Of a DNA stretch of 64,000 bases, positions 1 to 64,000 are shown in pieces (the first letter of the stretch is position 1; the number at the start of each line of letters is the position of its first letter). The translations under genes were made by a program, and so were the position numbers. The notes beneath the pieces are model-generated. The model did not search any database. It worked only from the letters and a program-made list of their open reading frames with translations, and had not been told where the DNA came from. Source of the DNA: Collinsella bouchesdurhonensis (lineage in GTDB: Bacteria > Actinomycetota > Coriobacteriia > Coriobacteriales > Coriobacteriaceae); NCBI RefSeq assembly GCF_900155365.1, contig NZ_LT699739.1, positions 490,333 through 554,332 of the forward strand. The letters are read 5' to 3'.

Positions 1-382
1 TAAAGCTCATGCGCCCCGTGGGCTTGTACAGATCAAACGAGCCGGTAAACTGCACCTGTAAGCCGTCGCGCAAATCGAAGGCACGCTTTAAGTAGACGCC
101 GCGCCAAATCTTGCAATCGACCGCAGAGGAATCGTCTTTAATCTGAAAATAGCAATGGCCGCTTCGAGCGTTGGGGCCGCGAAAACCCGTCACTTCGCCA
201 ATTACCGTGAGCTGCGGGATGGCATCGAGCGCATTCGCCGCTATCTCGACCGCTTGGGAAACAGAAAGGGCGTCGGTGTCCTTTCCCGCAGCGGATTGCC
301 CCGCGGCCTCGCTATCGGCCATGGCGTTCGCAAAGTCGATAAACGAGCCCGAAGAGGTCCCGGTCAAGTTCCAGCCTTCCAC
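1..382 (-). CDS. xseA: Exodeoxyribonuclease VII large subunit, 5' part (cut by window edge)
   Basis: The open frame runs leftwards off the window, so only about 127 N-terminal residues are visible. After a poorly conserved lead of about 50 residues it reads as the OB-fold of the XseA family: a strand with QLTVIGEVTGF, then SGHCYFQIKDD and a DCKIWRGVY strand. With XseB this subunit degrades single-stranded DNA to oligonucleotides. I chose the GTG at 382 because a GAGGGGG ribosome site lies a few bases upstream and no better in-frame start precedes the fold. Family identity is a motif-level reading. Confidence 0.78.
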   Translation of the reverse strand, partial: MEGWNLTGTSSGSFIDFANAMADSEAAGQSAAGKDTDALSVSQAVEIAANALDAIPQLTVIGEVTGFRGPNARSGHCYFQIKDDSSAVDCKIWRGVYLKRAFDLRDGLQVQFTGSFDLYKPTGRMSF

Positions 383-477
383 TATCAGCCCCCTCTCTTT
401 TTATATGAAGCATCGTCTTATCAAATAACAAGTCTATCGCGCCGCCCGGACAGGAACGACGCGATACTGCTCCCCGC

Positions 478-508
478 ATGACAAAAGCCCACGGGTTTGT
501 TTTGTCAT
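478..508 (+). repeat. Degenerate copy of the TGTGACA...TGTCACA dispersed repeat
   Basis: The arms ATGACAAAA and TTTTGTCAT face each other around a GGGTTTG core. This is the most diverged of the nine copies in the window. It sits between the stop of the zinc peptidase gene and the start of xseA. Confidence 0.6.
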
Positions 509-525
509 ATTTCTCGATAGGGTCG

Positions 526-1230
526 CTAATCGTTACGACGAGACGTACGAGCAAGCAGGTAGAGCAGCTGAATCACCGAGGAGAGGGCAGCCGCCACGTA
601 CGTAAGCGCAGCTGCGGTGAGTACCTTCTTGGCGCCGCGCACCTGCTGAGCGCTCATGCCCGATTCCTGGATATAGCGCACGCCGCGACGGCTTGCATCG
701 ATCTCGACCGGCAAGGTAACGACCTGGAAGAGAACGGAGAACGAGAAGAGCCAGATGGCAAGCGTGGTCAGGCCCGCAAGGTTCAGTGCAACGCCGAGGA
801 TAAAGACGATCGTCCAGGCGTTCTGGGTGAGGTTCACGACCGGCACCAGGGCCGAGCGGAGCTTCATCATCGCATAGCCCTGCTCGTGTTGAGCGGCGTG
901 ACCCGCCTCGTGGCAAGCGACGGCAACGCTCGCGACCGACCCGCCATACTGGTTATCGCGCGAAAGATAGAGGCTGTTATCGGTAGGGTTGTAGTTATCG
1001 GTAAGGGTGCCGCCAATGCTTTTGATGCCAACGTTTTGACAGCCGTTGGCGTCGAGCATGCGGCGCGCCGCCTCGGCGCCGGTGATGCCATCGGACTTGA
1101 CGTTAGACCAGGTGCCGTACGTTGACTTGATATACGCCTGGGCGGCAAGACCGATAACCGTGGAGACAAGCACTACGAGCAAGTAAAGCGGATCTATTCC
1201 GTAGCCGTAACCGTATCCGTAATAAGGCAT
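526..1230 (-). CDS. Membrane zinc metallopeptidase (YugP-like)
   Basis: A 234-residue membrane protein with an HEAGH zinc-binding motif at residues 107-111, which defines the YugP/COG2738-like putative zinc peptidases. A tyrosine/glycine-rich N-terminus (PYYGYGYGYG) precedes a membrane segment at about 13-31. Two further hydrophobic stretches follow the motif (about 130-155 and 160-185) and one lies near the C-terminus. It probably cleaves membrane or exported proteins, but the substrate is unknown for this family. The start at 1230 is supported by a GAGGAGGA ribosome site; the frame stays open upstream but runs into repeat DNA. Confidence 0.82.
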   Translation of the reverse strand: MPYYGYGYGYGIDPLYLLVVLVSTVIGLAAQAYIKSTYGTWSNVKSDGITGAEAARRMLDANGCQNVGIKSIGGTLTDNYNPTDNSLYLSRDNQYGGSVASVAVACHEAGHAAQHEQGYAMMKLRSALVPVVNLTQNAWTIVFILGVALNLAGLTTLAIWLFSFSVLFQVVTLPVEIDASRRGVRYIQESGMSAQQVRGAKKVLTAAALTYVAAALSSVIQLLYLLARTSRRND

Positions 1231-1286
1231 GTGTGTCCTCCTCATTTCAAATTTAAGGAAGTGTACCCAAAAGCCCCTTGCTCCCA

Positions 1287-1320
1287 TGTGACAAAAAAAC
1301 GACAGGTTTATTTTGTCACA
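1287..1320 (+). repeat. 34-bp TGTGACA...TGTCACA dispersed repeat
   Basis: Outer arms TGTGACAAAA and TTTTGTCACA flank the core ACGACAGGTTTA. A second copy follows 51 bp downstream, so this 320-bp gap between the metal-binding protein gene and the zinc peptidase gene holds a pair. Confidence 0.85.
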
Positions 1321-1371
1321 TCCAAGCCTTCGCCGAGGAGCGCTTCCCAAGAAGCCCCAGCTAGATGCCTA

Positions 1372-1405
1372 TGTGACAAAAAGACGACAGGTTTAATCTG
1401 TCACA
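1372..1405 (+). repeat. 34-bp TGTGACA...TGTCACA dispersed repeat
   Basis: Second member of the pair. The arms are TGTGACA and TGTCACA with the core GACGACAGGTTTAAT. It has the same orientation as the copy at 1287. Confidence 0.85.
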
Positions 1406-1552
1406 TTTTGCCACTGGCCGAAATGTCGAGTTACCGTGGACGAATCGAAGACGGCTCCTTGGCCGCCACGCCTTGTCATACCGCCTGCCGCAGCGACGGC
1501 CACCACGCGACGTCCGAGCTACAACGCGCCGCAACGCATGCGCCCGGCAACA

Positions 1553-1924
1553 CTATGGCTGCAAGATTTTATAGCCCGCTTTGCGCACGGCATCCGAAAG
1601 AGCCCCCTGATCGATTGGAGTCTTCGATCGAACCGTGGCGATACGACTCCCAAGGTCAACCGTGGCCCAAGTCCCCTCGACGGCATTCAGGGCATTGGCG
1701 ACGTTTTGCGCACAGCCCTCGCAACTCATGCCGCCGATGAGAAAATTCGCTTGATACGGATAGTGGGAGACATCGATATCGGCCACGATAGCCCTCTTAA
1801 CACGCGCGCGCTTCTGCCCATCCGAGCAGCAGCTCTTGCCAGAAAAACTGGCAACAATGCGAGAGAGACCTAAGAAGAATCCCACCGCAATGATGATCAC
1901 GACGACGACAGTGGATACGGACAT
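1553..1924 (-). CDS. Membrane-anchored heavy-metal-associated (HMA) domain protein
   Basis: A 123-residue protein. A single membrane segment (about residues 4-22) is followed by a short cytoplasmic part with a CC pair at 32-33, resembling FeoB-associated cysteine-rich proteins. A CopZ-type HMA domain follows, with the metal-binding motif GMSCEGC at 65-71. It probably binds Cu(I) or a similar soft metal at the membrane. The chosen start gives a clean signal-anchor; the frame is open for 14 more residues upstream. It is divergent from the DUF3793/flavodoxin pair, and the shared 215-bp gap may hold a metal-responsive operator. Confidence 0.75.
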   Translation of the reverse strand: MSVSTVVVVIIIAVGFFLGLSRIVASFSGKSCCSDGQKRARVKRAIVADIDVSHYPYQANFLIGGMSCEGCAQNVANALNAVEGTWATVDLGSRIATVRSKTPIDQGALSDAVRKAGYKILQP

Positions 1925-2042
1925 ATCAATGTGCCTTTCTTGTTGGTGGGCAACCCCCGAGCCCATGCGCTGCCGACTGTACCCCGCTCGGGTTGGGAAG
2001 CATCGACCGTCATATAAGTTTAATCAAGTTGACTTTTTCTCT

Positions 2043-2089
2043 TGACTGCAGCGCTGCAAGGCTATAAGTTCCCCATAGTTAACTTATGG
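2043..2089 (+). promoter_or_regulatory. Possible promoter and operator upstream of DUF3793 gene
   Basis: A TTGACT (2043) and a TATAAG (about 2063) are spaced 15 bp apart, shorter than ideal. They are followed by the near-palindrome CCATAGTTAACTTATGG at 2073-2089. ATAAGTT occurs at about 2015 and about 2064, and inverted as AACTTAT near 2081. This could bind a metal-responsive repressor serving both divergent genes. It is a pattern-only call. Confidence 0.3.
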
Positions 2090-2139
2090 TAACAACCCGC
2101 TGCTCCCTGCACGCAGCGAAACCACGAGAGGAGAACGCC

Positions 2140-2883
2140 ATGACATGGCCCATCGATGTCCAGGCCCTCGAACAAGCCATAGTGCGCAACTGCTCCCCCA
2201 CTTTGGCTGCGCTAAAACCCGCCAGCCTGTTCACCTTTCCCGGCTCGTTCACAGCGCAAGCGCCCGAAAGCCAGAACGAAGCAAGCGCGCGCAGACAGGC
2301 CCTTCTCGAAGCTGTGAAGTATTGCCAACGTCAAGTTTCAAACGCCGGGGTCGCAATCCGCATTCTGGCCTGGAAGCGCTGCGGAGCCCTCGTCTACGTG
2401 TATCGCCCTCGCGAACTTGCAGCGTATCTTGTCGACCAGCGGGCGGCGCATCCGCTCGAGAACGAAGGGTATCGCCCCGGCGATCTCGATGCGTGCCTCG
2501 ATGAGCTGTCGCGTCGCCTGCAGAACCGGTCGAGCGAGAGCGCCAAACAAGGCGCCAAACGCGTGCACGATGAAAGCAAGCCCTGCCCCTGCAACAATCG
2601 CGTTTGCCGAAGTGAGTTTCCGCACGAAATCGGCTTTTTCCTGGGCTATCCCTACGAAGACGTGATCGGCTTCATCAAAAACCGCGGGCAAAACTACCTC
2701 GAAGTTGGCCCTTGGAAGGTATACGCCAACCAAAACCAAGCAAGGCGGACGTTCGCTCGCTACCGACGCTGTGCACGCATATACGCTCGCGCATATCGAA
2801 GCGGACAGAGCCTTCGCCGCCTCACAGTAAGCCCCGCGGCAAGCGGGCGCAACGCAACGCGCCCACAACACGTACAACGGTAA
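2140..2883 (+). CDS. DUF3793 family protein
   Basis: A 247-residue protein with the DUF3793 signature in its C-terminal half: EFPHEIGFFLGYPYEDVIGF at about 159-178, then NYLEVGPWKVYAN and a tyrosine/arginine-rich helix. Cysteines CPCNNRVC lie just before this block. The biochemical role of DUF3793 is unknown; the family commonly neighbours short flavodoxins in anaerobes, as here. The ATG at 2140 has a GAGAGGAG ribosome site, and the flavodoxin gene starts 40 bp downstream, so the two probably form one operon. Confidence 0.8.
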   Translation: MTWPIDVQALEQAIVRNCSPTLAALKPASLFTFPGSFTAQAPESQNEASARRQALLEAVKYCQRQVSNAGVAIRILAWKRCGALVYVYRPRELAAYLVDQRAAHPLENEGYRPGDLDACLDELSRRLQNRSSESAKQGAKRVHDESKPCPCNNRVCRSEFPHEIGFFLGYPYEDVIGFIKNRGQNYLEVGPWKVYANQNQARRTFARYRRCARIYARAYRSGQSLRRLTVSPAASGRNATRPQHVQR

Positions 2884-2923
2884 TCCTTCCCATCCGGGCA
2901 TCGATCGAACAAAGGAGTTCAAC

Positions 2924-3343
2924 ATGAGCAAGGTAGCAGTGGTGTATTGGACCGGCAGCGGCAACACCGAAGCGATGGCAGCGGCAGTGGCCAAGGGAGC
3001 CGAGGCAAAGGGTGCAACCGTCGAACAGATTCTAGCCGCCGATTTCTCCCTCTCCGCAGCCGAGGAATACGACGCTTACGCCTTTGGTTGCCCCGCCATG
3101 GGTGCAGAGGAGCTTGAAGACAGCGAATTCCAACCCATGTGGGACGAAGTTAAGGGCAGTCTTGGCGACAAGAAAGTCGTACTCTTTGGCTCTTACGGCT
3201 GGGGCAGCGGGGAGTGGATGGATGCCTGGAAGGAAGATGCCGAAGAGACCGGCGTCAACGTCATCGACTCCCTCATCATCAACGAACAGCCCGATGACGA
3301 CGGCATTGCCGCCTGCCATGCCCTCGGCGCTCAACTCGCCTAG
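2924..3343 (+). CDS. Short-chain flavodoxin
   Basis: A 139-residue flavodoxin with the FMN phosphate-binding loop TGSGNTEAM at residues 10-18 and the isoalloxazine-contacting loops FGCPAMGAEELE and FGSYGWGSGEW. It carries single electrons in the cytoplasm in place of ferredoxin, typically when iron is scarce. It starts 40 bp after the DUF3793 gene behind an AAAGGAG ribosome site. Two copies of the dispersed palindromic repeat follow its stop codon. Confidence 0.93.
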   Translation: MSKVAVVYWTGSGNTEAMAAAVAKGAEAKGATVEQILAADFSLSAAEEYDAYAFGCPAMGAEELEDSEFQPMWDEVKGSLGDKKVVLFGSYGWGSGEWMDAWKEDAEETGVNVIDSLIINEQPDDDGIAACHALGAQLA

Positions 3344-3350
3344 CAGCCCA

Positions 3351-3384
3351 TGTGACAGCAAGTCGACAGGTTTATTCTGTCACA
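3351..3384 (+). repeat. 34-bp TGTGACA...TGTCACA dispersed repeat
   Basis: Lies 7 bp after the flavodoxin stop codon. The arms are TGTGACA and TGTCACA with the core AGTCGACAGGTTTA. It may fold as a hairpin at the mRNA 3' end. Confidence 0.85.
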
Positions 3385-3414
3385 TCCGACCGCTCAGCGG
3401 TCGACACCTCCATG

Positions 3415-3448
3415 TGTGCCAAATAGTCGACTGGTTTAATCTGTCACA
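3415..3448 (+). repeat. 34-bp dispersed repeat, diverged left arm
   Basis: The second copy of a tandem-like pair. The left arm is changed to TGTGCCA while the right arm TGTCACA and the core AGTCGAC-GGTTTA are kept. Confidence 0.7.
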
Positions 3449-3616
3449 TTTTGCCGTCTATCAAAAAATATCAAGCCCTCCGGCAGCGGCATGTGCGTAA
3501 CTGCCGAGCGCCCCATCTCAGCTAATTTGCGTCACCGCCCAAATAGCGCCCGTTGGCCCCCATCGGCGGGCGCTATAGTAGATGTCGCCACGACACCATC
3601 GAGAAAGGGCGTCCCC

Positions 3617-4843
3617 ATGAACGATTTTTCCTTCTATTCGCCAACGCGCATCATGTTTGGCCGCAAAATGGCCGACCACGTAGGAGAGCACATCGCAGCC
3701 GCTGGCTACACCTCGGTGCTCCTGGTATACGGCACCGGATCCGTAGTGCGCACTGGAACGCTCGAACGCGTTAAGGCCTCACTCGACGCCGCGGGCGTTG
3801 CACACGTGGAGCTCGGCGGCGTACGCCCCAACCCCGAGATTTCCTCGGTTCGCGAGGGCCTGCGCATCGCACGCGAGGCAAACGTCGACTTGATTCTGCC
3901 TGTAGGCGGCGGCAGCGCCATCGACTGCGCCAAGGCCATTGCCCTGGGCATTCCCTACGACGGCGATGTCTGGGATTTCTTCCGCAAGCGCGCCGCGCCG
4001 GCTCAGCGCGTAGACGTCGCCTGCGTGCTCACTCTCCCCGCATCCGGTTCCGAAGCCTCCAATTCCTGCGTCATCAGCAACGATGCCGAGCACCTCAAAT
4101 GCGGCTGCAACACCGACCTCAACCGCCCCGTCATGGCGTTCATGGACCCCGAGCTCACTTTCACCCTGCCGCCCTACCAAACCGCAGCGGGCATCACCGA
4201 CATGTGCGCGCACATCATGGAGCGGTTCTTCTCCGGCCAGCCCGCGGTTCCCGTCACCGACAACATCGCCTGCGGCCTAATTCGCGCCATCATGGATGCG
4301 GCACCGCGCGTAATGGAAGATCCGCAAGATTACGACGCGCGCGCCAACATCATGTGGGCAGGCACCCTCGCTCACAATGGCATCGCAGGCTTGGGTCTGG
4401 GCTGTGCCGGTGGCCGCGATGGCGACTGGACCTGCCACGGCATGGAGCATGAGCTCTCGGCCTTTGATGTGAAGATCACGCACGGTGCCGGCCTCGCGGT
4501 ACTTTTCCCCGCCTGGATGCGCTACGTGTGGCGCGAGCACCCCGAGCGCTTCTTGGAGTTTGGCCGTCAGGTCTTTGGCATCGAGCCTGTGGACCCCGAG
4601 GCAGACGGCGTAGACATCACGCCCGAGCAGGCAATCGAAGATGCCGTGATGGAAACCATCGACGAACTCCAGGAGTTTTTCTGCTCCCTCGGCATGCCGC
4701 GCACGCTCGCGGAATTTGGCATGAAGGCCGATGATATCGACAGCCTGATGCCGGGCCTCAAGATCACGCGCGGCGAGGTGTTTGGCAACTTCAAAAAGCT
4801 CACACTGGACGACGCCCGCGCGATTTACGAATCTGCGCTCTAA
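3617..4843 (+). CDS. Iron-containing alcohol dehydrogenase (butanol dehydrogenase type)
   Basis: A 408-residue group III alcohol dehydrogenase. The nucleotide-binding GGGS is at 97-100, followed by IDCAKAIA. The metal-binding helices include GITDMCAHIMERFF and the histidine pair region CHGMEHELSAFD...ITHGAGLA. The length and the TLPASGSEAS motif fit the YqhD/BdhA-like NAD(P)H-dependent aldehyde reductases, which reduce aldehydes to alcohols during fermentation. The start at 3617 is chosen by homology to the usual FxFxxPTRIxFG N-terminus; the frame is open 126 bp further upstream. Confidence 0.9.
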   Translation: MNDFSFYSPTRIMFGRKMADHVGEHIAAAGYTSVLLVYGTGSVVRTGTLERVKASLDAAGVAHVELGGVRPNPEISSVREGLRIAREANVDLILPVGGGSAIDCAKAIALGIPYDGDVWDFFRKRAAPAQRVDVACVLTLPASGSEASNSCVISNDAEHLKCGCNTDLNRPVMAFMDPELTFTLPPYQTAAGITDMCAHIMERFFSGQPAVPVTDNIACGLIRAIMDAAPRVMEDPQDYDARANIMWAGTLAHNGIAGLGLGCAGGRDGDWTCHGMEHELSAFDVKITHGAGLAVLFPAWMRYVWREHPERFLEFGRQVFGIEPVDPEADGVDITPEQAIEDAVMETIDELQEFFCSLGMPRTLAEFGMKADDIDSLMPGLKITRGEVFGNFKKLTLDDARAIYESAL

Positions 4844-4968
4844 CCAGAAGCCCGACCGCGCCACCCGTTGTCGCCCGCGTCACCTCGATCGTCACACGCG
4901 GAAGCCGCAACGATGCGCATCGCACCGGAGCACGCCCGGCCCTGGCGCGCACATGATCAAACGCAACG

Positions 4969-5001
4969 CGCCCCCGCCGAGAATCAATCTCGGCGGGGGC
5001 G
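4969..5001. terminator. Hairpin terminator between convergent genes
   Basis: CGCCCCCGCCGAG pairs with CTCGGCGGGGGCG across a 7-base loop, between the convergent alcohol dehydrogenase and DUF3825 genes. T-runs are weak on both sides. Confidence 0.75.
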
Positions 5002-5038
5002 TCGTCATCCTTCGACACAAACTATTCAGCCGTGCCCA

Positions 5039-5842
5039 CTAGTCATCGCACACGTCCGGACAAGCGGCGTCCTTAATCCAAGGAGCCTCGGGGCGGCAGA
5101 TCAAACGCGCGTTGTTGTACGCCATATCAAGCGTCAGACAGGTACGAGCCGAATAGTAACCGTCCTCACGCTGAATGGTGAGAGCCAACTCCGGGGTATC
5201 GCCCGTCAAGCAAAGCGGCAGCAGCAGCTGAATCCTGCCGTTGTAGTACTGCGGCACGGCGATGGTGTAATTGGCAGCAGCCCGGCGACTTGCCTCCATG
5301 ACGGCACCCTCAAAAGCGTGGCGTAGCAAAAACGCCTTGCCCTCGCCCTTGAGCTGATCCGGTATACGAGAGAGATTCTCGGCATCGCCCAAGATATGGT
5401 CGATATTGGTCCGTACCTCAAGACGATAATCAAACACGAAGTCGGCAGGGTTCTCGCTAAAGTGCACACGATCGGGAAGCACGCTGAACTCAATCAGACG
5501 CGGATCGCTCGCCTTATAGAAGCCCTTGAGAAACCACTGCTGGTGGGCATCCGGTCGCTCATTGGGCTCAAACAGCACGTAGATGGGCTCGAAACGCTCC
5601 GTAAACAGACCCGTATCCATCAGGCAGCAGTCATGCTGAAAGATCAGGACCGAGCAGCCCTCCCCCGCCTCAGCGGCCTTGTTGTACAGATGGACGGCGC
5701 GCTTGAATGTAAACGTCAGATAGTTCTTGAGCACGCGATCGTTTTCGCCCCAATCCTCGGGAGCGGCAAGCTCGCTCAGATAGGCAAAGGCAGGCATGGG
5801 ACAAAATGCGAAATCAAACAGGTTCTCTTCAATGCTAAACAC
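5039..5842 (-). CDS. DUF3825 domain protein
   Basis: A 267-residue protein whose N-terminal part (LAAPEDWG...VLKNYLTFTFKRA) and central FNTGL-like block (DTGLFTERFEPIYVLFEPN) match the DUF3825 pattern. This domain often accompanies OST-HTH or nuclease domains, but here it stands alone. It has no signal peptide or membrane segment. The start is a GTG at 5842 with an AAGGAT ribosome site. Function is unknown; a nucleic-acid-related role is only inferred from family associations. Confidence 0.7.
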   Translation of the reverse strand: MFSIEENLFDFAFCPMPAFAYLSELAAPEDWGENDRVLKNYLTFTFKRAVHLYNKAAEAGEGCSVLIFQHDCCLMDTGLFTERFEPIYVLFEPNERPDAHQQWFLKGFYKASDPRLIEFSVLPDRVHFSENPADFVFDYRLEVRTNIDHILGDAENLSRIPDQLKGEGKAFLLRHAFEGAVMEASRRAAANYTIAVPQYYNGRIQLLLPLCLTGDTPELALTIQREDGYYSARTCLTLDMAYNNARLICRPEAPWIKDAACPDVCDD

Positions 5843-6029
5843 GGTAATCCTTACGCTCGTTTTTTAACTGACATCAAAGTAGCATGCCGCCCGGACACAA
5901 GTTGCTGTCGAGAAGACACTGCTGGCACTCGCCTGTCCCAAACACCCAAGCAAAACAGCGCCCCTGCCAAGGATCACCTCAGCGGGGACGCCGCAATCAA
6001 CTGCCTAGAATATGAAGGCCTTGTGAAAA

Positions 6030-6063
6030 TGTGACAAAATAAACCTGTCGACTTTTTGTCACA
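6030..6063 (-). repeat. 34-bp dispersed repeat directly abutting the ABC ATPase stop codon
   Basis: Read on the minus strand, the TAA stop of the ABC ATPase gene is immediately followed by TGTGACAAAA, the core AGTCGACAGGTTTA, and TTTTGTCACA. A conserved tail (TTTTCACA, then GGCCTTCATATT) continues to about 6008 and is shared with the copy at 17998. Confidence 0.88.
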
Positions 6064-6837
6064 TTAGGAGATGTGGCCGAGGAATTCGCGGGTGCGCTCG
6101 GATTTGGGGTGGTCAAAGACCTCGGCAGGGGTGCCCTGTTCGACAACCACGCCGCCGTCCATAAAGATCACGCGGTCGGCAACGTCACGCGCGAACTTCA
6201 TCTCATGGGTCACCACAATCATGGTCATGCCGCCGCGGGCAAGATCACGCATAACGGCAAGGACGTCGCGAACGAGCTCGGGGTCCAACGCGCTCGTGGC
6301 CTCGTCAAACAGCATCACGTGCGGGTTCATGGCCAAGGCGCGGGCGATGGCAACGCGCTGCTGCTGACCACCCGAAAGCTGGCTCGGCATGAAATCCACG
6401 CGGTCGCCCAAACCAACCTTCCCAAGCTCCTGGACAGCGATCTGCTCGGCCTCCTCCTTGGAACGCTTGAGCACCTTTTGCTGGGCGATCATGACGTTCT
6501 TCTTGACCGAAAGATGCGGGAACAGGTTGAACTGCTGGAACACCATGCCCAGCTTGGCACGCACACCGTTGATATCCACGCCCTTAGCCGTGATGTCAGC
6601 GCCCTCGAAGATAATCTGGCCGCTCGTGGGCTTCTCAAGCAAGTTAACGCAGCGCAGCATGGTCGACTTACCGGAACCGGAAGGGCCAAGCACAACCACA
6701 ACCTCACCGCGGTGTACGTCGATGTCGATGCCGCGCAGGACCTCCAGGTCCCCGTAGCTCTTGTGCAAATCCTTAATGCGAACGATTACGTCGTCCTCGG
6801 ACATGACGTCCTCCCGGACCTCGTTGCTCTCACTCAT
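6064..6837 (-). CDS. glnQ: Polar amino acid ABC transporter ATP-binding protein
   Basis: A 257-residue ABC ATPase: Walker [10 protein letters not shown] at 51-59, Q-loop [10 protein letters not shown], signature LSGGQQQR, Walker [15 protein letters not shown] and the switch histidine in VVTHEM. The closest pattern is GlnQ/HisP, which energises import of polar amino acids. It lies directly downstream of the permease and binding-protein genes on the same strand, forming one operon. A second ATG at residue 12 is an alternative start. Substrate specificity cannot be read from the sequence. Confidence 0.9.
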
Positions 6838-6858
6838 AGATAGATCTCCTTCTCGGTC

Positions 6859-8202
6859 CTAGAGGGTGGCGTCGGCAGCATTCGCCTTTGCACGGGCTCC
6901 CTTGGGGGAATTCTTCTTGGCAGGCGTCTTACCCGCAAGCCTGTTTTCCAGACCGCTCACCACGCGCGTAAGCGGCAGGGTAACCAGCAGGTAGAACAGG
7001 GCCGCCACCACATACGGAGTGATGGAGCCGGTGGTGGCGACGATCGTCTTCGCATACATGACGATCTCCATCACACCCACGGCGGCGAGCAGCGACGTAT
7101 CCTTGTACAGCAAGATAAACTCGCTGGTAAGCGTAGGCAAGACATTGCGGAAGGTCTGCGGAATGATGACATAGAGCATCGTCTGCATGCGATTCATGCC
7201 AAGGGAACGAGCCGCCTCATTTTGTCCCGGCGGGATGGACTGGATGCCCGCACGGAAGATCTCGCACAGATAGGCCGCCGAGTTCATGGCCATCACGATA
7301 ACGCCCAGCGGATAGTTGCCAATATTCACGCCCGCAAGCGGCAGGCCGAAAAACGCGATGTAGATCTGCAGGAACGCCGGCGTGCCGCGGATGATGTTGA
7401 TATAGAACCCCGAGATGCCGTGCAGGATGCGCGAGTTGGAGATGCGCATAAGCGAAAGGATGAAGCCAAAGGGAATTGCCAGCGGGAACGCCACGAGCAC
7501 GATGGCGAGCGCCATCAAAAAGCCCGAGAACACAACAGGCAAACTGGAGACGATGATGAGCGGGTTGAGGAACAAGCGCAGGAAGCGGTTGGAATTCCAT
7601 GCCTCAACCCAAGGCTGCTCCTCGAGGAACGACTCAAGCTGGTCGAGTGCCGAAGTGCCCTTGATGGTGAGGGCGGGAATGTTCGCCACATCCTTTTCGG
7701 TACCATCGGCGAGCTCATACGTTGCGCTCAGTTGCTCACTGCCGCCCTGCGTAGGAAAGACGACATGGTAGAGCTCAAGGCGAAAATACTTGCCCGCCTC
7801 GGTTGCCTTAGGGAAGGTGGCCTTTACCGTCTGGCCATCGACGCTGTACTTGGGCTTGACGAACGTGCGATCCATCAGGTCCTCTCCGGACAGGATGGTC
7901 ACGCGCGCGTCCTCGGTGGAAAACTCGGTCCCCTGCGGAAGGGTAACGGTAAAGCCGGTGAGAGCCTCGTCTTCATCGGCCTGGAACTCCCAGGTCAGGC
8001 GCGTCTCCTTGCCGCCCAGGACGTCGCTGCCGGCATCGGCATTGGGCTGCGCGGTGAGCTTTTGCACCTCAAGGGCGCAGGCAGGCGCAGGGGCCAGAAC
8101 GGCGCCGCAGCCCAAAGCACAAGCCGCAAGGGCACAGGCAGCAACCAAACGACGCAGGGCCGTGCGGGCGCCGCCAAGTGTTGTGTTCACGGGTTCAGTC
8201 AC
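6859..8202 (-). CDS. Amino acid ABC permease with exported N-terminal domain
   Basis: A 447-residue fusion. A signal peptide (residues 1 to about 43, with the cleavage-like end APACA) leads into an exported beta-rich domain of about 150 residues (FTVTLPQGTEFS, FRLELYHVVFPTQGG). Then comes a standard HisM/GlnP-type permease with five or so membrane helices, including the EAARSLGM coupling motif that contacts the ATPase. Ordinary permeases of this class are about 220 residues and lack the exported part. The GTG start at 8202 is chosen for the AAGGAG site 8 bases upstream. Confidence 0.85.
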   Translation of the reverse strand: MTEPVNTTLGGARTALRRLVAACALAACALGCGAVLAPAPACALEVQKLTAQPNADAGSDVLGGKETRLTWEFQADEDEALTGFTVTLPQGTEFSTEDARVTILSGEDLMDRTFVKPKYSVDGQTVKATFPKATEAGKYFRLELYHVVFPTQGGSEQLSATYELADGTEKDVANIPALTIKGTSALDQLESFLEEQPWVEAWNSNRFLRLFLNPLIIVSSLPVVFSGFLMALAIVLVAFPLAIPFGFILSLMRISNSRILHGISGFYINIIRGTPAFLQIYIAFFGLPLAGVNIGNYPLGVIVMAMNSAAYLCEIFRAGIQSIPPGQNEAARSLGMNRMQTMLYVIIPQTFRNVLPTLTSEFILLYKDTSLLAAVGVMEIVMYAKTIVATTGSITPYVVAALFYLLVTLPLTRVVSGLENRLAGKTPAKKNSPKGARAKANAADATL

Positions 8203-8254
8203 GATAAAACTCCTTACGCTCCCGCTCGCCAAAGCACGCGCGAATACGCGCAAA

Positions 8255-8283
8255 GGCCCCTCTCGCCGTGAGCGAAAGGGGCC
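8255..8283 (-). terminator. Intra-operon hairpin between binding-protein and permease genes
   Basis: GGCCCCTTTCGCTC and GAGAGGGGCC form a stable stem in the gap after the binding-protein gene. No long T-run follows, so it probably acts as a partial terminator or mRNA stabiliser that keeps binding-protein expression above the permease. Confidence 0.6.
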
Positions 8284-8308
8284 GGATGGCTACAAGCGGG
8301 GCAACAAA

Positions 8309-9145
8309 CTACTTGATGTTGTACTGCTCCATCAGAGCGTCAACGGTACCATCCTCGGTAAGCTCCTTCAGAGCCTCGTTGATCTTCTTGGTGAGCTCGG
8401 GGTTGTCCTTGTTGACAGCGATGGCATACTCCTCGCCAGTGCTGATCTGCTTGATGGTCTGGCAGTTGTCGAACGAGGATGCGGTGAGCTGGGAAGCAAC
8501 GGAGCGGTTGGTCACCAAAGCGTCGGCCTTCGAAGCCTGAAGTGCAGAGAAGCAGTCCGTGGCGTTCTTGAAAGGAACGAGCTCGGCGTTGGGGAAGTTC
8601 TCCTTGGCAAAGGACTCGGCAGTGGAGCCGGACTGGACGGCGATCTTCACGCCCTCCTTGTTGAGCTCGTCGGCATAGTTGTCGCCGGTGATGGTGGTGT
8701 TGTCCTTAAGGGTGACGATAGCCTGGTCGTCCATGTAATAGGAGTCGGAGAAATCGACTTCCTTCTTGCGGTCGGGGGTAGCGGTGATAGCTGCGATGGA
8801 GCAGTCGTACTTGGTGCCGCTGGCAACGCCTGCTACCAGGGAGTCGAAGTCGACGTTTTTGTACTCGACCTCAAGATCGAGCTTCTCGGCGATCTTCTTG
8901 ATGAGCTCGAGGTCGAAGCCCTTGTAATCGCCATCCTCCATATACTCAAACGGCTCGTACTCGGCAGAGGTGCCCACGGTCAGCTTGCCCTTGGTGACGA
9001 GCTGCACGCTGTCGGACTTCGCGGCAGAACCGGCATCGGCGCTACCAGCGGAGGTGCCACCGTTGCCGGAACAACCGGCAAGGGCGAGAACAGCGGCAAA
9101 TGCGCCTGCGGCGACTACAGCGCCAAACTTCTTGAACTTGTACAT
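8309..9145 (-). CDS. Amino acid ABC transporter substrate-binding lipoprotein
   Basis: A 278-residue family 3 solute-binding protein. The lipoprotein signal ends at LALAGC (Cys25), followed by a Gly/Ser/Ala linker. The mature part begins KLTVGTSAEYEPFEY, the usual start of the ligand-binding fold, and includes GFDLELIKKIAEKLDLE and the hinge region. The lipidated protein captures the substrate outside the membrane and delivers it to the permease encoded next. It is the first gene of the three-gene operon. Confidence 0.93.
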   Translation of the reverse strand: MYKFKKFGAVVAAGAFAAVLALAGCSGNGGTSAGSADAGSAAKSDSVQLVTKGKLTVGTSAEYEPFEYMEDGDYKGFDLELIKKIAEKLDLEVEYKNVDFDSLVAGVASGTKYDCSIAAITATPDRKKEVDFSDSYYMDDQAIVTLKDNTTITGDNYADELNKEGVKIAVQSGSTAESFAKENFPNAELVPFKNATDCFSALQASKADALVTNRSVASQLTASSFDNCQTIKQISTGEEYAIAVNKDNPELTKKINEALKELTEDGTVDALMEQYNIK

Positions 9146-9295
9146 ACTTTTCTCCTTCCACGCGTCCCCTCTTGGTCAGGAACGCATAAAACTAGGGGCC
9201 ATTATGCTCCGCCGTGCATAATTGCCCTACGAAAAAGTGCTATGTAACAAAATAGACTTATTTTTATCCACAATTGAAAACAATCGCCCAAACGA

Positions 9296-10165
9296 CTAGT
9301 TCCCCTGCAGACCCCGCAGCAGTTGAATCTCATGCGCATAACCCGCAAGCTCATTGGGCGTTTCCAGAATAAACGGCAGTCCGCGCAGGCGCGGATGAGA
9401 AACAATGCGCGCAAAAACCTCCTCGCCCCCGCCGAGCTCGGCAGACCCCAGGTAGCCCGCGCCAATGACCTCGTGACGATCCTTATGCGCCCCGCAGGGA
9501 TTCTTGGAGTCGTTGATGTGAACGGCGCGAAGACGCGAAGCCCCCACCACACGGTCGAACTCAGCCAGCACGCCGTCGAGATCGTGCACGATATCGTATC
9601 CGGCATCGCTCACATGGCAGGTATCGAGGCATACACCCAGGCAGCCGTCCAGCTCGGGCCGGCGCGTACGCACCGCATCGATAATCGCCGCGAGCTCTTC
9701 AAAGCGGCTTCCCACCTCGGTACCCTTGCCCGCCATGGTCTCGAGCAGCACGCACGTGCGCTGCCCCTCAAACATCACCTGACACAGCGTATCGGCGATG
9801 AGCTCGATGCCGTGCTCGACGCCCTGGCCCACATGGGCGCCAGGATGGAAGTTATAGTAATTGCCCGGCAGCGCCTCCATACGACGCAGGTCTTCCCCCA
9901 TCGCCTCGAGCGCGAACTCGCGTGCACGCTCTTTAGCAGAGCAGGGGTTATAGGTATAGGGAGCGTGCGCCACGAGTGGCCCAAATGAATGCTCCGCCAT
10001 GAGCGAGCGCAGTGCGGCTACATCGTCTAAATCGAGTTGACGCACAGAACCGCCGCGCGGGTTGCGCGTGAAAAACGCGAACGTGTTGGCTCCAATAGAC
10101 AGTGCCGTCTTTCCCATTGCCTCGTATCCATCCGAGATGGAAAGATGACATCCAATCGTTAACAT
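9296..10165 (-). CDS. nfo: Deoxyribonuclease IV (AP endonuclease)
   Basis: A 289-residue protein of the AP endonuclease 2 TIM-barrel family. Zinc-ligand blocks are visible: GCHLSISDGY, VAHAPYTYN, NFHPGAHVG, VLLETMAGKGTEVG, CLDTCHVSDAGYDI, HINDSKNPCGAHKDRHEVIG and FILETPN. It cuts DNA 5' to abasic sites during base excision repair. The length is typical. It lies 9 bp downstream of an ABC ATPase gene on the same strand. Confidence 0.96.
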   Translation of the reverse strand: MLTIGCHLSISDGYEAMGKTALSIGANTFAFFTRNPRGGSVRQLDLDDVAALRSLMAEHSFGPLVAHAPYTYNPCSAKERAREFALEAMGEDLRRMEALPGNYYNFHPGAHVGQGVEHGIELIADTLCQVMFEGQRTCVLLETMAGKGTEVGSRFEELAAIIDAVRTRRPELDGCLGVCLDTCHVSDAGYDIVHDLDGVLAEFDRVVGASRLRAVHINDSKNPCGAHKDRHEVIGAGYLGSAELGGGEEVFARIVSHPRLRGLPFILETPNELAGYAHEIQLLRGLQGN

Positions 10166-10173
10166 CGCAGCCC

Positions 10174-11001
10174 CTATCCCCGATGAGCGCCGTAGAGCGA
10201 GTACCAGCCATCATGCTCGCTCACGGTCAAGGGCACGTCAAACAGATCGCTCATCACGTCGTCGCGCAGCAGCTCGCGCTTGGAGCCGTCGGCAAAAATG
10301 GACGCGTCTTTGATGAGTAGCACGCGGTCGATGGCGGGGATGATGTCCTCCGGATAGTGCGTGACCAGAATGATAGAGCAGCCCTCGGCGGCAAGCGTGC
10401 GCATAGTTTCGCGCAGATGATACATACCCTGCGGGTCAAGGCCCGTACAAGGCTCGTCAAACACCAGCACAGAGGGGTTGCGCACCAGCTCGCGCGCCAC
10501 GAGCACGCGGCGCACCTGGCCGGTGGAAAGCGTCATGATGTCGCGGTCGGCAAGGTTCGCGATGTGCAAGCGGTCGAGCGCCTCGAGCGCACGCGCGTGG
10601 TCAACGTCGCTCACCTCGCGATGCATGGGCAAACCCAACGTGCCAAAGATGCCGCCGCACACGATCTCCTCGGCCGGCAGGTGCACGCGCACCTGTTCGT
10701 GCATGGTCGAGCTCACAATGCCAAGGGCACGTTTAATATCGTCCAGCAAGGGGCGCTCCTGCCCGCGAAAGCGCACGGGAGGCTCGTCGCGATACAACGG
10801 GAAAACTTCGCGCGTGAGCAACTGGATGAAGGTCGACTTGCCTGCGCCGTTAGGACCGAGCAGTGCCACGTGCTCGCCTTCCGTCAGGCTAAAATCGTCC
10901 ACGCGCAAAATCGTCTTGCCCGCACGCACCACCTCTGCATCGTGAATGCGAAACAGCGGCGGCATGACGGTCGAACCCACATCGATACGTTCCTCTTCCA
11001 T
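10174..11001 (-). CDS. ABC transporter ATP-binding protein (stand-alone)
   Basis: A 275-residue ABC ATPase with Walker A GPNGAGKST, signature LSTGQVRR (variant of LSGGQ), Walker B VLVFDEPCTGLDP and the switch histidine in LVTHYPEDI. The signature and the HYPED motif resemble the YlmA/ModF-like ATPases found without a permease. A transport partner is not encoded nearby, so its role is open. The ATG at 11001 is preferred because GGGGAG lies 9 bases upstream. It precedes nfo by 8 bp. Confidence 0.85.
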   Translation of the reverse strand: MEEERIDVGSTVMPPLFRIHDAEVVRAGKTILRVDDFSLTEGEHVALLGPNGAGKSTFIQLLTREVFPLYRDEPPVRFRGQERPLLDDIKRALGIVSSTMHEQVRVHLPAEEIVCGGIFGTLGLPMHREVSDVDHARALEALDRLHIANLADRDIMTLSTGQVRRVLVARELVRNPSVLVFDEPCTGLDPQGMYHLRETMRTLAAEGCSIILVTHYPEDIIPAIDRVLLIKDASIFADGSKRELLRDDVMSDLFDVPLTVSEHDGWYSLYGAHRG

Positions 11002-11109
11002 AGATGCGCACTCCCCTTTTTGCATAAACCTCACCAAATTGAAAAGCCGATTGCCTTACTATAGGCAAATCACCGGCGGCGTACGCGCAAAAATCAAAAG
11101 GAAGTGCAT

Positions 11110-12330
11110 ATGGCAGACATGCTCACCCTCGAAGCCTTTGAGGAGGCCTCCGCAAAGGTCAAGGAGGTCACCCAGGAGACCAAGCTTGTAGAAAGCCCCT
11201 CGCTTTCTGCGCAATGCGGCAATCGTGTGTGGCTCAAGCCCGAGAACATGCAGCGCACGGGTGCCTACAAGCTGCGCGGCGCCTACTACAAGATCTCCAA
11301 GCTCAGCCAAGAGGAGCTCGATCGCGGCGTCATCACCGCAAGTGCCGGCAACCACGCGCAGGGCGTGGCATATGCAGCCTCGCATGCGGGCGCGCGCTCC
11401 GTGGTCGTGATGCCCACCACCACACCGCTCATCAAGGTCGAGCGCACCAAGGGCTACGGCGCCGAGGTCGTGCTCTTTGGCGACGTGTTCGACGAGGCAC
11501 AGTCGCATGCCATCGAACTTGCCGAGCGCGAGGGCCTCACCTACATCCCGCCGTTCAACGACGAGACCATCGCCACCGGTCAGGGCACCATCGCCATGGA
11601 GATCATCCAGGAGCTGCCGCTGGTCGACACCATTTTGGTCCCCGTGGGAGGTGGCGGTCTGTCCTGCGGCGTCTCAACCTTTGCCAAGCTCTACAACCCC
11701 AAGATCCGCGTGATCGGCGTGGAGCCCGAGGGCGCGCCCAGCCTCACGCGTGCGCTCGAGGCTGGCCACACCGTCAAACTCGACCACGCCAACACCATCG
11801 CCGACGGCACCGCCGTGCTTGAAGTGGGCGACAAAGTCTTCCCGTACCTGCAGAAAAACCTTGACGACGTGATTCGCATCCCCGACGAGGAGCTCATCGG
11901 CTGCTTCCTCGACATGGTGGAGAACCACAAGATGATCGTGGAGAACTCCGGCCTGCTCACTGTAGCGGCGCTCAAGCACCTACCCGCCGAGAACAAGCGC
12001 GTGGTCTCCATCCTCTCCGGCGGCAACATGGATGTCATCACCATGGCAAGCGTCGTGCAGCACGGCCTGATTCAGCGCGGACGCATCTTCACCGTCTCCA
12101 CGATGCTGCCCGACCGTCCCGGCATGCTCCTCAAGGTGGCAAGTGCCATCGCCGAGCAGAACGGTAACGTCATCAAGCTCGATCACAACCAGTTCGTGAC
12201 CACCAACCGCAACGCCGCAGTGGAGCTGCGCGTAACCATCGAGGCCTACGGCGAGGACCACAAGCAGCAGATCGTCGAGGCACTTGCCGCCGCCGGCTTT
12301 ACCCCACAGATTGTTCAGACGCAACTGTAA
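11110..12330 (+). CDS. ilvA: Threonine ammonia-lyase
   Basis: A 406-residue fold type II PLP enzyme that deaminates threonine to 2-oxobutanoate, the first step to isoleucine. The PLP lysine is in RTGAYKLRGA (Lys54). The asparagine loop is SAGNHAQGVA and the phosphate loop is VGGGGLSCG. The C-terminal 80 residues form an ACT-like domain (STMLPDRPGMLLKVASAIAE). This single-ACT, about 400-residue architecture is the TdcB/short IlvA type. The ATG at 11110 has an AGGAAG site 6 bases upstream. The ilvDBNC operon follows, which supports a biosynthetic role. Confidence 0.93.
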   Translation: MADMLTLEAFEEASAKVKEVTQETKLVESPSLSAQCGNRVWLKPENMQRTGAYKLRGAYYKISKLSQEELDRGVITASAGNHAQGVAYAASHAGARSVVVMPTTTPLIKVERTKGYGAEVVLFGDVFDEAQSHAIELAEREGLTYIPPFNDETIATGQGTIAMEIIQELPLVDTILVPVGGGGLSCGVSTFAKLYNPKIRVIGVEPEGAPSLTRALEAGHTVKLDHANTIADGTAVLEVGDKVFPYLQKNLDDVIRIPDEELIGCFLDMVENHKMIVENSGLLTVAALKHLPAENKRVVSILSGGNMDVITMASVVQHGLIQRGRIFTVSTMLPDRPGMLLKVASAIAEQNGNVIKLDHNQFVTTNRNAAVELRVTIEAYGEDHKQQIVEALAAAGFTPQIVQTQL

Positions 12331-12370
12331 GCCAGCCCAACGCGTTCACAAGTATGCACCTCAAACCGCA

Positions 12371-12402
12371 TGCCCCTGCAATCGCTCAAGATTTCGGGGG
12401 CA
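12371..12402 (+). terminator. Terminator after ilvA
   Basis: TGCCCCTG and CGGGGGCA form an imperfect stem followed by TTATTTTC, about 40 bp after the ilvA stop. Confidence 0.65.
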
Positions 12403-12485
12403 TTATTTTCCTCACAAACTTTAGCCGTCTAGAGTATTTCCTGCCTTTCGCCAAACTTTCTCAACCGTGAGTCGCAATATTCCTG

Positions 12486-12491
12486 TATAGT
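12486..12491 (+). promoter_or_regulatory. Probable -10 box of the ilvDBNC operon
   Basis: TATAGT lies just upstream of the presumed leader RNA, in an otherwise GC-rich gap. No strong -35 box is evident. Confidence 0.4.
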
Positions 12492-12497
12492 AGCCGC

Positions 12498-12778
12498 CAA
12501 CGAGTAAATGCGATGACAGGGCGAGTAGGAGCCTCATCCATCCCACAGCAAGCAGGCGGATCTGAGAACCTGCGGTGGACGGTTCCGAACATTCCCTCGA
12601 GCAGCCTCGAGCGAACGCGCACGGCCAGCGGTCACCCCCGCACGGTCCCGATCGGCGCAAGTACCTTTTGGCCGGAAGCCTTCCGTCATAGGCATCGAGC
12701 GATGGGCACCGCCATCTGGCTCGCATTTTCTCATCACACCGTTGAGTATCCAACGCAGCGAGAAAGCGAGACACGAGC
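12498..12778 (+). promoter_or_regulatory. T-box-like leader of the ilvDBNC operon
   Basis: A 280-base leader precedes ilvD. GATGA...TCATC can form a short stem I around GAGTAG. It is followed by CACAGCAAGCAGG...GAGAACCTGC (about 12545-12573), which resembles the conserved stem II/III block of T-box RNAs. A strong hairpin (CGAGCGATGG...CCATCTGGCTCG, 12696-12723) with ATTTTC after it looks like the terminator. T-boxes sense uncharged tRNA; an Ile or other branched-chain tRNA would make sense here. The UGGN acceptor-binding bulge could not be placed with confidence. Confidence 0.42.
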
Positions 12779-14455
12779 GTGCAACTTCGAAGCGATGCCA
12801 TCAAGCGCGGTTTGGCCCGAGCCCCCCACCGCAGCCTCCTTAAGGCAGACGGACTCACCGATGAGGAAATGAACCGTCCGCTCGTCGCGGTCTTTAGCTC
12901 CAAAAGCGATATCATCCCCGGGCACAACAACCTGGACAAGATTTCCGAAGCCGTAAAGGCCGGCATCTATATGGCAGGCGGCGTGCCGTTTGAAATCGAT
13001 ACCATCGGCGTATGCGACGGCATCGCCATGAACCACGACGGCATGCACTACAGCCTGGTCTCGCGCGAGACCATCGCAGACAGCTTTGAGATCGCTGTCC
13101 AGGGCCACGCTTTCGATGCCGCCGTCTGCATCCCCAACTGCGACAAGATCGTTCCGGGTATGCTCCTGGGCGCGCTGCGTGTAAACCTTCCCACCGTCTT
13201 TGTCTCGGGCGGCCCCATGCTCCCCGGTCACAAGCAGGGCTGCACCTGCGGCCCCACCACCGACCTCAACTCACTGTTCGATGGCGTGGGCCAGGTCCAA
13301 GCCGGCACCATGACCGACGAGGAACTCAAGTACCTTGAGGATTCCGCCTGCCCCACCTGCGGATCGTGCTCTGGCATGTTCACTGCCAATTCCATGAACT
13401 GCCTGTGCGAAGCATTGGGAATCGCGCTTCCCGGCAACGGCACCATCCCCGCCGTCTACTCCGAGCGACTGCGCCTGGCCAAGCACGCCGGCATGAAGGT
13501 GATGGAGCTGCTGGAGAAAAACATCTGCATCCGCGACATCATCACCCCCGCCGCCATCCACAACGCGATGGAGTGCGATATGGCCTTTGGCGGCTCTACC
13601 AACACGGTGCTGCACCTTACCGCCATCGCCATGGAGGCCGGCTGCCCCATCACCATGGACGACTGGGACGCCGCATCTGCACGCACCCCGCATCTGGTAA
13701 AGCTCCAGCCCTCCGGCCCGCGCCCGCTCATCGACCTGTACGCCGTGGGCGGCGTGCCTGTGGTCATGCACGAGCTGGCCGAGCTCAACTTGCTCGACAC
13801 GAGTGCCCTTACATGCATGGGCACCTTGCCCGAGTACCTCAAGAGCTGCACCAAGCCCGCTGACGGTGAGGTCTGCCGCACGCACGACAACCCCATCTCG
13901 CCCGTTGGTGCTCTGCGCGTCCTGCACGGCAACATCGCTCCCGACGGCGGCATCGTCAAGAAGGCAGCCGTCGACCCCTCGATGATGAAGCATACCGGCC
14001 CCGCTCGCTGCTTTGATTCCGAGGAAGAGGCCTGCGAGGCCATCTTCGGCGGCAAGATCAACCCCGGTGACGTGGTGGTCATCCGCTACGAGGGTCCCGC
14101 TGGCGGTCCGGGCATGCGCGAGATGCTCACCCCCACCTCCGCCATCTGCGGCATGGGGCTTTCCACCAGCGTGGCACTCATCACCGACGGCCGTTTCTCC
14201 GGCGCCTCCAAGGGCCCGTGCATTGGACACGTGAGCCCCGAGGCCGCAGCCGGCGGCCCCATCGCCCTTATTCACGAAGGCGATATGGTGACCGTCGACA
14301 TCGAAGGTGGCAAGCTCGATGTCGACGTTTCGGACGAGGAGATGGCCGCTCGCCGTGCCTCCTTCACGGCACCCGCACCCAAGCACAATCACGGCGTGCT
14401 TGCCAAGTACGCAAAACTCGTTTCCAGCGCAGATAAGGGGGCGTATATCGGATGA
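12779..14455 (+). CDS. ilvD: Dihydroxy-acid dehydratase
   Basis: A 558-residue enzyme that dehydrates dihydroxy acids to the keto-acid precursors of valine and isoleucine. It begins [21 protein letters not shown] as usual for IlvD. The iron-sulfur cysteines are in [12 protein letters not shown] and [16 protein letters not shown]. The C-terminal [25 protein letters not shown] block is intact. The start is a GTG with a weak ribosome site, which would suit leader control. Its stop overlaps the ilvB start (ATGA), indicating translational coupling. Confidence 0.96.
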
Positions 14456-16302
14456 CGACACTCGAAGAAAAACTCGCGATGAGGAAGGCCGCCATCGAGG
14501 GCCGTCCGTTCGGTCCCGGCTCGAAAACCGAGCACGAGGGCAAGACCATGACCGGCGCCCAAGCTGTTATCGCCAGCCTTGAGGCCGAGGGCGTGGACAC
14601 GCTCTTTGGCTATCCTGGCGGCCAGGCCATCAAGATTTACGACGCGCTGTACGACTCCAAGAAGATCCACCATGTGCTTGCCCGCCACGAGCAGGGTGCC
14701 ACGCACATGGCAGACGGCTATGCCCGCGCCACCGGCAAGGTGGGCGTGGTGCTGGTCACCTCCGGCCCCGGTGCCACTAACACGGTGACGGGCATCGCCA
14801 CCGCCTACATGGATTCCGTGCCCCTCGTGGTCATCACCGGCCAGGTTACGCGCGGCGTCATCGGCACCGACGCGTTCCAAGAGTCCGATATAGTGGGCAT
14901 CACCATGCCCGTGGTCAAGCACTCCTTCCTGCTCCAATCCACCGATGACCTTACGCGCACGTTCCGTGAGGCGTTCTATATCGCAAGCACCGGTCGCCCC
15001 GGCCCTGTCCTTATCGATATCCCAAGCGACCTGTCCAGCGCAGAGATGGTCTTCCATTACCCCAACAAGATCAGCCTGCCCAGCTACCGACCCACCTATA
15101 AGGGAAACGCCAAGCAGGTGCGCCAGGCCGTGGCCTGCATCCAGGAATCCAAGCGTCCGCTCATCTACGCCGGCGGCGGCATCGTGACGAGCCACGCCTG
15201 CTCCGAGCTCACCGAACTTGCCGAGCGCATGCAGATTCCCGTGGTCACCTCGCTCATGGGCAAGGGCGCCATGCGCTGCTCCAACCCGCTGAACCTCGGT
15301 CCTGTGGGCATGCACGGCTCCAAGTACGCCAACATGGCCGTCACCGAGTGCGACCTACTCATCGCCGTGGGCGCGCGCTTCTCCGACCGCGTGACCGGCA
15401 AGGTCGATGAGTTTGCCCCGCACGCCAAAATCATCCACATCGACATCGACCCGGCCGAGATCGGCAAGATCATCGACCCCGCTGTGCCCATCGTGGGCGA
15501 CGCGAAGGTGGTGCTCGGCGCCATCAACGACCGTCTCGAGAAGACCGAGGCGCAACCCGTAGGCACCGAGTGGGTCAAGACCGTGTGCGAGTGGCGCAAG
15601 CGCTGGCCGCTTTATACCGAGGACTTCGAGGATTTCCCCGGCATGATCGCACCCGAAGTCGTGCTCTCCCACCTTTCCGACAAGCTCGATCCCGAGGCTT
15701 CCATCGTCACCACCGAGGTGGGCCAGCACCAGATGTGGGCACACCAGAACATCCATCGCGAGCATGCGCGTACGTTCCTGTCGAGCGGTGGCCTGGGCAC
15801 CATGGGCTTTGGCTTCCCCGCCGCTATTGGCGCCAAGATCGGCTGCCCCGAAGACGAGGTCGTCTGTATCGCAGGCGACGGCTCCTTCCAGATGAACTCG
15901 CAGGAAATGGCCACCGCCGCCATCAACAAGGTGGGCGTCAAGGTGCTCATCATGGACAACCGTGCCCTGGGCATGGTTCACCAGTGGCAGCGCCTGTTCT
16001 ACAACGAGCGCTACTCGTTCACCGAGCTCGACGCCAACCCCGATTTCGTCAAGCTCGCCGACGCCTACGGCTGGCAGGCCGCGCGCATCAGCAAGCCCGA
16101 AGAGATCGACGAGGCGCTCGACGCGATGCTCTCGGCGGAAGGCCCCTACCTGCTGGATGTCCAAATCCCCATCGATCAGACGGTCTACCCGATGGTCGCC
16201 CCCGGCGCGCCAATCGACGATATCATCGGCGCGCTCGACGTCACCCTTGGCGGTGTGCGCGTGAGCGAGAAGGGCTTCGGGCCCAAGAAGGGAGGCGAGT
16301 GA
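14452..16302 (+). CDS. ilvB: Acetolactate synthase large subunit
   Basis: A 616-residue ThDP enzyme. The N-terminal Pyr domain carries [16 protein letters not shown] and the catalytic glutamate in [18 protein letters not shown]. The central FAD-contacting domain follows. The C-terminal PP domain has the ThDP/Mg motif [24 protein letters not shown]. It condenses pyruvate with pyruvate or 2-oxobutanoate, the first common step to Val/Leu/Ile. About 30 extra N-terminal residues precede the fold. It overlaps ilvD by 4 bp and is followed 2 bp later by ilvN. Confidence 0.96.
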
Positions 16303-16304
16303 GC

Positions 16305-16796
16305 ATGAAGCACATCTTGTCCGTTCTCGTCGAGAATAAAAGCGGCGTGCTCTCACGCGTCACCGGCATGATCTCGCGTCGCGGCTTCAATATCGAGTCC
16401 CTTACCGTCGCCCCTACCGAGGACGAAACGCTCTCGCGCATGACCATTATCGTGGAGGCAGACGAGGTGGGCTTTGAGCAGATCACCAAGCAGCTCCATA
16501 AGCTCGTGAGCGTCTTCAAGATTTCCGACCTCACCGAGGCCGATGCTATCGAGCGCGAGCTTGTACTCTTCAAGGTGCTCGCCACGCCCGAGCGTCGCCA
16601 CGAGATCATCGAAATCGCAAACGTCTTTCGTGCCAAAGTGGTCGACGTGGGCAAAAACACGCTCACCGTCGAAGCCACGGGAACCCCTTCCAAGCTCGAT
16701 GCCATGGAAGATCTCTTTCGCGGTTACGGCATTCGCCAGCTCACGCGCACCGGTAAGATCGCGATGTCCCGCGGGGCACACGACCACGACCTGTAA
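16305..16796 (+). CDS. ilvN: Acetolactate synthase small (regulatory) subunit
   Basis: A 163-residue subunit with an N-terminal ACT domain (HILSVLVENKSGVLSRVTGM, RRGFNIESLTVAPTED) and a C-terminal domain containing ELVLFKVLATPERRHEIIEI. It confers valine feedback control on the large subunit. The ATG at 16305 lies behind GGGAGGCGAGTGAG and is adjacent to the ilvB stop. The same frame is open far upstream inside ilvB, but that part does not resemble a protein. Confidence 0.95.
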   Translation: MKHILSVLVENKSGVLSRVTGMISRRGFNIESLTVAPTEDETLSRMTIIVEADEVGFEQITKQLHKLVSVFKISDLTEADAIERELVLFKVLATPERRHEIIEIANVFRAKVVDVGKNTLTVEATGTPSKLDAMEDLFRGYGIRQLTRTGKIAMSRGAHDHDL

Positions 16797-16925
16797 CGCC
16801 TTGTGCGACGGCGCCACAGCGCGGCCGCACACCCATTCATCGGTTTATCCGCCCATCCGGCGAATAGATAGCCCCCCACGGGCGCACATGTCACACCTAC
16901 CAACGATTTTAAGGAGACAAACGAC

Positions 16926-17921
16926 ATGGCAGTTACCATTTATCACGAGCAGGATTGCGACCCCAGCATCATCCAGGGCAAGAAGGTCGCCATCATCGGA
17001 TACGGCTCCCAGGGCCACGCTCATGCACTCAACCTCATGGACTCCGGCTGCGACGTGCGCGTCGGTCTGCGCGAGGGTTCCTCCTCTGCCGACAAGGCCC
17101 GCGAGGCAGGCCTTAAGGTGACCGACATGGCCACCGCTGCCAAGGAGGCCAACGTCATCATGATCCTCACCCCCGACGAGACGCAGCCCGCCGTCTACAA
17201 GGAGTTCGTGGAGCCCAACCTGGAGGCCGGCGACACTCTGTGCTTCGCTCACGGCTTCAACATCCACTACGGCTACATCAAGGCTCCCGAGGACGTCAAC
17301 GTCATCATGATCGCCCCCAAGGGCCCCGGTCACATCGTTCGCCGTCAGTACACCGAGGGCTCCGGCGTGCCCGACCTGGCTTGCGTCTACCAGGACGCCA
17401 CCGGCGACGCTTGGGACATCGCCCTCTCCTACGCTTGGGGTCTGGGCGGCGCCCGCTCCGGCATCATCAAGTCGACCTTCAAGGACGAGACCGAGGAGGA
17501 TCTCTTTGGCGAGCAGGCCGTGCTCTGCGGCGGCCTCGTCGAGATGATCAAGGCCGGTTTCGAGACCCTGACCGAGGCCGGCTACCCCGAGGAGCTTGCC
17601 TACTTCGAGGTCTATCACGAGATGAAGATGATCGTCGACCTCATGTACGAGAGCGGCATCCACTTCATGAACTACTCCATCTCCAACACCGCCGAGTACG
17701 GTGAGTACTATGCCGGCCCCAAGGTCATCAACGACGAGAGCCGCCGTGCCATGAAGGAGATTCTCGCCCGCATCCAGGACGGCAGCTTTGCCCAGGAGTT
17801 CGTGGGCGACTGCAACAACGGCCACAAGTGGCTGCTCGAGCAGCGCGAGGCCATCAACGAGCACCCGATCGAGAAGACCGGCGAGAAGATCCGCTCCATG
17901 TTCAGCTGGATCAAGAAGTAA
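16926..17921 (+). CDS. ilvC: Ketol-acid reductoisomerase (class I)
   Basis: A 331-residue enzyme with the Rossmann motif [12 protein letters not shown] and LREGSSS, whose serines suggest NADPH preference. The knotted C-terminal domain carries the Mg-binding residues in [19 protein letters not shown] and [17 protein letters not shown]. It isomerises and reduces acetolactate in the Val/Ile pathway. It is the last gene of the operon, 130 bp after ilvN, with an AAGGAGA ribosome site. A strong terminator follows. Confidence 0.97.
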
Positions 17922-17953
17922 CTCGAGTGCAGCTTTTCACATCGCACGTAACG

Positions 17954-17991
17954 AAAAACGGTCGCCCCACACACCCCGGGGGACCGTTTTT
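17954..17991 (+). terminator. Rho-independent terminator after ilvC
   Basis: AAAAACGGTC and GACCGTTTTT enclose a CCCC...GGGG stem, giving a strong hairpin with T-run on either strand, between convergent ilvC and queA. Confidence 0.9.
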
Positions 17992-17997
17992 CATCGA

Positions 17998-18031
17998 TGT
18001 GACAGCAAAACGACAGGTTTATTTTGTCACA
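17998..18031 (+). repeat. 34-bp TGTGACA...TGTCACA dispersed repeat
   Basis: Follows the ilvC terminator. Its 3' tail (TTTTCACA, then GGCCTTCATATT) continues to about 18054 and matches the tail of the copy at 6030, showing the mobile unit is longer than the palindrome. Confidence 0.88.
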
Positions 18032-18073
18032 TTTTCACACGGCCTTCATATTTGGACGTGTATGGCGAAAACC

Positions 18074-19294
18074 CTACTCGATAAGCATTGCGTCGCCGAA
18101 GCTAAAGAAGCGATACCGCGCCTTGATGGCCTGCCTGTATGCGTCCATCACCTGATCGCGCGAAGCAAGCGCCGAGACAAGCATCATGAGCGTGGAGCGC
18201 GGCACATGGAAGTTGGTGATAAGGGCATCTACCACGTGATAGGTGCTTCCCGGCATGAGATAGAGCTGCGTGGTCGCGTTCTCATGCACGGTGATATCGC
18301 CGCGCCCGAGAGTGTCGGCGCCATCGGCGCGATTCTCGAAGTACCGTGCGGTAACGGGTTTTGGGGCCACGGGCGCATCCGCGTCAAAGGCGCTTTCGAG
18401 CGAGCGCACGGCGGTGGTCCCCACGGCGATCACGCGATGGCCCGCCGCCTTGGTGGCATGTACGGCGTCGACTACCTCGGCCGGCACATGATAGCGCTCG
18501 GTATGCATGACATGCTGAGTCGGGTCGTCCTCCTCCACCAAACGGAACGTATCGATACCCACTTCAAGCTCGACAGCGGCAAAGTGCGCACCCTTATCCT
18601 CGATGCGCTGCATAAGCTCGGGAGTGAAGTGCAGACCCGCCGTTGGCGCCGCAGCCGAATGCTCCTCGGGCATCGCGTAGACGGTCTGGTACTTCTCGGG
18701 ATCACCCTCGTAATCGGTAATATAGGGAGGCAGCGGCACATGGCCCGCAGCATGAATGGCCTCGTCAAGCGTGCGCGACTCGCCCGTTGCGGGGTCGGTG
18801 CCTTGAGGCTCAAAGCGAACCAGGCGGCCACCACGGCTGTCAACGACGTAATCGGTAACCTCGGCCGTCAACACGACCGGCGCGCTCTCGGGAGCATGGG
18901 CGCCGCCCGCACGATATTCGATCTTCGCGCCGGGCTTTAGGCGCTTACCGGGCTTGACCAGGCATTCCCATACGTGGCCCAAAGGATCAACGTCCTCGCA
19001 GCGCTTGAGCAAAAGCGTCTCTACCACACCGCCAGTCTCCGCCTTGCGCCCCATCAGGCGCGCCGGCATCACGCGGGTCTTGTTGATGACCAGCAGATCA
19101 CCCGGCTCGATGTAATCGATGATGTCGCGGAAGATGCGATGCTCGACCGTCCCACCGTGCTCCAACGCCACGGCATCTGCGGCGTCGCCCCCCTTGCGGT
19201 TAAGTACAAGTAGACGGCACGAGTCGCGCGGCTCGGCAGGCGCCTGGGCGATAAGTTCCTCAGGCAAGGTGTAATCAAAATCATCGGTACGCAT
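18074..19294 (-). CDS. queA: tRNA preQ1(34) S-adenosylmethionine ribosyltransferase-isomerase
   Basis: A 406-residue QueA, which transfers the ribosyl part of SAM to preQ1-tRNA in queuosine synthesis. Family blocks are intact: DFDYTLPEELIAQ, NKTRVMPARL, GLHFTPELM, LEVGIDTFRLV, YHVPAEVV, VGTTAVRSLES and NFHVPRSTLMMLVSA. The start is uncertain: the ATG at 19294, a GTG at 19300 and an ATG at 19309 are in frame, and the AAGGGG site best fits 19300 or 19294. tgt, the preceding pathway step, is also in this window but about 20 kb away. Confidence 0.95.
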   Translation of the reverse strand: MRTDDFDYTLPEELIAQAPAEPRDSCRLLVLNRKGGDAADAVALEHGGTVEHRIFRDIIDYIEPGDLLVINKTRVMPARLMGRKAETGGVVETLLLKRCEDVDPLGHVWECLVKPGKRLKPGAKIEYRAGGAHAPESAPVVLTAEVTDYVVDSRGGRLVRFEPQGTDPATGESRTLDEAIHAAGHVPLPPYITDYEGDPEKYQTVYAMPEEHSAAAPTAGLHFTPELMQRIEDKGAHFAAVELEVGIDTFRLVEEDDPTQHVMHTERYHVPAEVVDAVHATKAAGHRVIAVGTTAVRSLESAFDADAPVAPKPVTARYFENRADGADTLGRGDITVHENATTQLYLMPGSTYHVVDALITNFHVPRSTLMMLVSALASRDQVMDAYRQAIKARYRFFSFGDAMLIE

Positions 19295-19397
19295 GGTCAC
19301 GATTGGCATCCCCTTTTAGTCAAAGTTCGTTGACCATCCTAGCATGACCGCGCAAACTCAACGCAAAACATACGACCCAGGCCCGTTGCGCATTAAA

Positions 19398-19430
19398 AAC
19401 GCCACGGCACCTGTGCGATGCTGTGGCGTT
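19398..19430 (-). terminator. Terminator after rubrerythrin gene
   Basis: AACGCCACAGC and the near-complement GTGCCGTGGCGTT form a stem, followed on the minus strand by TTTTT. Confidence 0.8.
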
Positions 19431-19473
19431 AGCTCTAGCCGATGGGGCCGTCGTATATATGACTTACCGGACC

Positions 19474-20010
19474 TTAGTAGTTCTCGGCCTTAACCTCAAA
19501 GTACGCCTGCGGATGGTTGCAAACCGGGCAAACGTCCGGAGCCTTGGTGCCCACGACGACGTGACCACAGTTGCGGCATTCCCACACCTTGACCTCGCTC
19601 TTCTCAAAGACAGCAGCGGTCTCGACGTTGTGCAGCAGCGCACGGTAACGCTCCTCGTGGTGCTTCTCGATCTCGCCCACCTCACGGAACTTCGCGGCAA
19701 GCTCGGGGAAACCTTCCTCCTCGGCGGTTTTGGCAAAGCCGTCGTACATGTCGGTCCACTCGAAGTTCTCGCCATCGGCTGCAGCGGCGAGATTCTCGGT
19801 GGTATCGCCGATGCCCTCGAGCTCGCGGAACCACATCTTGGCGTGATACTGCTCGTTTGCTGAGGTCTTACGGAAGATCTCCGCAATCTGTTCGAAGCCC
19901 TCCTTCTTTGCGACGGAAGCGAAGTACGTGTACTTATTGGTTGCCTGCGACTCACCGGCAAAGGCAGCCGCCAAGTTCTTCTCGGTCTGGGTTCCAGCGT
20001 ATTTAGACAT
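19474..20010 (-). CDS. rbr: Rubrerythrin
   Basis: A 178-residue rubrerythrin. The N-terminal ferritin-like four-helix domain carries diiron ligands in [23 protein letters not shown], and [13 protein letters not shown]. The C-terminal rubredoxin-like zinc/iron knuckle is CRNCG...[11 protein letters not shown]. It reduces hydrogen peroxide in anaerobes. The start at 20010 has an AGAGGAGGA ribosome site. The frame is open 47 codons upstream but that stretch looks non-coding. Confidence 0.96.
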
Positions 20011-20776
20011 GGTTCCTCCTCTACGCCGCAGCATCGACACCGCGGCACTGTTGGCATATGGCATACTTACCCGGCTTGCCGTGGATTGAATCGCACGGGC
20101 GCTTTTGCGGCGCCGGCGACACAAAATCGTCAAGTGAAAACTCCTATGCAAAATGCATTCGTATTCGATTGAGCAAAAGCGCGAGAGTCAAAGCGACACT
20201 CGAAGGCAAAGCTAAGTATCGAGCCTTGAAAGACATGTTCGACCCCCACTCTGTCGCGATATATCAACTAGGTCGCAACAAAAAATAACTTCGCTGCAAC
20301 ATGCACTGATCTATCTGGTAAAAAAGTTTAGAAATGCGCGATGGGGGGCCTTCGGAACCCTTTAATTTATCAATGTATAAATGCTTTAACATGCAAAATG
20401 GTTCATGAACGCCGTTCATGAACCATCCCCAAACCTTCAAATGCCCCATATGAGCCAAAAAGACATCTTGCCATCGCGCAATATTTGACTTTTTTGCCAT
20501 TTCGGAGCAGCCGGCCTGCAGTCAAGCGCCCCAAAACGTCAATATGGGAAAACCGAAGTTTTCTTGATACATTTATACAGCAGATTTGGACATTTTTATA
20601 CATTTTATACTATCATTCTGCTTCCCAGACGCTCGGCAAATCAGCCCCATCCGACTTCGAACCGCAGCATTCAACAGGCGCAGGCCTGCTAACAAAGCGA
20701 AAACCAATCCAAATCTAGATTCCTCGTCAGACCATAGCCATTACCTATATATATCGATAAATTCTTAGTAGTTCCC
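20011..20776. other. AT-rich intergenic region without a convincing gene
   Basis: About 770 bp between the rubrerythrin gene and the MetE-like gene, clearly more AT-rich than the rest of the window. Short open frames occur on both strands, but none has a good ribosome site with family-like content. It contains a 29-bp palindrome (20398-20426) and near 20560-20610 a run of TATAC and ATTTTTATAC sequences that could be promoters. Confidence 0.5.
20398..20426. repeat. 29-bp near-perfect palindrome
   Basis: ATGGTTCATGAAC and GTTCATGAACCAT are exact reverse complements separated by GCC. It has no T-run, so an operator or recombination site is as likely as a terminator. Confidence 0.8.
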
Positions 20777-20823
20777 TATGGCAAAAGCCGCTGCCATACT
20801 CTGGTTTACTAATCAAACCAGAG
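20777..20823 (+). promoter_or_regulatory. Two adjacent inverted repeats at the MetE-like gene start
   Basis: TATGGCA...TGCCATA (20777-20798, 8-base spacer) is followed at once by CTCTGGTTT...AAACCAGAG (20799-20823, 7-base loop). The second overlaps the ribosome site GAGAGGA of the next gene. They could be a repressor operator, a translation-blocking hairpin, or both. Confidence 0.4.
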
Positions 20824-20834
20824 AGAGGACCCCA

Positions 20835-21962
20835 ATGCCCACTACCCATAACGCACCGTTTCGCTACGACATCGTCGGAAGCTTTCTGCGCCCCGACGTG
20901 CTCAAGCAGGCTCGCGCCGACCATGCCGCAGGCATCATCGATGACGCCGCGCTCAAGACCGTCGAAGACGTTGCCATCCGCGACCTCGTAGCCAAACAAA
21001 AGACCGCCGGCCTGCACGTAATCACCGATGGCGAGTTTCGCCGCAGCTATTGGCACCTCGACTTTATGTGGGGACTCAACGGTATCGAGCGCCGCGCGAG
21101 CCGCACCGGCTATATGTTCCACGACGAGGAGACCACGGCCGATACCGCCGTCGTTGCCGGCAAAATCTCCGGTGAGAACCATCCGTTCGTCGAGCACTTC
21201 AAATTCGTGAAGGCACTCGAGGAGGACGACCAGGTCGCGCGCCAGACCATCCCCGCCCCCGTCCAAACCTACTCCGAGGTGATTCTTGACCGCTGCGACG
21301 GGCAAATCGAAAGCCTGCGCTCCGTCTACCCGACAGACGAGGCCCTCATCGAAGACATCGCTGCCGCCTATCGCACCGTCATCGCCGACCTCTACGCCGC
21401 AGGTTGCCGCAATATCCAGTTTGACGACTGCACCTGGGGCATCTACTGCGACACGGACTTCGTGGCCAAGACCGGCATGAGCCCGGTTGACATCCAAAAG
21501 GTCTCCGAGCTGGGCGTTCACCTCAACAACCTTGCGATTGAGGGCAAACCCGAGGATCTGGTGATCACTACGCACGTGTGCCGCGGCAACTACCACTCGA
21601 CATACGCTTTCGAGGGCGGCTACGACCCCATCGCACCGTACCTGTTCGCCCACGAGAACGTCGACGCTTTCTACCTTGAGTTCGACACGCCGCGTGCCGG
21701 AACCTTTGAACCGCTCAAGTATGTAGCGCCCGGCAAGAAGGTCGTGCTCGGCCTCGTGACCTCCAAGCAGCCCGGCCTTGAGGACGAAGAGCTCTTGATC
21801 GACCGTATCAATGAAGCCGCCAGGTACGTGCCGCTCGAGAATCTTTATCTCTCCCCGCAATGTGGCTTTGCCTCCTGCGAATGCGGCAACAAGCTTACCG
21901 AAGATGAGCAATGGGCAAAGATCGCGCTGGTCAAGCGCGTGGCCGAGCGCGTGTGGGGCTAA
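20835..21962 (+). CDS. MetE C-terminal-like methyltransferase (YxjG family)
   Basis: A 375-residue TIM-barrel protein like the catalytic half of cobalamin-independent methionine synthase. It begins RYDIVGSFLRP, with TDGEFRRSYWHLDF, the homocysteine/zinc site in TTHVCRGNYHS, and SPQCGFAS near the C-terminus. Stand-alone YxjG/YxjH-type proteins are thought to methylate homocysteine from an undefined donor. The start at 20835 is set by the GAGAGGA site; an upstream in-frame ATG at 20778 would translate through two inverted repeats. Confidence 0.88.
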   Translation: MPTTHNAPFRYDIVGSFLRPDVLKQARADHAAGIIDDAALKTVEDVAIRDLVAKQKTAGLHVITDGEFRRSYWHLDFMWGLNGIERRASRTGYMFHDEETTADTAVVAGKISGENHPFVEHFKFVKALEEDDQVARQTIPAPVQTYSEVILDRCDGQIESLRSVYPTDEALIEDIAAAYRTVIADLYAAGCRNIQFDDCTWGIYCDTDFVAKTGMSPVDIQKVSELGVHLNNLAIEGKPEDLVITTHVCRGNYHSTYAFEGGYDPIAPYLFAHENVDAFYLEFDTPRAGTFEPLKYVAPGKKVVLGLVTSKQPGLEDEELLIDRINEAARYVPLENLYLSPQCGFASCECGNKLTEDEQWAKIALVKRVAERVWG

Positions 21963-22004
21963 ACAGCCTCTCGGGTATCGCAGCAAAACCCATTTATATA
22001 CATA

Positions 22005-22044
22005 GCGCGGCGCGCAGAGCCATGGGCATCTGCGCGCCGCGCTT
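22005..22044. terminator. Bidirectional terminator between MetE-like gene and arcA
   Basis: AGCGCGGCGCGCAGA and TCTGCGCGCCGCGCT are perfect complements around a 10-base loop, between two convergent genes. Confidence 0.85.
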
Positions 22045-22065
22045 TGTTGCAACGGGAACTTGTGC

Positions 22066-23328
22066 CTACAAATCCTCTCGCTCAAAGGCCATGCTCATGC
22101 AGTGAGGACCTCCCCTACCGCGCGAAAGCTCGGATGACGGGACCTCGATAAGGTCGAACCCGCTCTTATACAGGAGGTCGTTCGTGACCGAATTTCGCTG
22201 GTAGACAATAACCTTGCCGGGACTTACGGCCAGCGTGTTGGCACCGTCGTTCCACTGCTCGCGGGCAGCCGCCAACGGGTCGCCACCACCGCATTCGTAG
22301 ATTCGAACGAAATCGACCCCAATCGCATCGGCCAGTACACTCTCGAGCGGCATCCCCTCGAGGCTCCTGATGGCAGTCGAGCCAGCGCTTGCCCCACGCG
22401 TCAGCTCAAAAACCTTAAGCGTCCCGAGAATCCCGGGGTGCACCAAAAAGGCGTCGACATCAAGCTGCGTAAACACCGTGTCCAGATGCATGCACGAGCG
22501 TTTGCGCGGAATCGAAAACGCCAAAACCCGGTCGACGCCAGAGGCGGGACTCCCCCACAGCAGCGTCTCGGCGAGAGCGTCAATACCGGAAGCATCGGTC
22601 CTTTCGGAAATGCCGATGCCAATCGTACTCGGCCCGAGCACGAGAATGTCTCCGCCCTCGATACATCCGCTCGCCTCATGGCCGGGCTCGCGCCACACGG
22701 GCGCGCCCGCATAGACAGGATGATGCTTGAAAACGATCTGCCCAAACAACGGCTCGCGACGCCGCGTGACCGACCACATACCGTTAAGCGATACGCCCTG
22801 TCCGATGATGGAAAAGGAATCTCTCGTAAAGTACAAGTTGGGAATGGGATCGATAAGAAGGCCACCGCGCTCATTACCGCCTGCCGCAACAACATCGGCA
22901 AGCGAACGACACGACCCACTCGTGCAAAGCTCGAGCTCGTCGGCCCTGATACCTTCAATCAGCTTGTCAACAAGGACAAGGGGGTCCTCAATCCTTTCGA
23001 GCTTATCTTTCACCGCCTCAAGAACCGAAGGGGAAGAAACGCCCGACTGCGCAAGCCAACCATCCAGGAGCTCTTCCCGGGCAGCCGCGTTCGATGCGAT
23101 CGACTCGGCAACGAGCTGGTCAAGGTACAGAACCTCAACGTCGTTTTCGCGCAGAAGCTCGGCAAATCTATCGTGCTCCTCTTGCGCCGCCGCGAGATAC
23201 GGGATGTCATCGAACAGCAAACGTCCCATACTGTCCGGCGAGAGATTGAGAAACTCCCTGCCCGGTCGATGAAGCATGACTTTTTTCAACCGGCCGATCT
23301 CGGACCGGATATGTAGGCTATCACCCAT
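22066..23328 (-). CDS. arcA: Arginine deiminase
   Basis: A 420-residue guanidine-modifying enzyme that hydrolyses arginine to citrulline and ammonia. Conserved blocks are EIGRLKKVMLHRPG near the start, IPNLYFTRDSF, FKHHP, IEGGDILVLG, FSIPRKRSCMHLDTVFTQLD and the catalytic cysteine in GRGGPHCMSM at the C-terminus. No arcB, arcC or arcD is adjacent, so if it feeds ATP production the rest of the pathway lies elsewhere. Confidence 0.96.
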   Translation of the reverse strand: MGDSLHIRSEIGRLKKVMLHRPGREFLNLSPDSMGRLLFDDIPYLAAAQEEHDRFAELLRENDVEVLYLDQLVAESIASNAAAREELLDGWLAQSGVSSPSVLEAVKDKLERIEDPLVLVDKLIEGIRADELELCTSGSCRSLADVVAAGGNERGGLLIDPIPNLYFTRDSFSIIGQGVSLNGMWSVTRRREPLFGQIVFKHHPVYAGAPVWREPGHEASGCIEGGDILVLGPSTIGIGISERTDASGIDALAETLLWGSPASGVDRVLAFSIPRKRSCMHLDTVFTQLDVDAFLVHPGILGTLKVFELTRGASAGSTAIRSLEGMPLESVLADAIGVDFVRIYECGGGDPLAAAREQWNDGANTLAVSPGKVIVYQRNSVTNDLLYKSGFDLIEVPSSELSRGRGGPHCMSMAFEREDL

Positions 23329-23719
23329 AATTCTCCCTGGTTTATCGTCTTGGCCGTATTATCCCCGCTTTGGGCGTTTGATACCCTTGGAATCGAGGAA
23401 CGACCAGAGGGGCAAAAACAGGCACGGGCTCGCCACGCTTCCAAATGAAGCAAATAATCCCACTTAGGGACGCGGTCACGAGCTCTAAATGGGATTATTT
23501 GCTTCATTTGCACAGAGGATGAGCCGGTTCCCGCGGCGGCGCGGTGACACTGGTCGAATTTGCTTCTTGTGCGCAGTTGGACGCCACCCGAGCGGTCCCT
23601 TCGGTTCCTAACATGCTCGTAAGAAAGCGCACGCACGACACACCGTCCAGGGTCGTCATGTAAACTTTCGAGGAAAGCATGTAAACCATCGAGGAAACCG
23701 AATCTATAGAGGAGACCCC
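23329..23719. other. Intergenic region, divergent promoters of arcA and efflux operon
   Basis: 391 bp with no gene. It holds the 21-bp inverted repeat at 23442-23510 and a partial direct repeat (CATGTAAACTTTCGAGGAAAG then CATGTAAACCATCGAGGAAAC style, about 23657-23700) just upstream of the efflux operon start. That repeat could be a regulator site. Confidence 0.45.
23442..23510. repeat. Perfect 21-bp inverted repeat with 27-bp spacer
   Basis: Arms CAAATGAAGCAAATAATCCC(A) and its exact reverse complement lie at 23442-23462 and 23490-23510. The low-GC arms contrast with the GC-rich flanks. Confidence 0.85.
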
Positions 23720-25099
23720 ATGGCTCAAGATCCCCGCACCTCCCAGGACGAGGTCCAGCACCTGCCCGTAGACTCGACTGAGACCTTGCCGCTCTTGACC
23801 ACCGCAGACCCCGAGCAGCAAGATTCTTCCATCTCCGATGAAGAGGCATACGCTAAGCTCAAAGCCAAGCGTGCCGAACGCCGCCGCAAGAAGCTCATCC
23901 GTCGCGGCATTGTCGCGGGCGTCATCGCCGGCATCATACTCATCGCTGTCGTTGCGACCGCCATCATGAGCTCGAAACCGCAGTCCACAAACGAGCCCGT
24001 ACTCGAGACGGTCCAGGAAGGAACGTTTACGACCTCGGTTGAGGCAAAAGGCCAGCTCAAGCCTATCTCGGCATCGGTAGTCTCCCCTACCGTCGACGGA
24101 ACCGTGGCAGAGATCAACGTGCAGACGGGCCAGCAGGTCAATGCCGGCGACGTGCTCATGACTATCAAGAACGACGACCTCGATCGCGATGTTACCGAGG
24201 CCCAGCGCACCCTCGCCGCGGCGCAGGAAGACCTCGCCGCTGCAAAAAGGGCCCTGACCAGCGCACAGAGCGCACCGGCCGTCGATGATGAGGGCAGCCC
24301 TGCCTCTACCGACACCTCCTCGGAACAAAGCGCCGTCTCGAGCGCCCAGCGTTCCGTGGAATCCGCCCAGGCGGCCCTCGACCAGGCCAATGCCCGCGCC
24401 GCCGAGCGCACCGTAAAGGCACCCAGCTCGGGCAGCATCGTGGAGCTCAACGCCAAGGTTGGCGCCACCGTCTCGGGCGGCATGGTCATGGGCGAAGGCG
24501 ACACGAGCGGCGGCAAGCAGTGCATGCAGATCGCCGACCTCTCCAAGATGAAGGTAACGGTCCAGGTGGGTGAAAAAGACATCGCAAAGATCGCCGTGGG
24601 CCAAACCGCCAACGTCACCTATCCCGCATTTCCCGATATCACGAGCCAGGGAACCGTCACCGCCATCGCCTCGGTGGCAAGCGGTGATGGCGGCGATGGC
24701 GTGAACTTCGACGTCGACATCCTCATCGACGCGCCCGACAAACGCCTAAAGCCCGGCATGACCGCCGAGGTCTCGATCATCACCGAACAGCTTGACAACG
24801 TTGTCATGGTTCCGACCCTCGCCCTCATGACCGACGACGGGGACACGTACTACGTCAACCTGGCAACCGACGAGACGGGCACCGAGACCCGCCGCGTCGA
24901 GGTGACCATCGTGACCCAAAATGACGACGAAGCCGTGGTGGGTAAGGTTGAAACCGAGTACGACGACCAAGGCAACGAGATCAATCCAAACGTTCCCGTA
25001 ACCAAACTACGCAACGGCGACACTCTTGTGGTCGACACGGAATCCGGCTCCAGTGATGCCGACGCTCCCGCAGACGCTACGCCATATGAGGACATGTAA
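23720..25099 (+). CDS. Efflux RND/MacA-like periplasmic adaptor subunit
   Basis: A 459-residue HlyD-family adaptor. A cytoplasmic, charged N-terminus precedes one membrane helix (about 63-83). Then come a lipoyl half (SPTVDGTVAEINVQTGQQVNAGDVL), a coiled-coil hairpin interrupted by an acidic Ser/Asp-rich insert (about 190-210), the second lipoyl half and beta-barrel domains. It links a MacB-type ABC transporter to the cell wall side. The stop overlaps the ATPase start by one base (TAATG), so the genes are coupled. Confidence 0.9.
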   Translation: MAQDPRTSQDEVQHLPVDSTETLPLLTTADPEQQDSSISDEEAYAKLKAKRAERRRKKLIRRGIVAGVIAGIILIAVVATAIMSSKPQSTNEPVLETVQEGTFTTSVEAKGQLKPISASVVSPTVDGTVAEINVQTGQQVNAGDVLMTIKNDDLDRDVTEAQRTLAAAQEDLAAAKRALTSAQSAPAVDDEGSPASTDTSSEQSAVSSAQRSVESAQAALDQANARAAERTVKAPSSGSIVELNAKVGATVSGGMVMGEGDTSGGKQCMQIADLSKMKVTVQVGEKDIAKIAVGQTANVTYPAFPDITSQGTVTAIASVASGDGGDGVNFDVDILIDAPDKRLKPGMTAEVSIITEQLDNVVMVPTLALMTDDGDTYYVNLATDETGTETRRVEVTIVTQNDDEAVVGKVETEYDDQGNEINPNVPVTKLRNGDTLVVDTESGSSDADAPADATPYEDM

Positions 25100-25893
25100 T
25101 GCGCCCCGTCATCGACATCCGCAACGTGCATCGCATCTTTGAGAGCGAGGCCGGCTGCGCGCACATCCTCCATAACGTAAGCCTAGCTGTAGATCCGGGC
25201 GAGTTCGTGGCCATCACCGGCCCTTCCGGCTCGGGTAAGTCGACGCTCATGAACATCCTGGGTTGCCTGGACAAACCGACGGCGGGAGACTACTTCTTGC
25301 AAGGACTCAACGTGGCCGAGCTCGATGACGACGAGCTTACCGAGGTGCGCGCCTTAAGCATCGGCTTTGTCTTCCAGAGCTTCAACCTGCTGCCGCGTCT
25401 TTCGGTTATCGAAAACGTGATGCTCCCTCTCTCCTACACCAATGTACCGCGCTCGCAGCGCGAGATGCGCGCCGTCCACGCACTGCAAGCTGTCACGCTT
25501 CCCGTCGACCACTGGGACCATCGCATATCCGAGCTCTCGGGCGGCCAGATGCAACGCGTCGCCATCGCGCGAGCGCTCGTCAACGATCCGCCCATCATCC
25601 TGGCCGACGAGCCCACGGGCAATCTCGACTCGACCACCGGAGCCCTTGTCATGGAAACGTTCCACAGGCTCCAGGAGCGCGGCAAGACCATCGTGCTCAT
25701 CACGCACGACCCCGGAATTGCCGCCGAGGCCGACCGCGCCGTGACCATCCGCGACGGACGTCTGCACGAAGGCGCCTATATTCCGCGCGCGGCGCACGCG
25801 CGAAGTGCTGCCAACGCTGCCGGCGCCACCGGCTTTCGCTCGGATATCGCTGCACTTCCCACCCTGCAGCCACGAGAGGGGGCAACGCTATGA
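25099..25893 (+). CDS. MacB-like ABC transporter ATP-binding protein
   Basis: A 264-residue LolD/MacB-type ATPase: Walker [10 protein letters not shown] at 41-49, [14 protein letters not shown], signature LSGGQMQR, Walker [14 protein letters not shown] and switch ITHDP. The C-terminal 35 residues are extra and rich in Ala/Arg. It powers the permease encoded next, in mechanotransmission rather than classical transport. It overlaps both neighbours (TAATG upstream, ATGA-type downstream). Confidence 0.92.
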
Positions 25894-27107
25894 GCATCCG
25901 CGATTTGATTCGCGAGGCATTGCACTCGCTTGAATCCAACAAGGGTCGAAGCCTGCTTACCATCTTGGGTATCGTCATTGGCATCGCATCGGTCATAGCC
26001 ATGACCTCGCTCATCGGCGGCATCCAAAACGGTCTCATCAACAGTCTGGGCCTCAATGCGGCGCGCATGATCCAAATCTATTCATCAGAAAACCTCACCG
26101 ATTCGGATATCGAGAAACTGCGTAAGACGATTCCCCAGATCGAGCAGATAGGCATCATCGACAACGCCTATACCGATTATCAAAAAGGCGACACCACATA
26201 TAACGTCTCAACTGAGGGCATGGACATCTCCGTGCTCAAGATTAAGGGATATGACGAGCCCCTCTGTGGACGCTCCTATACTGAGGCCGAGGCCAAGACC
26301 GGCGCGCGCGTGGCGATGATCAGCCGCAACGGCGCTGAACAACTTTTTGGCCAAAACATGGAAGACGCCCTGGGAAAGACAATCAAGGTATCGAGCGGCG
26401 AAGTGCGCATCATCGGCGTGGTCGATAATGGCGCCGAATCCCTGGGATCGCTGTCGCTCATCATACCGAGGGCGACAATCGCTGCGCTGTTCATGGACTC
26501 GAATAGCGTATTCCCCAACGTGACGGCCCTCGCACGAGAAGACGCCGATATCGACGAGCTGTGCAATACCATCAAGACCAAGATTCAGGAATTCAAGGGG
26601 CTGAGCGGTGACGATGAAAGCGGAGACGTCATGGTCAGCTCGATGAAAAGCGCTATCGACGCCATGAACTCCTTTATGGGCTCGTTCTCGCTCATCATGG
26701 GCGCCGTGGCGGGCATCTCGCTTTTGGTGGGCGGCATCGGCATCATGAACATGATGCTCACCAACGTTACCGAACGCATCCGCGAGATTGGCATCCGCCG
26801 CGCACTCGGCGCGAGCAGACGCGATATCACAGCCCAGTTCCTGGCCGAATCCTCGGCGCTGTGCATCACGGGCGGCATCCTGGGCGTGGTCATCGGATAC
26901 CTGCTTGCCTGGGCGCTGACGCTTTTTGCCGCAAACTCCGGCATCCTGAACGAGCTTGGCGCAAGCGGAGGAATCGCCCCGAGCTTTTCCATCACGACGG
27001 TACTGCTCGCCTTTGCGGTATCCGTAGGTATAGGCGTGATCTTTGGCTTCTACCCCGCCCGCCGTGCAGCAAAGCTCGACCCGGTGGAGTGTCTGAGGTA
27101 TCAGTAG
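25890..27107 (+). CDS. MacB-like ABC transporter permease
   Basis: A 405-residue FtsX/MacB-type permease. Helix 1 (about 20-42; SLLTILGIVIGIASVIAM) is followed by a periplasmic domain of about 230 residues, then three C-terminal helices with the conserved GGIGIMNMMLTNVTERIREIGIRRALGA and FGFYPARRAAKLDPVECLRYQ end. With the adaptor and ATPase it forms a MacAB-like exporter of peptides, toxins or antibiotics. The cargo is not evident from neighbours. Confidence 0.93.
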   Translation: MSIRDLIREALHSLESNKGRSLLTILGIVIGIASVIAMTSLIGGIQNGLINSLGLNAARMIQIYSSENLTDSDIEKLRKTIPQIEQIGIIDNAYTDYQKGDTTYNVSTEGMDISVLKIKGYDEPLCGRSYTEAEAKTGARVAMISRNGAEQLFGQNMEDALGKTIKVSSGEVRIIGVVDNGAESLGSLSLIIPRATIAALFMDSNSVFPNVTALAREDADIDELCNTIKTKIQEFKGLSGDDESGDVMVSSMKSAIDAMNSFMGSFSLIMGAVAGISLLVGGIGIMNMMLTNVTERIREIGIRRALGASRRDITAQFLAESSALCITGGILGVVIGYLLAWALTLFAANSGILNELGASGGIAPSFSITTVLLAFAVSVGIGVIFGFYPARRAAKLDPVECLRYQ

Positions 27108-27121
27108 GGCGACTGTGGGTG

Positions 27122-27265
27122 TGGGCGGTCACGGGCATTGGCATTTTCGTACGCTGGCGATTGCGCGGACTGGCGATTGCCGACGTGGGCGATTGCGGGC
27201 ACTGGCACATGTGCGTGCTGACGATTGCCAGCACGGGTTCTTGCGAGGACAGGACTCTGCGGGCA
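27122..27265. repeat. Degenerate 16-bp tandem repeat, about nine units
   Basis: Units resembling CTGGCGATTGCGnGCA follow one another in a strict 16-bp register, for example at 27154, 27170, 27186 and 27218. The period is not a multiple of 3 and no gene covers it. It lies 14 bp after the MacB-like permease gene. Confidence 0.75.
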
Positions 27266-27331
27266 CGAGCGAGCGCCCGACACTCGATGACCGCCGGACA
27301 TGAAATGGCCACCCGACGCACAGCGACCGCC

Positions 27332-27385
27332 TGACGGCGCCCATCCATCTAGCCCTGCATGACAGTGCACCGCAGGGCGCCGTCA
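27332..27385. terminator. Long-loop inverted repeat after efflux operon
   Basis: TGACGGCGCCC and GGGCGCCGTCA are perfect 11-bp arms, 32 bp apart, in the gap before the zinc-ribbon gene. No T-run follows, so termination is a guess. Confidence 0.45.
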
Positions 27386-27477
27386 CAGCTCCAAAACGGG
27401 ACCTAAGGGTCTAGGCACGAAAAACAAGCCTCTCCATACTTGGTGGCAACAGACCAAGCGTTAAGGAGGCTCACCCT

Positions 27478-28815
27478 ATGGACGAGTTCTTTGCCATCAA
27501 GTGCCAAAACTGCGGCGGTCCCATGTATTCGCACCAGGCCAGCCGCTCATTTGAGTGCGCCTACTGCGGAACGACCACACCGTGGGCCCCGGGCGCAGGA
27601 GAGCCCAAGAGCGCTCTGGGCATTCGGCATCAGACGCTTCAAGTTGTCGACGGTCTGCTCAAACTCACCCATGTCTCGCAGCTCGAAACGCCCGAAGATC
27701 CCGATTGGTATTTCTTCAATCCCCATTGGCGCAACCAAACGGTGCTCGAGCATCTTCTATGGGAAGACCGCGCCACCGCTTCTGAGTACCAAGAAGCCGA
27801 GCACGTGACCATCCCTTGCCCGTTTTGTGGTGCGGCCTTTGAGGGCTCGTCGACACAGCGCGTGTTCGAGTGCCCGTCGTGTGGCAATAAAATCGGTGTC
27901 GCCGACTTGCTCAAACCCGGCGCATTCAGCAAGCGCCTGACCATGGGCGTTGGTGCGGAATACGTGCCCGAACAGGGAATTCCATGCACGATTACCGAGC
28001 AACAGGCACGCGCCAACGCTTTGCACCTCGTGCGGCAATACCCCGATGCCTTTGCAGGCCATAACGTGGAAGACGCCATTCAAAACGATATGATGCTCTT
28101 CTACTTCCCCATGGCGCTTGCCGACCTGCGTATGATGGCGTCCTTCCCAGGCAAGGGCCTGAATAAGGAAGCACTGGTGTATTACGAGGTACTCGACTGG
28201 GCGTACCCCCGAGCCAATTACCTGGATGTTCGCCTTATGGGAATTCTCGAGCCCTGGGATTTCTCGAAAGTCGCCCCGTTCGATCCCGCAATGCAGGAGG
28301 GTGACTTCCGCGTGATCGCCGTCGATGCCTCGACCAAAGACAACGTCGTTATCGACAAGCTAGCGCTCGATATCGCGGGCAATGACGCCGAGTCTGCCCT
28401 AGGGTTCAACAAAAAAAGCATCCGCAAGTGGGCTCGCAAGGCGCGCAGGCACAAGGACGGCCTGGTCATGGTGCCCGTGTACTTTGTTGACCGTCCAGCG
28501 GCGGATGGTCGAGACGACGAACAGGTGCGCATCGCCGTCAACGGACAGACCGGTCGCGCGGCAGCAGTGGTGTTCAGCGAAAAGCGCGAGACGCACATCG
28601 TGGCGCCCCTCAATCCGAGCCTGCGCCTTTCGAGCGAAAGCACCGTGCATGCAACGCCTATCGAGGTCAAGTACATCAAGTCGCCGTTCTTGTACCAGAT
28701 TGTCCGTCGAGGTGGCGAGGGCACCGGGCAGCAAACCGCTGCGGCAAGCCAGGGTGCGTATCGAGAGGAAAAGACCAAGCGCAGGGGGCTCTTCGGCGCA
28801 ATTTTTGGAAAGTAG
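27478..28815 (+). CDS. TFIIB-type zinc ribbon-containing protein
   Basis: A 445-residue soluble protein with two zinc ribbons, CxxC...CxxC at C9/C12/C27/C30 and at C114/C117/C132/C135. A large middle region follows (DMMLFYFPMALADLR, ALVYYEVLDWAYPRANYLDVRL), and the basic C-terminus ends KTKRRGLFGAIFGK. Such proteins are found across Actinobacteria and Firmicutes, sometimes near tellurium-resistance or membrane-stress genes. The function is unknown. It has an AAGGAGG ribosome site and stands alone. Confidence 0.75.
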   Translation: MDEFFAIKCQNCGGPMYSHQASRSFECAYCGTTTPWAPGAGEPKSALGIRHQTLQVVDGLLKLTHVSQLETPEDPDWYFFNPHWRNQTVLEHLLWEDRATASEYQEAEHVTIPCPFCGAAFEGSSTQRVFECPSCGNKIGVADLLKPGAFSKRLTMGVGAEYVPEQGIPCTITEQQARANALHLVRQYPDAFAGHNVEDAIQNDMMLFYFPMALADLRMMASFPGKGLNKEALVYYEVLDWAYPRANYLDVRLMGILEPWDFSKVAPFDPAMQEGDFRVIAVDASTKDNVVIDKLALDIAGNDAESALGFNKKSIRKWARKARRHKDGLVMVPVYFVDRPAADGRDDEQVRIAVNGQTGRAAAVVFSEKRETHIVAPLNPSLRLSSESTVHATPIEVKYIKSPFLYQIVRRGGEGTGQQTAAASQGAYREEKTKRRGLFGAIFGK

Positions 28816-29053
28816 CCGAGTGACCCGGCAGAAAATGGGACCAGGGCGCCGCCGAAGTGTATCTTCCGGCGGTGCCCCTTTTGTTGACGGCAGCGGTTGC
28901 AGCGGCTTGGAGCGGTGCTGGCCCTGAACGAGCGGCAGGTTTGCCGCGCCCGCGGACAGACCGACCATCGAGAACGATGCTGTTCCTGGGCGAGTGGCGG
29001 CTTTTAATGCACTTGCGAGCACGGCACCCGTTTGGGCCATTGCATCGTTTCAA

Positions 29054-29179
29054 ATGAGTAGCGGTTTTCGAACATTTTTGAACGAGTGGCGGTTTTTGAA
29101 ACGGCATAGCGCCAGATAGGTTCTGATTCTGCACGATTATCCGCCACTCATATTAAATGAACGTTTTACCGCCACTCAT
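29054..29179. repeat. Nested palindromic element, copy 1
   Basis: Outer arms ATGAGTAGCGGTTTTC...CGTTTTACCGCCACTCAT enclose inner arms CGAGTGGCGGTTTTTGAAA...CCGCCACTCAT. The GAGTGGCGGTTTT word occurs twice in each direction. Confidence 0.82.
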
Positions 29180-29268
29180 CAATCGACGAATACGGGGCCG
29201 AGCAGCGTCTCGGTGCCGCCTTGGTGCGCTCACGAACATGTTGCCCACCATGGCGGCGTCGCCCGGAA

Positions 29269-29396
29269 ATGAGTGGCGGTTTTCCCAACATCTCCCGACG
29301 AGTGGCGGTTTTTGAAACGCCTCCGGGCTAGATACGGCCCGATTCCGCACGATTCACCGCCACTCGTTTTGAAATGCACGTTTTACCGCCACACGT
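29269..29396. repeat. Nested palindromic element, copy 2
   Basis: Same architecture as the copy at 29054: ATGAGTGGCGGTTTTC, CGAGTGGCGGTTTTTGAAA, then CACCGCCACTCGTTTTGAAAT and CGTTTTACCGCCACACGT. The central part differs (CTCCGGGCTAGATACGG), while the termini are conserved. Confidence 0.82.
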
Positions 29397-29466
29397 TAGC
29401 GAGAAAAGCAGCCCGGAACGCCATCCGCAAGCACCCCATCGGCACCGCCGCGCTACGCCTCCAGCG

Positions 29467-31269
29467 TTACGCCTCCAAGAAGGCACCCGTCTGACGACCC
29501 CACAGGCTCGCATACTCGCCGCCCGCATCCACAAGCTGCGCGTGCGTGCCGTCCTCCACGATCTTGCCGTCGGCAAGCACCACAATGCGATCAAGCGCCG
29601 CCACCGTGGAAAGGCGATGCGCCACAACAATCGAGGTGCGCCCGCGCATGAGGTTCTCGAGCGCCTCCTGCACCAGCGCCTCGGACTCGCTGTCGAGAGC
29701 AGATGTCGCCTCGTCAAGCACCAAGATCGGGGCGTCGGTCAAAATGGCACGTGCGATAGCCACGCGCTGGCGCTGCCCGCCCGAAAGCTTAACGCCACGC
29801 TCGCCCACCATGGTGTCAAAGCCCTGCGGCAGACGGTCGATAAACTCGGTCGCGTTAGCCAAGCGAGCCGCCTCGCGAATCTGCTCGTCGGTAACGTCGG
29901 GGCGCCCGTAGGCGATGTTCTCGCGAATAGAACGATGGAACAGCAGCGCCTCCTGCGGCACATAGGCAACCTGGCGGCGCAGGCTTTGCTGCGTGCAACG
30001 CGAGACGTCCTGCCCATCAACAAGCACGCGGCCGCCCTGAACGTCGTCCAGGCGAAGCAGCAGCTTGGTGAGCGTCGTCTTGCCCGAGCCCGATTTGCCC
30101 ACCAGGCCCACGCGCTGGCCCGCCGGCACGTGCAGCGTAAGATCGTCAAACACGCTCTCGCCCGATGCTGCATCGCGATAGGCAAAGTTCAGGTGCTCGA
30201 AATCAATCGCGCCCTCGCGTACCTTAAGCCCGGGAGCGTCCTCGTCATCTGCCACCAAGCGCGGCTCGTCCAGCACGCGCGTCATCTCGGCGGCGTCGCC
30301 CAGCGCACGGTTGATGCGCTGCATCATGGAGCTCACGTAATTGAGCCGCATGGTGAGGTTGTACGTGTAGGTAAAGATCATAACGAGCGCACCGGCCGAG
30401 ATGCCAAACCACGCGTTGCCGCCCGCCACGAAAACGCTCACCACGGCCATGGTGATAACGATAAGGCCGGAGGTCGTGAAGTTGCGCTGCATCATGGCAT
30501 GCATCGAAACCGTCTCGGCATCGCGTGCGGCACGGTCGGCGGTGTCGAACAGATCGCGTTCAAAGTCCTCTCGGCCGCAGGTCTTAACAGCCAAGATATT
30601 GGTCACAGCGTCGGAAAGCACGCCCGAGAGCTTGTTTTGCGCGGCGGACGTAGCGGCCGAAAGCGGCATGATGCGCTTGTACATCACCCATACAAAAGCG
30701 ATGTAGACAATCATAATGAGGACCAGAATCGCCGTGAACAGCGGCACCACCGGCGCCAGGGCTACAACCGTGCAGACAACCGAAGTGATTGTGGGAATGA
30801 GCGAGTACACGGTCACATCCACCAGGCCGGTGTAGCCACTCATGAAGCGACTCGTCTGACTCACGAGCGATCCGCCAAAACGGCTGGTGTGAAACGTCAT
30901 GGACTGGTTGGAAAGCGTGTCAAAGCACAGGCGCGCCAGATGATAATTGCCGGCAATCTCGAGCTTGTAGACGGTATAGTCCTGCAGCTTGGAAAGAATT
31001 TGGCCCACCAGGTTAACGAGCACAAGCGCGAGAATATACGGTCCAAAGACCTCGAATACCTGATCGCCCACCACAGGGCCAGCTTGAACACGGTCGACGA
31101 TAAGCGCCATGACATAGGTGTTGGCAAACGTAAGCAAGAAGATGTAGCCCGCAGACGAAAACACCGAAAGGAAGACGATCAGCGGCTGCGTGCGCGTGAC
31201 GTCCCAAAATCGCCGCAGCGTTCGGCGCACGGTCGATCGCTTGAGCGGGCTGGTGCTTCGCTGAGACAT
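29467..31269 (-). CDS. ABC transporter, fused membrane and ATP-binding domains
   Basis: A 600-residue half-transporter. Six membrane helices in residues 1 to about 325 (first at about 30-55) are followed by an ATPase with Walker A GKSGSGKTT, Q-loop VPQEALLF, signature LSGGQRQR, Walker [15 protein letters not shown] and VAHRLST. It fits the MsbA/LmrA-like exporters, which homodimerise to expel lipids or drugs. Type IV exporters often occur in pairs, but no second half lies beside it, so a homodimer is likely. Confidence 0.92.
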   Translation of the reverse strand: MSQRSTSPLKRSTVRRTLRRFWDVTRTQPLIVFLSVFSSAGYIFLLTFANTYVMALIVDRVQAGPVVGDQVFEVFGPYILALVLVNLVGQILSKLQDYTVYKLEIAGNYHLARLCFDTLSNQSMTFHTSRFGGSLVSQTSRFMSGYTGLVDVTVYSLIPTITSVVCTVVALAPVVPLFTAILVLIMIVYIAFVWVMYKRIMPLSAATSAAQNKLSGVLSDAVTNILAVKTCGREDFERDLFDTADRAARDAETVSMHAMMQRNFTTSGLIVITMAVVSVFVAGGNAWFGISAGALVMIFTYTYNLTMRLNYVSSMMQRINRALGDAAEMTRVLDEPRLVADDEDAPGLKVREGAIDFEHLNFAYRDAASGESVFDDLTLHVPAGQRVGLVGKSGSGKTTLTKLLLRLDDVQGGRVLVDGQDVSRCTQQSLRRQVAYVPQEALLFHRSIRENIAYGRPDVTDEQIREAARLANATEFIDRLPQGFDTMVGERGVKLSGGQRQRVAIARAILTDAPILVLDEATSALDSESEALVQEALENLMRGRTSIVVAHRLSTVAALDRIVVLADGKIVEDGTHAQLVDAGGEYASLWGRQTGAFLEA

Positions 31270-31454
31270 GGGCTTCCTTTCGCTGATGATAGGCAGTTGT
31301 TATTGTTGCACATTGGAGGGGAGCGCGGATGCCGGCACAGCATCGACGGCCCGCCGGCATCCACCCGCCTCCAGCAAGTTCCGCCGTTATTCTCCAGAAA
31401 CAACTTTGTGTCACAATCCAAAGCAGCACAATCCAGATATGGGGGCGAATCGCC

Positions 31455-32042
31455 TTGGAAATACAAACGAATGACGATGTGACGCTGCGCGATATTCGTC
31501 AAGAAGACATCGCCGATTACATCCGATGGGAAACCATCGAGACCGAATGGCAGCTTTGGGATGCCCCCTGGCTTTACGAAGGACGTACTCCTAAGCAATG
31601 CGAGCGCGAACTCAAGGAATATATCGAGAAACTCGGGCGCTGGGTTTCCGAAGCATCCGAGTATTCCGATTCGAGCATTCGCAGCCGTTTTGAGATCGAC
31701 TATCAGGGCGAACACGTGGGCTCCTGCGCGAGCTATCTGATTGACGGCAACTGCAATATCTTGGACGGGTGCGATACAACGTCCCTCGGCAGGGCGATTG
31801 GCATCTGCGTGTTTGATCCCCAGTACCGCCGGCACGGCATTGCCACCGCAGCGCTCACGGGTCTTATCGATTACCTAAAAGCCCATGGAAGCCAGCGCAT
31901 CTTCACCCAAACCTGGTCGGGCAACGAGCGCATGATCGCATTGGCGCAAAAGCTCGGCTTCACAGAGTACAGGCGAAAAGACGGAATCCGCCAGGTGCGT
32001 GGAGACATCTACGATGGATTGACTTTCGAGCTGATGCGCTAG
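31455..32042 (+). CDS. GNAT family N-acetyltransferase
   Basis: A 195-residue RimJ/RimL-like acetyltransferase. The fold opens with VTLRDIRQEDIADYIRWE. The acetyl-CoA loop is in VFDPQYRRHGIATAALTGLIDYL, and the C-terminal part reads GNERMIALAQKLGFTEYRRKDGIRQV, typical of N-terminal or antibiotic acetyltransferases. The acceptor is unknown. I chose the TTG at 31455 with GGGGG upstream; no ATG lies close to the fold and the frame extends 42 codons further upstream without protein character. Confidence 0.8.
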   Translation: MEIQTNDDVTLRDIRQEDIADYIRWETIETEWQLWDAPWLYEGRTPKQCERELKEYIEKLGRWVSEASEYSDSSIRSRFEIDYQGEHVGSCASYLIDGNCNILDGCDTTSLGRAIGICVFDPQYRRHGIATAALTGLIDYLKAHGSQRIFTQTWSGNERMIALAQKLGFTEYRRKDGIRQVRGDIYDGLTFELMR

Positions 32043-32067
32043 ACGAACGGCGCCCCAAGCCACCCAT

Positions 32068-32853
32068 CTACGGCAGACATGCCTCGATAACATCCTTGCC
32101 CTTGAGCGCATCAATCCAGCAGCTAGGGATGCCATCAAAGCTATAGACAATGCCAGCAAGGGCACCGGCAACGGCGGCGGTCGTATCGGTATCGTCGCCA
32201 AGGTTGACAGCCGTCAGCACGCACTCCGCGTAGCTCGACGTGTTGGCAAGGCACCAAAGCGCCGCTTCGTACGTATGGAGGACATACCCGCCAGAACTGA
32301 TCGAGCCACGCGGTTTTCCTGCGTCAACCCCGCCCATGGCCACGGCATCGCTAACCGACATGCCGTCGACAAGCGCCTTGGCAACGTGCACCATTTGCAC
32401 GCATGCCTCGGTTGAAGTCGGGTGCGCATGGGTGATGGCAGAAACCGCGCGAACCTCATCGTCCGTCACATCAAAAAACGCCAAAGGAACCGTGCGCATA
32501 AGCGAGCCATTGCCGTTATCGCGCTCGCCAGACAGACCATGGCCTGCTATAAGCGCACGCGCCGTCGCGTTGCCGATATCGAAAAGACCGTCGCACGTAT
32601 AGGCGCCGTCGCGATACCACGCCAGAAACCGCGCACGGATGCCATCGGTATCGATGCCGCCCAAATCACGATAGCTGTCGCATATCGCGAGCGTCATGGA
32701 TGTGTCGTCGCTCCAGGTGCCCACCGGCTGTCCATGGGTACCGAAGCCGACCATCCCGGTGCACTCGAACGTATCCCGCCCACGAAACTCAAACGGAACC
32801 CCCAGCGCATCGCCAACGGCCTGGCCGTATATACAGTCTCGAACATTTGCCAT
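32068..32853 (-). CDS. ADP-ribosylglycohydrolase family protein
   Basis: A 261-residue DraG-type hydrolase. The dimetal site motifs are visible: GDALGVPFEFRGR, GTWSDDTSMTLAICDS near residue 47, NGSLMRTVPLA, and GDDTDTTAAVAGALAG near the C-terminus. These enzymes remove ADP-ribose from arginine or serine side chains or from small molecules. No matching ADP-ribosyltransferase is adjacent. The target is unknown. Confidence 0.92.
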   Translation of the reverse strand: MANVRDCIYGQAVGDALGVPFEFRGRDTFECTGMVGFGTHGQPVGTWSDDTSMTLAICDSYRDLGGIDTDGIRARFLAWYRDGAYTCDGLFDIGNATARALIAGHGLSGERDNGNGSLMRTVPLAFFDVTDDEVRAVSAITHAHPTSTEACVQMVHVAKALVDGMSVSDAVAMGGVDAGKPRGSISSGGYVLHTYEAALWCLANTSSYAECVLTAVNLGDDTDTTAAVAGALAGIVYSFDGIPSCWIDALKGKDVIEACLP

Positions 32854-33131
32854 GACGATTCTCCTTGCCCTCGACAGTTTCTTTCCGGTCTCTCATCGGC
32901 AATCAGACAAGCACCACCCCAAAGCAACAATGTCCGTGTAAGTGAGACAGTGCCAACCGTCGCGCCGCCTGTCACCATAAGAATGGGTGTCACCTGGGAT
33001 AAACATGGACATGCTTGCGACTCCTCGTAGGCAAATCGTAAGCCCTCGCGCGGACAAGAAATGCAATGAGCGCACAGCGGTCGTGCGCCCACGCGCCGCC
33101 AGGCCACCGCCCCGCAGCGACCCAAAGCCCC

Positions 33132-33845
33132 TTAAAACGGTGCCTTTGTCACACGATGGAGACGGATCTCGTCGCAAACGGCATCGCTGCGATGCGTGAG
33201 CAGGTACTCCGCCGCATCTGCAACGTCCTCTGGCAAAATCATGGGCGTCCCCACAATCTCGGGACGCACCTTGGCAACCATGTCGGTCAGAACGCCTCCC
33301 GGGGAGATGAGGTGGACGCGAACGCCGTCTTCAAAGACCTCGTTGGCAAACGACTTGGAAAGACCGCACAGGGCATGCTTGCTCGCAACATAGGCACTCT
33401 GATTGGGATAACCCTCATGGGCAACAACGGAGCAAACGTTGATAATCTCAGGCGATGGCGATGCCTTAAGGAGCGGCAACGTCTCGCGCATGAGGATGAA
33501 CGGCGCGCGCACGTTTGTTGCCATCACGGCGTCGAACTTTTTGGTCGATATGCTCTCCAGCGGCCCCGATTGCACGATGCCCGCATTGTTCACCAAGATA
33601 TCGAGCCCGCCAGTTGCGCGGATGTACCCCACAAGCGCAAGGATGCTGCTCTCGTCCGTAAGGTCACAGGTGACGGTCTTGGTGGCACCCGGACAAAGGG
33701 CAGCGGTCTCATTGAGCGTGGCACCGGTCCTGCCCACCAGGACAACGTCGCAGCCAAGCTCACTCAACCGCTGGGCAACAGCCCTGCCGATGCCCGAGCC
33801 CGCGCCGGTGATCAAAGCTCGACGTCCCTCGATGCTCGTTTTCAT
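33132..33845 (-). CDS. Short-chain dehydrogenase/reductase
   Basis: A 237-residue SDR with the cofactor loop TGAGSGIG near the N-terminus, NNAG in LVNNAGIV, the catalytic serine in VCSVVAHEG and the YxxxK motif YVASKHALCG. It oxidises or reduces an unknown alcohol or ketone with NAD(P)H. The ATG at 33845 has a GGGAGGAG ribosome site; the 69 upstream in-frame residues do not look like protein. It is the last ordinary gene before the CRISPR region. Confidence 0.9.
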   Translation of the reverse strand: MKTSIEGRRALITGAGSGIGRAVAQRLSELGCDVVLVGRTGATLNETAALCPGATKTVTCDLTDESSILALVGYIRATGGLDILVNNAGIVQSGPLESISTKKFDAVMATNVRAPFILMRETLPLLKASPSPEIINVCSVVAHEGYPNQSAYVASKHALCGLSKSFANEVFEDGVRVHLISPGGVLTDMVAKVRPEIVGTPMILPEDVADAAEYLLTHRSDAVCDEIRLHRVTKAPF

Positions 33846-34365
33846 TTGGACTCCTCCCGCTTGAGGCTTTTTGATAATTCTGCTGAATGCATCATAGGGC
33901 CGGCAACCTTTCTTTTTATTTCCAACGTCAAAATTGCAAGAAACGCTGTGGAAGCGGCCAAGATGGGTTTGAAACGTCGCCCGATTAAACCGCTGGCAGT
34001 TGTATGGCAGCAGCATCACCTGGACGGCTCCCCGCTCCCACAGCTCAAGCAACCACGCTGGACGCCAGAATTATTGCCCGGCCCTCCGCGAATTGCCCTG
34101 TCCCGCCTTTGTCGCGCGCCCCTTGACAAAGGCCCCTCGGGGAGCCCGACGTCGACCGCGTCGAAGAAGAAACCCACGCCGTGGGGAGCGAGCTGCAGGT
34201 TGAGGAGGTCGACGGAATCGACGATGTACTCGCTGAACTCATCGGTCGGGTCGTTCGCGTACCTTATCCCAAAGTGCGTCGTAGCGGCTGCTCCTCTCCT
34301 TCTTATATCTGAACAGCGTGACGCGTATGCTCTATCGAGGTTTACGGCTGCCATGTCTTCCGCCA
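33846..34365. other. Region between SDR gene and CRISPR array, possible gene debris
   Basis: 520 bp without a convincing gene. On the minus strand 34016-34354 stays open, but plausible peptide segments alternate between frames (LFRYKKERSSRYDALWDKV in one, DEFSEYIVDSVDLLNLQL in another). This suggests a frameshifted relic, possibly phage-derived. I could not name it. Confidence 0.35.
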
Positions 34366-34401
34366 GTTTGATTACCGGCTAAATCGGCAATACTCCAAAA
34401 C

Positions 34402-35053
34402 GTTTTGCCTTTTGACCTGCTATTTTGCTGTTTGCGGCATCTCGCGCATATAGGAACCTCGCAATACCTCGCCGCTCTTCTCGTCGCTTGACGGAGCGAA
34501 TGCCGCAGCCGCATGATGCAGCTGCCAACCGGGTCAACCGGACGGCGGGAACCTCGATAACCGGATAGCGCAGAGAAAAGCGGCACGCAAAGTGCTCCCA
34601 TCGAGACAAGGGCAGCGATGACTCAACGATATGAACGGAGGTCCAGACATGGACGTTACGCAAATCATCGAACTGTTGGTGCTCATAATCGCGGCTATCG
34701 AACTCGGCCACTGAATCGGTAAGGATATCGGGCACCGAAAGAAATAGCCGCTCCCCGCACGACGCGGAAAACGGCCACCCTCCAACCTCGAAAGCTGAAA
34801 ACGAGCCGGCCACCCGCTAGCACCGGGTAACCGCCCTTGTCTCGATGGTAGCACTCAGCACGAAGACTACCAGCTAGAACAACGGCCTAAACAGAAAGGA
34901 AAAGACCATAATCGAGTATAGCACAACGAGCTGCATCAACACGATCAGTATCAGAGAGCTAGGACCAGACGAGCCGGCGAGAACGCTCTTTGGCATGACT
35001 TACGACGTGCAGCTCACGACTTCAGGTCGCAACTGCGGAATTGGGCGTTTCTG
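34402..35053. other. CRISPR insert 1 (652 bp), degraded phage-like cassette
   Basis: Between the two degenerate repeats. From about 34625 to 34920 it is homologous to insert 3 but decayed: the small membrane ORF is cut by a stop and the downstream ORF lost its start (ATA for ATG near 34911). The first 220 bp show no recognisable gene. Confidence 0.7.
34649..34714 (+). pseudogene. Truncated copy of the 32-residue membrane peptide gene
   Basis: Reads MDVTQIIELLVLIIAAIELGH and then TGA, where the intact copy at 35894 has Tyr-Arg. After the stop the frame still reads IGKDIGHRKK, so a base change created the stop. The ribosome site GGAGG is preserved. Confidence 0.65.
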
Positions 35054-35259
35054 GTTTGCTTACCGGCTAGATCGGCACTGCTCCAAAACATAGACGCATG
35101 GTCGCGCACCGGTCACGCGCTAGCCGAGCGCGGCATGTACGGCGCGCTCGCGGTCGCTCAGGTGCCAGCGCTCTGCGGCGGCACGCTCTGCGGCGGCGGC
35201 ACGCTGCATGAGAAAGGCCACACCCCCGCGCGGCCTTTTACGCTCTCGTTCTGTCGTCT

Positions 35260-35478
35260 CTAGGGCTGCGGCTCGGTATCGGGCCTGAAGTGGTCGCACG
35301 ACGCGCCGTCGAAAAGGATGGCGCGCGGCTTCCCCGTGCTCTCCCCGCGTCGGTAGATGAGGCAGTACGCCTTATCCGGGGCGTTCTCGAACGGTGCCGG
35401 CCCGTGCGCGAACAGGCACCCTTGGCACGCCTTGCAGTCGGCAGGCCTACCGCCCATCTGTTCCCCCGGATGAATCAT
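35260..35478 (-). CDS. Small cysteine-rich phage-type protein
   Basis: A 72-residue protein with CKACQGC near residue 20, a later single Cys in AYCLIYRRGE, and CDHF near the end, alternating with KPRAILFDG. This Cys-spaced small protein pattern is frequent in prophages and conjugative elements of Firmicutes and Actinobacteria, and is probably zinc-binding. The ATG at 35478 has a strong AAGGAGG site. It lies 10 bp after the stop of a gene fragment that is itself truncated by a CRISPR repeat. Function unknown. Confidence 0.6.
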   Translation of the reverse strand: MIHPGEQMGGRPADCKACQGCLFAHGPAPFENAPDKAYCLIYRRGESTGKPRAILFDGASCDHFRPDTEPQP

Positions 35479-35488
35479 GTCAGCCTCC

Positions 35489-35561
35489 TTAGGCCATTCG
35501 CTTCTTCGGTCCGGTCCATTCGTCAGGGTCCTGCTGGAACAGGTCATAGCCAGCCTCGGGA
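35489..35561 (-). pseudogene. C-terminal fragment of a phage-like gene cut by a CRISPR repeat
   Basis: The last codons read GYDLFQQDPDEWTGPKKRMA and stop at 35489. Upstream in this frame the sequence runs directly into the repeat at 35562, so the rest of the gene is missing. The peptide resembles the tail of phage-encoded proteins, perhaps a DNA methylase, but it is too short to name. Confidence 0.5.
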
Positions 35562-35859
35562 GTTTGATTACCAGCTAGATCGGCACTGCTCCAAAACAGG
35601 GCGTGAGGGCGTGCCAGAGAGCAATCGTTTGATTACCAGTTAGATCGGCACTGCTCCAAAACCGCTTCCGCTGCTCGACCACGACTACCGTCGTTTGATT
35701 ACCAGTTAGATCGGCACTGCTCCAAAACGGGAGGTAGAGAATGGCTATCGCGAACGGGTTTGATTACCAGTTAGATCGGCACTGCTCCAAAACATCGGGG
35801 GAGGCGCGCGATGACGGAGGCCAGTTTGATTACCAGTTAGATCGGCACTGCTCCAAAAC

Positions 35860-36282
35860 AGCCGACTCGACGACATGAACGGAGGTCCAGAACATGGACG
35901 TTACGGAAACAATCGCACTGTTGGCGCTCATAATCGCAGCTATCGAACTCGGCTACCGAATCGGTAAGGATATCGGACGCCGAAAGAAATAGCCGCCCCC
36001 GAGAAACGGAAACGGCCACTCCCCAACCTGAAAAGTTGTAAACGAGTCGGCCACCCGCGGCAACGGGTAACCGCCCTTGTCTCGATGGTAGCACTCAACC
36101 AAACACGATTGCTACCAGCTAGAACAACGGTCTAACAGAAAGGAAAGACCATGACCGAGTATACCACCGACAGCCATCTCAACGCAAACTGCATCCGCAT
36201 CGCCGAGGAGATTGAAGCCCACGCAAACGGCAGGGCATACACCGACGATAACGGAGACGTCGTTATCCTTGACGGCGACGAT
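35860..36282. other. CRISPR insert 3 (423 bp), intact two-gene cassette
   Basis: Flanked by repeats at 35824 and 36283. It holds two small plus-strand genes separated by a 160-bp stretch with the words TGTCTCGATGGTAGCACTCA and TGCTACCAGCTAGAACAACG. Most of it is repeated in decayed form in insert 1. Confidence 0.75.
35894..35992 (+). CDS. 32-residue putative membrane peptide inside CRISPR array
   Basis: MDVTETIALLALIIAAIELG is followed by YRIGKDIGRRKK: one hydrophobic helix and a basic tail, with GGAGG 8 bases upstream of ATG. The helix length and positive-inside tail fit a small single-pass inner-membrane peptide such as those of phages (holin-like or superinfection modulators) or type I toxins. 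It is too short for homology. A decayed paralogue in insert 1 with the same ribosome site supports it being a real gene. Confidence 0.55.
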   Translation: MDVTETIALLALIIAAIELGYRIGKDIGRRKK

Positions 36283-36288
36283 GTTTGA
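36151..36288 (+). CDS. 45-residue acidic protein whose stop codon lies in a CRISPR repeat
   Basis: Begins MTEYTTDSHLNANCIRIAEE and ends VVILDGDDV. The last Val codon and TGA are the first six bases of the repeat at 36283, so the original gene probably continued and was truncated. AAAGGAAAG lies 6 bases upstream of the ATG. Small acidic proteins of this kind are common in phage early or accessory regions. It follows the membrane peptide gene by 158 bp. Confidence 0.5.
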   Translation: MTEYTTDSHLNANCIRIAEEIEAHANGRAYTDDNGDVVILDGDDV

Positions 36289-36383
36289 TTACCAGTTAGA
36301 TCGGCACTGCTCCAAAACGTTGCCTACTCATACCGCCTGCCCCTCCAGTTTGATTACCAGTTAGATCGGCACTGCTCCAAAAC

Positions 36384-36609
36384 TGATTTGCGGGAAGGCC
36401 TTCAAATCGCCCATATCATTCGAATAGGCCGTCTGTCCGCCGAAATTGTCTAGCTCTTCTTGAGCTGTCTCCGCGATTTTGTACCATTGGCAGAGCAGCG
36501 AGAGCGCGGGCACATCAGACTGCGAAAACGCGCGTCCTTGCGTCAGCTCGTCCCATTTAGCGGATTTGAACGCATCCGATTCGATGCCAGGGGGCTTTGT
36601 GATGGGCAT
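36384..36609 (-). pseudogene. Phage terminase small subunit (P27 family), 5' fragment
   Basis: About 75 phage-derived residues: MPITKPPGIESDAFKSAKWD, then LTQGRAFSQSDVPALSLLCQ and WYKIAETAQEELDNFGGQTA, ending DLKAFPQIS. This matches the N-terminal half of P27-type small terminases (the LLCxWY helix and the G....N...K.P.I block). The family normally continues with a helix ending in LGLxP, about 50 more residues. Here the frame runs into the CRISPR repeat, which encodes FGAVPI and a stop. The cut is exactly at the repeat edge. Confidence 0.78.
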
Positions 36610-36770
36610 GCGATCACATCCAATCGGTAATAAAAAAAGCTGACCCGAAGGACGGCTAGAAATTTCTTACGTTTTTGCAGAGTCAGAAATCGCGCATTCA
36701 CTGGTCATTTCAAAAATCCCACCATGGCGGTTGGCTTGAGCTTGCCCGGAATTGCTTTTTGGCGATTTCG

Positions 36771-37130
36771 CTACTCGATGAACTTCTCGACATAGCGGCG
36801 AACGATCGTCTCGCAGATGTCTTTTAGAAGCGGATAAGGCATGTCAACGCCAGCAGCCTTGAGGGTGTGAATGCATATACGCCAAACATCGGGCTGCTCA
36901 ATCATCCGCAGGAAATCGGCGCCGCCATCCGTAAGCCCGTGAACCGAACCGCCTAGGCATATATCGCCGTTGAACTCTAGCGAACTGGAAATAAGCCCCT
37001 CGCGCTTCATGCGTTTAAGTTCATCAACCACGGTGGAGCGATCAATGAAACCAGAGAACTCATCGAACGGCAGCTCATTGCTTTTGGAGATGAATGTGAG
37101 CAATGAGCGCATTGTTTCGTAATCACGCAT
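36771..37130 (-). CDS. DUF2513-like protein
   Basis: A 119-residue protein. Residues 1-60 look like a winged helix (MRSLLTFISKSNELPFDEFS...VVDELKRMKREGLISSS), then SVHGLTDGGADFLRMIEQPDVW, and a tail helix AAGVDMPYPLLKDICETIVRRYV. The LTxxGxxFLxxIxxxxVW block and the tail fit DUF2513, often carried by phages and islands. A regulatory or immunity role is inference. It follows the YrhB-like gene by 2 bp, so they are co-transcribed. Confidence 0.6.
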   Translation of the reverse strand: MRDYETMRSLLTFISKSNELPFDEFSGFIDRSTVVDELKRMKREGLISSSLEFNGDICLGGSVHGLTDGGADFLRMIEQPDVWRICIHTLKAAGVDMPYPLLKDICETIVRRYVEKFIE

Positions 37131-37132
37131 GG

Positions 37133-37411
37133 CTAATCACCGTCAAATTGCTCAATAGGGATTTCTGTAAATTTGCCATCTAGGCTCATTTTGTAATCGT
37201 GAAGCTCATCACCGATTTCATCAAGAACGGCAGCGAAATTCAATGCGCTGCCATCGCTCTTCATGACAGCACACGGCCCATTCCCACCAATGCTCATGTC
37301 ATCATATTTACTGAAAACAAATGCATTCTCATACTCAGTGCAAAAGTCGAAAAAAGATTTATCGCTCATCTTGCTAAGCGCTATATCTCTTGCAGCGTTG
37401 ATATCAATCAT
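37133..37411 (-). CDS. YrhB-like small protein, possible immunity protein
   Basis: A 92-residue protein with NAFVFSKYDDMSIGGNGPCA and VMKSDGSALNFAAVLDEIGD. The pattern of an aromatic strand, a G(G)NGP loop, a V-x-K-x-D/T-G turn and a trailing acidic helix is that of YrhB-domain proteins, several of which act as immunity proteins in polymorphic toxin systems. There is no toxin next to it. AAAGGAG lies 7 bases before the ATG. Confidence 0.5.
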   Translation of the reverse strand: MIDINAARDIALSKMSDKSFFDFCTEYENAFVFSKYDDMSIGGNGPCAVMKSDGSALNFAAVLDEIGDELHDYKMSLDGKFTEIPIEQFDGD

Positions 37412-37614
37412 GGAGCACTCCTTTAGTATTTGCGTGAAGTAACGGAATCTTTCGCTCTATCAGATATCCGCAGGTTATCCGTCCTTACGATGTTCACGCT
37501 TCCCGGCTTCGCTCTTTTCTGAATCTGTTTGATTACCAGTTAGATCGGCACTGCTTCAAAACCATTGGAACAAATTCCCCACTGCGAGAGGGACGGCCGA
37601 TCCAACCGAATTAG

Positions 37615-37913
37615 CTATTTATGCTCCAAAAACCGCAGGTCAATAGCCATTTTTTGCTCATGTTCATACGAGCTGTTATCATGCTTATTTTCCAATAAAA
37701 GCACTTTTAATTTCAAGAAAAATATATGCTCATAGAGCTGTTCAAGCTCATTTTTCGTCAAAAAGATTTCGAATTTACGAAGTAGCGCCCACACCCTGAC
37801 TTCAACGAAGCAGCCACACGCGCAAACAAAGCGCCATTTTCAATCTCGAAGACCGACGTCTCCCCCGCCTCTACCTCCAACGGATACTCGAAACCAGAAA
37901 ATACCAATCTCAT
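37615..37913 (-). pseudogene. csn2: csn2 remnant (type II-A adaptation protein) with internal deletion
   Basis: The frame starts MRLVFSGFEYPLEVEAGETS and breaks after about 50 residues at KSF-stop. A shifted frame then reads FEIFLTKNELEQLYEHIFFL, KLKVLLLENKHDNSSYEHEQ and ends FLEHK at 37615. These are the N-terminal strands and the C-terminal helix/LLLEN block of Csn2. The total is 299 bp against the usual 660 or so, so roughly the middle half is deleted. The ATG overlaps the cas2 stop (ATGA), the normal cas2-csn2 arrangement. Confidence 0.75.
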
Positions 37914-38142
37914 AGAATAAGAAGCTCTTCCATCGTATCAACCTCATCGTAAGCTTCGCGATTGCCCGTTATATATTCCATTGTCGCAAACTGCGACTCC
38001 ATGACGCGCAAAACCTGAACTAAGCCAGAAGGCGGACGGTGCTTCCTCAGACGTCGAACAGCATTTCCCGCCGCACCATCGTTTACAACGAGTTTTGCGT
38101 AAACTGATTCCTGCAACCCTACCTATAAGCGGTTTTATCGCC
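37910..38142 (-). pseudogene. cas2: cas2 remnant
   Basis: The readable part, LQESVYAKLVVN...RRLRKHRPPSGLVQVLRVMESQ, FATMEYITGN and a DTMEELLIL end, is the C-terminal two thirds of a type II Cas2. Just upstream a different frame gives GDKTAYR followed by a stop, matching the conserved xDKxAYRxF of Cas2. The segment between (about 10-12 residues) and the first beta strand with the metal-site aspartate are missing. The gene is therefore dead. No cas1 or cas9 lies upstream; the next sequence is a terminator of another operon. Confidence 0.8.
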
Positions 38143-38188
38143 CAGTCGCCCACCCAGCACGCACGGCAACCCCAACCAAAACGCAAAA

Positions 38189-38254
38189 AAGCCGGCCCCT
38201 TTGTCCACGCGTCCGCCGCAAAGAGCGGCACATGAACAAAAAGGCCGGCTAAAA
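38189..38254 (-). terminator. Terminator after ATP-grasp gene
   Basis: AGCCGGCC and GGCCGGCT are the ends of a long stem, enclosing a second small hairpin (CCGC...GCGG) and flanked by A-runs/T-runs on both sides. Confidence 0.7.
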
Positions 38255-38298
38255 CCAACTCATCAGGGCCGGGCAACGCACCTCAAACCCATCAGCAC

Positions 38299-39315
38299 CT
38301 ACAGCTTGCCAAGGTACTTCTCAAACTGCGGCTTGAAGCCAATATGGTCGGGCGCCTGACTCGGCATTTGCGGAAAGGCATCGTGACCAGGCAGGTTGTT
38401 TGCCTCGATGAACAGCGGGCCGTCCTCGGTGATAGCAACGTCCCAGCCCACATAGCCCATGCCCGGGATCTTTGCTGCAGCCGCATGGCACAGATCCATA
38501 ACCTTGTCCCACATGGGAATCTGATAGCCAGGCAGCTCGGTGCCGGAGCGCGGGTGACGCTCGTACACATGGAACTCCTTGTCGCAGGCAGGGCCCGCAA
38601 TCTTTCCCGTCTCCAGGTCCACCACGGCGTACATGCCACCAGCGTTGATATTATCTACAGGGCGATCGCTGTTGCCCATGCGGATGCACGCATAGATCAC
38701 ATGCGGCTCTCCGTCCTCGGGGCGCACCGTGTACACGCGGATGGTGTTCACCGAACCCGGATAAATCTTGGCCATGGCAGGGTGCTGCACCACCACGTCC
38801 TCAATCAGGTCGGCACCCGAGCCCTTTAGATAGTCATACAGAGCATCCAGCGAATCGAAATCCGCCACCTTGAGCTTTTCCACGCCCTGACCGCAGCACA
38901 GATCGCTCGGCTTGGCGATAATCTGCTCGCGTCCCTCCATAAAGGCAAGGAACTCCTCCTTGGAGCAAGTAGAGAAATGCAGCCATCCGCGATGCAGATA
39001 CTCATTAAAGAACTCATAGAACTCGTTCTTGTTATCCACCAGGTGGTAATACTCCGGATTATTCAGACGGCGCACAATGGTGTTATTAACCCCTCGGGTC
39101 ACAAAGGTGGCGCGCTGCGCATCGTTCATGTTGTAGAACTCCAGCAGCGAGTAATCCTTGTAGCCGGCACCAAACTTAAAGCCGCACTTCACCACGTCGG
39201 CAAACAGCCACACGCGGTTCTTTCCGCTCTTGTCATGGCAGTCCCCCACCGTTTGAAACAGCGCACCGTAATCCATGTGCGCGATGCAACGAAAGATATA
39301 ACCCAACTTGCCCAT
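38299..39315 (-). CDS. Sugar-transfer-associated ATP-grasp protein
   Basis: A 338-residue protein. An N-terminal helical part (DCHDKSGKNRVWLFADVVKC) precedes an ATP-grasp fold: IIAKPSDLCCGQGVEKL (ATP-binding lysine), VQHPAMAKIYPGSVNTIRVYTVR, and the metal-binding end YVGWDVAITEDGPLFIEANNLPG. This matches the hexosyl/sugar-transfer-associated ATP-grasp family, usually found in exopolysaccharide or capsule loci and thought to add amino acids or similar groups. No glycosyltransferases are adjacent. The ATG at 39315 has a GAGGAG site. Confidence 0.82.
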   Translation of the reverse strand: MGKLGYIFRCIAHMDYGALFQTVGDCHDKSGKNRVWLFADVVKCGFKFGAGYKDYSLLEFYNMNDAQRATFVTRGVNNTIVRRLNNPEYYHLVDNKNEFYEFFNEYLHRGWLHFSTCSKEEFLAFMEGREQIIAKPSDLCCGQGVEKLKVADFDSLDALYDYLKGSGADLIEDVVVQHPAMAKIYPGSVNTIRVYTVRPEDGEPHVIYACIRMGNSDRPVDNINAGGMYAVVDLETGKIAGPACDKEFHVYERHPRSGTELPGYQIPMWDKVMDLCHAAAAKIPGMGYVGWDVAITEDGPLFIEANNLPGHDAFPQMPSQAPDHIGFKPQFEKYLGKL

Positions 39316-39393
39316 AATGGCTCCTCGAATGCTCAGATAACCCAACGTGAGTATAGGCCGCCGTACGTCAGCGCAATGCGACAGCGCGCACCC

Positions 39394-40533
39394 TTAATAG
39401 TCCACGGCGCCTTCGCTTGCCATCCACTCGCTTTGGAACTCGGCATAGCGTCCCTCGATAATCGCTTGGCGAGCACGGCGCATCAGGTCCAACAGGAAGT
39501 AGATGTTGTGCTCGGAAAGCAAGATGCCGCCGAGCATCTCCTTTTGCGTGACCATATGACGAATAAGCGCACGGCTGTAGCCGCCCGTGCACACCGGGCA
39601 GGTACACTTGGGATCGATGGGGCCGTCATCATGCGCAAACTTGGCGTTACGGAAGTTCAGACGGCCCTGGCTGGAAAACGCCGTGCCCATGCGGCCCGTG
39701 CGCGTAGGCAGCACGCAGTCGAACATATCGATGCCCACGCCCACACCGCGCACGAGCGTGGTGGGGTTTCCCACACCCATGAGGTAGCGAGGCTTGTTGC
39801 GCGGCATGTATTCAGAAGCAAGCGGCGCAAGCGTCTCGAACATCGTCTCGTGGTCTTCGCCCACAGAATAGCCACCGATGCCGTAACCGGGAAAATCGCC
39901 GCACTCTTCCAGATGCCTGAGCGAGCGCACGCGCAGGTCCAGATGCATGCCGCCCTGCACGATGCCAAAAAGAGCCTGGTCGGGGCGCGTATGCGCAGCA
40001 TAGCAGCGCTCGGCCCACTTGCTCGAAAGCTCAACGGCACGCTCCACATAGGCGCGCGTTGCCGGGTAGCCCGGGCACTGGTCCAGCTGCATGCAGATGT
40101 CGCTTCCCAGCTTCATGGCAATCTGCATGTTGTCCTCGGGCGTCCAGAACACGTGGCGGCCATCGTAGTCGGTCACGATAAAGCGCACGCCATCGTCGGA
40201 GAGCTTGACCGCATCGTTATGGCTAAAGACCTGAAAGCCGCCCGAATCGGTAAGGATGGGACCGTGCCAGTTCATGAAGTTATGGAGCCCGCCCAGCTCA
40301 TCAATCAGGTCCTCGCCCGGGCGCATGCTCAGGTGATAGGTGTTGGCAAGCACGATCTGCGCGCCCAGTGCCTTAACCGTCTCGGTGGGAATGCCCTTGA
40401 CGTTGGCCTTGGTTCCCACGGGCATAAAGATGGGCGTCTCGACATCGCCGTGCGGCGTGTGCAAAACGCCCGCACGCGCATGCGTCTTGGGATCCTCGGC
40501 GACGATGTCGTATTTGAAGAGGGATTGATCCAT
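39394..40533 (-). CDS. tgt: tRNA-guanine(34) transglycosylase
   Basis: A 379-residue Tgt, which swaps guanine 34 for preQ1 in tRNAs with GUN anticodons, the step before QueA. Visible are the nucleophile region LTDSGGFQVFS, GIVQGGMHLDLR, the second aspartate in GVGIDMFDCVLPTR, and the zinc site CTCPVCTGGYSRALIRH. The ATG at 40533 follows an AAGGAG site; the upstream in-frame extension is not protein-like. Confidence 0.97.
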   Translation of the reverse strand: MDQSLFKYDIVAEDPKTHARAGVLHTPHGDVETPIFMPVGTKANVKGIPTETVKALGAQIVLANTYHLSMRPGEDLIDELGGLHNFMNWHGPILTDSGGFQVFSHNDAVKLSDDGVRFIVTDYDGRHVFWTPEDNMQIAMKLGSDICMQLDQCPGYPATRAYVERAVELSSKWAERCYAAHTRPDQALFGIVQGGMHLDLRVRSLRHLEECGDFPGYGIGGYSVGEDHETMFETLAPLASEYMPRNKPRYLMGVGNPTTLVRGVGVGIDMFDCVLPTRTGRMGTAFSSQGRLNFRNAKFAHDDGPIDPKCTCPVCTGGYSRALIRHMVTQKEMLGGILLSEHNIYFLLDLMRRARQAIIEGRYAEFQSEWMASEGAVDY

Positions 40534-40585
40534 GTATTGGAGCTCCTTGTTGATATGCATGTACGTGCAGTAGTTTCGCACACAA

Positions 40586-40616
40586 AAACGGCGCGGGAGC
40601 AAAACCCGCGCCGTTT
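40586..40616. terminator. Terminator between tgt and flavodiiron gene
   Basis: AAACGGCGCGGG and CCCGCGCCGTTT are perfect 12-bp arms around AGCAAAA, placed after the flavodiiron gene on the minus strand. Confidence 0.85.
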
Positions 40617-40675
40617 ACATAGCGTTTCTGGTTGCAAGGCAGCCGGCGGCGAGACGCCGGGTCCTCCGTACTCCC

Positions 40676-41836
40676 CTACGCCGAAAGCTCGTCGGCAAGC
40701 GTCGCGATCTGCGCGCGCGAATCGTCATCGAGCGCACCCAGGACGGTAACGCCCGCCTGGGTAAAGGTGATGTCAGAGAGCTCGGCAAGCTGCTTCTTCA
40801 TAACCTTGGCCGCCATGGGCATCCAAGAGCCGCCCTCGACCAGCGCAATCGTGCGGTTCTGGTAGTTATGCTCGGCCAGCGTGTGGATAAACGTGCTCAT
40901 GAACGGGAAGATGCCCGTTGCATAGGTGATGGAGCACAGGACCAGGCGATCGTAGCGGAAGGCGTCTTCCACGGCCTCGGCCATGTCGTCGCGGGCAAGG
41001 TCGAACAGCGAAACCTTCTGGCCGCGCTCCTCAAGCGCCGCGGCAAGCTCCTCGGCGGCCTGCTTCATGTGACCGTAAACACTCGCGTAGGCGATAGTCA
41101 CGCCATGATCTTCGGGCTGATAAGAAGACCAGGTGTTGTAGGTCTCCAGGTAGTAACCCAGGTTCTCCTTGAGCACAGGGCCGTGGAGCGGGCAGATAAC
41201 CTGGATGTCGAGGCCAGCTGCCTTCTTGAGCACTGCTTGCACGTTCTTGCCAAACTTGCCCACGATACCAAAGTAGTAGCGGCGCGCCTCGCACGCCCAG
41301 CCCTCGGGATCCTCGATGTCGTTGGCGCCAAACTTGCCAAAACCGTCGGCCGAGAACAAAACCTTGTCGTGCGCGTCGTAGGAAAACATGACCTCCGGCC
41401 AGTGCACGTTGGGCGCTGCCACAAAGGCAAGCTTATGAGCACCAAGGTCAAGCTCGCTGCCCTCCTTGACAACTACGCTGCGGCCCGCAAAATCGGTACC
41501 AAAGTAGTTCTTCATCATCTTGAAAGCCATTGCCGAGGAAACAACCTGAGCCTCGGGATAGCGCTCCATGAAGGCGGCGATGCCCGCGGAGTGATCGGGC
41601 TCCATATGGTGAACGATCAGGTAGTTGGGCGTGCGACCGTCGAGCACGGCCTCGAGGTTACCCAGCCACTCGTCAACAAAATGAGCGTCGACAGTATCTG
41701 CAACAGCCACTTTATCGGAAAGAATCACATAGCTGTTGTACGACATGCCGTTTTCACTCACGTCATACTGGCCCTCAAACAAATCGATGTCGTGATCGTT
41801 GACGCCAATGTAGCGGATATCCTCGGTAATCTCCAT
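40676..41836 (-). CDS. Flavodiiron protein (FprA type)
   Basis: A 386-residue two-domain protein. The N-terminal metallo-beta-lactamase-like diiron domain carries HHMEPDHSAG and PNVHWPEVMF, with the last histidine in CPLHGPVL. The C-terminal flavodoxin domain starts TIAYASVYGHMKQAAEELA. These proteins reduce oxygen to water or nitric oxide to N2O in anaerobes. There is no fused rubredoxin, so a separate electron donor is needed. With rubrerythrin and flavodoxin in the same window it points to oxidative-stress defence in an anaerobe. Confidence 0.94.
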   Translation of the reverse strand: MEITEDIRYIGVNDHDIDLFEGQYDVSENGMSYNSYVILSDKVAVADTVDAHFVDEWLGNLEAVLDGRTPNYLIVHHMEPDHSAGIAAFMERYPEAQVVSSAMAFKMMKNYFGTDFAGRSVVVKEGSELDLGAHKLAFVAAPNVHWPEVMFSYDAHDKVLFSADGFGKFGANDIEDPEGWACEARRYYFGIVGKFGKNVQAVLKKAAGLDIQVICPLHGPVLKENLGYYLETYNTWSSYQPEDHGVTIAYASVYGHMKQAAEELAAALEERGQKVSLFDLARDDMAEAVEDAFRYDRLVLCSITYATGIFPFMSTFIHTLAEHNYQNRTIALVEGGSWMPMAAKVMKKQLAELSDITFTQAGVTVLGALDDDSRAQIATLADELSA

Positions 41837-42011
41837 GATGCTCCCATCTCGAGCTGAGCCCTGAATTCGTCATGCATTCTACCACGCGCGCAGCATGTTG
41901 CAGCAGCAGTCACATGGTATGCGCATGCGCCCCAAGCTTCAGCGAAACAAGAAGCAGCGCCGCAAGGTCAAGCACGCCCACGGCCGCCACGCGCGGCACG
42001 CCCGCACGCCC

Positions 42012-42665
42012 CTAGAGGCAAAACTTGCGCTCGACGGCATGCCCCGCAGCGGTGAGCGCCATAACGATAAGGTAGTACACAACGGCCACCGCCAGGAACG
42101 GCTCAAACGCACGATAGGTCAACGCCTGCACGCTTTGTGCCGCGCGCATCATGTCCATAAGGCCAATGGTGGCGACAAGCGAGGAACTTTTGAGCACGGT
42201 AATGACCTCGTTCACAAGAGCGGGAATCACCGAGCGCAGCGCCTGCGGGATGACAATCAGGCGCATCATGGTGCCATATGGCAGCCCAATGGCGCGAGCA
42301 GCGTCGTACTGCCCACGGTCAACTCCCTCGATACCGCCGCGCACGGTCTCCGAAACCGTCGCCGAACCATTGAGCCCCAGCGTGATGACGCCGGCGGCAA
42401 ACATCGAGATCTTATAGCCCGTGAGCTGCGGCGTTGCAAAGTACGCCATAAAGAGCAGCACAATGAGGGGCACACCGCGAAAGATTGACGTATAGAAATC
42501 GAGCAGCGCCCGCAGCGGACGGCAGGGCACCACTTTGAGCACGGCGATAATGAAGCCCAGCACAAGAGCGATTGCGAGGGCGGCCGCCGTAACCTCGCAG
42601 GTCACGGCCAGGCCCTCGACAAACATCGATATGTACGGCTGCAAAAGGTGGAACTTCATCGTCAT
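42012..42665 (-). CDS. Amino acid ABC transporter permease
   Basis: A 217-residue HisM/GlnP-type permease: five predicted membrane helices, SIFRGVPLIVLLFMAYFATP, and the ATPase-coupling loop YDAARAIGLPYGTMMRLIVIPQALR. It lies 33 bp downstream of a binding-protein gene on the same strand. No ATPase gene follows, so the pair may borrow one, for example the GlnQ-like protein at 6064. Substrate is not readable from sequence. Confidence 0.9.
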   Translation of the reverse strand: MTMKFHLLQPYISMFVEGLAVTCEVTAAALAIALVLGFIIAVLKVVPCRPLRALLDFYTSIFRGVPLIVLLFMAYFATPQLTGYKISMFAAGVITLGLNGSATVSETVRGGIEGVDRGQYDAARAIGLPYGTMMRLIVIPQALRSVIPALVNEVITVLKSSSLVATIGLMDMMRAAQSVQALTYRAFEPFLAVAVVYYLIVMALTAAGHAVERKFCL

Positions 42666-42698
42666 GCACGCAAGTTTGATCAGAGGTGGGGCGGGCGA

Positions 42699-43589
42699 CT
42701 ATTTGCCCTGGGACTCGACGGTCGAGGTGCCCGAAGCAGAGAAGTCGCCGTTCCACATGAAGTCGGCGCCCACGTACTTTTTGATGTACGTGTCGATTGT
42801 GCCGTCCTCGAGCATCTCCCCGATGCAAAGGTCGAGCTCGGTCACAAAATTCGCACCCTTGTTAGCCATCAGGCGATAGACGCCTACGTGGTCGGCGGTC
42901 TCGGCGCGGTCGAGCAGGCCGAGCACCAGGCCCTCGTTAGCATCGCGCATGGACTGGCCCTCGGCGCCATCGCACAGGTAAGCGTCGATACGTCCGGCAA
43001 GCACCTCCTGCAGGCACTGGTCGCCGCCGTCGTACGTGTGCACGTCGGCATCCGGCATCACCTTGGTGATGAACTTGTTCTGCACGGTACCGGTAGTGCA
43101 AGCGATGGACTTGCCCGCAAGGTCCTGGACGCTCTTGATGGGGTCCCCGCCCATGGTGAGCACGCCCACAAGCGGCTGATAATAGCCACGCGTGAAGTCG
43201 TAGGTCTCCTCGCGCTCCTCGTTGGCGCTCATCGCCATGGTGAAGGCGGTGTCATTGCCCTGAATGGACGCGAGCGTGGCGGCGAAGTCCTGCGGCTCGA
43301 AGGTATAGGTGAATCCCAAGCGCGAAGCCATCTCGTCGGCAATGGCGATGTCGAGACCCACGACTTTGTGCTTGCCGTCTGCATCGGTATCGATATAGCG
43401 ATACGGGGCAAAGGCGTCGTCGCCCACAAAAGTGAGCTTGGCGTCCTTGATGCCATCGGCAGTCGCCGCGGCAGAGCCAGATGCGGCAGACCCCTGGGCG
43501 GCGTTTTGAGCAGAACAGCCGGCAAGCGCGGCGACGGCACCCCCAGCGAGAAGCCCAACAAAACCGCGACGAGAGATAGAACAGGTCAT
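42699..43589 (-). CDS. Amino acid ABC transporter substrate-binding lipoprotein (Tat-type signal)
   Basis: A 296-residue family 3 binding protein. The N-terminus reads MTCSISRRGFVGLLAGGAVA and then a lipobox LAGC, so the signal combines a twin-arginine motif with lipidation. The fold follows with KLTFVGDDAFAPYRYIDTD and VVGLDIAIADEMASRLGF. Tat export is unusual for this family, whose members mostly use Sec, as the protein at 8309 does. The start at 43589 is chosen because the 46 upstream in-frame codons spoil the signal peptide. Confidence 0.9.
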   Translation of the reverse strand: MTCSISRRGFVGLLAGGAVAALAGCSAQNAAQGSAASGSAAATADGIKDAKLTFVGDDAFAPYRYIDTDADGKHKVVGLDIAIADEMASRLGFTYTFEPQDFAATLASIQGNDTAFTMAMSANEEREETYDFTRGYYQPLVGVLTMGGDPIKSVQDLAGKSIACTTGTVQNKFITKVMPDADVHTYDGGDQCLQEVLAGRIDAYLCDGAEGQSMRDANEGLVLGLLDRAETADHVGVYRLMANKGANFVTELDLCIGEMLEDGTIDTYIKKYVGADFMWNGDFSASGTSTVESQGK

Positions 43590-43749
43590 ATTAAAGCCTT
43601 TCGACAAGATGTGGCACTGATCAGCACGCTCCATTCTACGGCGTAACCCATCGCAGCTCGCACGACGATGAAAACTAACCAGGGCGAAACATGTCCTGTA
43701 TGCCAAACCCAAACAAAGGGCACACAAAACGATAGCCGCACATCAAAAA

Positions 43750-43775
43750 TGGGCCCCGCGCAAACGCGGAACCCA
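43750..43775 (-). terminator. Terminator after SDR gene
   Basis: TGGGTTCCGCG and CGCGGGGCCCA pair around TTTG with TTTTTG following on the minus strand. Confidence 0.82.
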
Positions 43776-43807
43776 CCGGTACTCAAACAACGTGAGCAGA
43801 TGTCAGC

Positions 43808-44608
43808 CTACGGACGCTGGCCCATGCCGCCCCCGAGGGTGATGGTCTCACCGTTCATGTACTTGAAGTCGGGACCGCACAGCTGCACGACCACGCGGCC
43901 GATCTCCTTCTCGACGTCGCCGTAATGGCCGGCCGGCGGCATGTGGACGTTGGCCTTGAACGCCTCGGGGTAGGCAGCCTCGAAGTTCTCGAGCTGAGCC
44001 GTCCAGGCAAGCGGGCATACAACGTTCACGTTGACGCCGTCGGGACCCCACTCGTTCGCAGCCACGCGCGAAAGGCCACGGATGCCCTCCTTTGCAGCCG
44101 CATAGCTGCACTGGCCAAAGTTGCCAAAGAGGCCGGCGCCCGAAGCGAAGTTCACCACAGAGCCTTTGGTCTCCTTGAGATGCGGGTAGGCCTTCTGCAT
44201 GTACAGGTAGGTTGCGTAGAGACCCGAGTAGATAGCAAGGTTGAACTGGTCCATCGTGTGGTCGGCAATGGTCACGCCCGAGGCGGAAGCCTGTGCGTTG
44301 TTGACCACGGCGTCGATGCGGCCAAACTCTTCGATGGCCTTATCGATAACGTTTTGAACCACGGCCTCGTTGTCCTGACCAGCAGAAACGTCTGCTTGCA
44401 CGGGCAGCACCTTGATGCCGTATTCAGCCTCGAGGCTCTCCTTGGCATCCTCGAGCTTGGCCACGTTGCGGCCGGTGATAACGAGGTTCGCGCCCTCTTT
44501 GGCAAACGCGATATCGATGCCATAGCCGATGGATCCAGCGCTGCCGTCCTTGAGCGTCGCCTTGCCGCCGCCGGTCACGATCACGGTCTTTCCGTCAAAC
44601 AGTCCCAT
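43808..44608 (-). CDS. Short-chain dehydrogenase/reductase
   Basis: A 266-residue SDR with a slightly extended cofactor loop (TGGGKATLKDGSAGSIGYGI), NNAQ in place of NNAG, the catalytic serine in VNFASGAG and YxxxK in YAAAKEGIRGLSR. The C-terminus ends GGGMGQRP. The extended glycine loop and the FASGAG motif are features of a subset of SDRs annotated as 3-oxoacyl-ACP or hydroxysteroid dehydrogenases. Bile-acid activity is conceivable in a gut organism but is not shown by the sequence. Confidence 0.85.
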   Translation of the reverse strand: MGLFDGKTVIVTGGGKATLKDGSAGSIGYGIDIAFAKEGANLVITGRNVAKLEDAKESLEAEYGIKVLPVQADVSAGQDNEAVVQNVIDKAIEEFGRIDAVVNNAQASASGVTIADHTMDQFNLAIYSGLYATYLYMQKAYPHLKETKGSVVNFASGAGLFGNFGQCSYAAAKEGIRGLSRVAANEWGPDGVNVNVVCPLAWTAQLENFEAAYPEAFKANVHMPPAGHYGDVEKEIGRVVVQLCGPDFKYMNGETITLGGGMGQRP

Positions 44609-44823
44609 GTGATACTCCTATCGCATCGAGGCTTCAAATCTCCACGGGTGAGGCCCGCGGCTCAAACCACTAATGTAGCTGAGCGTTTGCGCCCTCGACG
44701 CCAAGAATGGAGCCAAATGGGGTGAAAGGCGACACGTCTCCGACATCCGGTGTTCTCACGCGGGTATAAGATTGAACAAAACGATTGTAAGGTGCGCATC
44801 GGGCGCACACAGATAGGAGCGCC

Positions 44824-46545
44824 ATGAGCGAAGACATCAAGACGCCAGATTCCCAGGTAGATGTAGACGAAATGAAAAAGGCGGATGCCGAGCAGGACAA
44901 CCTGGACCAGGTCGAGGTCATCGAGGTCACGGCAGGCGATGCAGCGCGCCCGGAGGGTACCGTACTCGAGGACGACCTCGCGGAGGCCAACGACAACCAC
45001 GACGACGATGAGCGCACCGACGATGCAAGCGAGCCGGCGGGCGAAGAGGCCGACACCGACGAGCAGATTGCGCCCGGCAAAGAAGACGGCCAGCAAGACA
45101 GCACTCCCCTCGCCCTCGACGGAGTGCCTGTACTCGATGATGTCTCGACCACCGCTTCCGACACCGAAAACATCCCACGCTTCCTCACGCGCGACCAGTA
45201 TGAGCAAGTGGGAGACGATCCCGATCCTTTGCCCTCGGGCTTTGAAGTCATCGACGGAGGAATCTCGGCGACAGGCGGGGCTCAAACTCCCACTGCCCCC
45301 GACGAGGAAAGTGCCCCTAAGGAAGCGCTGCCAGCAAAACCAGAGGATGGCGCCGCACAAGCCGTCGCCAAGGCCGGAGCCGCAATCGCCGACGCCGCCG
45401 CAAGCGTGGGCTCCATGCTCTCCCAGGGCATGGACGCCGTACGCGAGGTGAGTGCTGCCCGACGCGCGCCCAGCGAGGCGCGCGGTCACCTGGACGAGCT
45501 CTCGCAAGTCATCGAGGAAAACGAGGACGAGCTTACGCATCGCCGCGATGTGGAGGCGAACTACGCTCAAATCGTTGCCGAACAGACCGCTCGCCAAACT
45601 AGCTGCCTGGAGTCCGTACGCGCCGCCGTCGTCGCCCAGCAAGCGATCGCCAAGACAATCGACGACCTCAAACAGAGTCTCTCAGCCATGAAGGACGCAG
45701 ACAAGGCAACCGAAAAGCGCCTTAAGTCGGCGCTTGACGCCGCCGAGTCCCAGGAAGCATCCGCACGAGAAGGGGCAAATCGCCTGGTAAGACGTGTAAC
45801 CGACGCCCAGCGCGGACTTGAATCGGCAAAAGCCGATCGCGAAACCAACCTTGCCGCCGCACGGAAGGCCGTGGAGAGTGCACAGGCACGCCTCAACGCC
45901 CTACGCGAGGAATTCGCCGAAATCCAGCGCAATCCGTCTGCGAACTCTGCCGCATACAGCGTACGTGGCACCGAACTCGAAAACGATATCTCCGACGCCG
46001 CCGAGCAGCTCCGCATCGCACAAGAGCAGTTGCCGCGCCTTACCGCCGAGCTCGACCAATCCATTGCCGACGCCGAAGCAGTCGTGGCCGAAGCCAACAA
46101 ACCTATCGAAGAAGCCCGCTCTTCGTTCCGCGATGTCTCAAATGCCACCGCCGAAGCTCGCGACGCTTTAGACGCCGCTCGCAAAGACGCCGAAACCCGT
46201 CAAAAGGAACTTCGTTCCCAGATCAACGAACAGGAAAAGGCTCTCAAAAACCAACAGAAAGCCCAGCAAGAAGCCCAAGACGACGCCGACAACGCGGCAG
46301 AGATCCTCGCCGACGCAAACGATATCCACGCTCACCCGGAAATCACTCAGCAGCTCGCCGCCCGTATCGACTCGGATAAGCAGTACCAGGCCCAGCAGAT
46401 GCAGCAAGTCGAATCGCTTGCCGCAACCGAGAAGAATGTTCGCGAGCAAACGCGCACGTCGCGCCTTAAGTTCGTGGGCATTGTGGCAGCGATCGTCGTG
46501 GCGGTCGCGCTTCTCATCTTTTGCTGGACCACGTTTATGAAGTAG
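44824..46545 (+). CDS. Coiled-coil protein with C-terminal membrane anchor
   Basis: A 573-residue protein I cannot assign to a family. Residues 1 to about 190 are acidic and low in complexity (many Asp/Glu and Ser/Thr). Residues about 210-530 are long Ala/Glu/Gln/Arg helices in heptads, interrupted near 370. Residues about 547-568 form one hydrophobic helix (FVGIVAAIVVAVALLIFCW) with only a few residues after it, so it is a tail-anchored membrane protein with its bulk in the cytoplasm. It stands alone, with a strong terminator behind it. Confidence 0.7.
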   Translation: MSEDIKTPDSQVDVDEMKKADAEQDNLDQVEVIEVTAGDAARPEGTVLEDDLAEANDNHDDDERTDDASEPAGEEADTDEQIAPGKEDGQQDSTPLALDGVPVLDDVSTTASDTENIPRFLTRDQYEQVGDDPDPLPSGFEVIDGGISATGGAQTPTAPDEESAPKEALPAKPEDGAAQAVAKAGAAIADAAASVGSMLSQGMDAVREVSAARRAPSEARGHLDELSQVIEENEDELTHRRDVEANYAQIVAEQTARQTSCLESVRAAVVAQQAIAKTIDDLKQSLSAMKDADKATEKRLKSALDAAESQEASAREGANRLVRRVTDAQRGLESAKADRETNLAAARKAVESAQARLNALREEFAEIQRNPSANSAAYSVRGTELENDISDAAEQLRIAQEQLPRLTAELDQSIADAEAVVAEANKPIEEARSSFRDVSNATAEARDALDAARKDAETRQKELRSQINEQEKALKNQQKAQQEAQDDADNAAEILADANDIHAHPEITQQLAARIDSDKQYQAQQMQQVESLAATEKNVREQTRTSRLKFVGIVAAIVVAVALLIFCWTTFMK

Positions 46546-46590
46546 CGAAAGGCTTCGACCTCACGCGGCATTTAAGCTGTCATGGTAATG

Positions 46591-46624
46591 AAGGGGGTGC
46601 ATCGGCTGATGCGCCCCCTTTTTT
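46591..46624 (+). terminator. Rho-independent terminator after coiled-coil gene
   Basis: AAGGGGGTGCATC and GATGCGCCCCCTT pair around GGCT, followed by TTTT. Confidence 0.92.
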
Positions 46625-47086
46625 GCGCAGGTGATGCACAAGGCATCGCTCGAAGATGGCAACATGCCATGAATGCCCCGCAATCATGCGTTCACCGCCT
46701 GCTTACAGAGGGTAGATAGGGGGTTGCTTTTCAAAACTCTTCGAAATGTGTACCCTAAATCGATTTCTTCGAGTAGACAGCCGTTTGAATCAGCAAAACC
46801 CCAGGATTTCGAAGCTCAAACAGCCGCTCTACTCAGCATTTTGATTTTAGGGTACACATTTCGAATTGTTTTGTTCAGATAGCATTTCTTAAGACGCGAA
46901 CGGGGTAAAGAAAAGCGTCATCAGCACCCTTATGCACATTGACGCGCAGCGCCTTCTCCAAGCATGAGCACAGCAAAGAAGGGCATGAGGCGCAGTGCGC
47001 TGCTCGCTGGAAGAATCAGGGCGCAAGATGCCCGTCGCTCACGCCCGGCACCGGACTACCGTCAGGTCAACGTCCTAAGCCATGCA
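46625..47086. other. Intergenic region with a MITE-like hairpin
   Basis: 460 bp between the coiled-coil gene and the convergent EamA transporter gene. It contains the 124-bp inverted-repeat element at 46741-46864. No gene with a plausible start and family-like sequence was found in the remainder. Confidence 0.5.
46741..46864. repeat. 124-bp imperfect hairpin with 19-bp perfect terminal inverted repeats
   Basis: Ends TCGAAATGTGTACCCTAAA and its exact reverse complement at 46741-46759 and 46846-46864. Inside, GAGTAGACAGCCGTTTGA (46771) pairs with TCAAACAGCCGCTCTACTC (46816) with few mismatches. The size and terminal repeats suggest a non-autonomous mobile element. Confidence 0.8.
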
Positions 47087-48037
47087 TCACATTACCGGCA
47101 CAGAGCCATCCGGCATCGATTCGACGGGCTCATCCAAGCCCGGGGCAGCCTGATCGCCTTCACGGCCAGGCAGCGACGCCACCACAACGCCCGTCACCAC
47201 GAGCACAGCACCAAGGTAGCCTTGCGCGGGAAGCGTCTCGCCCAGCACGAAAAAGGCCAGCACGGCAGAAGCGACCGGTTCGATTGAGAACAGCAAAGCA
47301 GTGTGCTCGGGCGTGGTATGCGGCTGCGCAACAGGCTGCAGCACAAATCCAAATGCGCTGCACACAATGGCGAGCCCCAAAATGGCACCCCACTGCGCTG
47401 GCGTCTGCGGCAACGTTGGGACCTCGCAAACAAGGGAAAACACCAAGCCATATAGGCCGGCAAATCCAAGCTGCCACGTTCCAAGCAGCATGCCGTCGAT
47501 ACCCGGAGCCAGCCTATCGGTAGCAACAATGAACACGGCATAAAGAAGGGCGCCCGCCAGACAAAGAGCGTCTCCCGGATGCAACTCAAGCCCGCCGCGC
47601 AGCGAAAGCAAAGCGATGCCCGCAAGCGTCACCAAAGTTCCCGCAATGATAGGGCGAGGCGGCATGCGACGTTGAAGTGCCGCATTGATAATAGGAACGA
47701 ACACGACTGCCATCGCGGTCAAAAAGCCGCCGTTTGACGCCGATGTCGTCTCGAGTCCATGGGTAAGAAACGCAAAAAGGCCGAACAGAAGCAGACCGAG
47801 CACGGATGCATATTTAAGAACAACGCGATTGGTATGGGCAATCTTGCGGAACGACACGGCTCCCACCACAGCAAACGCGATAAGAAAACGCATCGCGATT
47901 ACCATGAACGGACCCATACCGCCCAAGCCGATCTTCATAAGGAGGTAGGAGCTCCCCCACGCCACGGCGACCAGGCCCAGGGCAATATCAGCCTTACCTT
48001 GAGTCCATGCAAATGAATGCGCAGTCTTCGTGTTCAT
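47087..48037 (-). CDS. EamA/DMT family metabolite exporter
   Basis: A 316-residue protein with ten predicted membrane helices in two EamA repeats (VAVAWGSSYLLMKIGLGGMG in the first, and the second repeat beginning near ALCLAGALLYAVFIVATDR). The soluble C-terminal tail is rich in Asp/Glu/Pro. The family exports amino acids, nucleosides or related metabolites. It is divergent from a LysR regulator gene at 48207, which probably controls it. Confidence 0.9.
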   Translation of the reverse strand: MNTKTAHSFAWTQGKADIALGLVAVAWGSSYLLMKIGLGGMGPFMVIAMRFLIAFAVVGAVSFRKIAHTNRVVLKYASVLGLLLFGLFAFLTHGLETTSASNGGFLTAMAVVFVPIINAALQRRMPPRPIIAGTLVTLAGIALLSLRGGLELHPGDALCLAGALLYAVFIVATDRLAPGIDGMLLGTWQLGFAGLYGLVFSLVCEVPTLPQTPAQWGAILGLAIVCSAFGFVLQPVAQPHTTPEHTALLFSIEPVASAVLAFFVLGETLPAQGYLGAVLVVTGVVVASLPGREGDQAAPGLDEPVESMPDGSVPVM

Positions 48038-48206
48038 CGAGTAGCCCCCTTCCGTACTCCGTCCGCTTCATTCGACGGGACTGTTATAACCCCCTGATTT
48101 TCATTTGAGAAGCGAATGATTATTATTGAAGCCATTACAAGTTGTTATGGCAAAAATGTGCCGAATACAAGACTGCCGCAACGCCTCGCCAACGTAAGGA
48201 CCGCAC

Positions 48207-49079
48207 GTGAACCGCTATGAAATCTTCTTGAAGGTCGCCGAGTGCGGCAATATCACAAAATGCGCGCAGTCTGTGCACTACACGCAAGCCGGTATAAGCC
48301 ACGCCATCGCTGCACTGGAAAAAGAGACCGGCCTCACACTCTTTGCGCGTACGGCGCGCGGCGTCACGCTGACCGAAAACGGGCGCCGCCTGTTGCCCTC
48401 GATTCAAGCGCTCGTGAACGACCAACACGCCCTCACGCAAGCGATCAATCAAATTGGCGGCGTGGTAGCGGGAACACTGCGCGTGGGGACCTTCACCAGC
48501 GTCTCGATGCAGTGGCTGCCGCGACTAATTCAAAACTTCACCGCGCGCCATCCCGGCGTCGAGTTCGACCTGCAGGCAGGAGACTACGACCAAATCACCG
48601 AAATGCTCGTGGCGGGCAAGGTCGACTGTGGCTTTTTGGCGGCACCCGCGCATGAAGGACTCGAATTCTTCCCGCTCTACCGCGACCCCATGCTGGCGTT
48701 TTTGCCCAAGGGACACCCCCTTGCCCGCAAGCGCTCACTCACGCTCGACGATCTGCTGGATGAGGAACTGATCATTCCCGCACAAGGCTCGGACAACGAT
48801 ATCAACGCAGTTCTCAAGGAGACCGAGAAGCCCGCGAACATCCGCTACGTCCTCAACGACGACTTCTCGGTGCTTTCTATGGTCGAGGGCGGACTCGGCG
48901 TGGCAATCATGCCCGAGCTAATCCTCAAGAGCTGCAAGTCGTATCCCGTAGCAAGGCCTCTATCTCCAAAGCGCTACCGAACCATCGGCATCGCATCGCT
49001 GCCCAAAGGCGGCATCTCGATGCTCGCGCAGACCTTTATCGATTTCCTTGTTGAAGACGCACCGATGCATCGCATCTAA
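48207..49079 (+). CDS. LysR family transcriptional regulator
   Basis: A 290-residue LTTR. The N-terminal winged helix reads FLKVAECGNITKCAQSVHYT and QAGISHAIAALEKETGLTLF. The effector-binding domain spans about 90-285 (GTLRVGTFTSVSMQWLPRLI). The start is a GTG with AAGGA upstream. It faces the EamA exporter gene across 169 bp, the usual position for a regulator of its neighbour. The effector is unknown. Confidence 0.92.
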   Translation: MNRYEIFLKVAECGNITKCAQSVHYTQAGISHAIAALEKETGLTLFARTARGVTLTENGRRLLPSIQALVNDQHALTQAINQIGGVVAGTLRVGTFTSVSMQWLPRLIQNFTARHPGVEFDLQAGDYDQITEMLVAGKVDCGFLAAPAHEGLEFFPLYRDPMLAFLPKGHPLARKRSLTLDDLLDEELIIPAQGSDNDINAVLKETEKPANIRYVLNDDFSVLSMVEGGLGVAIMPELILKSCKSYPVARPLSPKRYRTIGIASLPKGGISMLAQTFIDFLVEDAPMHRI

Positions 49080-49162
49080 TCGCCGCGACAAGAAGCAATG
49101 GCAGCACAGCGGCTTGGACGCAAAGCCCCTAAGTGCAACATCCGTATCGCTGCACCCTGCAA

Positions 49163-50368
49163 TCACTCTGCAGCGCCATCGCGCCGAAACCGTGCGAGGA
49201 CGCGGAGCGCCGCATCGACCGGCCCCGGTTGCAAGCGATGTCGCACATCCTCCAGGCGCGCGGGAATATCGATCTGCTGCGAGCAATGCCGAGCGCACTT
49301 GCCGCAATGGATGCAATTACTTACCAGCTTGGGAGAAGCGGTTCGCACGGCGCTCGCGGTGAAATACTGAGACAGCCCCGTCCAGCGACCGTAAGCAAAA
49401 CTGGCATTATAGGCGGCAAAACATCCGGGGATATTGATCCCCTGCGGGCAGGGCATACAGTAGTTGCAACCCGTACAGGGCACGCGGTTAAAGCGCTCGA
49501 AGACTTCGACCACGCGCGCGATGGTCTCGAGCTGAGAGGGCGTCATGGCTTTGGGTAGAGCTGCATCGGCGATTGAGGCGTTTTGGTCGACCTGCTCGAT
49601 CGAAGCCATGCCCGAGAGCAGCATGGTGACCTGCGGATGATTCCACACCCAGCTCAAGCCCCAATCCGCAGGAGTCTGAAGATGCCCAGCTCGCGCCTTT
49701 TTCAAGATTTCCTGAGCTGCATGCGGAAGCTTATCGACCAAACGCCCGCCCAGGAGCGGTTCCATCACGAACACGGCAAGGCCGCGATCATGGGCCTCCA
49801 TCACGCCGGCAGTCCCCGCCTGGTAGCGTTCGTTTGCATAGTTATATTGCACCTGAACAAAATCCCAGTCATATGCGTCGAGCATGCGCGGAAAATCATC
49901 GGCAGAACCATGATAGGAAAAACCGATCTGCCGAATACTCCCCTCGCGTTTCTGCCGCGCAATCCAATCCTTGATGCCCAATGCCGCCACGCGCTCCCAT
50001 TGTGCGGGACTTGTGATGTTGTGCATGAGATAGTAGTCGATATGGTCGGTACGCAGCCGCTTGAGCTGCTCGTTAAAGAACCGATCAAAATCCTCGGTGC
50101 GCCTACACGAGGCATGGGGAAGCTTGGTTGCGATAAAGACCTTGTCGCGCAAGCCAAGCTTTTCGAGCGCCATTCCCACGCAAGCCTCGTTGCCTGGATA
50201 GAGATAGGCTGTATCCAAGTAGTTAATGCCCCGCTCAACGGCACGGGAGATAATATCTTGCGCCGCCTTTGCGTCGGGCCGGCCCAGTTGATAACCCGGG
50301 AAGCGCATGCAGCCCAAGCCCAAAGCAGAAAGCCTGTTGCCACTTGCAGGATCCGTTCTGTACTGCAT
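49163..50368 (-). CDS. Aldo/keto reductase with C-terminal ferredoxin-type motifs
   Basis: A 401-residue protein. A TIM-barrel AKR domain (GLGCMRFPGYQLG, INYLDTAYLYPGNE, KVFIATKLPH, IDYYLMHNI) spans residues 1 to about 290. The C-terminal part has two cysteine clusters, CTGCNYCMPCPQGINIPGC and CIHCGKCARHC, which can bind 4Fe-4S. This is the anaerobe-type AKR subfamily that may take electrons from ferredoxin. The substrate is unknown. The ATG at 50368 has a GAAAGGA site. Confidence 0.9.
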   Translation of the reverse strand: MQYRTDPASGNRLSALGLGCMRFPGYQLGRPDAKAAQDIISRAVERGINYLDTAYLYPGNEACVGMALEKLGLRDKVFIATKLPHASCRRTEDFDRFFNEQLKRLRTDHIDYYLMHNITSPAQWERVAALGIKDWIARQKREGSIRQIGFSYHGSADDFPRMLDAYDWDFVQVQYNYANERYQAGTAGVMEAHDRGLAVFVMEPLLGGRLVDKLPHAAQEILKKARAGHLQTPADWGLSWVWNHPQVTMLLSGMASIEQVDQNASIADAALPKAMTPSQLETIARVVEVFERFNRVPCTGCNYCMPCPQGINIPGCFAAYNASFAYGRWTGLSQYFTASAVRTASPKLVSNCIHCGKCARHCSQQIDIPARLEDVRHRLQPGPVDAALRVLARFRRDGAAE

Positions 50369-50510
50369 GCACGTCCTTTCCTCAGCATACTCGAGCATCA
50401 TCATACCGCGCCCAAGCAAACTGTTAACCTGCGCGCAACATCGCAGTATCCCGTCGTAATGGCGCTATCATAAGCAAACGCGTATCACACCCCAACCGAG
50501 AGGAACGCGC

Positions 50511-51422
50511 ATGCCCATCGAGACCGTTGCCATCATCGGAAAGGGAGCCGTGGGCTTGCTCCACGGCAGCAAAATCGCAAAAGCCGTTGGGTCCAAGCAT
50601 CTTGAGTATGTAATGGACGACGAGCGTTACCTGCGGCATCGCACAGATAGAATCGTCATCAACGATGAGATTCAAACCTTCACTACCATCCCCGCCAGCC
50701 AAGCAAAACCCGTCGACCTGGTTATCCTTGCCGTCAAGGCAACCGGACTCGACCAGGCAATCAATAGTATGGAAGGCCTGGTGGGACCCGAAACACGCAT
50801 CATCTCGCTTCTCAACGGAGTGACAAGCGAGGAGGCGATCGCCGCGCGCTATGGCTGGAAGCATCTGGTCCTTGCCATCACACAGGGCATGGACGCCGTT
50901 TTTATCGACAATGCTCTCACGTTCACCCACCCGGGCGAGATTCGCCTAGGCGCGGCGCCGCACACCGAGGCGGGCGTTGTTGAAGACATCGCCGGCCTGC
51001 TTGAGCGCGCCGGCATCTCACATGTGGTTGAGAAGGATATTCGCCGACGTATGTGGACAAAGCTGATGATGAACGTTGGCATCAACCAAACGTGCATGGT
51101 ATATGGCGGTACCTACGGAACCGTGCTTTCGGATGGCGAGCAAAACCGCTGCCTCATCGCCGCCATGCGCGAGGCGAAGGCCGTCGCCAACGCAGAGGGG
51201 ATCGCCCTTACAGAAGATGATCTTAACGAGATGATCTCTATCATCGCCAACCTCGACCCCAACGGCATACCCTCGATGGCTCAAGACCGCATCAATCGCA
51301 AACGTACAGAGGTGGCGCTTTTTGCCGGCACCATCATCGAGCGCGCTGAGCATCACGGGTTGTTGGTGCCTCAAAACCGCTGGCTGCTCAAGCGCGTCCG
51401 CGAAATCGAATCCTCCTGGTAG
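50511..51422 (+). CDS. Ketopantoate reductase-like protein
   Basis: A 303-residue ApbA/PanE-family reductase: Rossmann motif AIIGKGAVGLLHG, VDLVILAVKATGLDQAI, LLNGVTSEEAI, and the C-terminal helical domain with the catalytic lysine in WTKLMMNVGINQ. It would reduce 2-dehydropantoate to pantoate for CoA, but the family also holds 2-hydroxyacid dehydrogenases of other specificity, so I leave the symbol open. The GAGAGGAA ribosome site supports the ATG at 50511. Confidence 0.85.
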   Translation: MPIETVAIIGKGAVGLLHGSKIAKAVGSKHLEYVMDDERYLRHRTDRIVINDEIQTFTTIPASQAKPVDLVILAVKATGLDQAINSMEGLVGPETRIISLLNGVTSEEAIAARYGWKHLVLAITQGMDAVFIDNALTFTHPGEIRLGAAPHTEAGVVEDIAGLLERAGISHVVEKDIRRRMWTKLMMNVGINQTCMVYGGTYGTVLSDGEQNRCLIAAMREAKAVANAEGIALTEDDLNEMISIIANLDPNGIPSMAQDRINRKRTEVALFAGTIIERAEHHGLLVPQNRWLLKRVREIESSW

Positions 51423-51457
51423 CACGCCAAACCCACGGCCAATCTGCCGCCCGCGCA

Positions 51458-51496
51458 AAAGCCGGGTGCCCCGCACGTACGGGGGCACCCGGCTTT
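51458..51496. terminator. Terminator between PanE-like gene and metY
   Basis: AAAGCCGGGTGCCCC and GGGGCACCCGGCTTT form a strong stem between convergent genes. Confidence 0.9.
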
Positions 51497-51525
51497 ACGC
51501 ATAAAATGTGATGGAAATGTGAAAA

Positions 51526-51559
51526 TGTGACAAAATAAACCTGTCGACTTTTTGTCACA
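51526..51559 (-). repeat. 34-bp dispersed repeat directly abutting the metY stop codon
   Basis: On the minus strand the metY TAA is immediately followed by TGTGACAAAA, AGTCGACAGGTTTA and TTTTGTCACA, then TTTTCACA. It is identical in its 34 bp to the copies at 6030 and 61449. Confidence 0.9.
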
Positions 51560-52867
51560 TTAGTCGAGCTTGGCGAAGGCCTGGCTCAGATCCCAGATGA
51601 TATCCTCGACGTTCTCGGTGCCGATGGAGAGGCGAATCGTCGAGGGGGTGATGCCCTGATCGGCGAGCTCGGCCTCGGTGAGCTGGGAGTGCGTGGTGGT
51701 CGCCGGGTGAATCGCCAGGCTCTTCACGTCGGCAACATTGGCGAGCAGCGAGAAAATCTGCAGGTTGTCGATGAACTTCCAAGCCGCCTCCTGGCCGCCC
51801 TTGATCTCGAAGGTGAAGATCGAGGCGCCGCCGTTGGGGAAATAGCGCTGATAAAGCTCGTGATCGGGATGATCGGGCAGGCTCGGATGGTTGACGGAGG
51901 CAACATGCGGGTCCTGGCTCAGGAACTCAACGACCTTCTTGGTGTTCTCCACATGGCGGTCGACGCGCAAAGAAAGCGTCTCGGTACCCTGGAGCAGCAG
52001 GAATGCGTTGAACGGAGAAATGCAGGCGCCCTCGTCGCGCAGAAGAATAGCGCGGATATAGGTTACAAACGCAGCGGCACCCACGGCATCGACAAAAGAG
52101 ATGCCATGGTAGGAGGGGTTGGGATCGGCGAGCTGCGGATACTTGCCGGAAGCCTTCCAGTCAAAGTTACCGCCGTCGACGATCACGCCACCGAGCGAAG
52201 TGCCGTGACCACCGATGAACTTTGTCGCGGAGTGAACGACGACGTTTGCACCGTGCTCCAGCGGACGGAACAGGTACGGGGTACCAAAGGTGTTATCCAC
52301 GACGACCGGTAGGCCGTGCTTGTGGGCAATCTCGGAGATTGCGTCGATATTGGGGATATCGGAGTTGGGGTTGCCCAGGGTCTCCAGATAGACAACGGTG
52401 GTGTTGTCCTGAATTGCGCCCTCGACCTCCTCGAGATTATGAGCATCGACAAAGGTAGTCTCGATACCAAACTGAGAAAGCGTATGCTCAAGCAGATTGT
52501 AAGAGCCACCGTAGATGGTCTTCTGAGCAACTACATGGTCACCGGACTGCGCAAGCGCCTGGATGGCATAGGTAATGGCAGCAGCACCCGACGCGACGGC
52601 AAGGCCCGCCACGCCGCCCTCGAGCGCGGCGATACGATCCTCAAAGACGCTCTGAGTCGAATTGGTCAAGCGCCCGTAAATGTTGCCGGCATCGGCCAGG
52701 CCAAAGCGATCGGCAGCATGCTGGGAGTTGCGGAAGACATAGCTCGTAGTCTGATAAATGGGCACAGCGCGAGCATCGGATGCGGGATCGGCGCTCTCCT
52801 GGCCAACATGCAGCTGAAGGGTATCGAAGCCAAAGGTATGCTCGGGGTTGTTAACAAACTGGGACAT
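51560..52867 (-). CDS. metY: O-acetylhomoserine sulfhydrylase
   Basis: A 435-residue PLP enzyme of the Cys/Met metabolism family. Visible are PIYQTTSYVFRNSQHAADRF, SGAAAITYAIQALAQSGDH, the PLP lysine in VVHSATKFIGGHGTSLGG, and the C-terminal SLAIHPATTTHSQL and RLSIGTENVEDI. The length and the FGL-x-GNIYGRLTNST block fit MetY, which makes homocysteine from O-acetylhomoserine and sulfide. The ATG at 52867 has AAGGAG upstream. The leader contains an uORF and hairpin, and a LysR gene is divergent. Confidence 0.95.
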   Translation of the reverse strand: MSQFVNNPEHTFGFDTLQLHVGQESADPASDARAVPIYQTTSYVFRNSQHAADRFGLADAGNIYGRLTNSTQSVFEDRIAALEGGVAGLAVASGAAAITYAIQALAQSGDHVVAQKTIYGGSYNLLEHTLSQFGIETTFVDAHNLEEVEGAIQDNTTVVYLETLGNPNSDIPNIDAISEIAHKHGLPVVVDNTFGTPYLFRPLEHGANVVVHSATKFIGGHGTSLGGVIVDGGNFDWKASGKYPQLADPNPSYHGISFVDAVGAAAFVTYIRAILLRDEGACISPFNAFLLLQGTETLSLRVDRHVENTKKVVEFLSQDPHVASVNHPSLPDHPDHELYQRYFPNGGASIFTFEIKGGQEAAWKFIDNLQIFSLLANVADVKSLAIHPATTTHSQLTEAELADQGITPSTIRLSIGTENVEDIIWDLSQAFAKLD

Positions 52868-52940
52868 GATGTTCTCCTTAAACAAGGTAGGCGCAAAAGC
52901 GCGGGAAAAAGCAGGCGTTAAAGCTCCCGGTCGCACGGTG

Positions 52941-53021
52941 CTATCGGGACATTCGCGAATCGCGGATTGTCCCCAGCATGCGCGGCAACCGAGAGCTATG
53001 CATTCGTTCCGTCTGACACAT
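52941..53021 (-). CDS. Leader peptide (uORF) of metY
   Basis: A 26-codon frame MCQTERMHSSRLPRMLGTIR ending DSRMSR, with GGGGAGGA 7 bases before its ATG. Four methionines besides none internal to a fold, and a cysteine at position 2, are notable in a gene for homocysteine/methionine synthesis. The frame overlaps a long stem (GCTCTCGGTTGC pairing with GCGACCGGGAGC), followed further on by TTTTT. Ribosome stalling on it could decide which hairpin forms. It is a pattern-based call. Confidence 0.45.
   Translation of the reverse strand: MCQTERMHSSRLPRMLGTIRDSRMSR
52946..52973 (-). promoter_or_regulatory. Hairpins in the metY leader
   Basis: GGGACA...TGTCCC with an inner CGCGATTCGCG is nested inside the longer stem formed by the arms near 52927 and 53000. 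Together they form a multi-part structure between the leader peptide and metY. It does not match a SAM riboswitch consensus that I know. Confidence 0.45.
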
Positions 53022-53087
53022 CCGTGGGTCCTCCCCTCTGATTCGTTCTCCGCAGGGATAATTCCCTATCGGCTTGGTATGTTTAGC

Positions 53088-53116
53088 ATAGTAAAATCGC
53101 CGCTACTCTACGTCAA
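53088..53116 (-). promoter_or_regulatory. metY promoter
   Basis: On the minus strand TTGACG (53111-53116) and TACTAT (53088-53093) are 17 bp apart, a near-consensus vegetative promoter about 220 bp upstream of metY. Confidence 0.65.
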
Positions 53117-53127
53117 TCATTAAAATA

Positions 53128-53143
53128 TGGTAGCTAGCTATCG
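53128..53143. promoter_or_regulatory. Possible LysR operator between metY and its divergent regulator
   Basis: The palindrome TAGCTAGCTA (53131-53140) sits just upstream of the metY -35 box and 40 bp before the LysR gene, a usual position for an autoregulatory LTTR site. Confidence 0.35.
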
Positions 53144-53178
53144 TTAAAATAGATAACAACTCAGGCGAAAGGACATTC

Positions 53179-54126
53179 ATGACTCTGCAGCAACTGCGCT
53201 TCCTCATTGCGGTGGCCGAGAACGGCTCCATCAACGCCGCAGCTCAAAACCTCTATACCGCCCAATCAAACATATCGAGCGCCATCAAATCGCTTGAGGG
53301 AGAGCTGGGGATATCGATCTTCACGCGCAGCAGCCGCGGCGTCATGCTCACCTCGGACGGCACCGAGCTGCTGGGCTACGCTCGCCAGGTAGTCGAGCAA
53401 GCAAACATGCTCGAAGCCCGCTACGAGCACAACGAGGCACCACAGGAGCGCCTCGCCGTCTCGGCTCAACACTACGCCTTCTCGGTGCAGGCGTTTATCA
53501 ACGTGGTCGAGGCGTGCGACGCCCAAAAGTTCGAGTTCACCATGCGCGAGACCACAACCGCACAAATCATCGACGACGTACGCGCGTTTCGCAGCGAAGT
53601 AGGAATCCTCTACCTTGACGATTTCAATCGACGCGTACTGGAAAAGGCCTTTGCCGACGCACGCGTGAGCTTTCATCCGCTCTTCAACGCGCGCGTCCAC
53701 GTGTTTGTAAGCGAGAGTCATCCCCTCGCGAGGAAGCCTTCCATTTGCCTTGAAGACCTCGTGCCCTATACGCGCTACAGCTTTGAACAGGGAACGTCCA
53801 ACTCGTTCTATTTTTCGGAGGAGCCTTTCTCGCACATCCCCTGCGCGCGCAATATACGCGTATCGGACCGTGGAACCCTCACCAACCTGCTTACCACATC
53901 AAACGGATACGCACTGTCCACCGGCGTGCTTTCGAGTGAAATGCAGTCGGGCATGGCGAGCATCCCGCTCAAAGAAGATGCGCACATGCTTGTTGGCTAC
54001 ATCGTGCACGACGAGCGAAGGCCCGCACCGATCCTCACGCAATACCTCTTCGAGCTGCGACGCATCATCGCCGATGCCGACCGCAACGGAGCCGTCTTGA
54101 TCGCGGAGGACGGCACGAGCGTCTAG
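53179..54126 (+). CDS. LysR family transcriptional regulator, divergent from metY
   Basis: A 315-residue LTTR. The DNA-binding helix-turn-helix is in RFLIAVAENGSINAAAQNLY and TAQSNISSAIKSLEGELGIS. The C-terminal domain is effector-binding. It is divergent from metY across 311 bp and is the likely regulator of sulfur assimilation into homocysteine, analogous in placement to CysB or MetR-type proteins. The stop codon overlaps the convergent addA stop. Confidence 0.9.
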   Translation: MTLQQLRFLIAVAENGSINAAAQNLYTAQSNISSAIKSLEGELGISIFTRSSRGVMLTSDGTELLGYARQVVEQANMLEARYEHNEAPQERLAVSAQHYAFSVQAFINVVEACDAQKFEFTMRETTTAQIIDDVRAFRSEVGILYLDDFNRRVLEKAFADARVSFHPLFNARVHVFVSESHPLARKPSICLEDLVPYTRYSFEQGTSNSFYFSEEPFSHIPCARNIRVSDRGTLTNLLTTSNGYALSTGVLSSEMQSGMASIPLKEDAHMLVGYIVHDERRPAPILTQYLFELRRIIADADRNGAVLIAEDGTSV

Positions 54127-57100
54127 GCCAGCAAGCGATAGGTTATAACCTGCGGCTGCCCCGGCCTTTGAGGGTCTTCGACCTCAACGCGCACGAACTT
54201 AAGGGTTACCTCCGCAAAGCCGGCACGATGCAAAATATCGGCGTAGATGCGCGCTTGTAGAGCATGCTTTTCCTGCAGATCCTCGAGTGTCTCGTCGGAA
54301 GAGCCGCCCGTTTTATAGTCGATGACCAGCGCACGCGATGGATCGGCGGGGTCGTAGGCCAAAGCATCGATTGCGCCTTCTGCAAAGCTGCCAAAGCGCT
54401 GGCGGATCTCATCGTCATCCAGACCCAACGAGAAGAACGGGACCTCGGCCAAGACGCGTGGCCAGCCAAGAAGCTCTGCGCGCACATCCGAGTCAGACCA
54501 AAGTCCCAGCGCCTCATCAAAGCGAGCGCGCTGCGAGGCAGACACCTTCCAGTACGAGCACAACGCCTTCGCGCGCGCGGGCGGCAGCGACGCAGAACCC
54601 GTCTCGATGAGCCATTGCGCCGCGGCATGAAATGCCGATCCGAGCGCACAGGGGTCGCCCTCATGCAGAAGGGTGCGCGATGAGGGCACATCGGACGAAG
54701 CCAGCGTCTCTTCGAGCGCGTCGCCCATCAGGTTGTCAAGCGCATCGGCCCGAGGGATAAACACAAGATTCGACCCCTGTGAAGGCAGACGATCCTCCCC
54801 CTCCTCGTCAAGCGTTGCGGCCATCGAGGAATAGCTATAGGAATCACGCTCTGCACGTGAAACGACCGTAGAGCGAAGACGGTGGTGCTCCGGGTAAGCC
54901 AAGGTAAAGGTATCGAGCGGCCCACCGTCGTTGGGAAGAACGTCCGCATCGGTGCCAGGCGCGCTCTGCGCGGCAGCAAACGCATCGGTCATATCGACAT
55001 AACGAGATTCACCATAGGAAAAATCCCCCAACGGAATGAAGGCGTAATCACCGCTTTCAGAACCCTCGAACACCAGACGATCCTGAGCAAGGTCCGCTAT
55101 ACCTTTGGGCAAAATGCGATCGAGCACGGCAGCGGTAAGGTCGCGATCCTCGTTGAACTTGAGCTCTGCAACCTTCCCTGCCTTGCGTGCTGTCCCCGTA
55201 CCCGCATCGAGCGCCAAGATGAGCACTTCGCGGGCGCGCGTCATGGCAACGTAGAGCAGACGTGCGCGCTCCTCGAGCGATGCCGCCTCGTCTTCTTCTC
55301 GCATGGCGACAAACTCGCCCGCAGCAGAATCCGTGGCGCACACATCATCCATAAGCTCAGGGTCAAGCCATGCAGGCGAAGACGTGCTACCGCGGAAATA
55401 CTTATTGAAGGCCTTCTCCACATCGGCGCTTGCGACAAACGTCCCGTCCGCAGCGCGACCCCCCGCAAAACGGGCGGGCAGCAGCGAAACGTTGGCATGG
55501 TCTGCGGCGCGGCGCATCTGCATGCGAGAAGAATTAGCGTGGATGCTATAGCAATCCGCCACCGCGACAACCGGGAACTCCAAGCCCTTCGAGGCATGTA
55601 CCGTCATGATGCGAACTGCCGAGGCGTCGCCCTCATTTAGGGCACCGGGGGCCTCCTTGCCCGCCAAAAATGCATCGAACGCACCCGCGATCTGTCGCGG
55701 CGCATTGCCAAGGGCGTCTTCCGCATCCTGCAGGGCGTCGAGAGCCTTGAGCACGTTGGCGGCGATGGCACGCCCTTCAGGGCCGCGCTTCGCCAGGCGG
55801 ACAAACCATCCCGAGGCGTTGATCGCATCGCGCGCGATACGGGCAAAAGAATCGCGACCCACACGTGCGAAGGCATAGCGAAGCACCTGTCGCGCGCGAT
55901 GAAGCAGGCGGAGATTCTCAAAACCGGGTGCATCGTCATCCGAAGCAATGCCTGCATCCAGGTTACGGCGCCGCGTCTCGCCTGTTTCGGGGTCGTACGT
56001 GGTAGCGAGAGCCAAGAACTCCTCGACGCCGAGCGCGAACATCGGAGAAGCAAGCAACGGCATGAGTCCTTGGGCAGTGTCTGCAGGATTCGCAAGCGCA
56101 CAGACGAGAGCGCGCACGGCGGACACCTCGGGCGCGCTTGAGAACACCGAGCCACCGGAGATGACACAGTCGAGTCCCCGCGCGCGAAATGCAGCGGCAT
56201 AGCGGTCGGCAAAGGTCATGCCGCCCAAAAGCAATACCATGCCGCCCACGGGCTGGCCCTTATCGGCAAGCTCTTTAAAGCGAGTTGCAATCGTTGCCGC
56301 CTTGACGTCAATGCGCTCCTCTGCACTGCCGCCCGCAACAAAAATCGCCTGACGACGTGAGACGTCCGCGGCGACCAGCGCATCGCGTCTGCCCTCGTGC
56401 GCTTCCAGATCCAGGAAATCGCGCATCAAGCCGCCTTGTTCGCCGTCAAAGACACGCGCCACATATTCCAAAATCTGAGCGTGACTGCGGAAGTTGCGCA
56501 CGAGCTTGACGATGCGCCCCCGAGAGGACGAATCCTCGTTGCTGGCCGCCTGGGCAATCGAGCGCTCCTGACGACGAAACACTTCGACATCTGCGCCGCG
56601 AAAACGATAGATCGACTGCTGGGCATCGCCAACGGTGCATAGCGCACGACCGTCCTCACCCGTGAGATACGAGATGAGGTCAACCTGTTGTTGGTCGGTA
56701 TCTTGAAATTCGTCGATCATCACGAGCTTGAAACGGTTCTCATAAGCAGAGCGTACCGAGGGATAATCGCGCAAAGCCTCATGGGTCATGCGCAGAAGAT
56801 CGTTGTTGTCCAAGCCGCCCGCGGCGCGCTTGAGCTCACGGTACTCGGCCTCGACGCGGCGAGCAAGCTCAAAGAGCTGCTCTGTCGCGGCAGAGCCCAC
56901 AGCTACCATCGCATTGATAAAGCTGTCTGCCGCCTCGGCCTTAAGGAGCAAAACCTGGTCTTTGGGAAACGCCTTGCTCGCGCGCGGAGCAGAGCAGGCC
57001 AGCATGCAGGCGCCAAGATCTGCCATGGTCTTTTCGCTCGCCTCGAAGGCGTCGATAGCGGCAAGCGCCGTGCGGGCACATTCGGCGGCACCAGGGCTCG

Positions 57101-57767
57101 CCTCCAAGCAAGGGCGATATGCATCGGCCAGACTGCTTAAATCTGCCTGCGCCCCCACAACGTGAATGTCATCCATACCATGCGGAAGCGCACAGGACAC
57201 CTCAAGCAGACGACGCACCAGGGAGCGCGCCGAAGTGCCCATTTCGCTACCGGAAGGACCGATCTCTCCGTAGAGCGGATACCAGGTTTTGAGTTCGGCA
57301 AAAGGATCGGCGTCATCGCCGCGCTCATCGCGGGCTGCAGAAAGCACATGCTCCACCGCACGGTCCATAAGGACCGCGGCCGACCCCTCCTCAAGCACCT
57401 GGAAAGCGGGATCGATGCCCAGCTCAAGAGCATGGGTGCGAAGGATACGAGAGCACATGCCATGAATGGTCGAGATCCAAGAATCGTCGACCGTCAGGGC
57501 CTCTTCTGCCATGCCGGCTTCAATAAGGGCGGCGCGCACGCGCTCGCGAATCTCCGCCGCGGCGTCTTTGGTAAATGTGATAGCGAGCACCTGGTCCAGA
57601 TGCTCGGCAAAAGGACCGGACTCCGGGGAGAGTGCCCACAGGATACGGCGCGTAAGGGTGAAGGTCTTGCCCGAGCCGGCGCCCGCCGACACAAACAGAG
57701 GACGATCGAGCGTTGTCACGATCTCGCGCTGTTGAGGCATCAATGTTGAGAGATCCATGGTACTCAC
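54123..57767 (-). CDS. addA: ATP-dependent helicase/nuclease subunit A
   Basis: A 1214-residue UvrD-type helicase with C-terminal nuclease. Walker A VSAGAGSGKTFTLTRRI lies near residue 28. Motif II is in FKLVMIDEFQDTDQQQ, then VGDAQQSIYRFRGADVEVF, VMTVHASKGLEFPVVAV-like motif V, and YVAMTRARE motif VI. The PD-(D/E)xK nuclease end has LVIDYKTGG. With AddB it resects double-strand breaks until Chi. The start is a GTG overlapping the addB stop (GTGA), so the two are translationally coupled. Confidence 0.95.
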   Translation of the reverse strand: MSTMDLSTLMPQQREIVTTLDRPLFVSAGAGSGKTFTLTRRILWALSPESGPFAEHLDQVLAITFTKDAAAEIRERVRAALIEAGMAEEALTVDDSWISTIHGMCSRILRTHALELGIDPAFQVLEEGSAAVLMDRAVEHVLSAARDERGDDADPFAELKTWYPLYGEIGPSGSEMGTSARSLVRRLLEVSCALPHGMDDIHVVGAQADLSSLADAYRPCLEASPGAAECARTALAAIDAFEASEKTMADLGACMLACSAPRASKAFPKDQVLLLKAEAADSFINAMVAVGSAATEQLFELARRVEAEYRELKRAAGGLDNNDLLRMTHEALRDYPSVRSAYENRFKLVMIDEFQDTDQQQVDLISYLTGEDGRALCTVGDAQQSIYRFRGADVEVFRRQERSIAQAASNEDSSSRGRIVKLVRNFRSHAQILEYVARVFDGEQGGLMRDFLDLEAHEGRRDALVAADVSRRQAIFVAGGSAEERIDVKAATIATRFKELADKGQPVGGMVLLLGGMTFADRYAAAFRARGLDCVISGGSVFSSAPEVSAVRALVCALANPADTAQGLMPLLASPMFALGVEEFLALATTYDPETGETRRRNLDAGIASDDDAPGFENLRLLHRARQVLRYAFARVGRDSFARIARDAINASGWFVRLAKRGPEGRAIAANVLKALDALQDAEDALGNAPRQIAGAFDAFLAGKEAPGALNEGDASAVRIMTVHASKGLEFPVVAVADCYSIHANSSRMQMRRAADHANVSLLPARFAGGRAADGTFVASADVEKAFNKYFRGSTSSPAWLDPELMDDVCATDSAAGEFVAMREEDEAASLEERARLLYVAMTRAREVLILALDAGTGTARKAGKVAELKFNEDRDLTAAVLDRILPKGIADLAQDRLVFEGSESGDYAFIPLGDFSYGESRYVDMTDAFAAAQSAPGTDADVLPNDGGPLDTFTLAYPEHHRLRSTVVSRAERDSYSYSSMAATLDEEGEDRLPSQGSNLVFIPRADALDNLMGDALEETLASSDVPSSRTLLHEGDPCALGSAFHAAAQWLIETGSASLPPARAKALCSYWKVSASQRARFDEALGLWSDSDVRAELLGWPRVLAEVPFFSLGLDDDEIRQRFGSFAEGAIDALAYDPADPSRALVIDYKTGGSSDETLEDLQEKHALQARIYADILHRAGFAEVTLKFVRVEVEDPQRPGQPQVITYRLLA

Positions 57768-60700
57768 GCTCCCCTCCTCTCAAATCCAGACGGATGGTTA
57801 AACGAACAACGGCCGGCGGGATCTTCGGATGCACACACGACACCATGGGCCATCTCATCCAGGCGCTGTGCGATAGCATCTTCGACACGGTCAAGCAGCT
57901 GCTCAAACGTCATGGTTCCGCCATGTTCCGTCGCAGGGAAACCATCGCGCAGCCCGGGAATCATGCTCTCCTCGGCCTTGTCGCCCACAAGCGCCGCCGC
58001 GGCAGCACCGCGCATAGCGGGTGCGCGCCCCTTCGTGGAGAAGTAAAGCGCGGCGGCCGGCTCAAGGCCCAGGGCACGGCGCATCGCCTGAGCATAGATG
58101 AGCGATTGCGTGTGCTCGGGGAGCCAGCGCTCGTTCTCGGCCGGGATCGTGCCGTCCTTGAGCGGCGTAGTGGGATCTTTGAGCTTGAAGGGATTGACGT
58201 CCCCGCGATGCTTGTAATCGATAATGGCCGCGCGGCCCTCGGCATCCACATCCACACGGTCGATGCGCCCGCCCAGGGGCCACCCGGCATAGGTGACGCC
58301 CAGGCCATTGAAGGAGTACTCAAGATATGCAGGCTTGAACGGCATGAGGGCGCCTGCCTCATAGCGCACCACGCGCTCGAGCTGAGGCAAGATCTCGTCA
58401 ATCTGTGCGCGCTCGCCTGCGTCGAGGGGCACAAGCGCGCCGGAGCTTGTCGTCTTGCCACGCGCGTGCTCCGCGCGAACCTCGTCAAATGCCTCGTGCA
58501 AGACAGAAAGAGCCGCCGGCACGTTCTCGGAGCGCACGCGGTCCACGCCTGCTTCGAGCAGCTCGCTATGGAAGCGGAACATGACATCGTGGACGAAGTT
58601 GCCCTTTTCGATATTGCCAAAGCCGGCGTCAATCGAAGAAGGGCGTACACGCGAGGAAATAAACCAGCACAGGGGGCAGGAGCTGTAGCTTTCGATCTGC
58701 GAAGCGGATAGCTGCCGCGCAACCAGCTCACCGTTCTCGCTGCGTTGGCGAAGGACCACATAAGGCGTAGCCTCGTCGCTCAACTGCTGAGGGGGAAGGC
58801 ACTGGACCTGGCATGCATCGAGGCCAACGGCACCCGAGGGATCAAGATCGAGGACGATATCGCCCTCGTCGGTCTGTTCCACATTCGCAGCGGCGCCCGC
58901 GCGCGTGCGAAGTTCGGTCCAGATGGCAGCGGGATAGACATCCTTGGCCTGCCGGTCGTGCGTCACGCGTGCAAGAATCGCCGCGCCGCTTGAAGCGCGA
59001 ACGGCACGGTCGAAGAGCACGCGCTGGTACGACGCGGGATCGATTGTCACCGGAGCCGCTGTCAGGCGCTCGCCCAGCAAGGTGGAAGCGTCCTCTTTGA
59101 CCGCAAGGGAATAGGTTTCGGCGTCGACATCCAAAAAGACCATCGCATCGAAGGCGCCCGGGCGAGCCGCGGCGGCCGCGGCGAGCGTCAGGAACTGCGC
59201 TGCAGGAAGCGATCCCAAAGCATCGGCGGGCTCGGAAGCATCGGCGTCGGGCCTAAGCTCATCCGTCTTTGCAGATATGCCAACCTTGAGACCGGAGAGC
59301 ACGCCCGTAGCCACACTTTGAGGGACGTCGACGGCACGCGTCTCATCCATAAGCATAGCAATCGCCATTTTGAGCATGGACGCCTCGCGCTCACGCGCCA
59401 CCGCTCCATCCGTATTGCCAAAAGCATACGCGGGCAGCGCCTCCACAACCAAAAGCATCGATTTAAATGCCGAGACGGGGCGCTCCTGCATCAGGTACTG
59501 CACTACATCGGCACACACCGCGGGAACCTGCGCCCAGGGATTGCCGGAATCGAGCTTTTTGCGCTGGGCGGTCACGCGCGTCTGGATACTCTGCAGTTCA
59601 CTCAGCACGGCATCGACGCCCATGGCGCGCTTGCCACGGATCTTCTTATCAAAAACGCGCGCAGACCAGGCATCGCAGCCCGAAAGCGGACAGGCGAGCC
59701 AGTCGGAGAGCTCGGGGGCAGGCCACCACTCGGAATCGGGAATCTCTCCCGCCGCCGCAGCTCTCATGCGCGTTACAAGGTTGGCCAAAGCGTTGAATTG
59801 AGCACCCGTACGCGTCTCATCGAACCTGGCATCGGCAGGAACAATCGCCTGCACGCCACAGGCGGCAAGACGCTCGGCAAGCTGGCAGGCCGCCTTCGCC
59901 GGACGGCGCGCCACGACCGCGACAACAGCCTGTGGACTTGATGTGGCCGCGCACGCCTGCTCGGCGGCGCGGGAAATAAGCTGAGCGTAGGCGCGGTTGC
60001 GCGCATGCGGTCCCGCCACCTCAAAAAACAACGCGGGAAGCACTGGAAAGGCAGCGGCTTCGTCCGCAAGAGATTCCTCGACCGAAGCCTCAACACCACG
60101 GACACCAAATGCCTCTTCGATACACAAGGCGGCATCGCGTTGCTGCGGGGCGAGCAACACGGTGCATTCGCCCGCCGCCCCCACCGAAGCAAGCAAGTCC
60201 ATAAGGTAGGCGGGAACCTTTTGCATGCCGCGCACGATTACGCAGGAGGCGCAGGCGGGAAGCTCGTCTGCAAATGAGCGAGCCAAATGGACCGCCGCCG
60301 TCGAGGGCTCCTCGAGGCCAAGCTTTGTAAGACGATCCGCGTAGCGCCTGAGCAGACGCACAACCAGGTCCTCGGCTTGCGAAGCGGGTGCCAGACGAGC
60401 CATGCGCGCCCCATCGAGTACATAGGGCAAAAAGTCGCGTGCCATGGAGGCGAGCAGGAAACGCGTGCCCGGAGTGTCACGCAGCGGCTCCAGATCGGAA
60501 GGGTCCCAGGATGCCAGAATGTCGGCGATAAGCAAGTTTCGCTGCAGAGTGCTCGTCAGATGGGTGCCCGTCCCCAGCAGCTCCCAAAGCGAAGCGACCC
60601 ATCCGGTAGGCGTTGTCACCTCAACGCCAAGGCCACAGCCGGCCCGCGCCAACGCATGACGGCACGTCTCACGCTCCTCGAAAGAGGAGGTCAGCAGTTC

Positions 60701-60796
60701 AACGCGGCCGCGCGCGGTCACCGCACGACGTATGGTCAAAAATTCCGCGCCGACAGGCTCCGCAGCCGAATCGACAATACGAATGTGAACTGCCAT
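57764..60796 (-). CDS. addB: ATP-dependent helicase/nuclease subunit B-like
   Basis: A 1010-residue AddB/RexB-type protein. The N-terminal part has the inactive-helicase layout but no recognisable Walker A loop (the expected GxxGxGKT is replaced by LLTSSFEERE), so it is probably structural. The C-terminal nuclease domain carries SQIESYSSCPLCWFI, GGRIDRVDVDAEGRAAIIDY and KHRG. Cysteines C-P-L-C and C...RC near the C-terminus could be the iron-sulfur staple. The start at 60796 has a GGGAGGA site. It is the first gene of the addBA operon. Confidence 0.88.
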   Translation of the reverse strand: MAVHIRIVDSAAEPVGAEFLTIRRAVTARGRVELLTSSFEERETCRHALARAGCGLGVEVTTPTGWVASLWELLGTGTHLTSTLQRNLLIADILASWDPSDLEPLRDTPGTRFLLASMARDFLPYVLDGARMARLAPASQAEDLVVRLLRRYADRLTKLGLEEPSTAAVHLARSFADELPACASCVIVRGMQKVPAYLMDLLASVGAAGECTVLLAPQQRDAALCIEEAFGVRGVEASVEESLADEAAAFPVLPALFFEVAGPHARNRAYAQLISRAAEQACAATSSPQAVVAVVARRPAKAACQLAERLAACGVQAIVPADARFDETRTGAQFNALANLVTRMRAAAAGEIPDSEWWPAPELSDWLACPLSGCDAWSARVFDKKIRGKRAMGVDAVLSELQSIQTRVTAQRKKLDSGNPWAQVPAVCADVVQYLMQERPVSAFKSMLLVVEALPAYAFGNTDGAVAREREASMLKMAIAMLMDETRAVDVPQSVATGVLSGLKVGISAKTDELRPDADASEPADALGSLPAAQFLTLAAAAAARPGAFDAMVFLDVDAETYSLAVKEDASTLLGERLTAAPVTIDPASYQRVLFDRAVRASSGAAILARVTHDRQAKDVYPAAIWTELRTRAGAAANVEQTDEGDIVLDLDPSGAVGLDACQVQCLPPQQLSDEATPYVVLRQRSENGELVARQLSASQIESYSSCPLCWFISSRVRPSSIDAGFGNIEKGNFVHDVMFRFHSELLEAGVDRVRSENVPAALSVLHEAFDEVRAEHARGKTTSSGALVPLDAGERAQIDEILPQLERVVRYEAGALMPFKPAYLEYSFNGLGVTYAGWPLGGRIDRVDVDAEGRAAIIDYKHRGDVNPFKLKDPTTPLKDGTIPAENERWLPEHTQSLIYAQAMRRALGLEPAAALYFSTKGRAPAMRGAAAAALVGDKAEESMIPGLRDGFPATEHGGTMTFEQLLDRVEDAIAQRLDEMAHGVVCASEDPAGRCSFNHPSGFERRGA

Positions 60797-60887
60797 GGTC
60801 CTCCCACGTTCTCTTTTTGCTACCAACCATGCTACATGCCCGTGCGGACAGACAACATCACGGCTGGTGCCTCGCGCAAACAAAACA

Positions 60888-60912
60888 GGCTCCGTCCCAT
60901 AGGAGCGGAGCC
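60888..60912 (-). terminator. Hairpin after the TrpR-like regulator gene
   Basis: GGCTCCG and CGGAGCC pair around an 11-base loop, with TGTTTTG downstream on the minus strand. Confidence 0.6.
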
Positions 60913-60940
60913 CGGATGGCAATCGCTTTAAATCAAATGC

Positions 60941-61240
60941 CTATTTCGCGTCATCAAGCTCGATAAGCACGCGACGATAGCCGCCAGATTCGCCGTTCAG
61001 GGCCTTTGAGACGCGGCTCACCGTGGTCGACGAGGCACCGGTACGAGCCTGGACCTCGACATAGGGCTCACCGGCGTCGAGGAAACGCGCAACCGTCAGA
61101 CGCTGAGCAAAATCACAAATCTCGCGTGGCGTGCACAGGTCTTTGAGGAATGCTCGGACATCATCCTCGTTCTTGAGCAAAAGCAGTGCCTTTACAAGTT
61201 GATCGACGTCTTCACGATCGAATAGAGCTTCAACATCCAT
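60941..61240 (-). CDS. YerC/YecD family TrpR-like transcriptional regulator
   Basis: A 99-residue helical protein. LKDLCTPREICDFAQRLTVA and the helix-turn-helix YVEVQARTGASSTTVSRVSK followed by ALNGESGGYRRVL are the YerC/YecD signature. It is related to the Trp repressor, but the tryptophan-binding site is not clearly conserved. The target is unknown. The ATG at 61240 has GTGAGG upstream; longer in-frame starts add 44 poor residues. It precedes addB. Confidence 0.9.
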   Translation of the reverse strand: MDVEALFDREDVDQLVKALLLLKNEDDVRAFLKDLCTPREICDFAQRLTVARFLDAGEPYVEVQARTGASSTTVSRVSKALNGESGGYRRVLIELDDAK

Positions 61241-61448
61241 GGGAACCTCACCGTCATATCGAAGAGTGCACTGATAACGATAACCAGCGCGCCTATTTTT
61301 CCATCGGCAAGTGTAACACGCCACCACGCTAAAGCATCCGCCCACTCCGCGGACGGTCCCCCTCTTCCTCAAAATAGGTCACGTTGTCGCCGGGTTTATT
61401 TCGGCATGTCTTCGCGAGTCCCATACGAATATGAACAAGATGTGAAAA

Positions 61449-61482
61449 TGTGACAAAATAAACCTGTCGACTTTTTGTCACA
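61449..61482 (-). repeat. 34-bp dispersed repeat directly abutting the proA stop codon
   Basis: On the minus strand the proA TAA is immediately followed by TGTGACAAAA, AGTCGACAGGTTTA, TTTTGTCACA, TTTTCACA and, slightly further, TTCATATTCGTATGG. That last word recalls the tail of the copy at 17998. Confidence 0.9.
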
Positions 61483-62766
61483 TTAGGGGCGGGTTTGGCC
61501 GCAGCCGCGGATTTCGTATTTGTAGGTGGTGAGTGCCTCGGCGGCAAAGGGGCCGCGGGCATGCAGTTTCTGGGTAGAGATACCAATCTCTGCGCCAAGC
61601 CCAAACTCGCCACCGTCGGTAAAGCGCGTGCTTGCATTCACGTAAACGGAGCTCGCGTCGACCTCACGCAAGAAACGCTCGCCCGCCTGAACATCCTCGG
61701 TCACGATAGCCTCGGAATGACCCGTGCCATAGCGGTTGATGTGCGAAATGGCCTCGTCCTCGTCTGCCACCACCTTGACGCTCATCTCGAGCGCCAAGTA
61801 CTCGCGTCCCCAGTCCTGCTCGGTCGCCGGGACGTAATCGGCACCCTCGGCAAGGCCAGCAGCGGCGGCGGCAGCGCACGTCATCGCGTCACCGTGAATA
61901 AAGACGCCGTGCTCGTGCAAAGTCTTCACCACCTGAGGCAGCACCGCATCGGCAACCGCATCGTCCACCAGCAGGGACTCGGCAGCATTGCACACGCCCA
62001 CGCGCTGCGTCTTGGCATTGACGATGATGGGCAGGGCCTTTTGCATATCAACGCCCTCATGCAGGTAGATATGGCAGTTTCCCGTTCCCGTCTCGATGAC
62101 GGGAACAAGCGATTCCCTTACGCAGCGCTGGATAAGGCCGGCACCGCCGCGCGGGATGAGCACATCGACGATGCCGCGCAGACCCATGAGGGCCCCCGTG
62201 GCGGCACGGTCGGTGGTCTCGATAATACTCACGGCCTCACGCGAAAAGCCGCATGCCTCAACGGCATCGGCAAGCGCGTGCGCGATAGCGACGCAGGAGC
62301 GCCGTGCCATGGAGCCGCCGCGCAGGATGCAGGCGTTGCCGGTGCGGATGCAGATACCGGCGGCATCGGCCGTCACGTTGGGACGGGCCTCATAGACCAT
62401 GGCGACAAGACCCAGCGGCACGCTTACCTTCTGCAGGTCAAGGCCGCAATCGATCGTGCGATGCTCAAGCACGCGCCCCACCGGATCGGGAAGCTCGGCA
62501 AGTTTCTCGAGGCCGGCTGCCATCCCCTCGATACGCTCGTGCGTAAGCTTGAGGCGATCGAGCAGGCCGGCGCTCGTGCCCGCCTTGGCAGCGGCGTCCA
62601 TGTCGAGTCCGTTTTGCTCGAGAATCGTCGGCTCGGCATCGCGCAGGGCGGTCGCCATCGCGCGCACGGTAGCGACACGCTGCTCGTTGGAAGCAAAACC
62701 CAGGGGCCTCGACGCCGCCTTCGCCGCGGCCGCAAGCCCCTCCACATACGTTGCGATATCTTCCAT
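61483..62766 (-). CDS. proA: Gamma-glutamyl phosphate reductase
   Basis: A 427-residue aldehyde-dehydrogenase-fold enzyme that makes glutamate-5-semialdehyde for proline. Blocks visible: VPLGLVAMVYEARPNVTADA, GNACILRGGS, VLIPRGGAGLIQRCV, VIETGTGNCHIYL, the catalytic cysteine in TQRVGVCNAAESLLV, and YVNASTRFTDGGEFGLGAEIGISTQKLHARGP. The ATG at 62766 is chosen because the GGAGGT site lies just upstream and overlaps an earlier ATG at 62778. proB is not in the window beside it. Confidence 0.96.
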   Translation of the reverse strand: MEDIATYVEGLAAAAKAASRPLGFASNEQRVATVRAMATALRDAEPTILEQNGLDMDAAAKAGTSAGLLDRLKLTHERIEGMAAGLEKLAELPDPVGRVLEHRTIDCGLDLQKVSVPLGLVAMVYEARPNVTADAAGICIRTGNACILRGGSMARRSCVAIAHALADAVEACGFSREAVSIIETTDRAATGALMGLRGIVDVLIPRGGAGLIQRCVRESLVPVIETGTGNCHIYLHEGVDMQKALPIIVNAKTQRVGVCNAAESLLVDDAVADAVLPQVVKTLHEHGVFIHGDAMTCAAAAAAGLAEGADYVPATEQDWGREYLALEMSVKVVADEDEAISHINRYGTGHSEAIVTEDVQAGERFLREVDASSVYVNASTRFTDGGEFGLGAEIGISTQKLHARGPFAAEALTTYKYEIRGCGQTRP

Positions 62767-62934
62767 GGTTACCTCCATCCGTCCGTTAATTGCACCCCAT
62801 GGTAAACGAAACGGCCTCGTCTAGACATGGCGAGATGGACGGGTACCCCAATTAGAAACGGACGCGCACCGAGGCCTGTGCCCCGCGGTGCTTTGGCTAT
62901 GATGAATATACCGAATGACCCCAAAGGAGCAACC

Positions 62935-64000
62935 ATGACCAAACTCGCCAGCTATTACGTCCCCGGCCTCTATGTCGAGGACCATTCCATCGATGTCCCC
63001 CTCGACTGGCGCGGTCTCGAACCGGCACTGCTTGCCGTGGGCTCCACCATGCGCCGCGGCGCCATGCCCGCGCCGATCCCCGGCGCACCCGAGAGCATCA
63101 AGCTGTTCTACCGCGTCCTGTGCGCGCCGGGTCGCGAAAACGACGACCTTCCCTTGCTCGTCTTTTTCCAAGGCGGTCCTGGCGGCGAATGCCCTCGCCC
63201 CTGCTCGCCCACAAGCGATGGCTGGATCGCCGAGGCCATCAAGCACTTCCGCATCGTTTTGCCCGACCAGCGCGGATGCGGTCGCAGCGGTCGCGTGAGC
63301 GGCAAGGGGATTGAAGCCCTGGGCACCCGCGCGACCGCAGCAGGTGCCAACCCCGCCCGCGCGCAGGCGGATTTCCTCAAGCGCTACCTGGCAAGCTCGA
63401 TCGTCCGCGATTTTGAGTACCTACGTCTCACGCAATTTGGCGGAAAGCGCTGGGTGTCGCTCGGTCAAAGCTATGGCGGCTTTTTGACTCTCACGTACCT
63501 TTCGCTCTTCCCCGCAGGCCTCGCCGCCTGCTTTACCTGCGGCGGCATCCCTCATGTTCCGGCCAGCGCCGCCGAGGTCTATGCGCACACCTTCCCGCGC
63601 ATGGCGGCGAAGACCCAACAGTACTACAAGCGCTATCCGCAGGACGTCAAGCGCGTAGCCGCCCTTGCCGACGCGCTCAGCGCCACGCCCGTGACTTTGC
63701 CCGATGCGAGCCCCATGACAGTCGAGCGCCTGCAGCTCTTTGGCAGCGATTTTGGCATGAAGCCGAGTTTTGAGCGCATGCACTGGATCATGGACCATGC
63801 CTTTGAAGATGGCGACGGCACCCTGGGCAACGCCGACCCCACCATCTCCGACGGCTTTTTGATGAGCGCCCTCGCGCGTACCACGACCGCGACGAATCCG
63901 CTCTATTGGACGCTACAGGAATTTATCTACGCCGACGGGGACACCATGCCCATCGGCTGGGCAGCCGCCGCAGAAAAGGCAGGTCGCCCGGAGTTCGATC
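62935..64000 (+). CDS. Proline iminopeptidase-type alpha/beta hydrolase (cut by window edge)
   Basis: The first 355 residues are visible. Serine peptidase family S33 features: the oxyanion-hole region VFFQGGPGGECPRP (Gln replaces the usual His of HGGPG), PDQRGCGRSGR and the nucleophile elbow SLGQSYGGFLTLTY. A cap domain follows. It likely removes N-terminal proline from peptides. It is divergent from proA, fitting proline metabolism, though that link is inference. The ATG at 62935 has an AAAGGAG site. Confidence 0.88.
   Translation, partial: MTKLASYYVPGLYVEDHSIDVPLDWRGLEPALLAVGSTMRRGAMPAPIPGAPESIKLFYRVLCAPGRENDDLPLLVFFQGGPGGECPRPCSPTSDGWIAEAIKHFRIVLPDQRGCGRSGRVSGKGIEALGTRATAAGANPARAQADFLKRYLASSIVRDFEYLRLTQFGGKRWVSLGQSYGGFLTLTYLSLFPAGLAACFTCGGIPHVPASAAEVYAHTFPRMAAKTQQYYKRYPQDVKRVAALADALSATPVTLPDASPMTVERLQLFGSDFGMKPSFERMHWIMDHAFEDGDGTLGNADPTISDGFLMSALARTTTATNPLYWTLQEFIYADGDTMPIGWAAAAEKAGRPEFD

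Follow-up and report, generated by a model that had tools for sequence, protein, structure and literature searches.

The CRISPR array examined here, located in a 64,000-nucleotide stretch of the Collinsella bouchesdurhonensis genome (the window), is an orphan, the relic of a defunct type II-A CRISPR-Cas locus of the Coriobacteriia; four of its spacer positions are occupied by phage-like DNA of gene size. It is not unique, and the long inserts are not generally an assembly artefact. Since the same oddity is present in at least 14 related bacteria, machinery built to store 30-letter snippets is apparently able to take in small genes in their entirety. We regard as the probable, by no means certain, explanation an occasional integration of whole, untrimmed DNA fragments by Cas1-Cas2, blind to the PAM, after which the long units outlasted the normal ones.

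The window array and its contents

The array is built of ten in-register 36-bp repeats with 0–5 differences from the consensus (none on the reverse strand), and the nine intervals measure, from left to right, 652, 472, 29, 30, 29, 30, 423, 29 and 1143 bp (Table 1). The repeats, the five spacers of 29–30 bp and the four inserts listed in the initial annotation were thus confirmed by recount. Genome-wide, no further copies of the repeat were found, and a control with the reversed pattern gave zero. The reading strand is minus (leftward transcription), with the leader on the right. Repeats 1–4 differ stepwise (CCGGCTA, CCAGCTA, CCAGTTA), as expected when one interval corresponds to one acquisition step. 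No Rfam families were detected in the array.

Table 1. Features of the array and the adjoining cas remnants; positions are those of the window.
Feature	Position	Strand	Remarks
Repeat 1	34366–34401	-	leader-distal, oldest, degenerate; 5 differences from consensus
Long interval I1	34402–35053		652 bp; module of small phage-like genes, homologous to I3; stop breaks reading frame
Repeat 2	35054–35089	-	
Long interval I2	35090–35561		472 bp; one complete small ORF, minus strand, ~72 aa from likely ATG
Repeat 3	35562–35597	-	
Normal spacer	35598–35626	-	29 bp
Repeat 4	35627–35662	-	
Normal spacer	35663–35692	-	30 bp
Repeat 5	35693–35728	-	
Normal spacer	35729–35757	-	29 bp
Repeat 6	35758–35793	-	
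Normal spacer	35794–35823	-	30 bp
Repeat 7	35824–35859	-	
Long interval I3	35860–36282		423 bp; small phage-like genes on plus strand, last one truncated by repeat
Repeat 8	36283–36318	-	
Normal spacer	36319–36347	-	29 bp
Repeat 9	36348–36383	-	
Long interval I4	36384–37526	-	1143 bp; 5' part of terminase small subunit (to 36609) and two complete small ORFs
Two complete small ORFs of I4	36771–37130, 37133–37411	-	
Repeat 10	37527–37562	-	leader-proximal
Leader remnant	37563–37620	-	homologous to leader of Collinsella G022 array
Broken csn2	37621–37937	-	two tblastn pieces
Truncated cas2	37913–38116	-	C-terminal 68 aa, with 87% identity to Cas2 of G022

The cas genes at the array are limited to csn2 fragments and the C-terminus of cas2; the set of cas9, cas1, cas2 and csn2 that marks a type II-A locus is not present beside it, and no cas1 gene or Cas1 protein was found in the genome. 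The assignment to type II-A is given by the 36-bp repeat and the leader, homologous to a csn2-bearing locus, and by the spacers of 29–30 bp. The homologous locus of Collinsella G022 is complete.

The inserts had been described as phage-like genes cut at the repeat borders in both orientations, and this description holds: I4 has a minus-strand gene for a terminase small subunit (PHROG 83, E=4e-4), and I1 and I3 contain related small-gene modules on the plus strand (about 86–90% identical). The terminase, together with a homology of I4 to prophages of other Collinsella that begins within 2–3 bases of the repeat, upholds the phage origin. DNA relatives of I3 (about 71–76%) are present at several sites in other Collinsella genomes; the small ORF of I2 gave no family match, and no transposase or integrase was found among the tested I1–I4 proteins. 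The suggested comparison with phage genomes yielded distant relatives of the terminase small subunit in IMG/VR and nothing else. In the INPHARED phage records no relatives turned up for the inserts of the window, for that of G022 or for the Lancefieldella rimae, EggMAG69 and G125 intervals, and for the G189 intervals just one 77-bp stretch, in Pseudomonas phages.

Long intervals in other Coriobacteriia

Defining a long interval as one with repeats on both sides, each with at most 8 mismatches, we found such intervals in arrays of at least 14 other Coriobacteriia (15 genomes when that of the window is counted), to a total of 68 intervals of 144–2266 bp (median 652). The carriers include isolates (L. 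rimae ATCC 49626, A. agrestimuris DSM 109821 and Collinsella WCA1-178-WT-3) as well as a genome assembled as a single contig, whose cas genes are intact; several of the other arrays are MAG-derived. The A. agrestimuris array consists of long intervals exclusively. Five hidden repeats with indels were detected in four intervals (Lrimae_L6, D16-34_L11, Aagrest_L4 and, as two copies in reverse orientation, D16-34_b_L5), and none elsewhere at the sensitivity used. Some interval ends recur within 0–5 nt among related intervals, for which array duplication and shared ancestry could be the source. A keyword search, with partial coverage of the literature, returned no report of kilobase spacers.

Where donors could be identified, contiguous DNA is joined exactly to the repeats at both sides. 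Colinear homology extends to the repeat on either side in two L. rimae intervals (753 bp at 95% and 1106 bp at 94%, both to the sister species G144) and in a Tractidigestivibacter interval (686 bp at 93% to G263), and the 2235-bp insert of G022 matches a prophage of G001 colinearly along 1.94 kb. The donors are phages and, in L. rimae, also the bacterial chromosome (ilvE-DUF488-murI): two of its intervals are single chromosomal segments of 0.75–1.1 kb, and the donors of neighbouring intervals lie at three separate places of the G144 genome. The idea that the window array has been a landing site is upheld. Breakage within a spacer followed by repair with foreign DNA was rejected, because the donor homology extends to the repeat itself.

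The long intervals are not distributed evenly. In cas-intact arrays they are found at the oldest end (mean relative position 0.098; 0 of 20,000 permutations), and they amount to 39 of 80 intervals in orphan or cas-broken arrays versus 26 of 616 in intact arrays. Several long-interval arrays have an intact Cas9, and in L. rimae cas9 is gone, yet the newest spacers are normal; a simple switch from loss of Cas9 to long spacers is therefore not indicated.

Origin of the long intervals

Of the possibilities raised initially, aberrant uptake of long spacers fits the data best, with an integration step that we infer. Cas1-Cas2 would join both ends of an untrimmed fragment of 0.1–2.3 kb to the leader-side repeat, with repeat duplication as in ordinary acquisition, and in such events Cas9 would neither trim the DNA to 30 bp nor select for a PAM. 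According to PMC8034620, purified S. pyogenes Cas1-Cas2 without Cas9 integrates unprocessed substrates full-site with no orientation preference and the complex with Cas9 trims substrates to about 30 bp; the immunity tests of that study concern spacers of 30–45 bp only. Subsequently, slippage would remove normal units, whose 36-bp repeats lie 66 bp from one another, whereas repeats 0.5–2 kb apart would seldom mispair, so that giant spacers would outlive normal ones and old array ends and orphan arrays would become enriched in them. Misalignment of repeats is known to drop with wider repeat spacing (PMC8047081). Against untrimmed integration stand the interval ends that recur among related intervals, the intact Cas9 of several long-interval arrays and the perfect PAM of I1, at the position predicted by a crossover. 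To our knowledge, there is no known case of kilobase-length integration by Cas1-Cas2.

The initial annotation had instead proposed a double crossover, in which two adjacent spacers pair with their source phage and the intervening array is exchanged for the phage segment between the protospacers. This makes the leader-side 30 bp of an insert a former spacer, and a PAM is then expected next to it, inside the insert. With the PAM taken as NGAAR from real protospacers of G022, D16-34 and G189, 6 of the 68 long intervals have it behind the leader-side terminal 30 bp (4.1 in control positions), a search of all offsets from both ends, with the signature of Cas9-cut ends included, showed no enrichment in the 68, and outside the far end it was found in 0 of 5 ends with homologues. 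Among the window inserts, I1 has the sole full match (TGAAG after the leader-side 29 nt) and I4 a near match (TGAAC after 30 nt, that is NGAA), whereas I2, I3 and the G022 insert have none at the predicted place; the view that the terminal 30 bp are former genuine spacers suits I1, and nearly I4, but is not supported for the set. In addition, interval ends match none of 735 normal spacers (one genome per species), the A. agrestimuris array holds no normal unit, and the two chromosomal segments of L. rimae would need two chromosomal spacers out of one and the same kilobase, twice. Campbell-type integration through a single spacer was ruled out for the four window inserts, which have no direct 30-bp repeat at both ends. 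In favour of the double crossover, recombination between spacers and phage has been published for staphylococci (as cited in PMC8616872), G189 spacers s60 and s61 match one prophage 2.4–2.5 kb apart (G014, G292) and are thus adjacent spacers from the same phage, and the age bias is also compatible with a slow conversion. On the whole, we consider this crossover an unlikely origin.

It is improbable that recombination or template switching prolonged a single genuine leader-side spacer into phage DNA and then returned to the next repeat. Some pairs of intervals are indeed common at the leader-side end and different at the far end, but the PAM is missing behind the shared ends and across the set, some far ends coincide too (within 1–5 nt), and we know of no mechanism for an exact return to the repeat border. 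Another integrase or transposase acting site-specifically, or a prophage eroded around the repeats, seems a very improbable source: no end motif is common to the 68 intervals, the donors in G144 are scattered, and I1–I4 gave no transposase or integrase match. The one interval found to be a transposon is that of 1981 bp in Olsenella (L174, 9732–11522), an ordinary IS with a DDE transposase. The prophage erosion considered earlier is contradicted by I1 and I3, two related copies of one module, and by the size of the pieces (0.4–1.1 kb, without integrase). The draft state of the window genome (15 contigs) and the MAG-derived arrays might suggest assembly chimeras, with reads linking the array to a phage contig via shared 30-mers; we give this hardly any credence, as the pattern is also present in isolates and a single-contig genome, interval middles occur once per genome (related intervals aside), and the ends are not found among the 735 spacers.

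Relation to known systems and implications

Spacer-mediated recombination between phage and CRISPR loci was reportedly described by Varble in 2019 for staphylococci. There, too, phage DNA is joined to CRISPR arrays at array borders, but spacer homology is required and hence PAM-flanked ends, which were not found in the long intervals. S. pyogenes CRISPR loci are said (Varble, in 2021) to take up a whole prophage via an integrase, likewise placing phage DNA within an array; the pieces described here are short, truncate genes and have neither integrase nor att. Integron cassette arrays store gene-sized DNA serially between repeated sites, as the long-interval arrays do, but here the borders are CRISPR repeats, no attC or IntI is known, and the genes at the two ends of most pieces are truncated. 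Transposons (IS/MITE) also split CRISPR arrays with DNA of about 1 kb (PMC4852346), but IS, which encode a transposase, land within repeats or spacers; neither trait applies to the long intervals, except for the one in Olsenella. The csn2, cas1, cas2 and cas9 genes beside homologous arrays indicate the locus type of ordinary type II-A adaptation, and exact, orientation-free insertion between repeats, PAM-less without Cas9, matches the in vitro activity described in PMC8034620. The natural intervals differ in length (0.14–2.3 kb versus 28–31 bp), in having chromosomal donors as well and in their position at old array ends.

It is conceivable, if rather doubtful, that kilobase uptake is a real, rare mode of the Coriobacteriia II-A integrase, and that the arrays are integron-like stores of intact small genes (DUF488, HipA- and Fic-like genes, tRNA-Trp) which can supply the host and are kept across speciation. 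The length of spacers is regarded as closely controlled, and arrays that keep untrimmed, PAM-less by-products would provide natural material on the coupling of length and PAM selection in vivo. Standard array finders with short-spacer limits would split or miss such arrays. CRISPR arrays would also be able to harbour complete genes, as well as kilobase-scale records of phage and chromosomal DNA.

Composition of the window array

Ten 36-bp repeats were confirmed in the window array, separated by intervals of 652, 472, 29, 30, 29, 30, 423, 29 and 1143 bp; the four long ones are numbered inserts 1–4 from left to right. No further copies of the repeat were found in the 1.88-Mb genome by whole-genome search, and the reversed-pattern control gave 0 matches. 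Within the genus, a near-identical repeat (≤2 mismatches) occurred in only one other genome, Collinsella sp. WCA1-178-WT-3 (G022), whose array of 85 intervals adjoins csn2, cas2, cas1 and cas9. The operon and leader are on the right side. In the window, the leader is shared with the G022 array, and after it come a broken csn2 and a cas2 reduced to its final 68 codons; cas1 was not found in a genome-wide search. On these grounds, the window array is a type II-A orphan whose left end is the oldest. The repeats at that end are degenerate, and variants appear stepwise from the left (CCGGCTA, CCAGCTA, CCAGTTA), as expected where each acquisition copies the leader repeat. Past the distal end of each of the two Collinsella arrays is an ADP-ribosylglycohydrolase-like gene (by eye), oppositely oriented in the two.

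Insert 4 starts within a gene for a phage terminase small subunit (PHROG 83 at E=4e-4; a Pfam Terminase_4 match below cut-off), and homology to the same gene in four genomes (G001, G012, G010, G047) begins at most 2–3 bases from the repeat. Inserts 1 and 3 are one phage module captured twice. Comparison with phage records yielded no relative of any insert.

Coordinates of the arrays and associated features
Feature	Stretch	Position	Strand
CRISPR array, as read	window	34366-37562	-
ADP-ribosylglycohydrolase-like gene	window	32068-32853	-
ADP-ribosylglycohydrolase-like gene	L063	8247-9035	+
tRNA-Trp, A. agrestimuris	L161	4634-4707	
tRNA-Trp, A. agrestimuris	L161	7522-7595	
IS, Olsenella Marseille-P4559	L174	9732-11522	
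Second array, D16-34	L209	6198-11252	
Lone repeat and interval remnant, G144	L287	9126-9519	
Targets of G189 spacers s60, s61	G014:C6	62094/64555	
Targets of G189 spacers s60, s61	G292:C2	35558/38019	

Long intervals and their donors across Coriobacteriia

Scanning 84,980 species genomes with a degenerate repeat revealed related arrays throughout Coriobacteriia, and many of these contain long gaps. In the fuller stretches examined, intervals of at least 140 bp were present in 15 genomes, that of the window included; 68 were flanked by repeats with ≤8 mismatches (median 652 bp, range 144–2266), and four intervals conceal repeat copies that carry indels or are reversed. On the other side of cas9, D16-34 has a second array, which is decayed and contains long intervals; one of these (D16-34_b_L5_1889) holds two reverse-orientation repeat copies. 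An ordinary IS (DDE transposase) forms one interval in Olsenella Marseille-P4559, whose cas9 is broken near residue 698. Long-interval arrays are real, and broader than the initial annotation could see.

Full-length near neighbours were found for three intervals: L. rimae pieces of 753 and 1106 bp (95% and 94% identity to G144, from a sister species) and a Tractidigestivibacter piece of 686 bp (93% to G263). All three align up to the repeat on both sides; divergence is higher over the first 34 bases of the 753-bp piece. Both L. rimae pieces are of chromosomal origin. One comprises the beginning of ilvE, a full DUF488 gene and the tail of murI (DUF488 by Pfam, the others by eye); in the other, a complete gene of 203 aa is flanked by the start of one gene and the end of an M20 peptidase gene (names by eye). 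The middles of both pieces have no second copy within L. rimae. In G263, the Tractidigestivibacter piece maps close to a terminase-small-subunit-like gene (by eye), and 1.94 kb of the 2235-bp G022 insert is colinear with a G001 prophage. Genes in other intervals include terminase large subunit, Mu-F minor head, scaffold, head protease, HipA, Fic and a restriction-like endonuclease. An intact tRNA-Trp is present in each of two A. agrestimuris intervals, next to a phage scaffold-like gene. Across several genomes, recognisable interval genes belong mostly to the packaging/head end of phage genomes (terS, terL, Mu-F, protease, scaffold), a bias that possibly reflects free DNA ends near cos.

Some ends recur. 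A. agrestimuris intervals L3/L7 and L8/L13 have a leader-side start in common, the leader-side starts of D16-34_b L0/L5 agree within 3 nt, and A. agrestimuris and D16-34 have one far end that coincides to within 1 nt. The likely causes are array-internal duplication and common ancestry, since the Lancefieldella relative G144 retains, among different neighbouring genes, a single CRISPR repeat together with 358 bp of an L. rimae interval (95%); donors may also have preferred ends.

Alternative origins

Assembly error is no general explanation, because long intervals are carried by isolates (Lancefieldella rimae ATCC 49626, Adlercreutzia agrestimuris DSM 109821, where every interval in the examined stretch is long, and Collinsella WCA1-178-WT-3) and by G189, whose single-contig genome encodes a full-length Cas9 together with cas1, cas2 and csn2 and has nine long intervals beside 56 normal spacers; assembly error is also an unlikely cause of the window inserts. 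The initial annotation had favoured crossover between two spacers and the phage genome from which they came, inserting the intervening segment, so that insert ends would be former spacers. On that model a PAM should follow the leader-side 28–31 nt. Near-exact protospacers of G022, D16-34 and G189 spacers gave the PAM NGAAR (AGAAA, TGAAG, CGAAA, CGAAG, TGAAA), with one G022 site fitting after a one-base shift and variant PAMs for G189 spacer 60. Adjacent G189 spacers s60 and s61 target one prophage 2.4–2.5 kb apart in opposite orientation. At the predicted place NGAAR was found in 6/68 intervals (control mean 4.1), which does not bear out former spacers at the ends; it showed no enrichment for any offset, counted from either interval end, and it is absent from the five homologue sequences outside far ends (CCAAT, GCAAC, GTGCG, GAGCT, ~CGACC). 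For chromosomal pieces, moreover, both spacers would have to derive from a single kilobase of the chromosome. Crossover is therefore disfavoured, insert 1 alone, with TGAAG after 29 nt, being still compatible with it.

Position of the long intervals

In the six cas-intact arrays that contain long intervals, these 26 intervals are found close to the oldest end or directly at it (mean relative position 0.098; permutation test, 0/20,000), the furthest at index 21 of 65 in G189. Long intervals make up 39/80 in orphan or cas-broken arrays versus 26/616 in intact ones (Fisher P=1.7e-24, intervals of one array not being independent and orphan status being called from the examined flank alone, 2.6 kb in EggMAG69 to ~8 kb). 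Wider repeat spacing reduces replication misalignment between repeats (PMC8047081), so normal units would be lost first and long ones would outlast them in ageing arrays; for such survivorship, infrequent long capture is enough. Gradual conversion through recombination would produce a comparable age distribution, and the pattern alone is thus not decisive.

Proposed untrimmed integration by Cas1-Cas2

Cas1-Cas2 activity inserts arbitrary DNA exactly between repeats. In a study of the S. pyogenes II-A system (PMC8034620), the HNH domain of Cas9 lets the complex trim prespacers to 30 bp, Cas1-Cas2 without Cas9 carries out full-site integration of unprocessed substrates in both orientations, and Cas9 is described, citing earlier work, as aiding selection of PAM-flanked spacers. 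We infer that in Coriobacteriia Cas1-Cas2 probably integrated untrimmed DNA between repeats in events where Cas9 did not trim it, and that survivorship acted afterwards. Untrimmed integration would yield long, PAM-less, unoriented inserts, with self DNA possible, which matches the observations. At the L. rimae ATCC 49626 locus (L171), csn2 and cas2 are seemingly intact, the cas1 match begins at residue 64 and no Cas9 match was found within ~7.8 kb upstream; this locus is possibly a natural Cas9-less II-A adaptation module.

Follow-up and report, generated by a model that had tools for sequence, protein, structure and literature searches.

The 64,000-nucleotide stretch of DNA analysed here (the window), from the gut bacterium Collinsella bouchesdurhonensis, carries what remains of a type II-A CRISPR-Cas locus that has lost cas9 and cas1, and whose array is a patchwork of normal spacers and long segments that include phage DNA. 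Like a type II-A locus (cas9-cas1-cas2-csn2), the window array has 36-nt repeats, 29-30-nt spacers, a leader, and csn2 and cas2 remnants; it differs in the absence of cas9 and cas1 and in that four of its nine intervals measure 423-1143 bp. For a phage fragment to abut repeats on both sides, either exchange must have occurred inside spacers or the fragment must have been taken up as one unit. The most likely route, we infer, is an exchange at two spacers derived from the same phage, to which we assign a probability of roughly 0.48.

The repeat occurs in ten copies from 34366 to 37562, and five of the nine intervals between them are of normal length (29-30 nt). From the leader (37563..37614, between csn2 and the first repeat, and similar to the leader of the relative G020), the array runs through the leader-proximal repeat (37527..37562, one mismatch), the 1143-bp segment D (36384..37526), a repeat with the exact 36-nt consensus (36348..36383; GTTTTGGAGC... 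in the transcribed direction), a normal 29-nt spacer (36319..36347) and another exact repeat (36283..36318). It continues with the 423-bp segment C (35860..36282), which holds a gene for a small hydrophobic peptide and another orf, this one entering the repeat, and with four normal spacers (29, 30, 29 and 30 nt) accompanied by four exact repeats (35598..35859). A repeat with one mismatch (35562..35597), the 472-bp segment B (35090..35561), with a frame still open on reaching the right edge, a repeat with three mismatches (35054..35089), the 652-bp segment A (34402..35053) and a trailer-end repeat with five mismatches (34366..34401) complete it. Leader, repeats and normal spacers lie on the minus strand. 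The element of segment C recurs in decayed form in segment A (86% over 311 bp). The element common to both (34580-34910 and 35860-36135) encodes a 32-amino-acid hydrophobic peptide, closes with a strong RNA structure (fold z of -4.15 for the segment A element) and resembles a type I toxin-antitoxin module; relatives of 90-150 bp are dispersed through many Collinsella genomes. An Rfam scan of the window gave no result.

Beside the leader, on the minus strand, lies a csn2 remnant (37615..37913) that retains residues 1-43 and 161-226 of 226, its middle deleted, followed by a cas2 remnant (37910..38116, minus strand) comprising the C-terminal part, residues 44-111 of 111. Models of cas9 and cas1 found no match in the window's own genome. 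The sister locus in G020 is intact, with the order array-leader-csn2-cas2-cas1-cas9 and 85 repeats, nearly all of which are one base off the window repeat. In another relative, G016, the cas-less array (L129:9888-10110) leads directly into an intact-looking tracrRNA, and its last repeat-like unit consists of 28 nt of repeat followed by an antirepeat tail as in relatives. A single recombination event joining a repeat to the tracrRNA antirepeat would remove leader, csn2, cas2, cas1 and cas9 together.

Phage DNA meets the array at the trailer-side edge of segment D. An open minus-strand frame at 36361-36609 (MPITKPPGIESDAFKSAKWDEL...) is stop-free up to the repeat and continues for seven codons inside it. 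Outside the repeat, the frame (36384..36609, minus strand) holds codons 1-75 of a terminase small subunit gene (terS), which we take to be P27-type, compared with about 126 residues in an intact relative. Its match to Pfam Terminase_4 is weak (E 0.006, 17.3 bits against a curated cut-off of 24.7), as expected for a truncated gene, and the PHROG terminase small subunit family matches at E 2e-4. At the level of sequence, direct homology is decisive for this assignment: prophage terS proteins from Coriobacteriia share 62-73% identity over residues 1-75 or 3-75 of the fragment, and those of 10 IMG/VR contigs 43-59%. A search of phage records with the terS protein gave no result. Prophage DNA identity starts at segment D base 2 or 3 in G001, G010, G045 (two places) and G338, and the break therefore lies at the repeat; identity to L081-L083 likewise touches the repeat, and these are probably the same records as some of the four genomes' matches. 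Because intact relatives extend about 50 residues past the break, terS does not naturally end there, and we rejected a natural end at codon 75.

The original prediction had this terS frame truncated flush at the repeat and phage identity unbroken up to it. The frame, the prophage homology and the exact consensus repeat bear out the former and the matches from base 2-3 the latter; its caveat that homologous terminases might end naturally at this residue falls away, since they run on. Its picture of a spacer beside flanking phage DNA captured the flush phage edge and left unexplained what it had not remarked on, namely the repeat at 37527 that bounds the phage DNA's other side and the three further long inter-repeat intervals. 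Elsewhere, we noticed several loci in which terS, with its leader, breaks off after about 25-37 codons and unrelated sequence follows (L084:8001-8134, L085:8001, L213:1607, L217:1569 and L208:9136); satellites with a phage packaging site would have this appearance.

The remainder of segment D points to the same source. Leader-proximal to terS, and also on the minus strand, are a DUF2513 gene (36771..37130; Pfam E 3e-5, below the cut-off, and PHROG 585 E 1.5e-6) and a small orf (37133..37411), giving the order orf, DUF2513, terS. These genes are pairwise neighbours in other phage-like contigs: a DUF2513 relative lies directly before terS in the IMG/VR contig L071 and another precedes a terS start in L035, and in L214 (genome G380) a relative of the orf (67% over 42 amino acids) is found some 260 bp ahead of a terS match. 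Judged by this gene order, segment D looks like a single piece of a phage packaging region. Its right edge was reached by no homolog, and a class-wide search of 396 genomes gave no closer phage. At the DNA level the window segments had no match among phage and plasmid records, and an IMG/VR search with DUF2513, the segment B orf, an orf from G016 and a helicase from G056 gave no result. A mobile-element remnant in G020 carries a DUF2513 relative and, further on, the first 32 terS codons, which enter a sequence that by eye resembles a tRNA 3' end; ARAGORN found no tRNA at this junction. The sequence at L035 (G020) is also present in L084, from Collinsella sp. WCA1-178-WT-3.

Long segments recur in the family. 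Among the 65 genomes examined, we counted 23 in 8 genomes, including the window's four. Single segments occupy the trailer end of the arrays in G020 (2235 bp), G056 (1980 bp) and G062 (813 bp); G030 has one of 1760 bp and G026 one of 411 bp whose left 'repeat' is doubtful (12 mismatches). G059 contains six (117-1455 bp) and G016 eight (178-547 bp), the latter alternating with 29-30-nt spacers between identical repeats. Many have frames that enter the repeats, and their phage genes include a scaffold gene, HK97-gp10-like and YjcQ genes, a helicase-like C-terminal part and a transcriptional regulator (by PHROG), presumably RinA-like. The G020 segment is collinear with the phage contigs L203 and L202: on the right the alignments extend to its final base and on the left to base 9, and the phage genes carry on past these points. 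Contiguous phage DNA thus meets an array junction at the left edge of segment D and, within 8 nt, at both edges of the G020 segment. For this G020 segment we rejected a simple insertion into a spacer, because its edges have at most 8 nt that are not phage-like compared with the roughly 30 expected from a split spacer. Two G016 segments (L129:8773-9288 and L129:9457-9887) encode related papain-fold Gln_amidase-type C-terminal domains (Pfam E 3e-7 for the first), which are probably phage-borne. Separately, a lone repeat joined to the same 370-380 bp (92-95% identical) is found in G023, G018 and G030 (L130:3389-3801, L096:8583-8997 and L033:8235-8640), a junction that is a fossil kept in three species.

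Long segments are associated with the absence of cas9. Among genomes with the repeat family, cas9 was found in G020, G022 (with one internal stop), G024, G042, G044, G056 and G062 (on a different contig from the array), and was not found in G000, G016, G018, G023, G026, G030, G032 and G059. Long intervals make up 20 of 32 in cas9-less arrays versus 3 of 205 in cas9-carrying arrays, and all three of the latter lie at the trailer end. Fisher's test gives 6e-18 when intervals are treated as independent, which overstates the association because intervals within one array are not. Counted by genome, among those with two or more repeats, 5 of 5 without cas9 have a long segment versus 3 of 7 with it. 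These interval counts omit G018, G023 and G032, each with a single repeat-like match, as well as the 6,125 bp that separate the G056 array from its tracrRNA antirepeat; they use seven repeats for G059 (six at up to 10 mismatches, seven at up to 12-13), and count as normal two intervals that run up to the antirepeat hybrid (G016) and to an end with 11 mismatches (G062).

In the intact G020 array, four spacers match sites in two prophages almost perfectly (28-29 matches); the 3' flanks of these sites are cGAAA, gcGAAA, aGAAA and tGAAg, from which we derive the PAM N(N)GAA. The same array holds pairs of spacers against single phages, namely two against the G005 prophage, two against that of G030 and two against that of G001. 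Within the genus, terS is indeed a CRISPR target, as originally predicted: G020 spacer 69 matches terS about 22 nt beyond the segment D cut. The accompanying proposal that the last 30 bp before the repeat are a spacer found no such backing, as none of the 211 normal-length spacers of the examined arrays matches the window segments; nor did any of the arrays searched still hold both edge 30-mers as spacers. Likewise, the PAM looked for on the missing side of the terS edge did not appear among the 12 terS homologs examined, which at that outer place read NGAC in 7 and NGAA in none. On the inside, GAA follows the leader-proximal 29-30 nt in 3 of 23 segments (A, D and that of G056; expected 0.7, P 0.03) and, within a wider window chosen after looking, in 6 of 23 (P 0.001); GAA at the opposite edge is not significant. 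Two G016 spacers with near matches have the 3' flanks ctgcc and ctcgc, without GAA, and the PAM test may therefore not apply to G016.

These observations can be accommodated by an exchange in which a pair of earlier spacers from one phage would supply homology arms of 30 bp each. If DNA of a related phage enters a cell no longer able to cut it, exchange at both arms, through the host RecA or a short-arm phage single-strand annealing protein, would replace the array between the two spacers with the phage DNA between the two protospacers. Phage annealing recombinases need just short arms. Each edge would then fall at a spacer end, flush with a repeat, and repetition with different phages would leave short spacers interspersed with phage fragments. 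The terS identity up to base 2-3, the pairwise gene neighbours, the collinearity of the G020 segment, the excess in cas9-less arrays, the multiple spacers per phage and the spacer-phage recombination reported in Staphylococcus speak for this route. The exchange also predicts a PAM inside the segment after the leader-proximal 29-30 nt, for which the evidence is weak: GAA in 3 of 23 segments lends support short of proof, most edges have none, and 20 of 23 segments are without GAA at the strict inner place. The NGAC reading outside the terS edge, the finding that no searched array retains both edge 30-mers as spacers and the unmatched right edge of segment D also speak against the exchange. Two features of G016 further count against it. 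All eight segments there measure 178-547 bp, which would require many close spacer pairs, and two of them have one common phage edge in opposite orientation.

In a different origin, the adaptation machinery itself would sometimes have joined 0.1-2.2 kb phage fragments, in place of 30 bp, between duplicated repeats, perhaps through a failing ruler in a dying system. Every long segment is bounded by repeats at both ends, as a unit would be; in G016 long and normal units alternate between identical repeats, and the two segments start at one phage base in opposite orientation; and the inner PAM is absent at most edges. Yet active arrays with cas1 and cas9 contain 202 normal intervals and long ones at the trailer end only, and the long units of G016 are not clustered at the leader end. 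Moreover, type II-A adaptation needs Cas9. We therefore regard this origin as doubtful, and the broader idea that type II-A systems or their dying forms store such fragments as giant units, whether as long-memory adaptation or by a failed ruler, as slightly more so. A phage integrated by a single crossover at one spacer, its insert later trimmed by deletions or repeat recombination, would ask for just one matching spacer and could account for the inner PAM at some leader-proximal edges. After such an event the two edges would carry identical 30-nt stretches, which is seen in no segment, and deletions would not repeatedly stop at repeat borders, making this origin rather improbable.

Remnants of prophages that integrated into CRISPR repeats would also be repeat-bounded, and there is precedent in the prophages of Streptococcus pyogenes CRISPR loci (Varble 2021, as cited in PMC10359306). 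As presented in that citing paper, the S. pyogenes case shares with ours repeat-bounded phage DNA in a type II-A array and differs in that prophages sit in direct repeats, whereas the Collinsella inserts are fragments of 0.1-2.2 kb with varied internal edge genes. The segments break off in a variety of genes (terS, scaffold, minor head protein, helicase, RinA-like), none of the segment proteins scanned was recognised as an integrase, and the searched repeat pattern occurred in 0 of 2.9 million IMG/VR contigs, which speaks against a repeat-like attP. With no constant phage ends, we rejected integrase action as the general cause, and consider it very unlikely for the segments at hand. The same null result led us to reject solitary repeats carried by phages. 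Misassembly, in which short reads joined phage contigs to identical spacers, might be suspected in that the window genome (1.88 Mb) is a 15-contig draft. Against this, the same anatomy appears in the one-contig G056 and deep within a 1.7-Mb contig of the three-contig G016, segment D has no second copy in its own genome, and segment A bears decay mutations relative to C. We judge an assembly artefact to be the most unlikely origin of all.

The two-spacer exchange has a close parallel in Staphylococcus, where recombination between spacers and their phage targets has been reported (Varble 2019, as cited in PMC8616872 and PMC10434264). By these citing accounts, spacer-target homology serves there as the crossover site, the same as we propose; the outcome differs, in that CRISPR and adjacent genes leave on phages in Staphylococcus, whereas in Collinsella phage fragments stay behind, closed by repeats on both sides. 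Because recombination of spacers with phages is already known, as are prophages within CRISPR repeats, the patchwork array is a variant of a familiar kind. Our literature search on Collinsella type II-A arrays, long spacers, orphan arrays and spacer-protospacer recombination, which covered few subscription papers, found no patchwork array.

Under either exchange or capture as giant units, array finders built on regular spacing will overlook or break up such loci. If giant spacers were the explanation, the fixed-length ruler of adaptation would not be absolute, and arrays would be in part a gene-sized phage archive. If instead spacers serve as homology arms after the loss of Cas9, spacer pairs against one phage should predict which fragments enter. 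The Collinsella array suggests that old immune memories can become sites at which phage DNA is spliced into the chromosome. Losing cas9 would then carry a cost and open a route for phage genes into chromosomes, with an array that once kept out the phages it recorded now letting them in.
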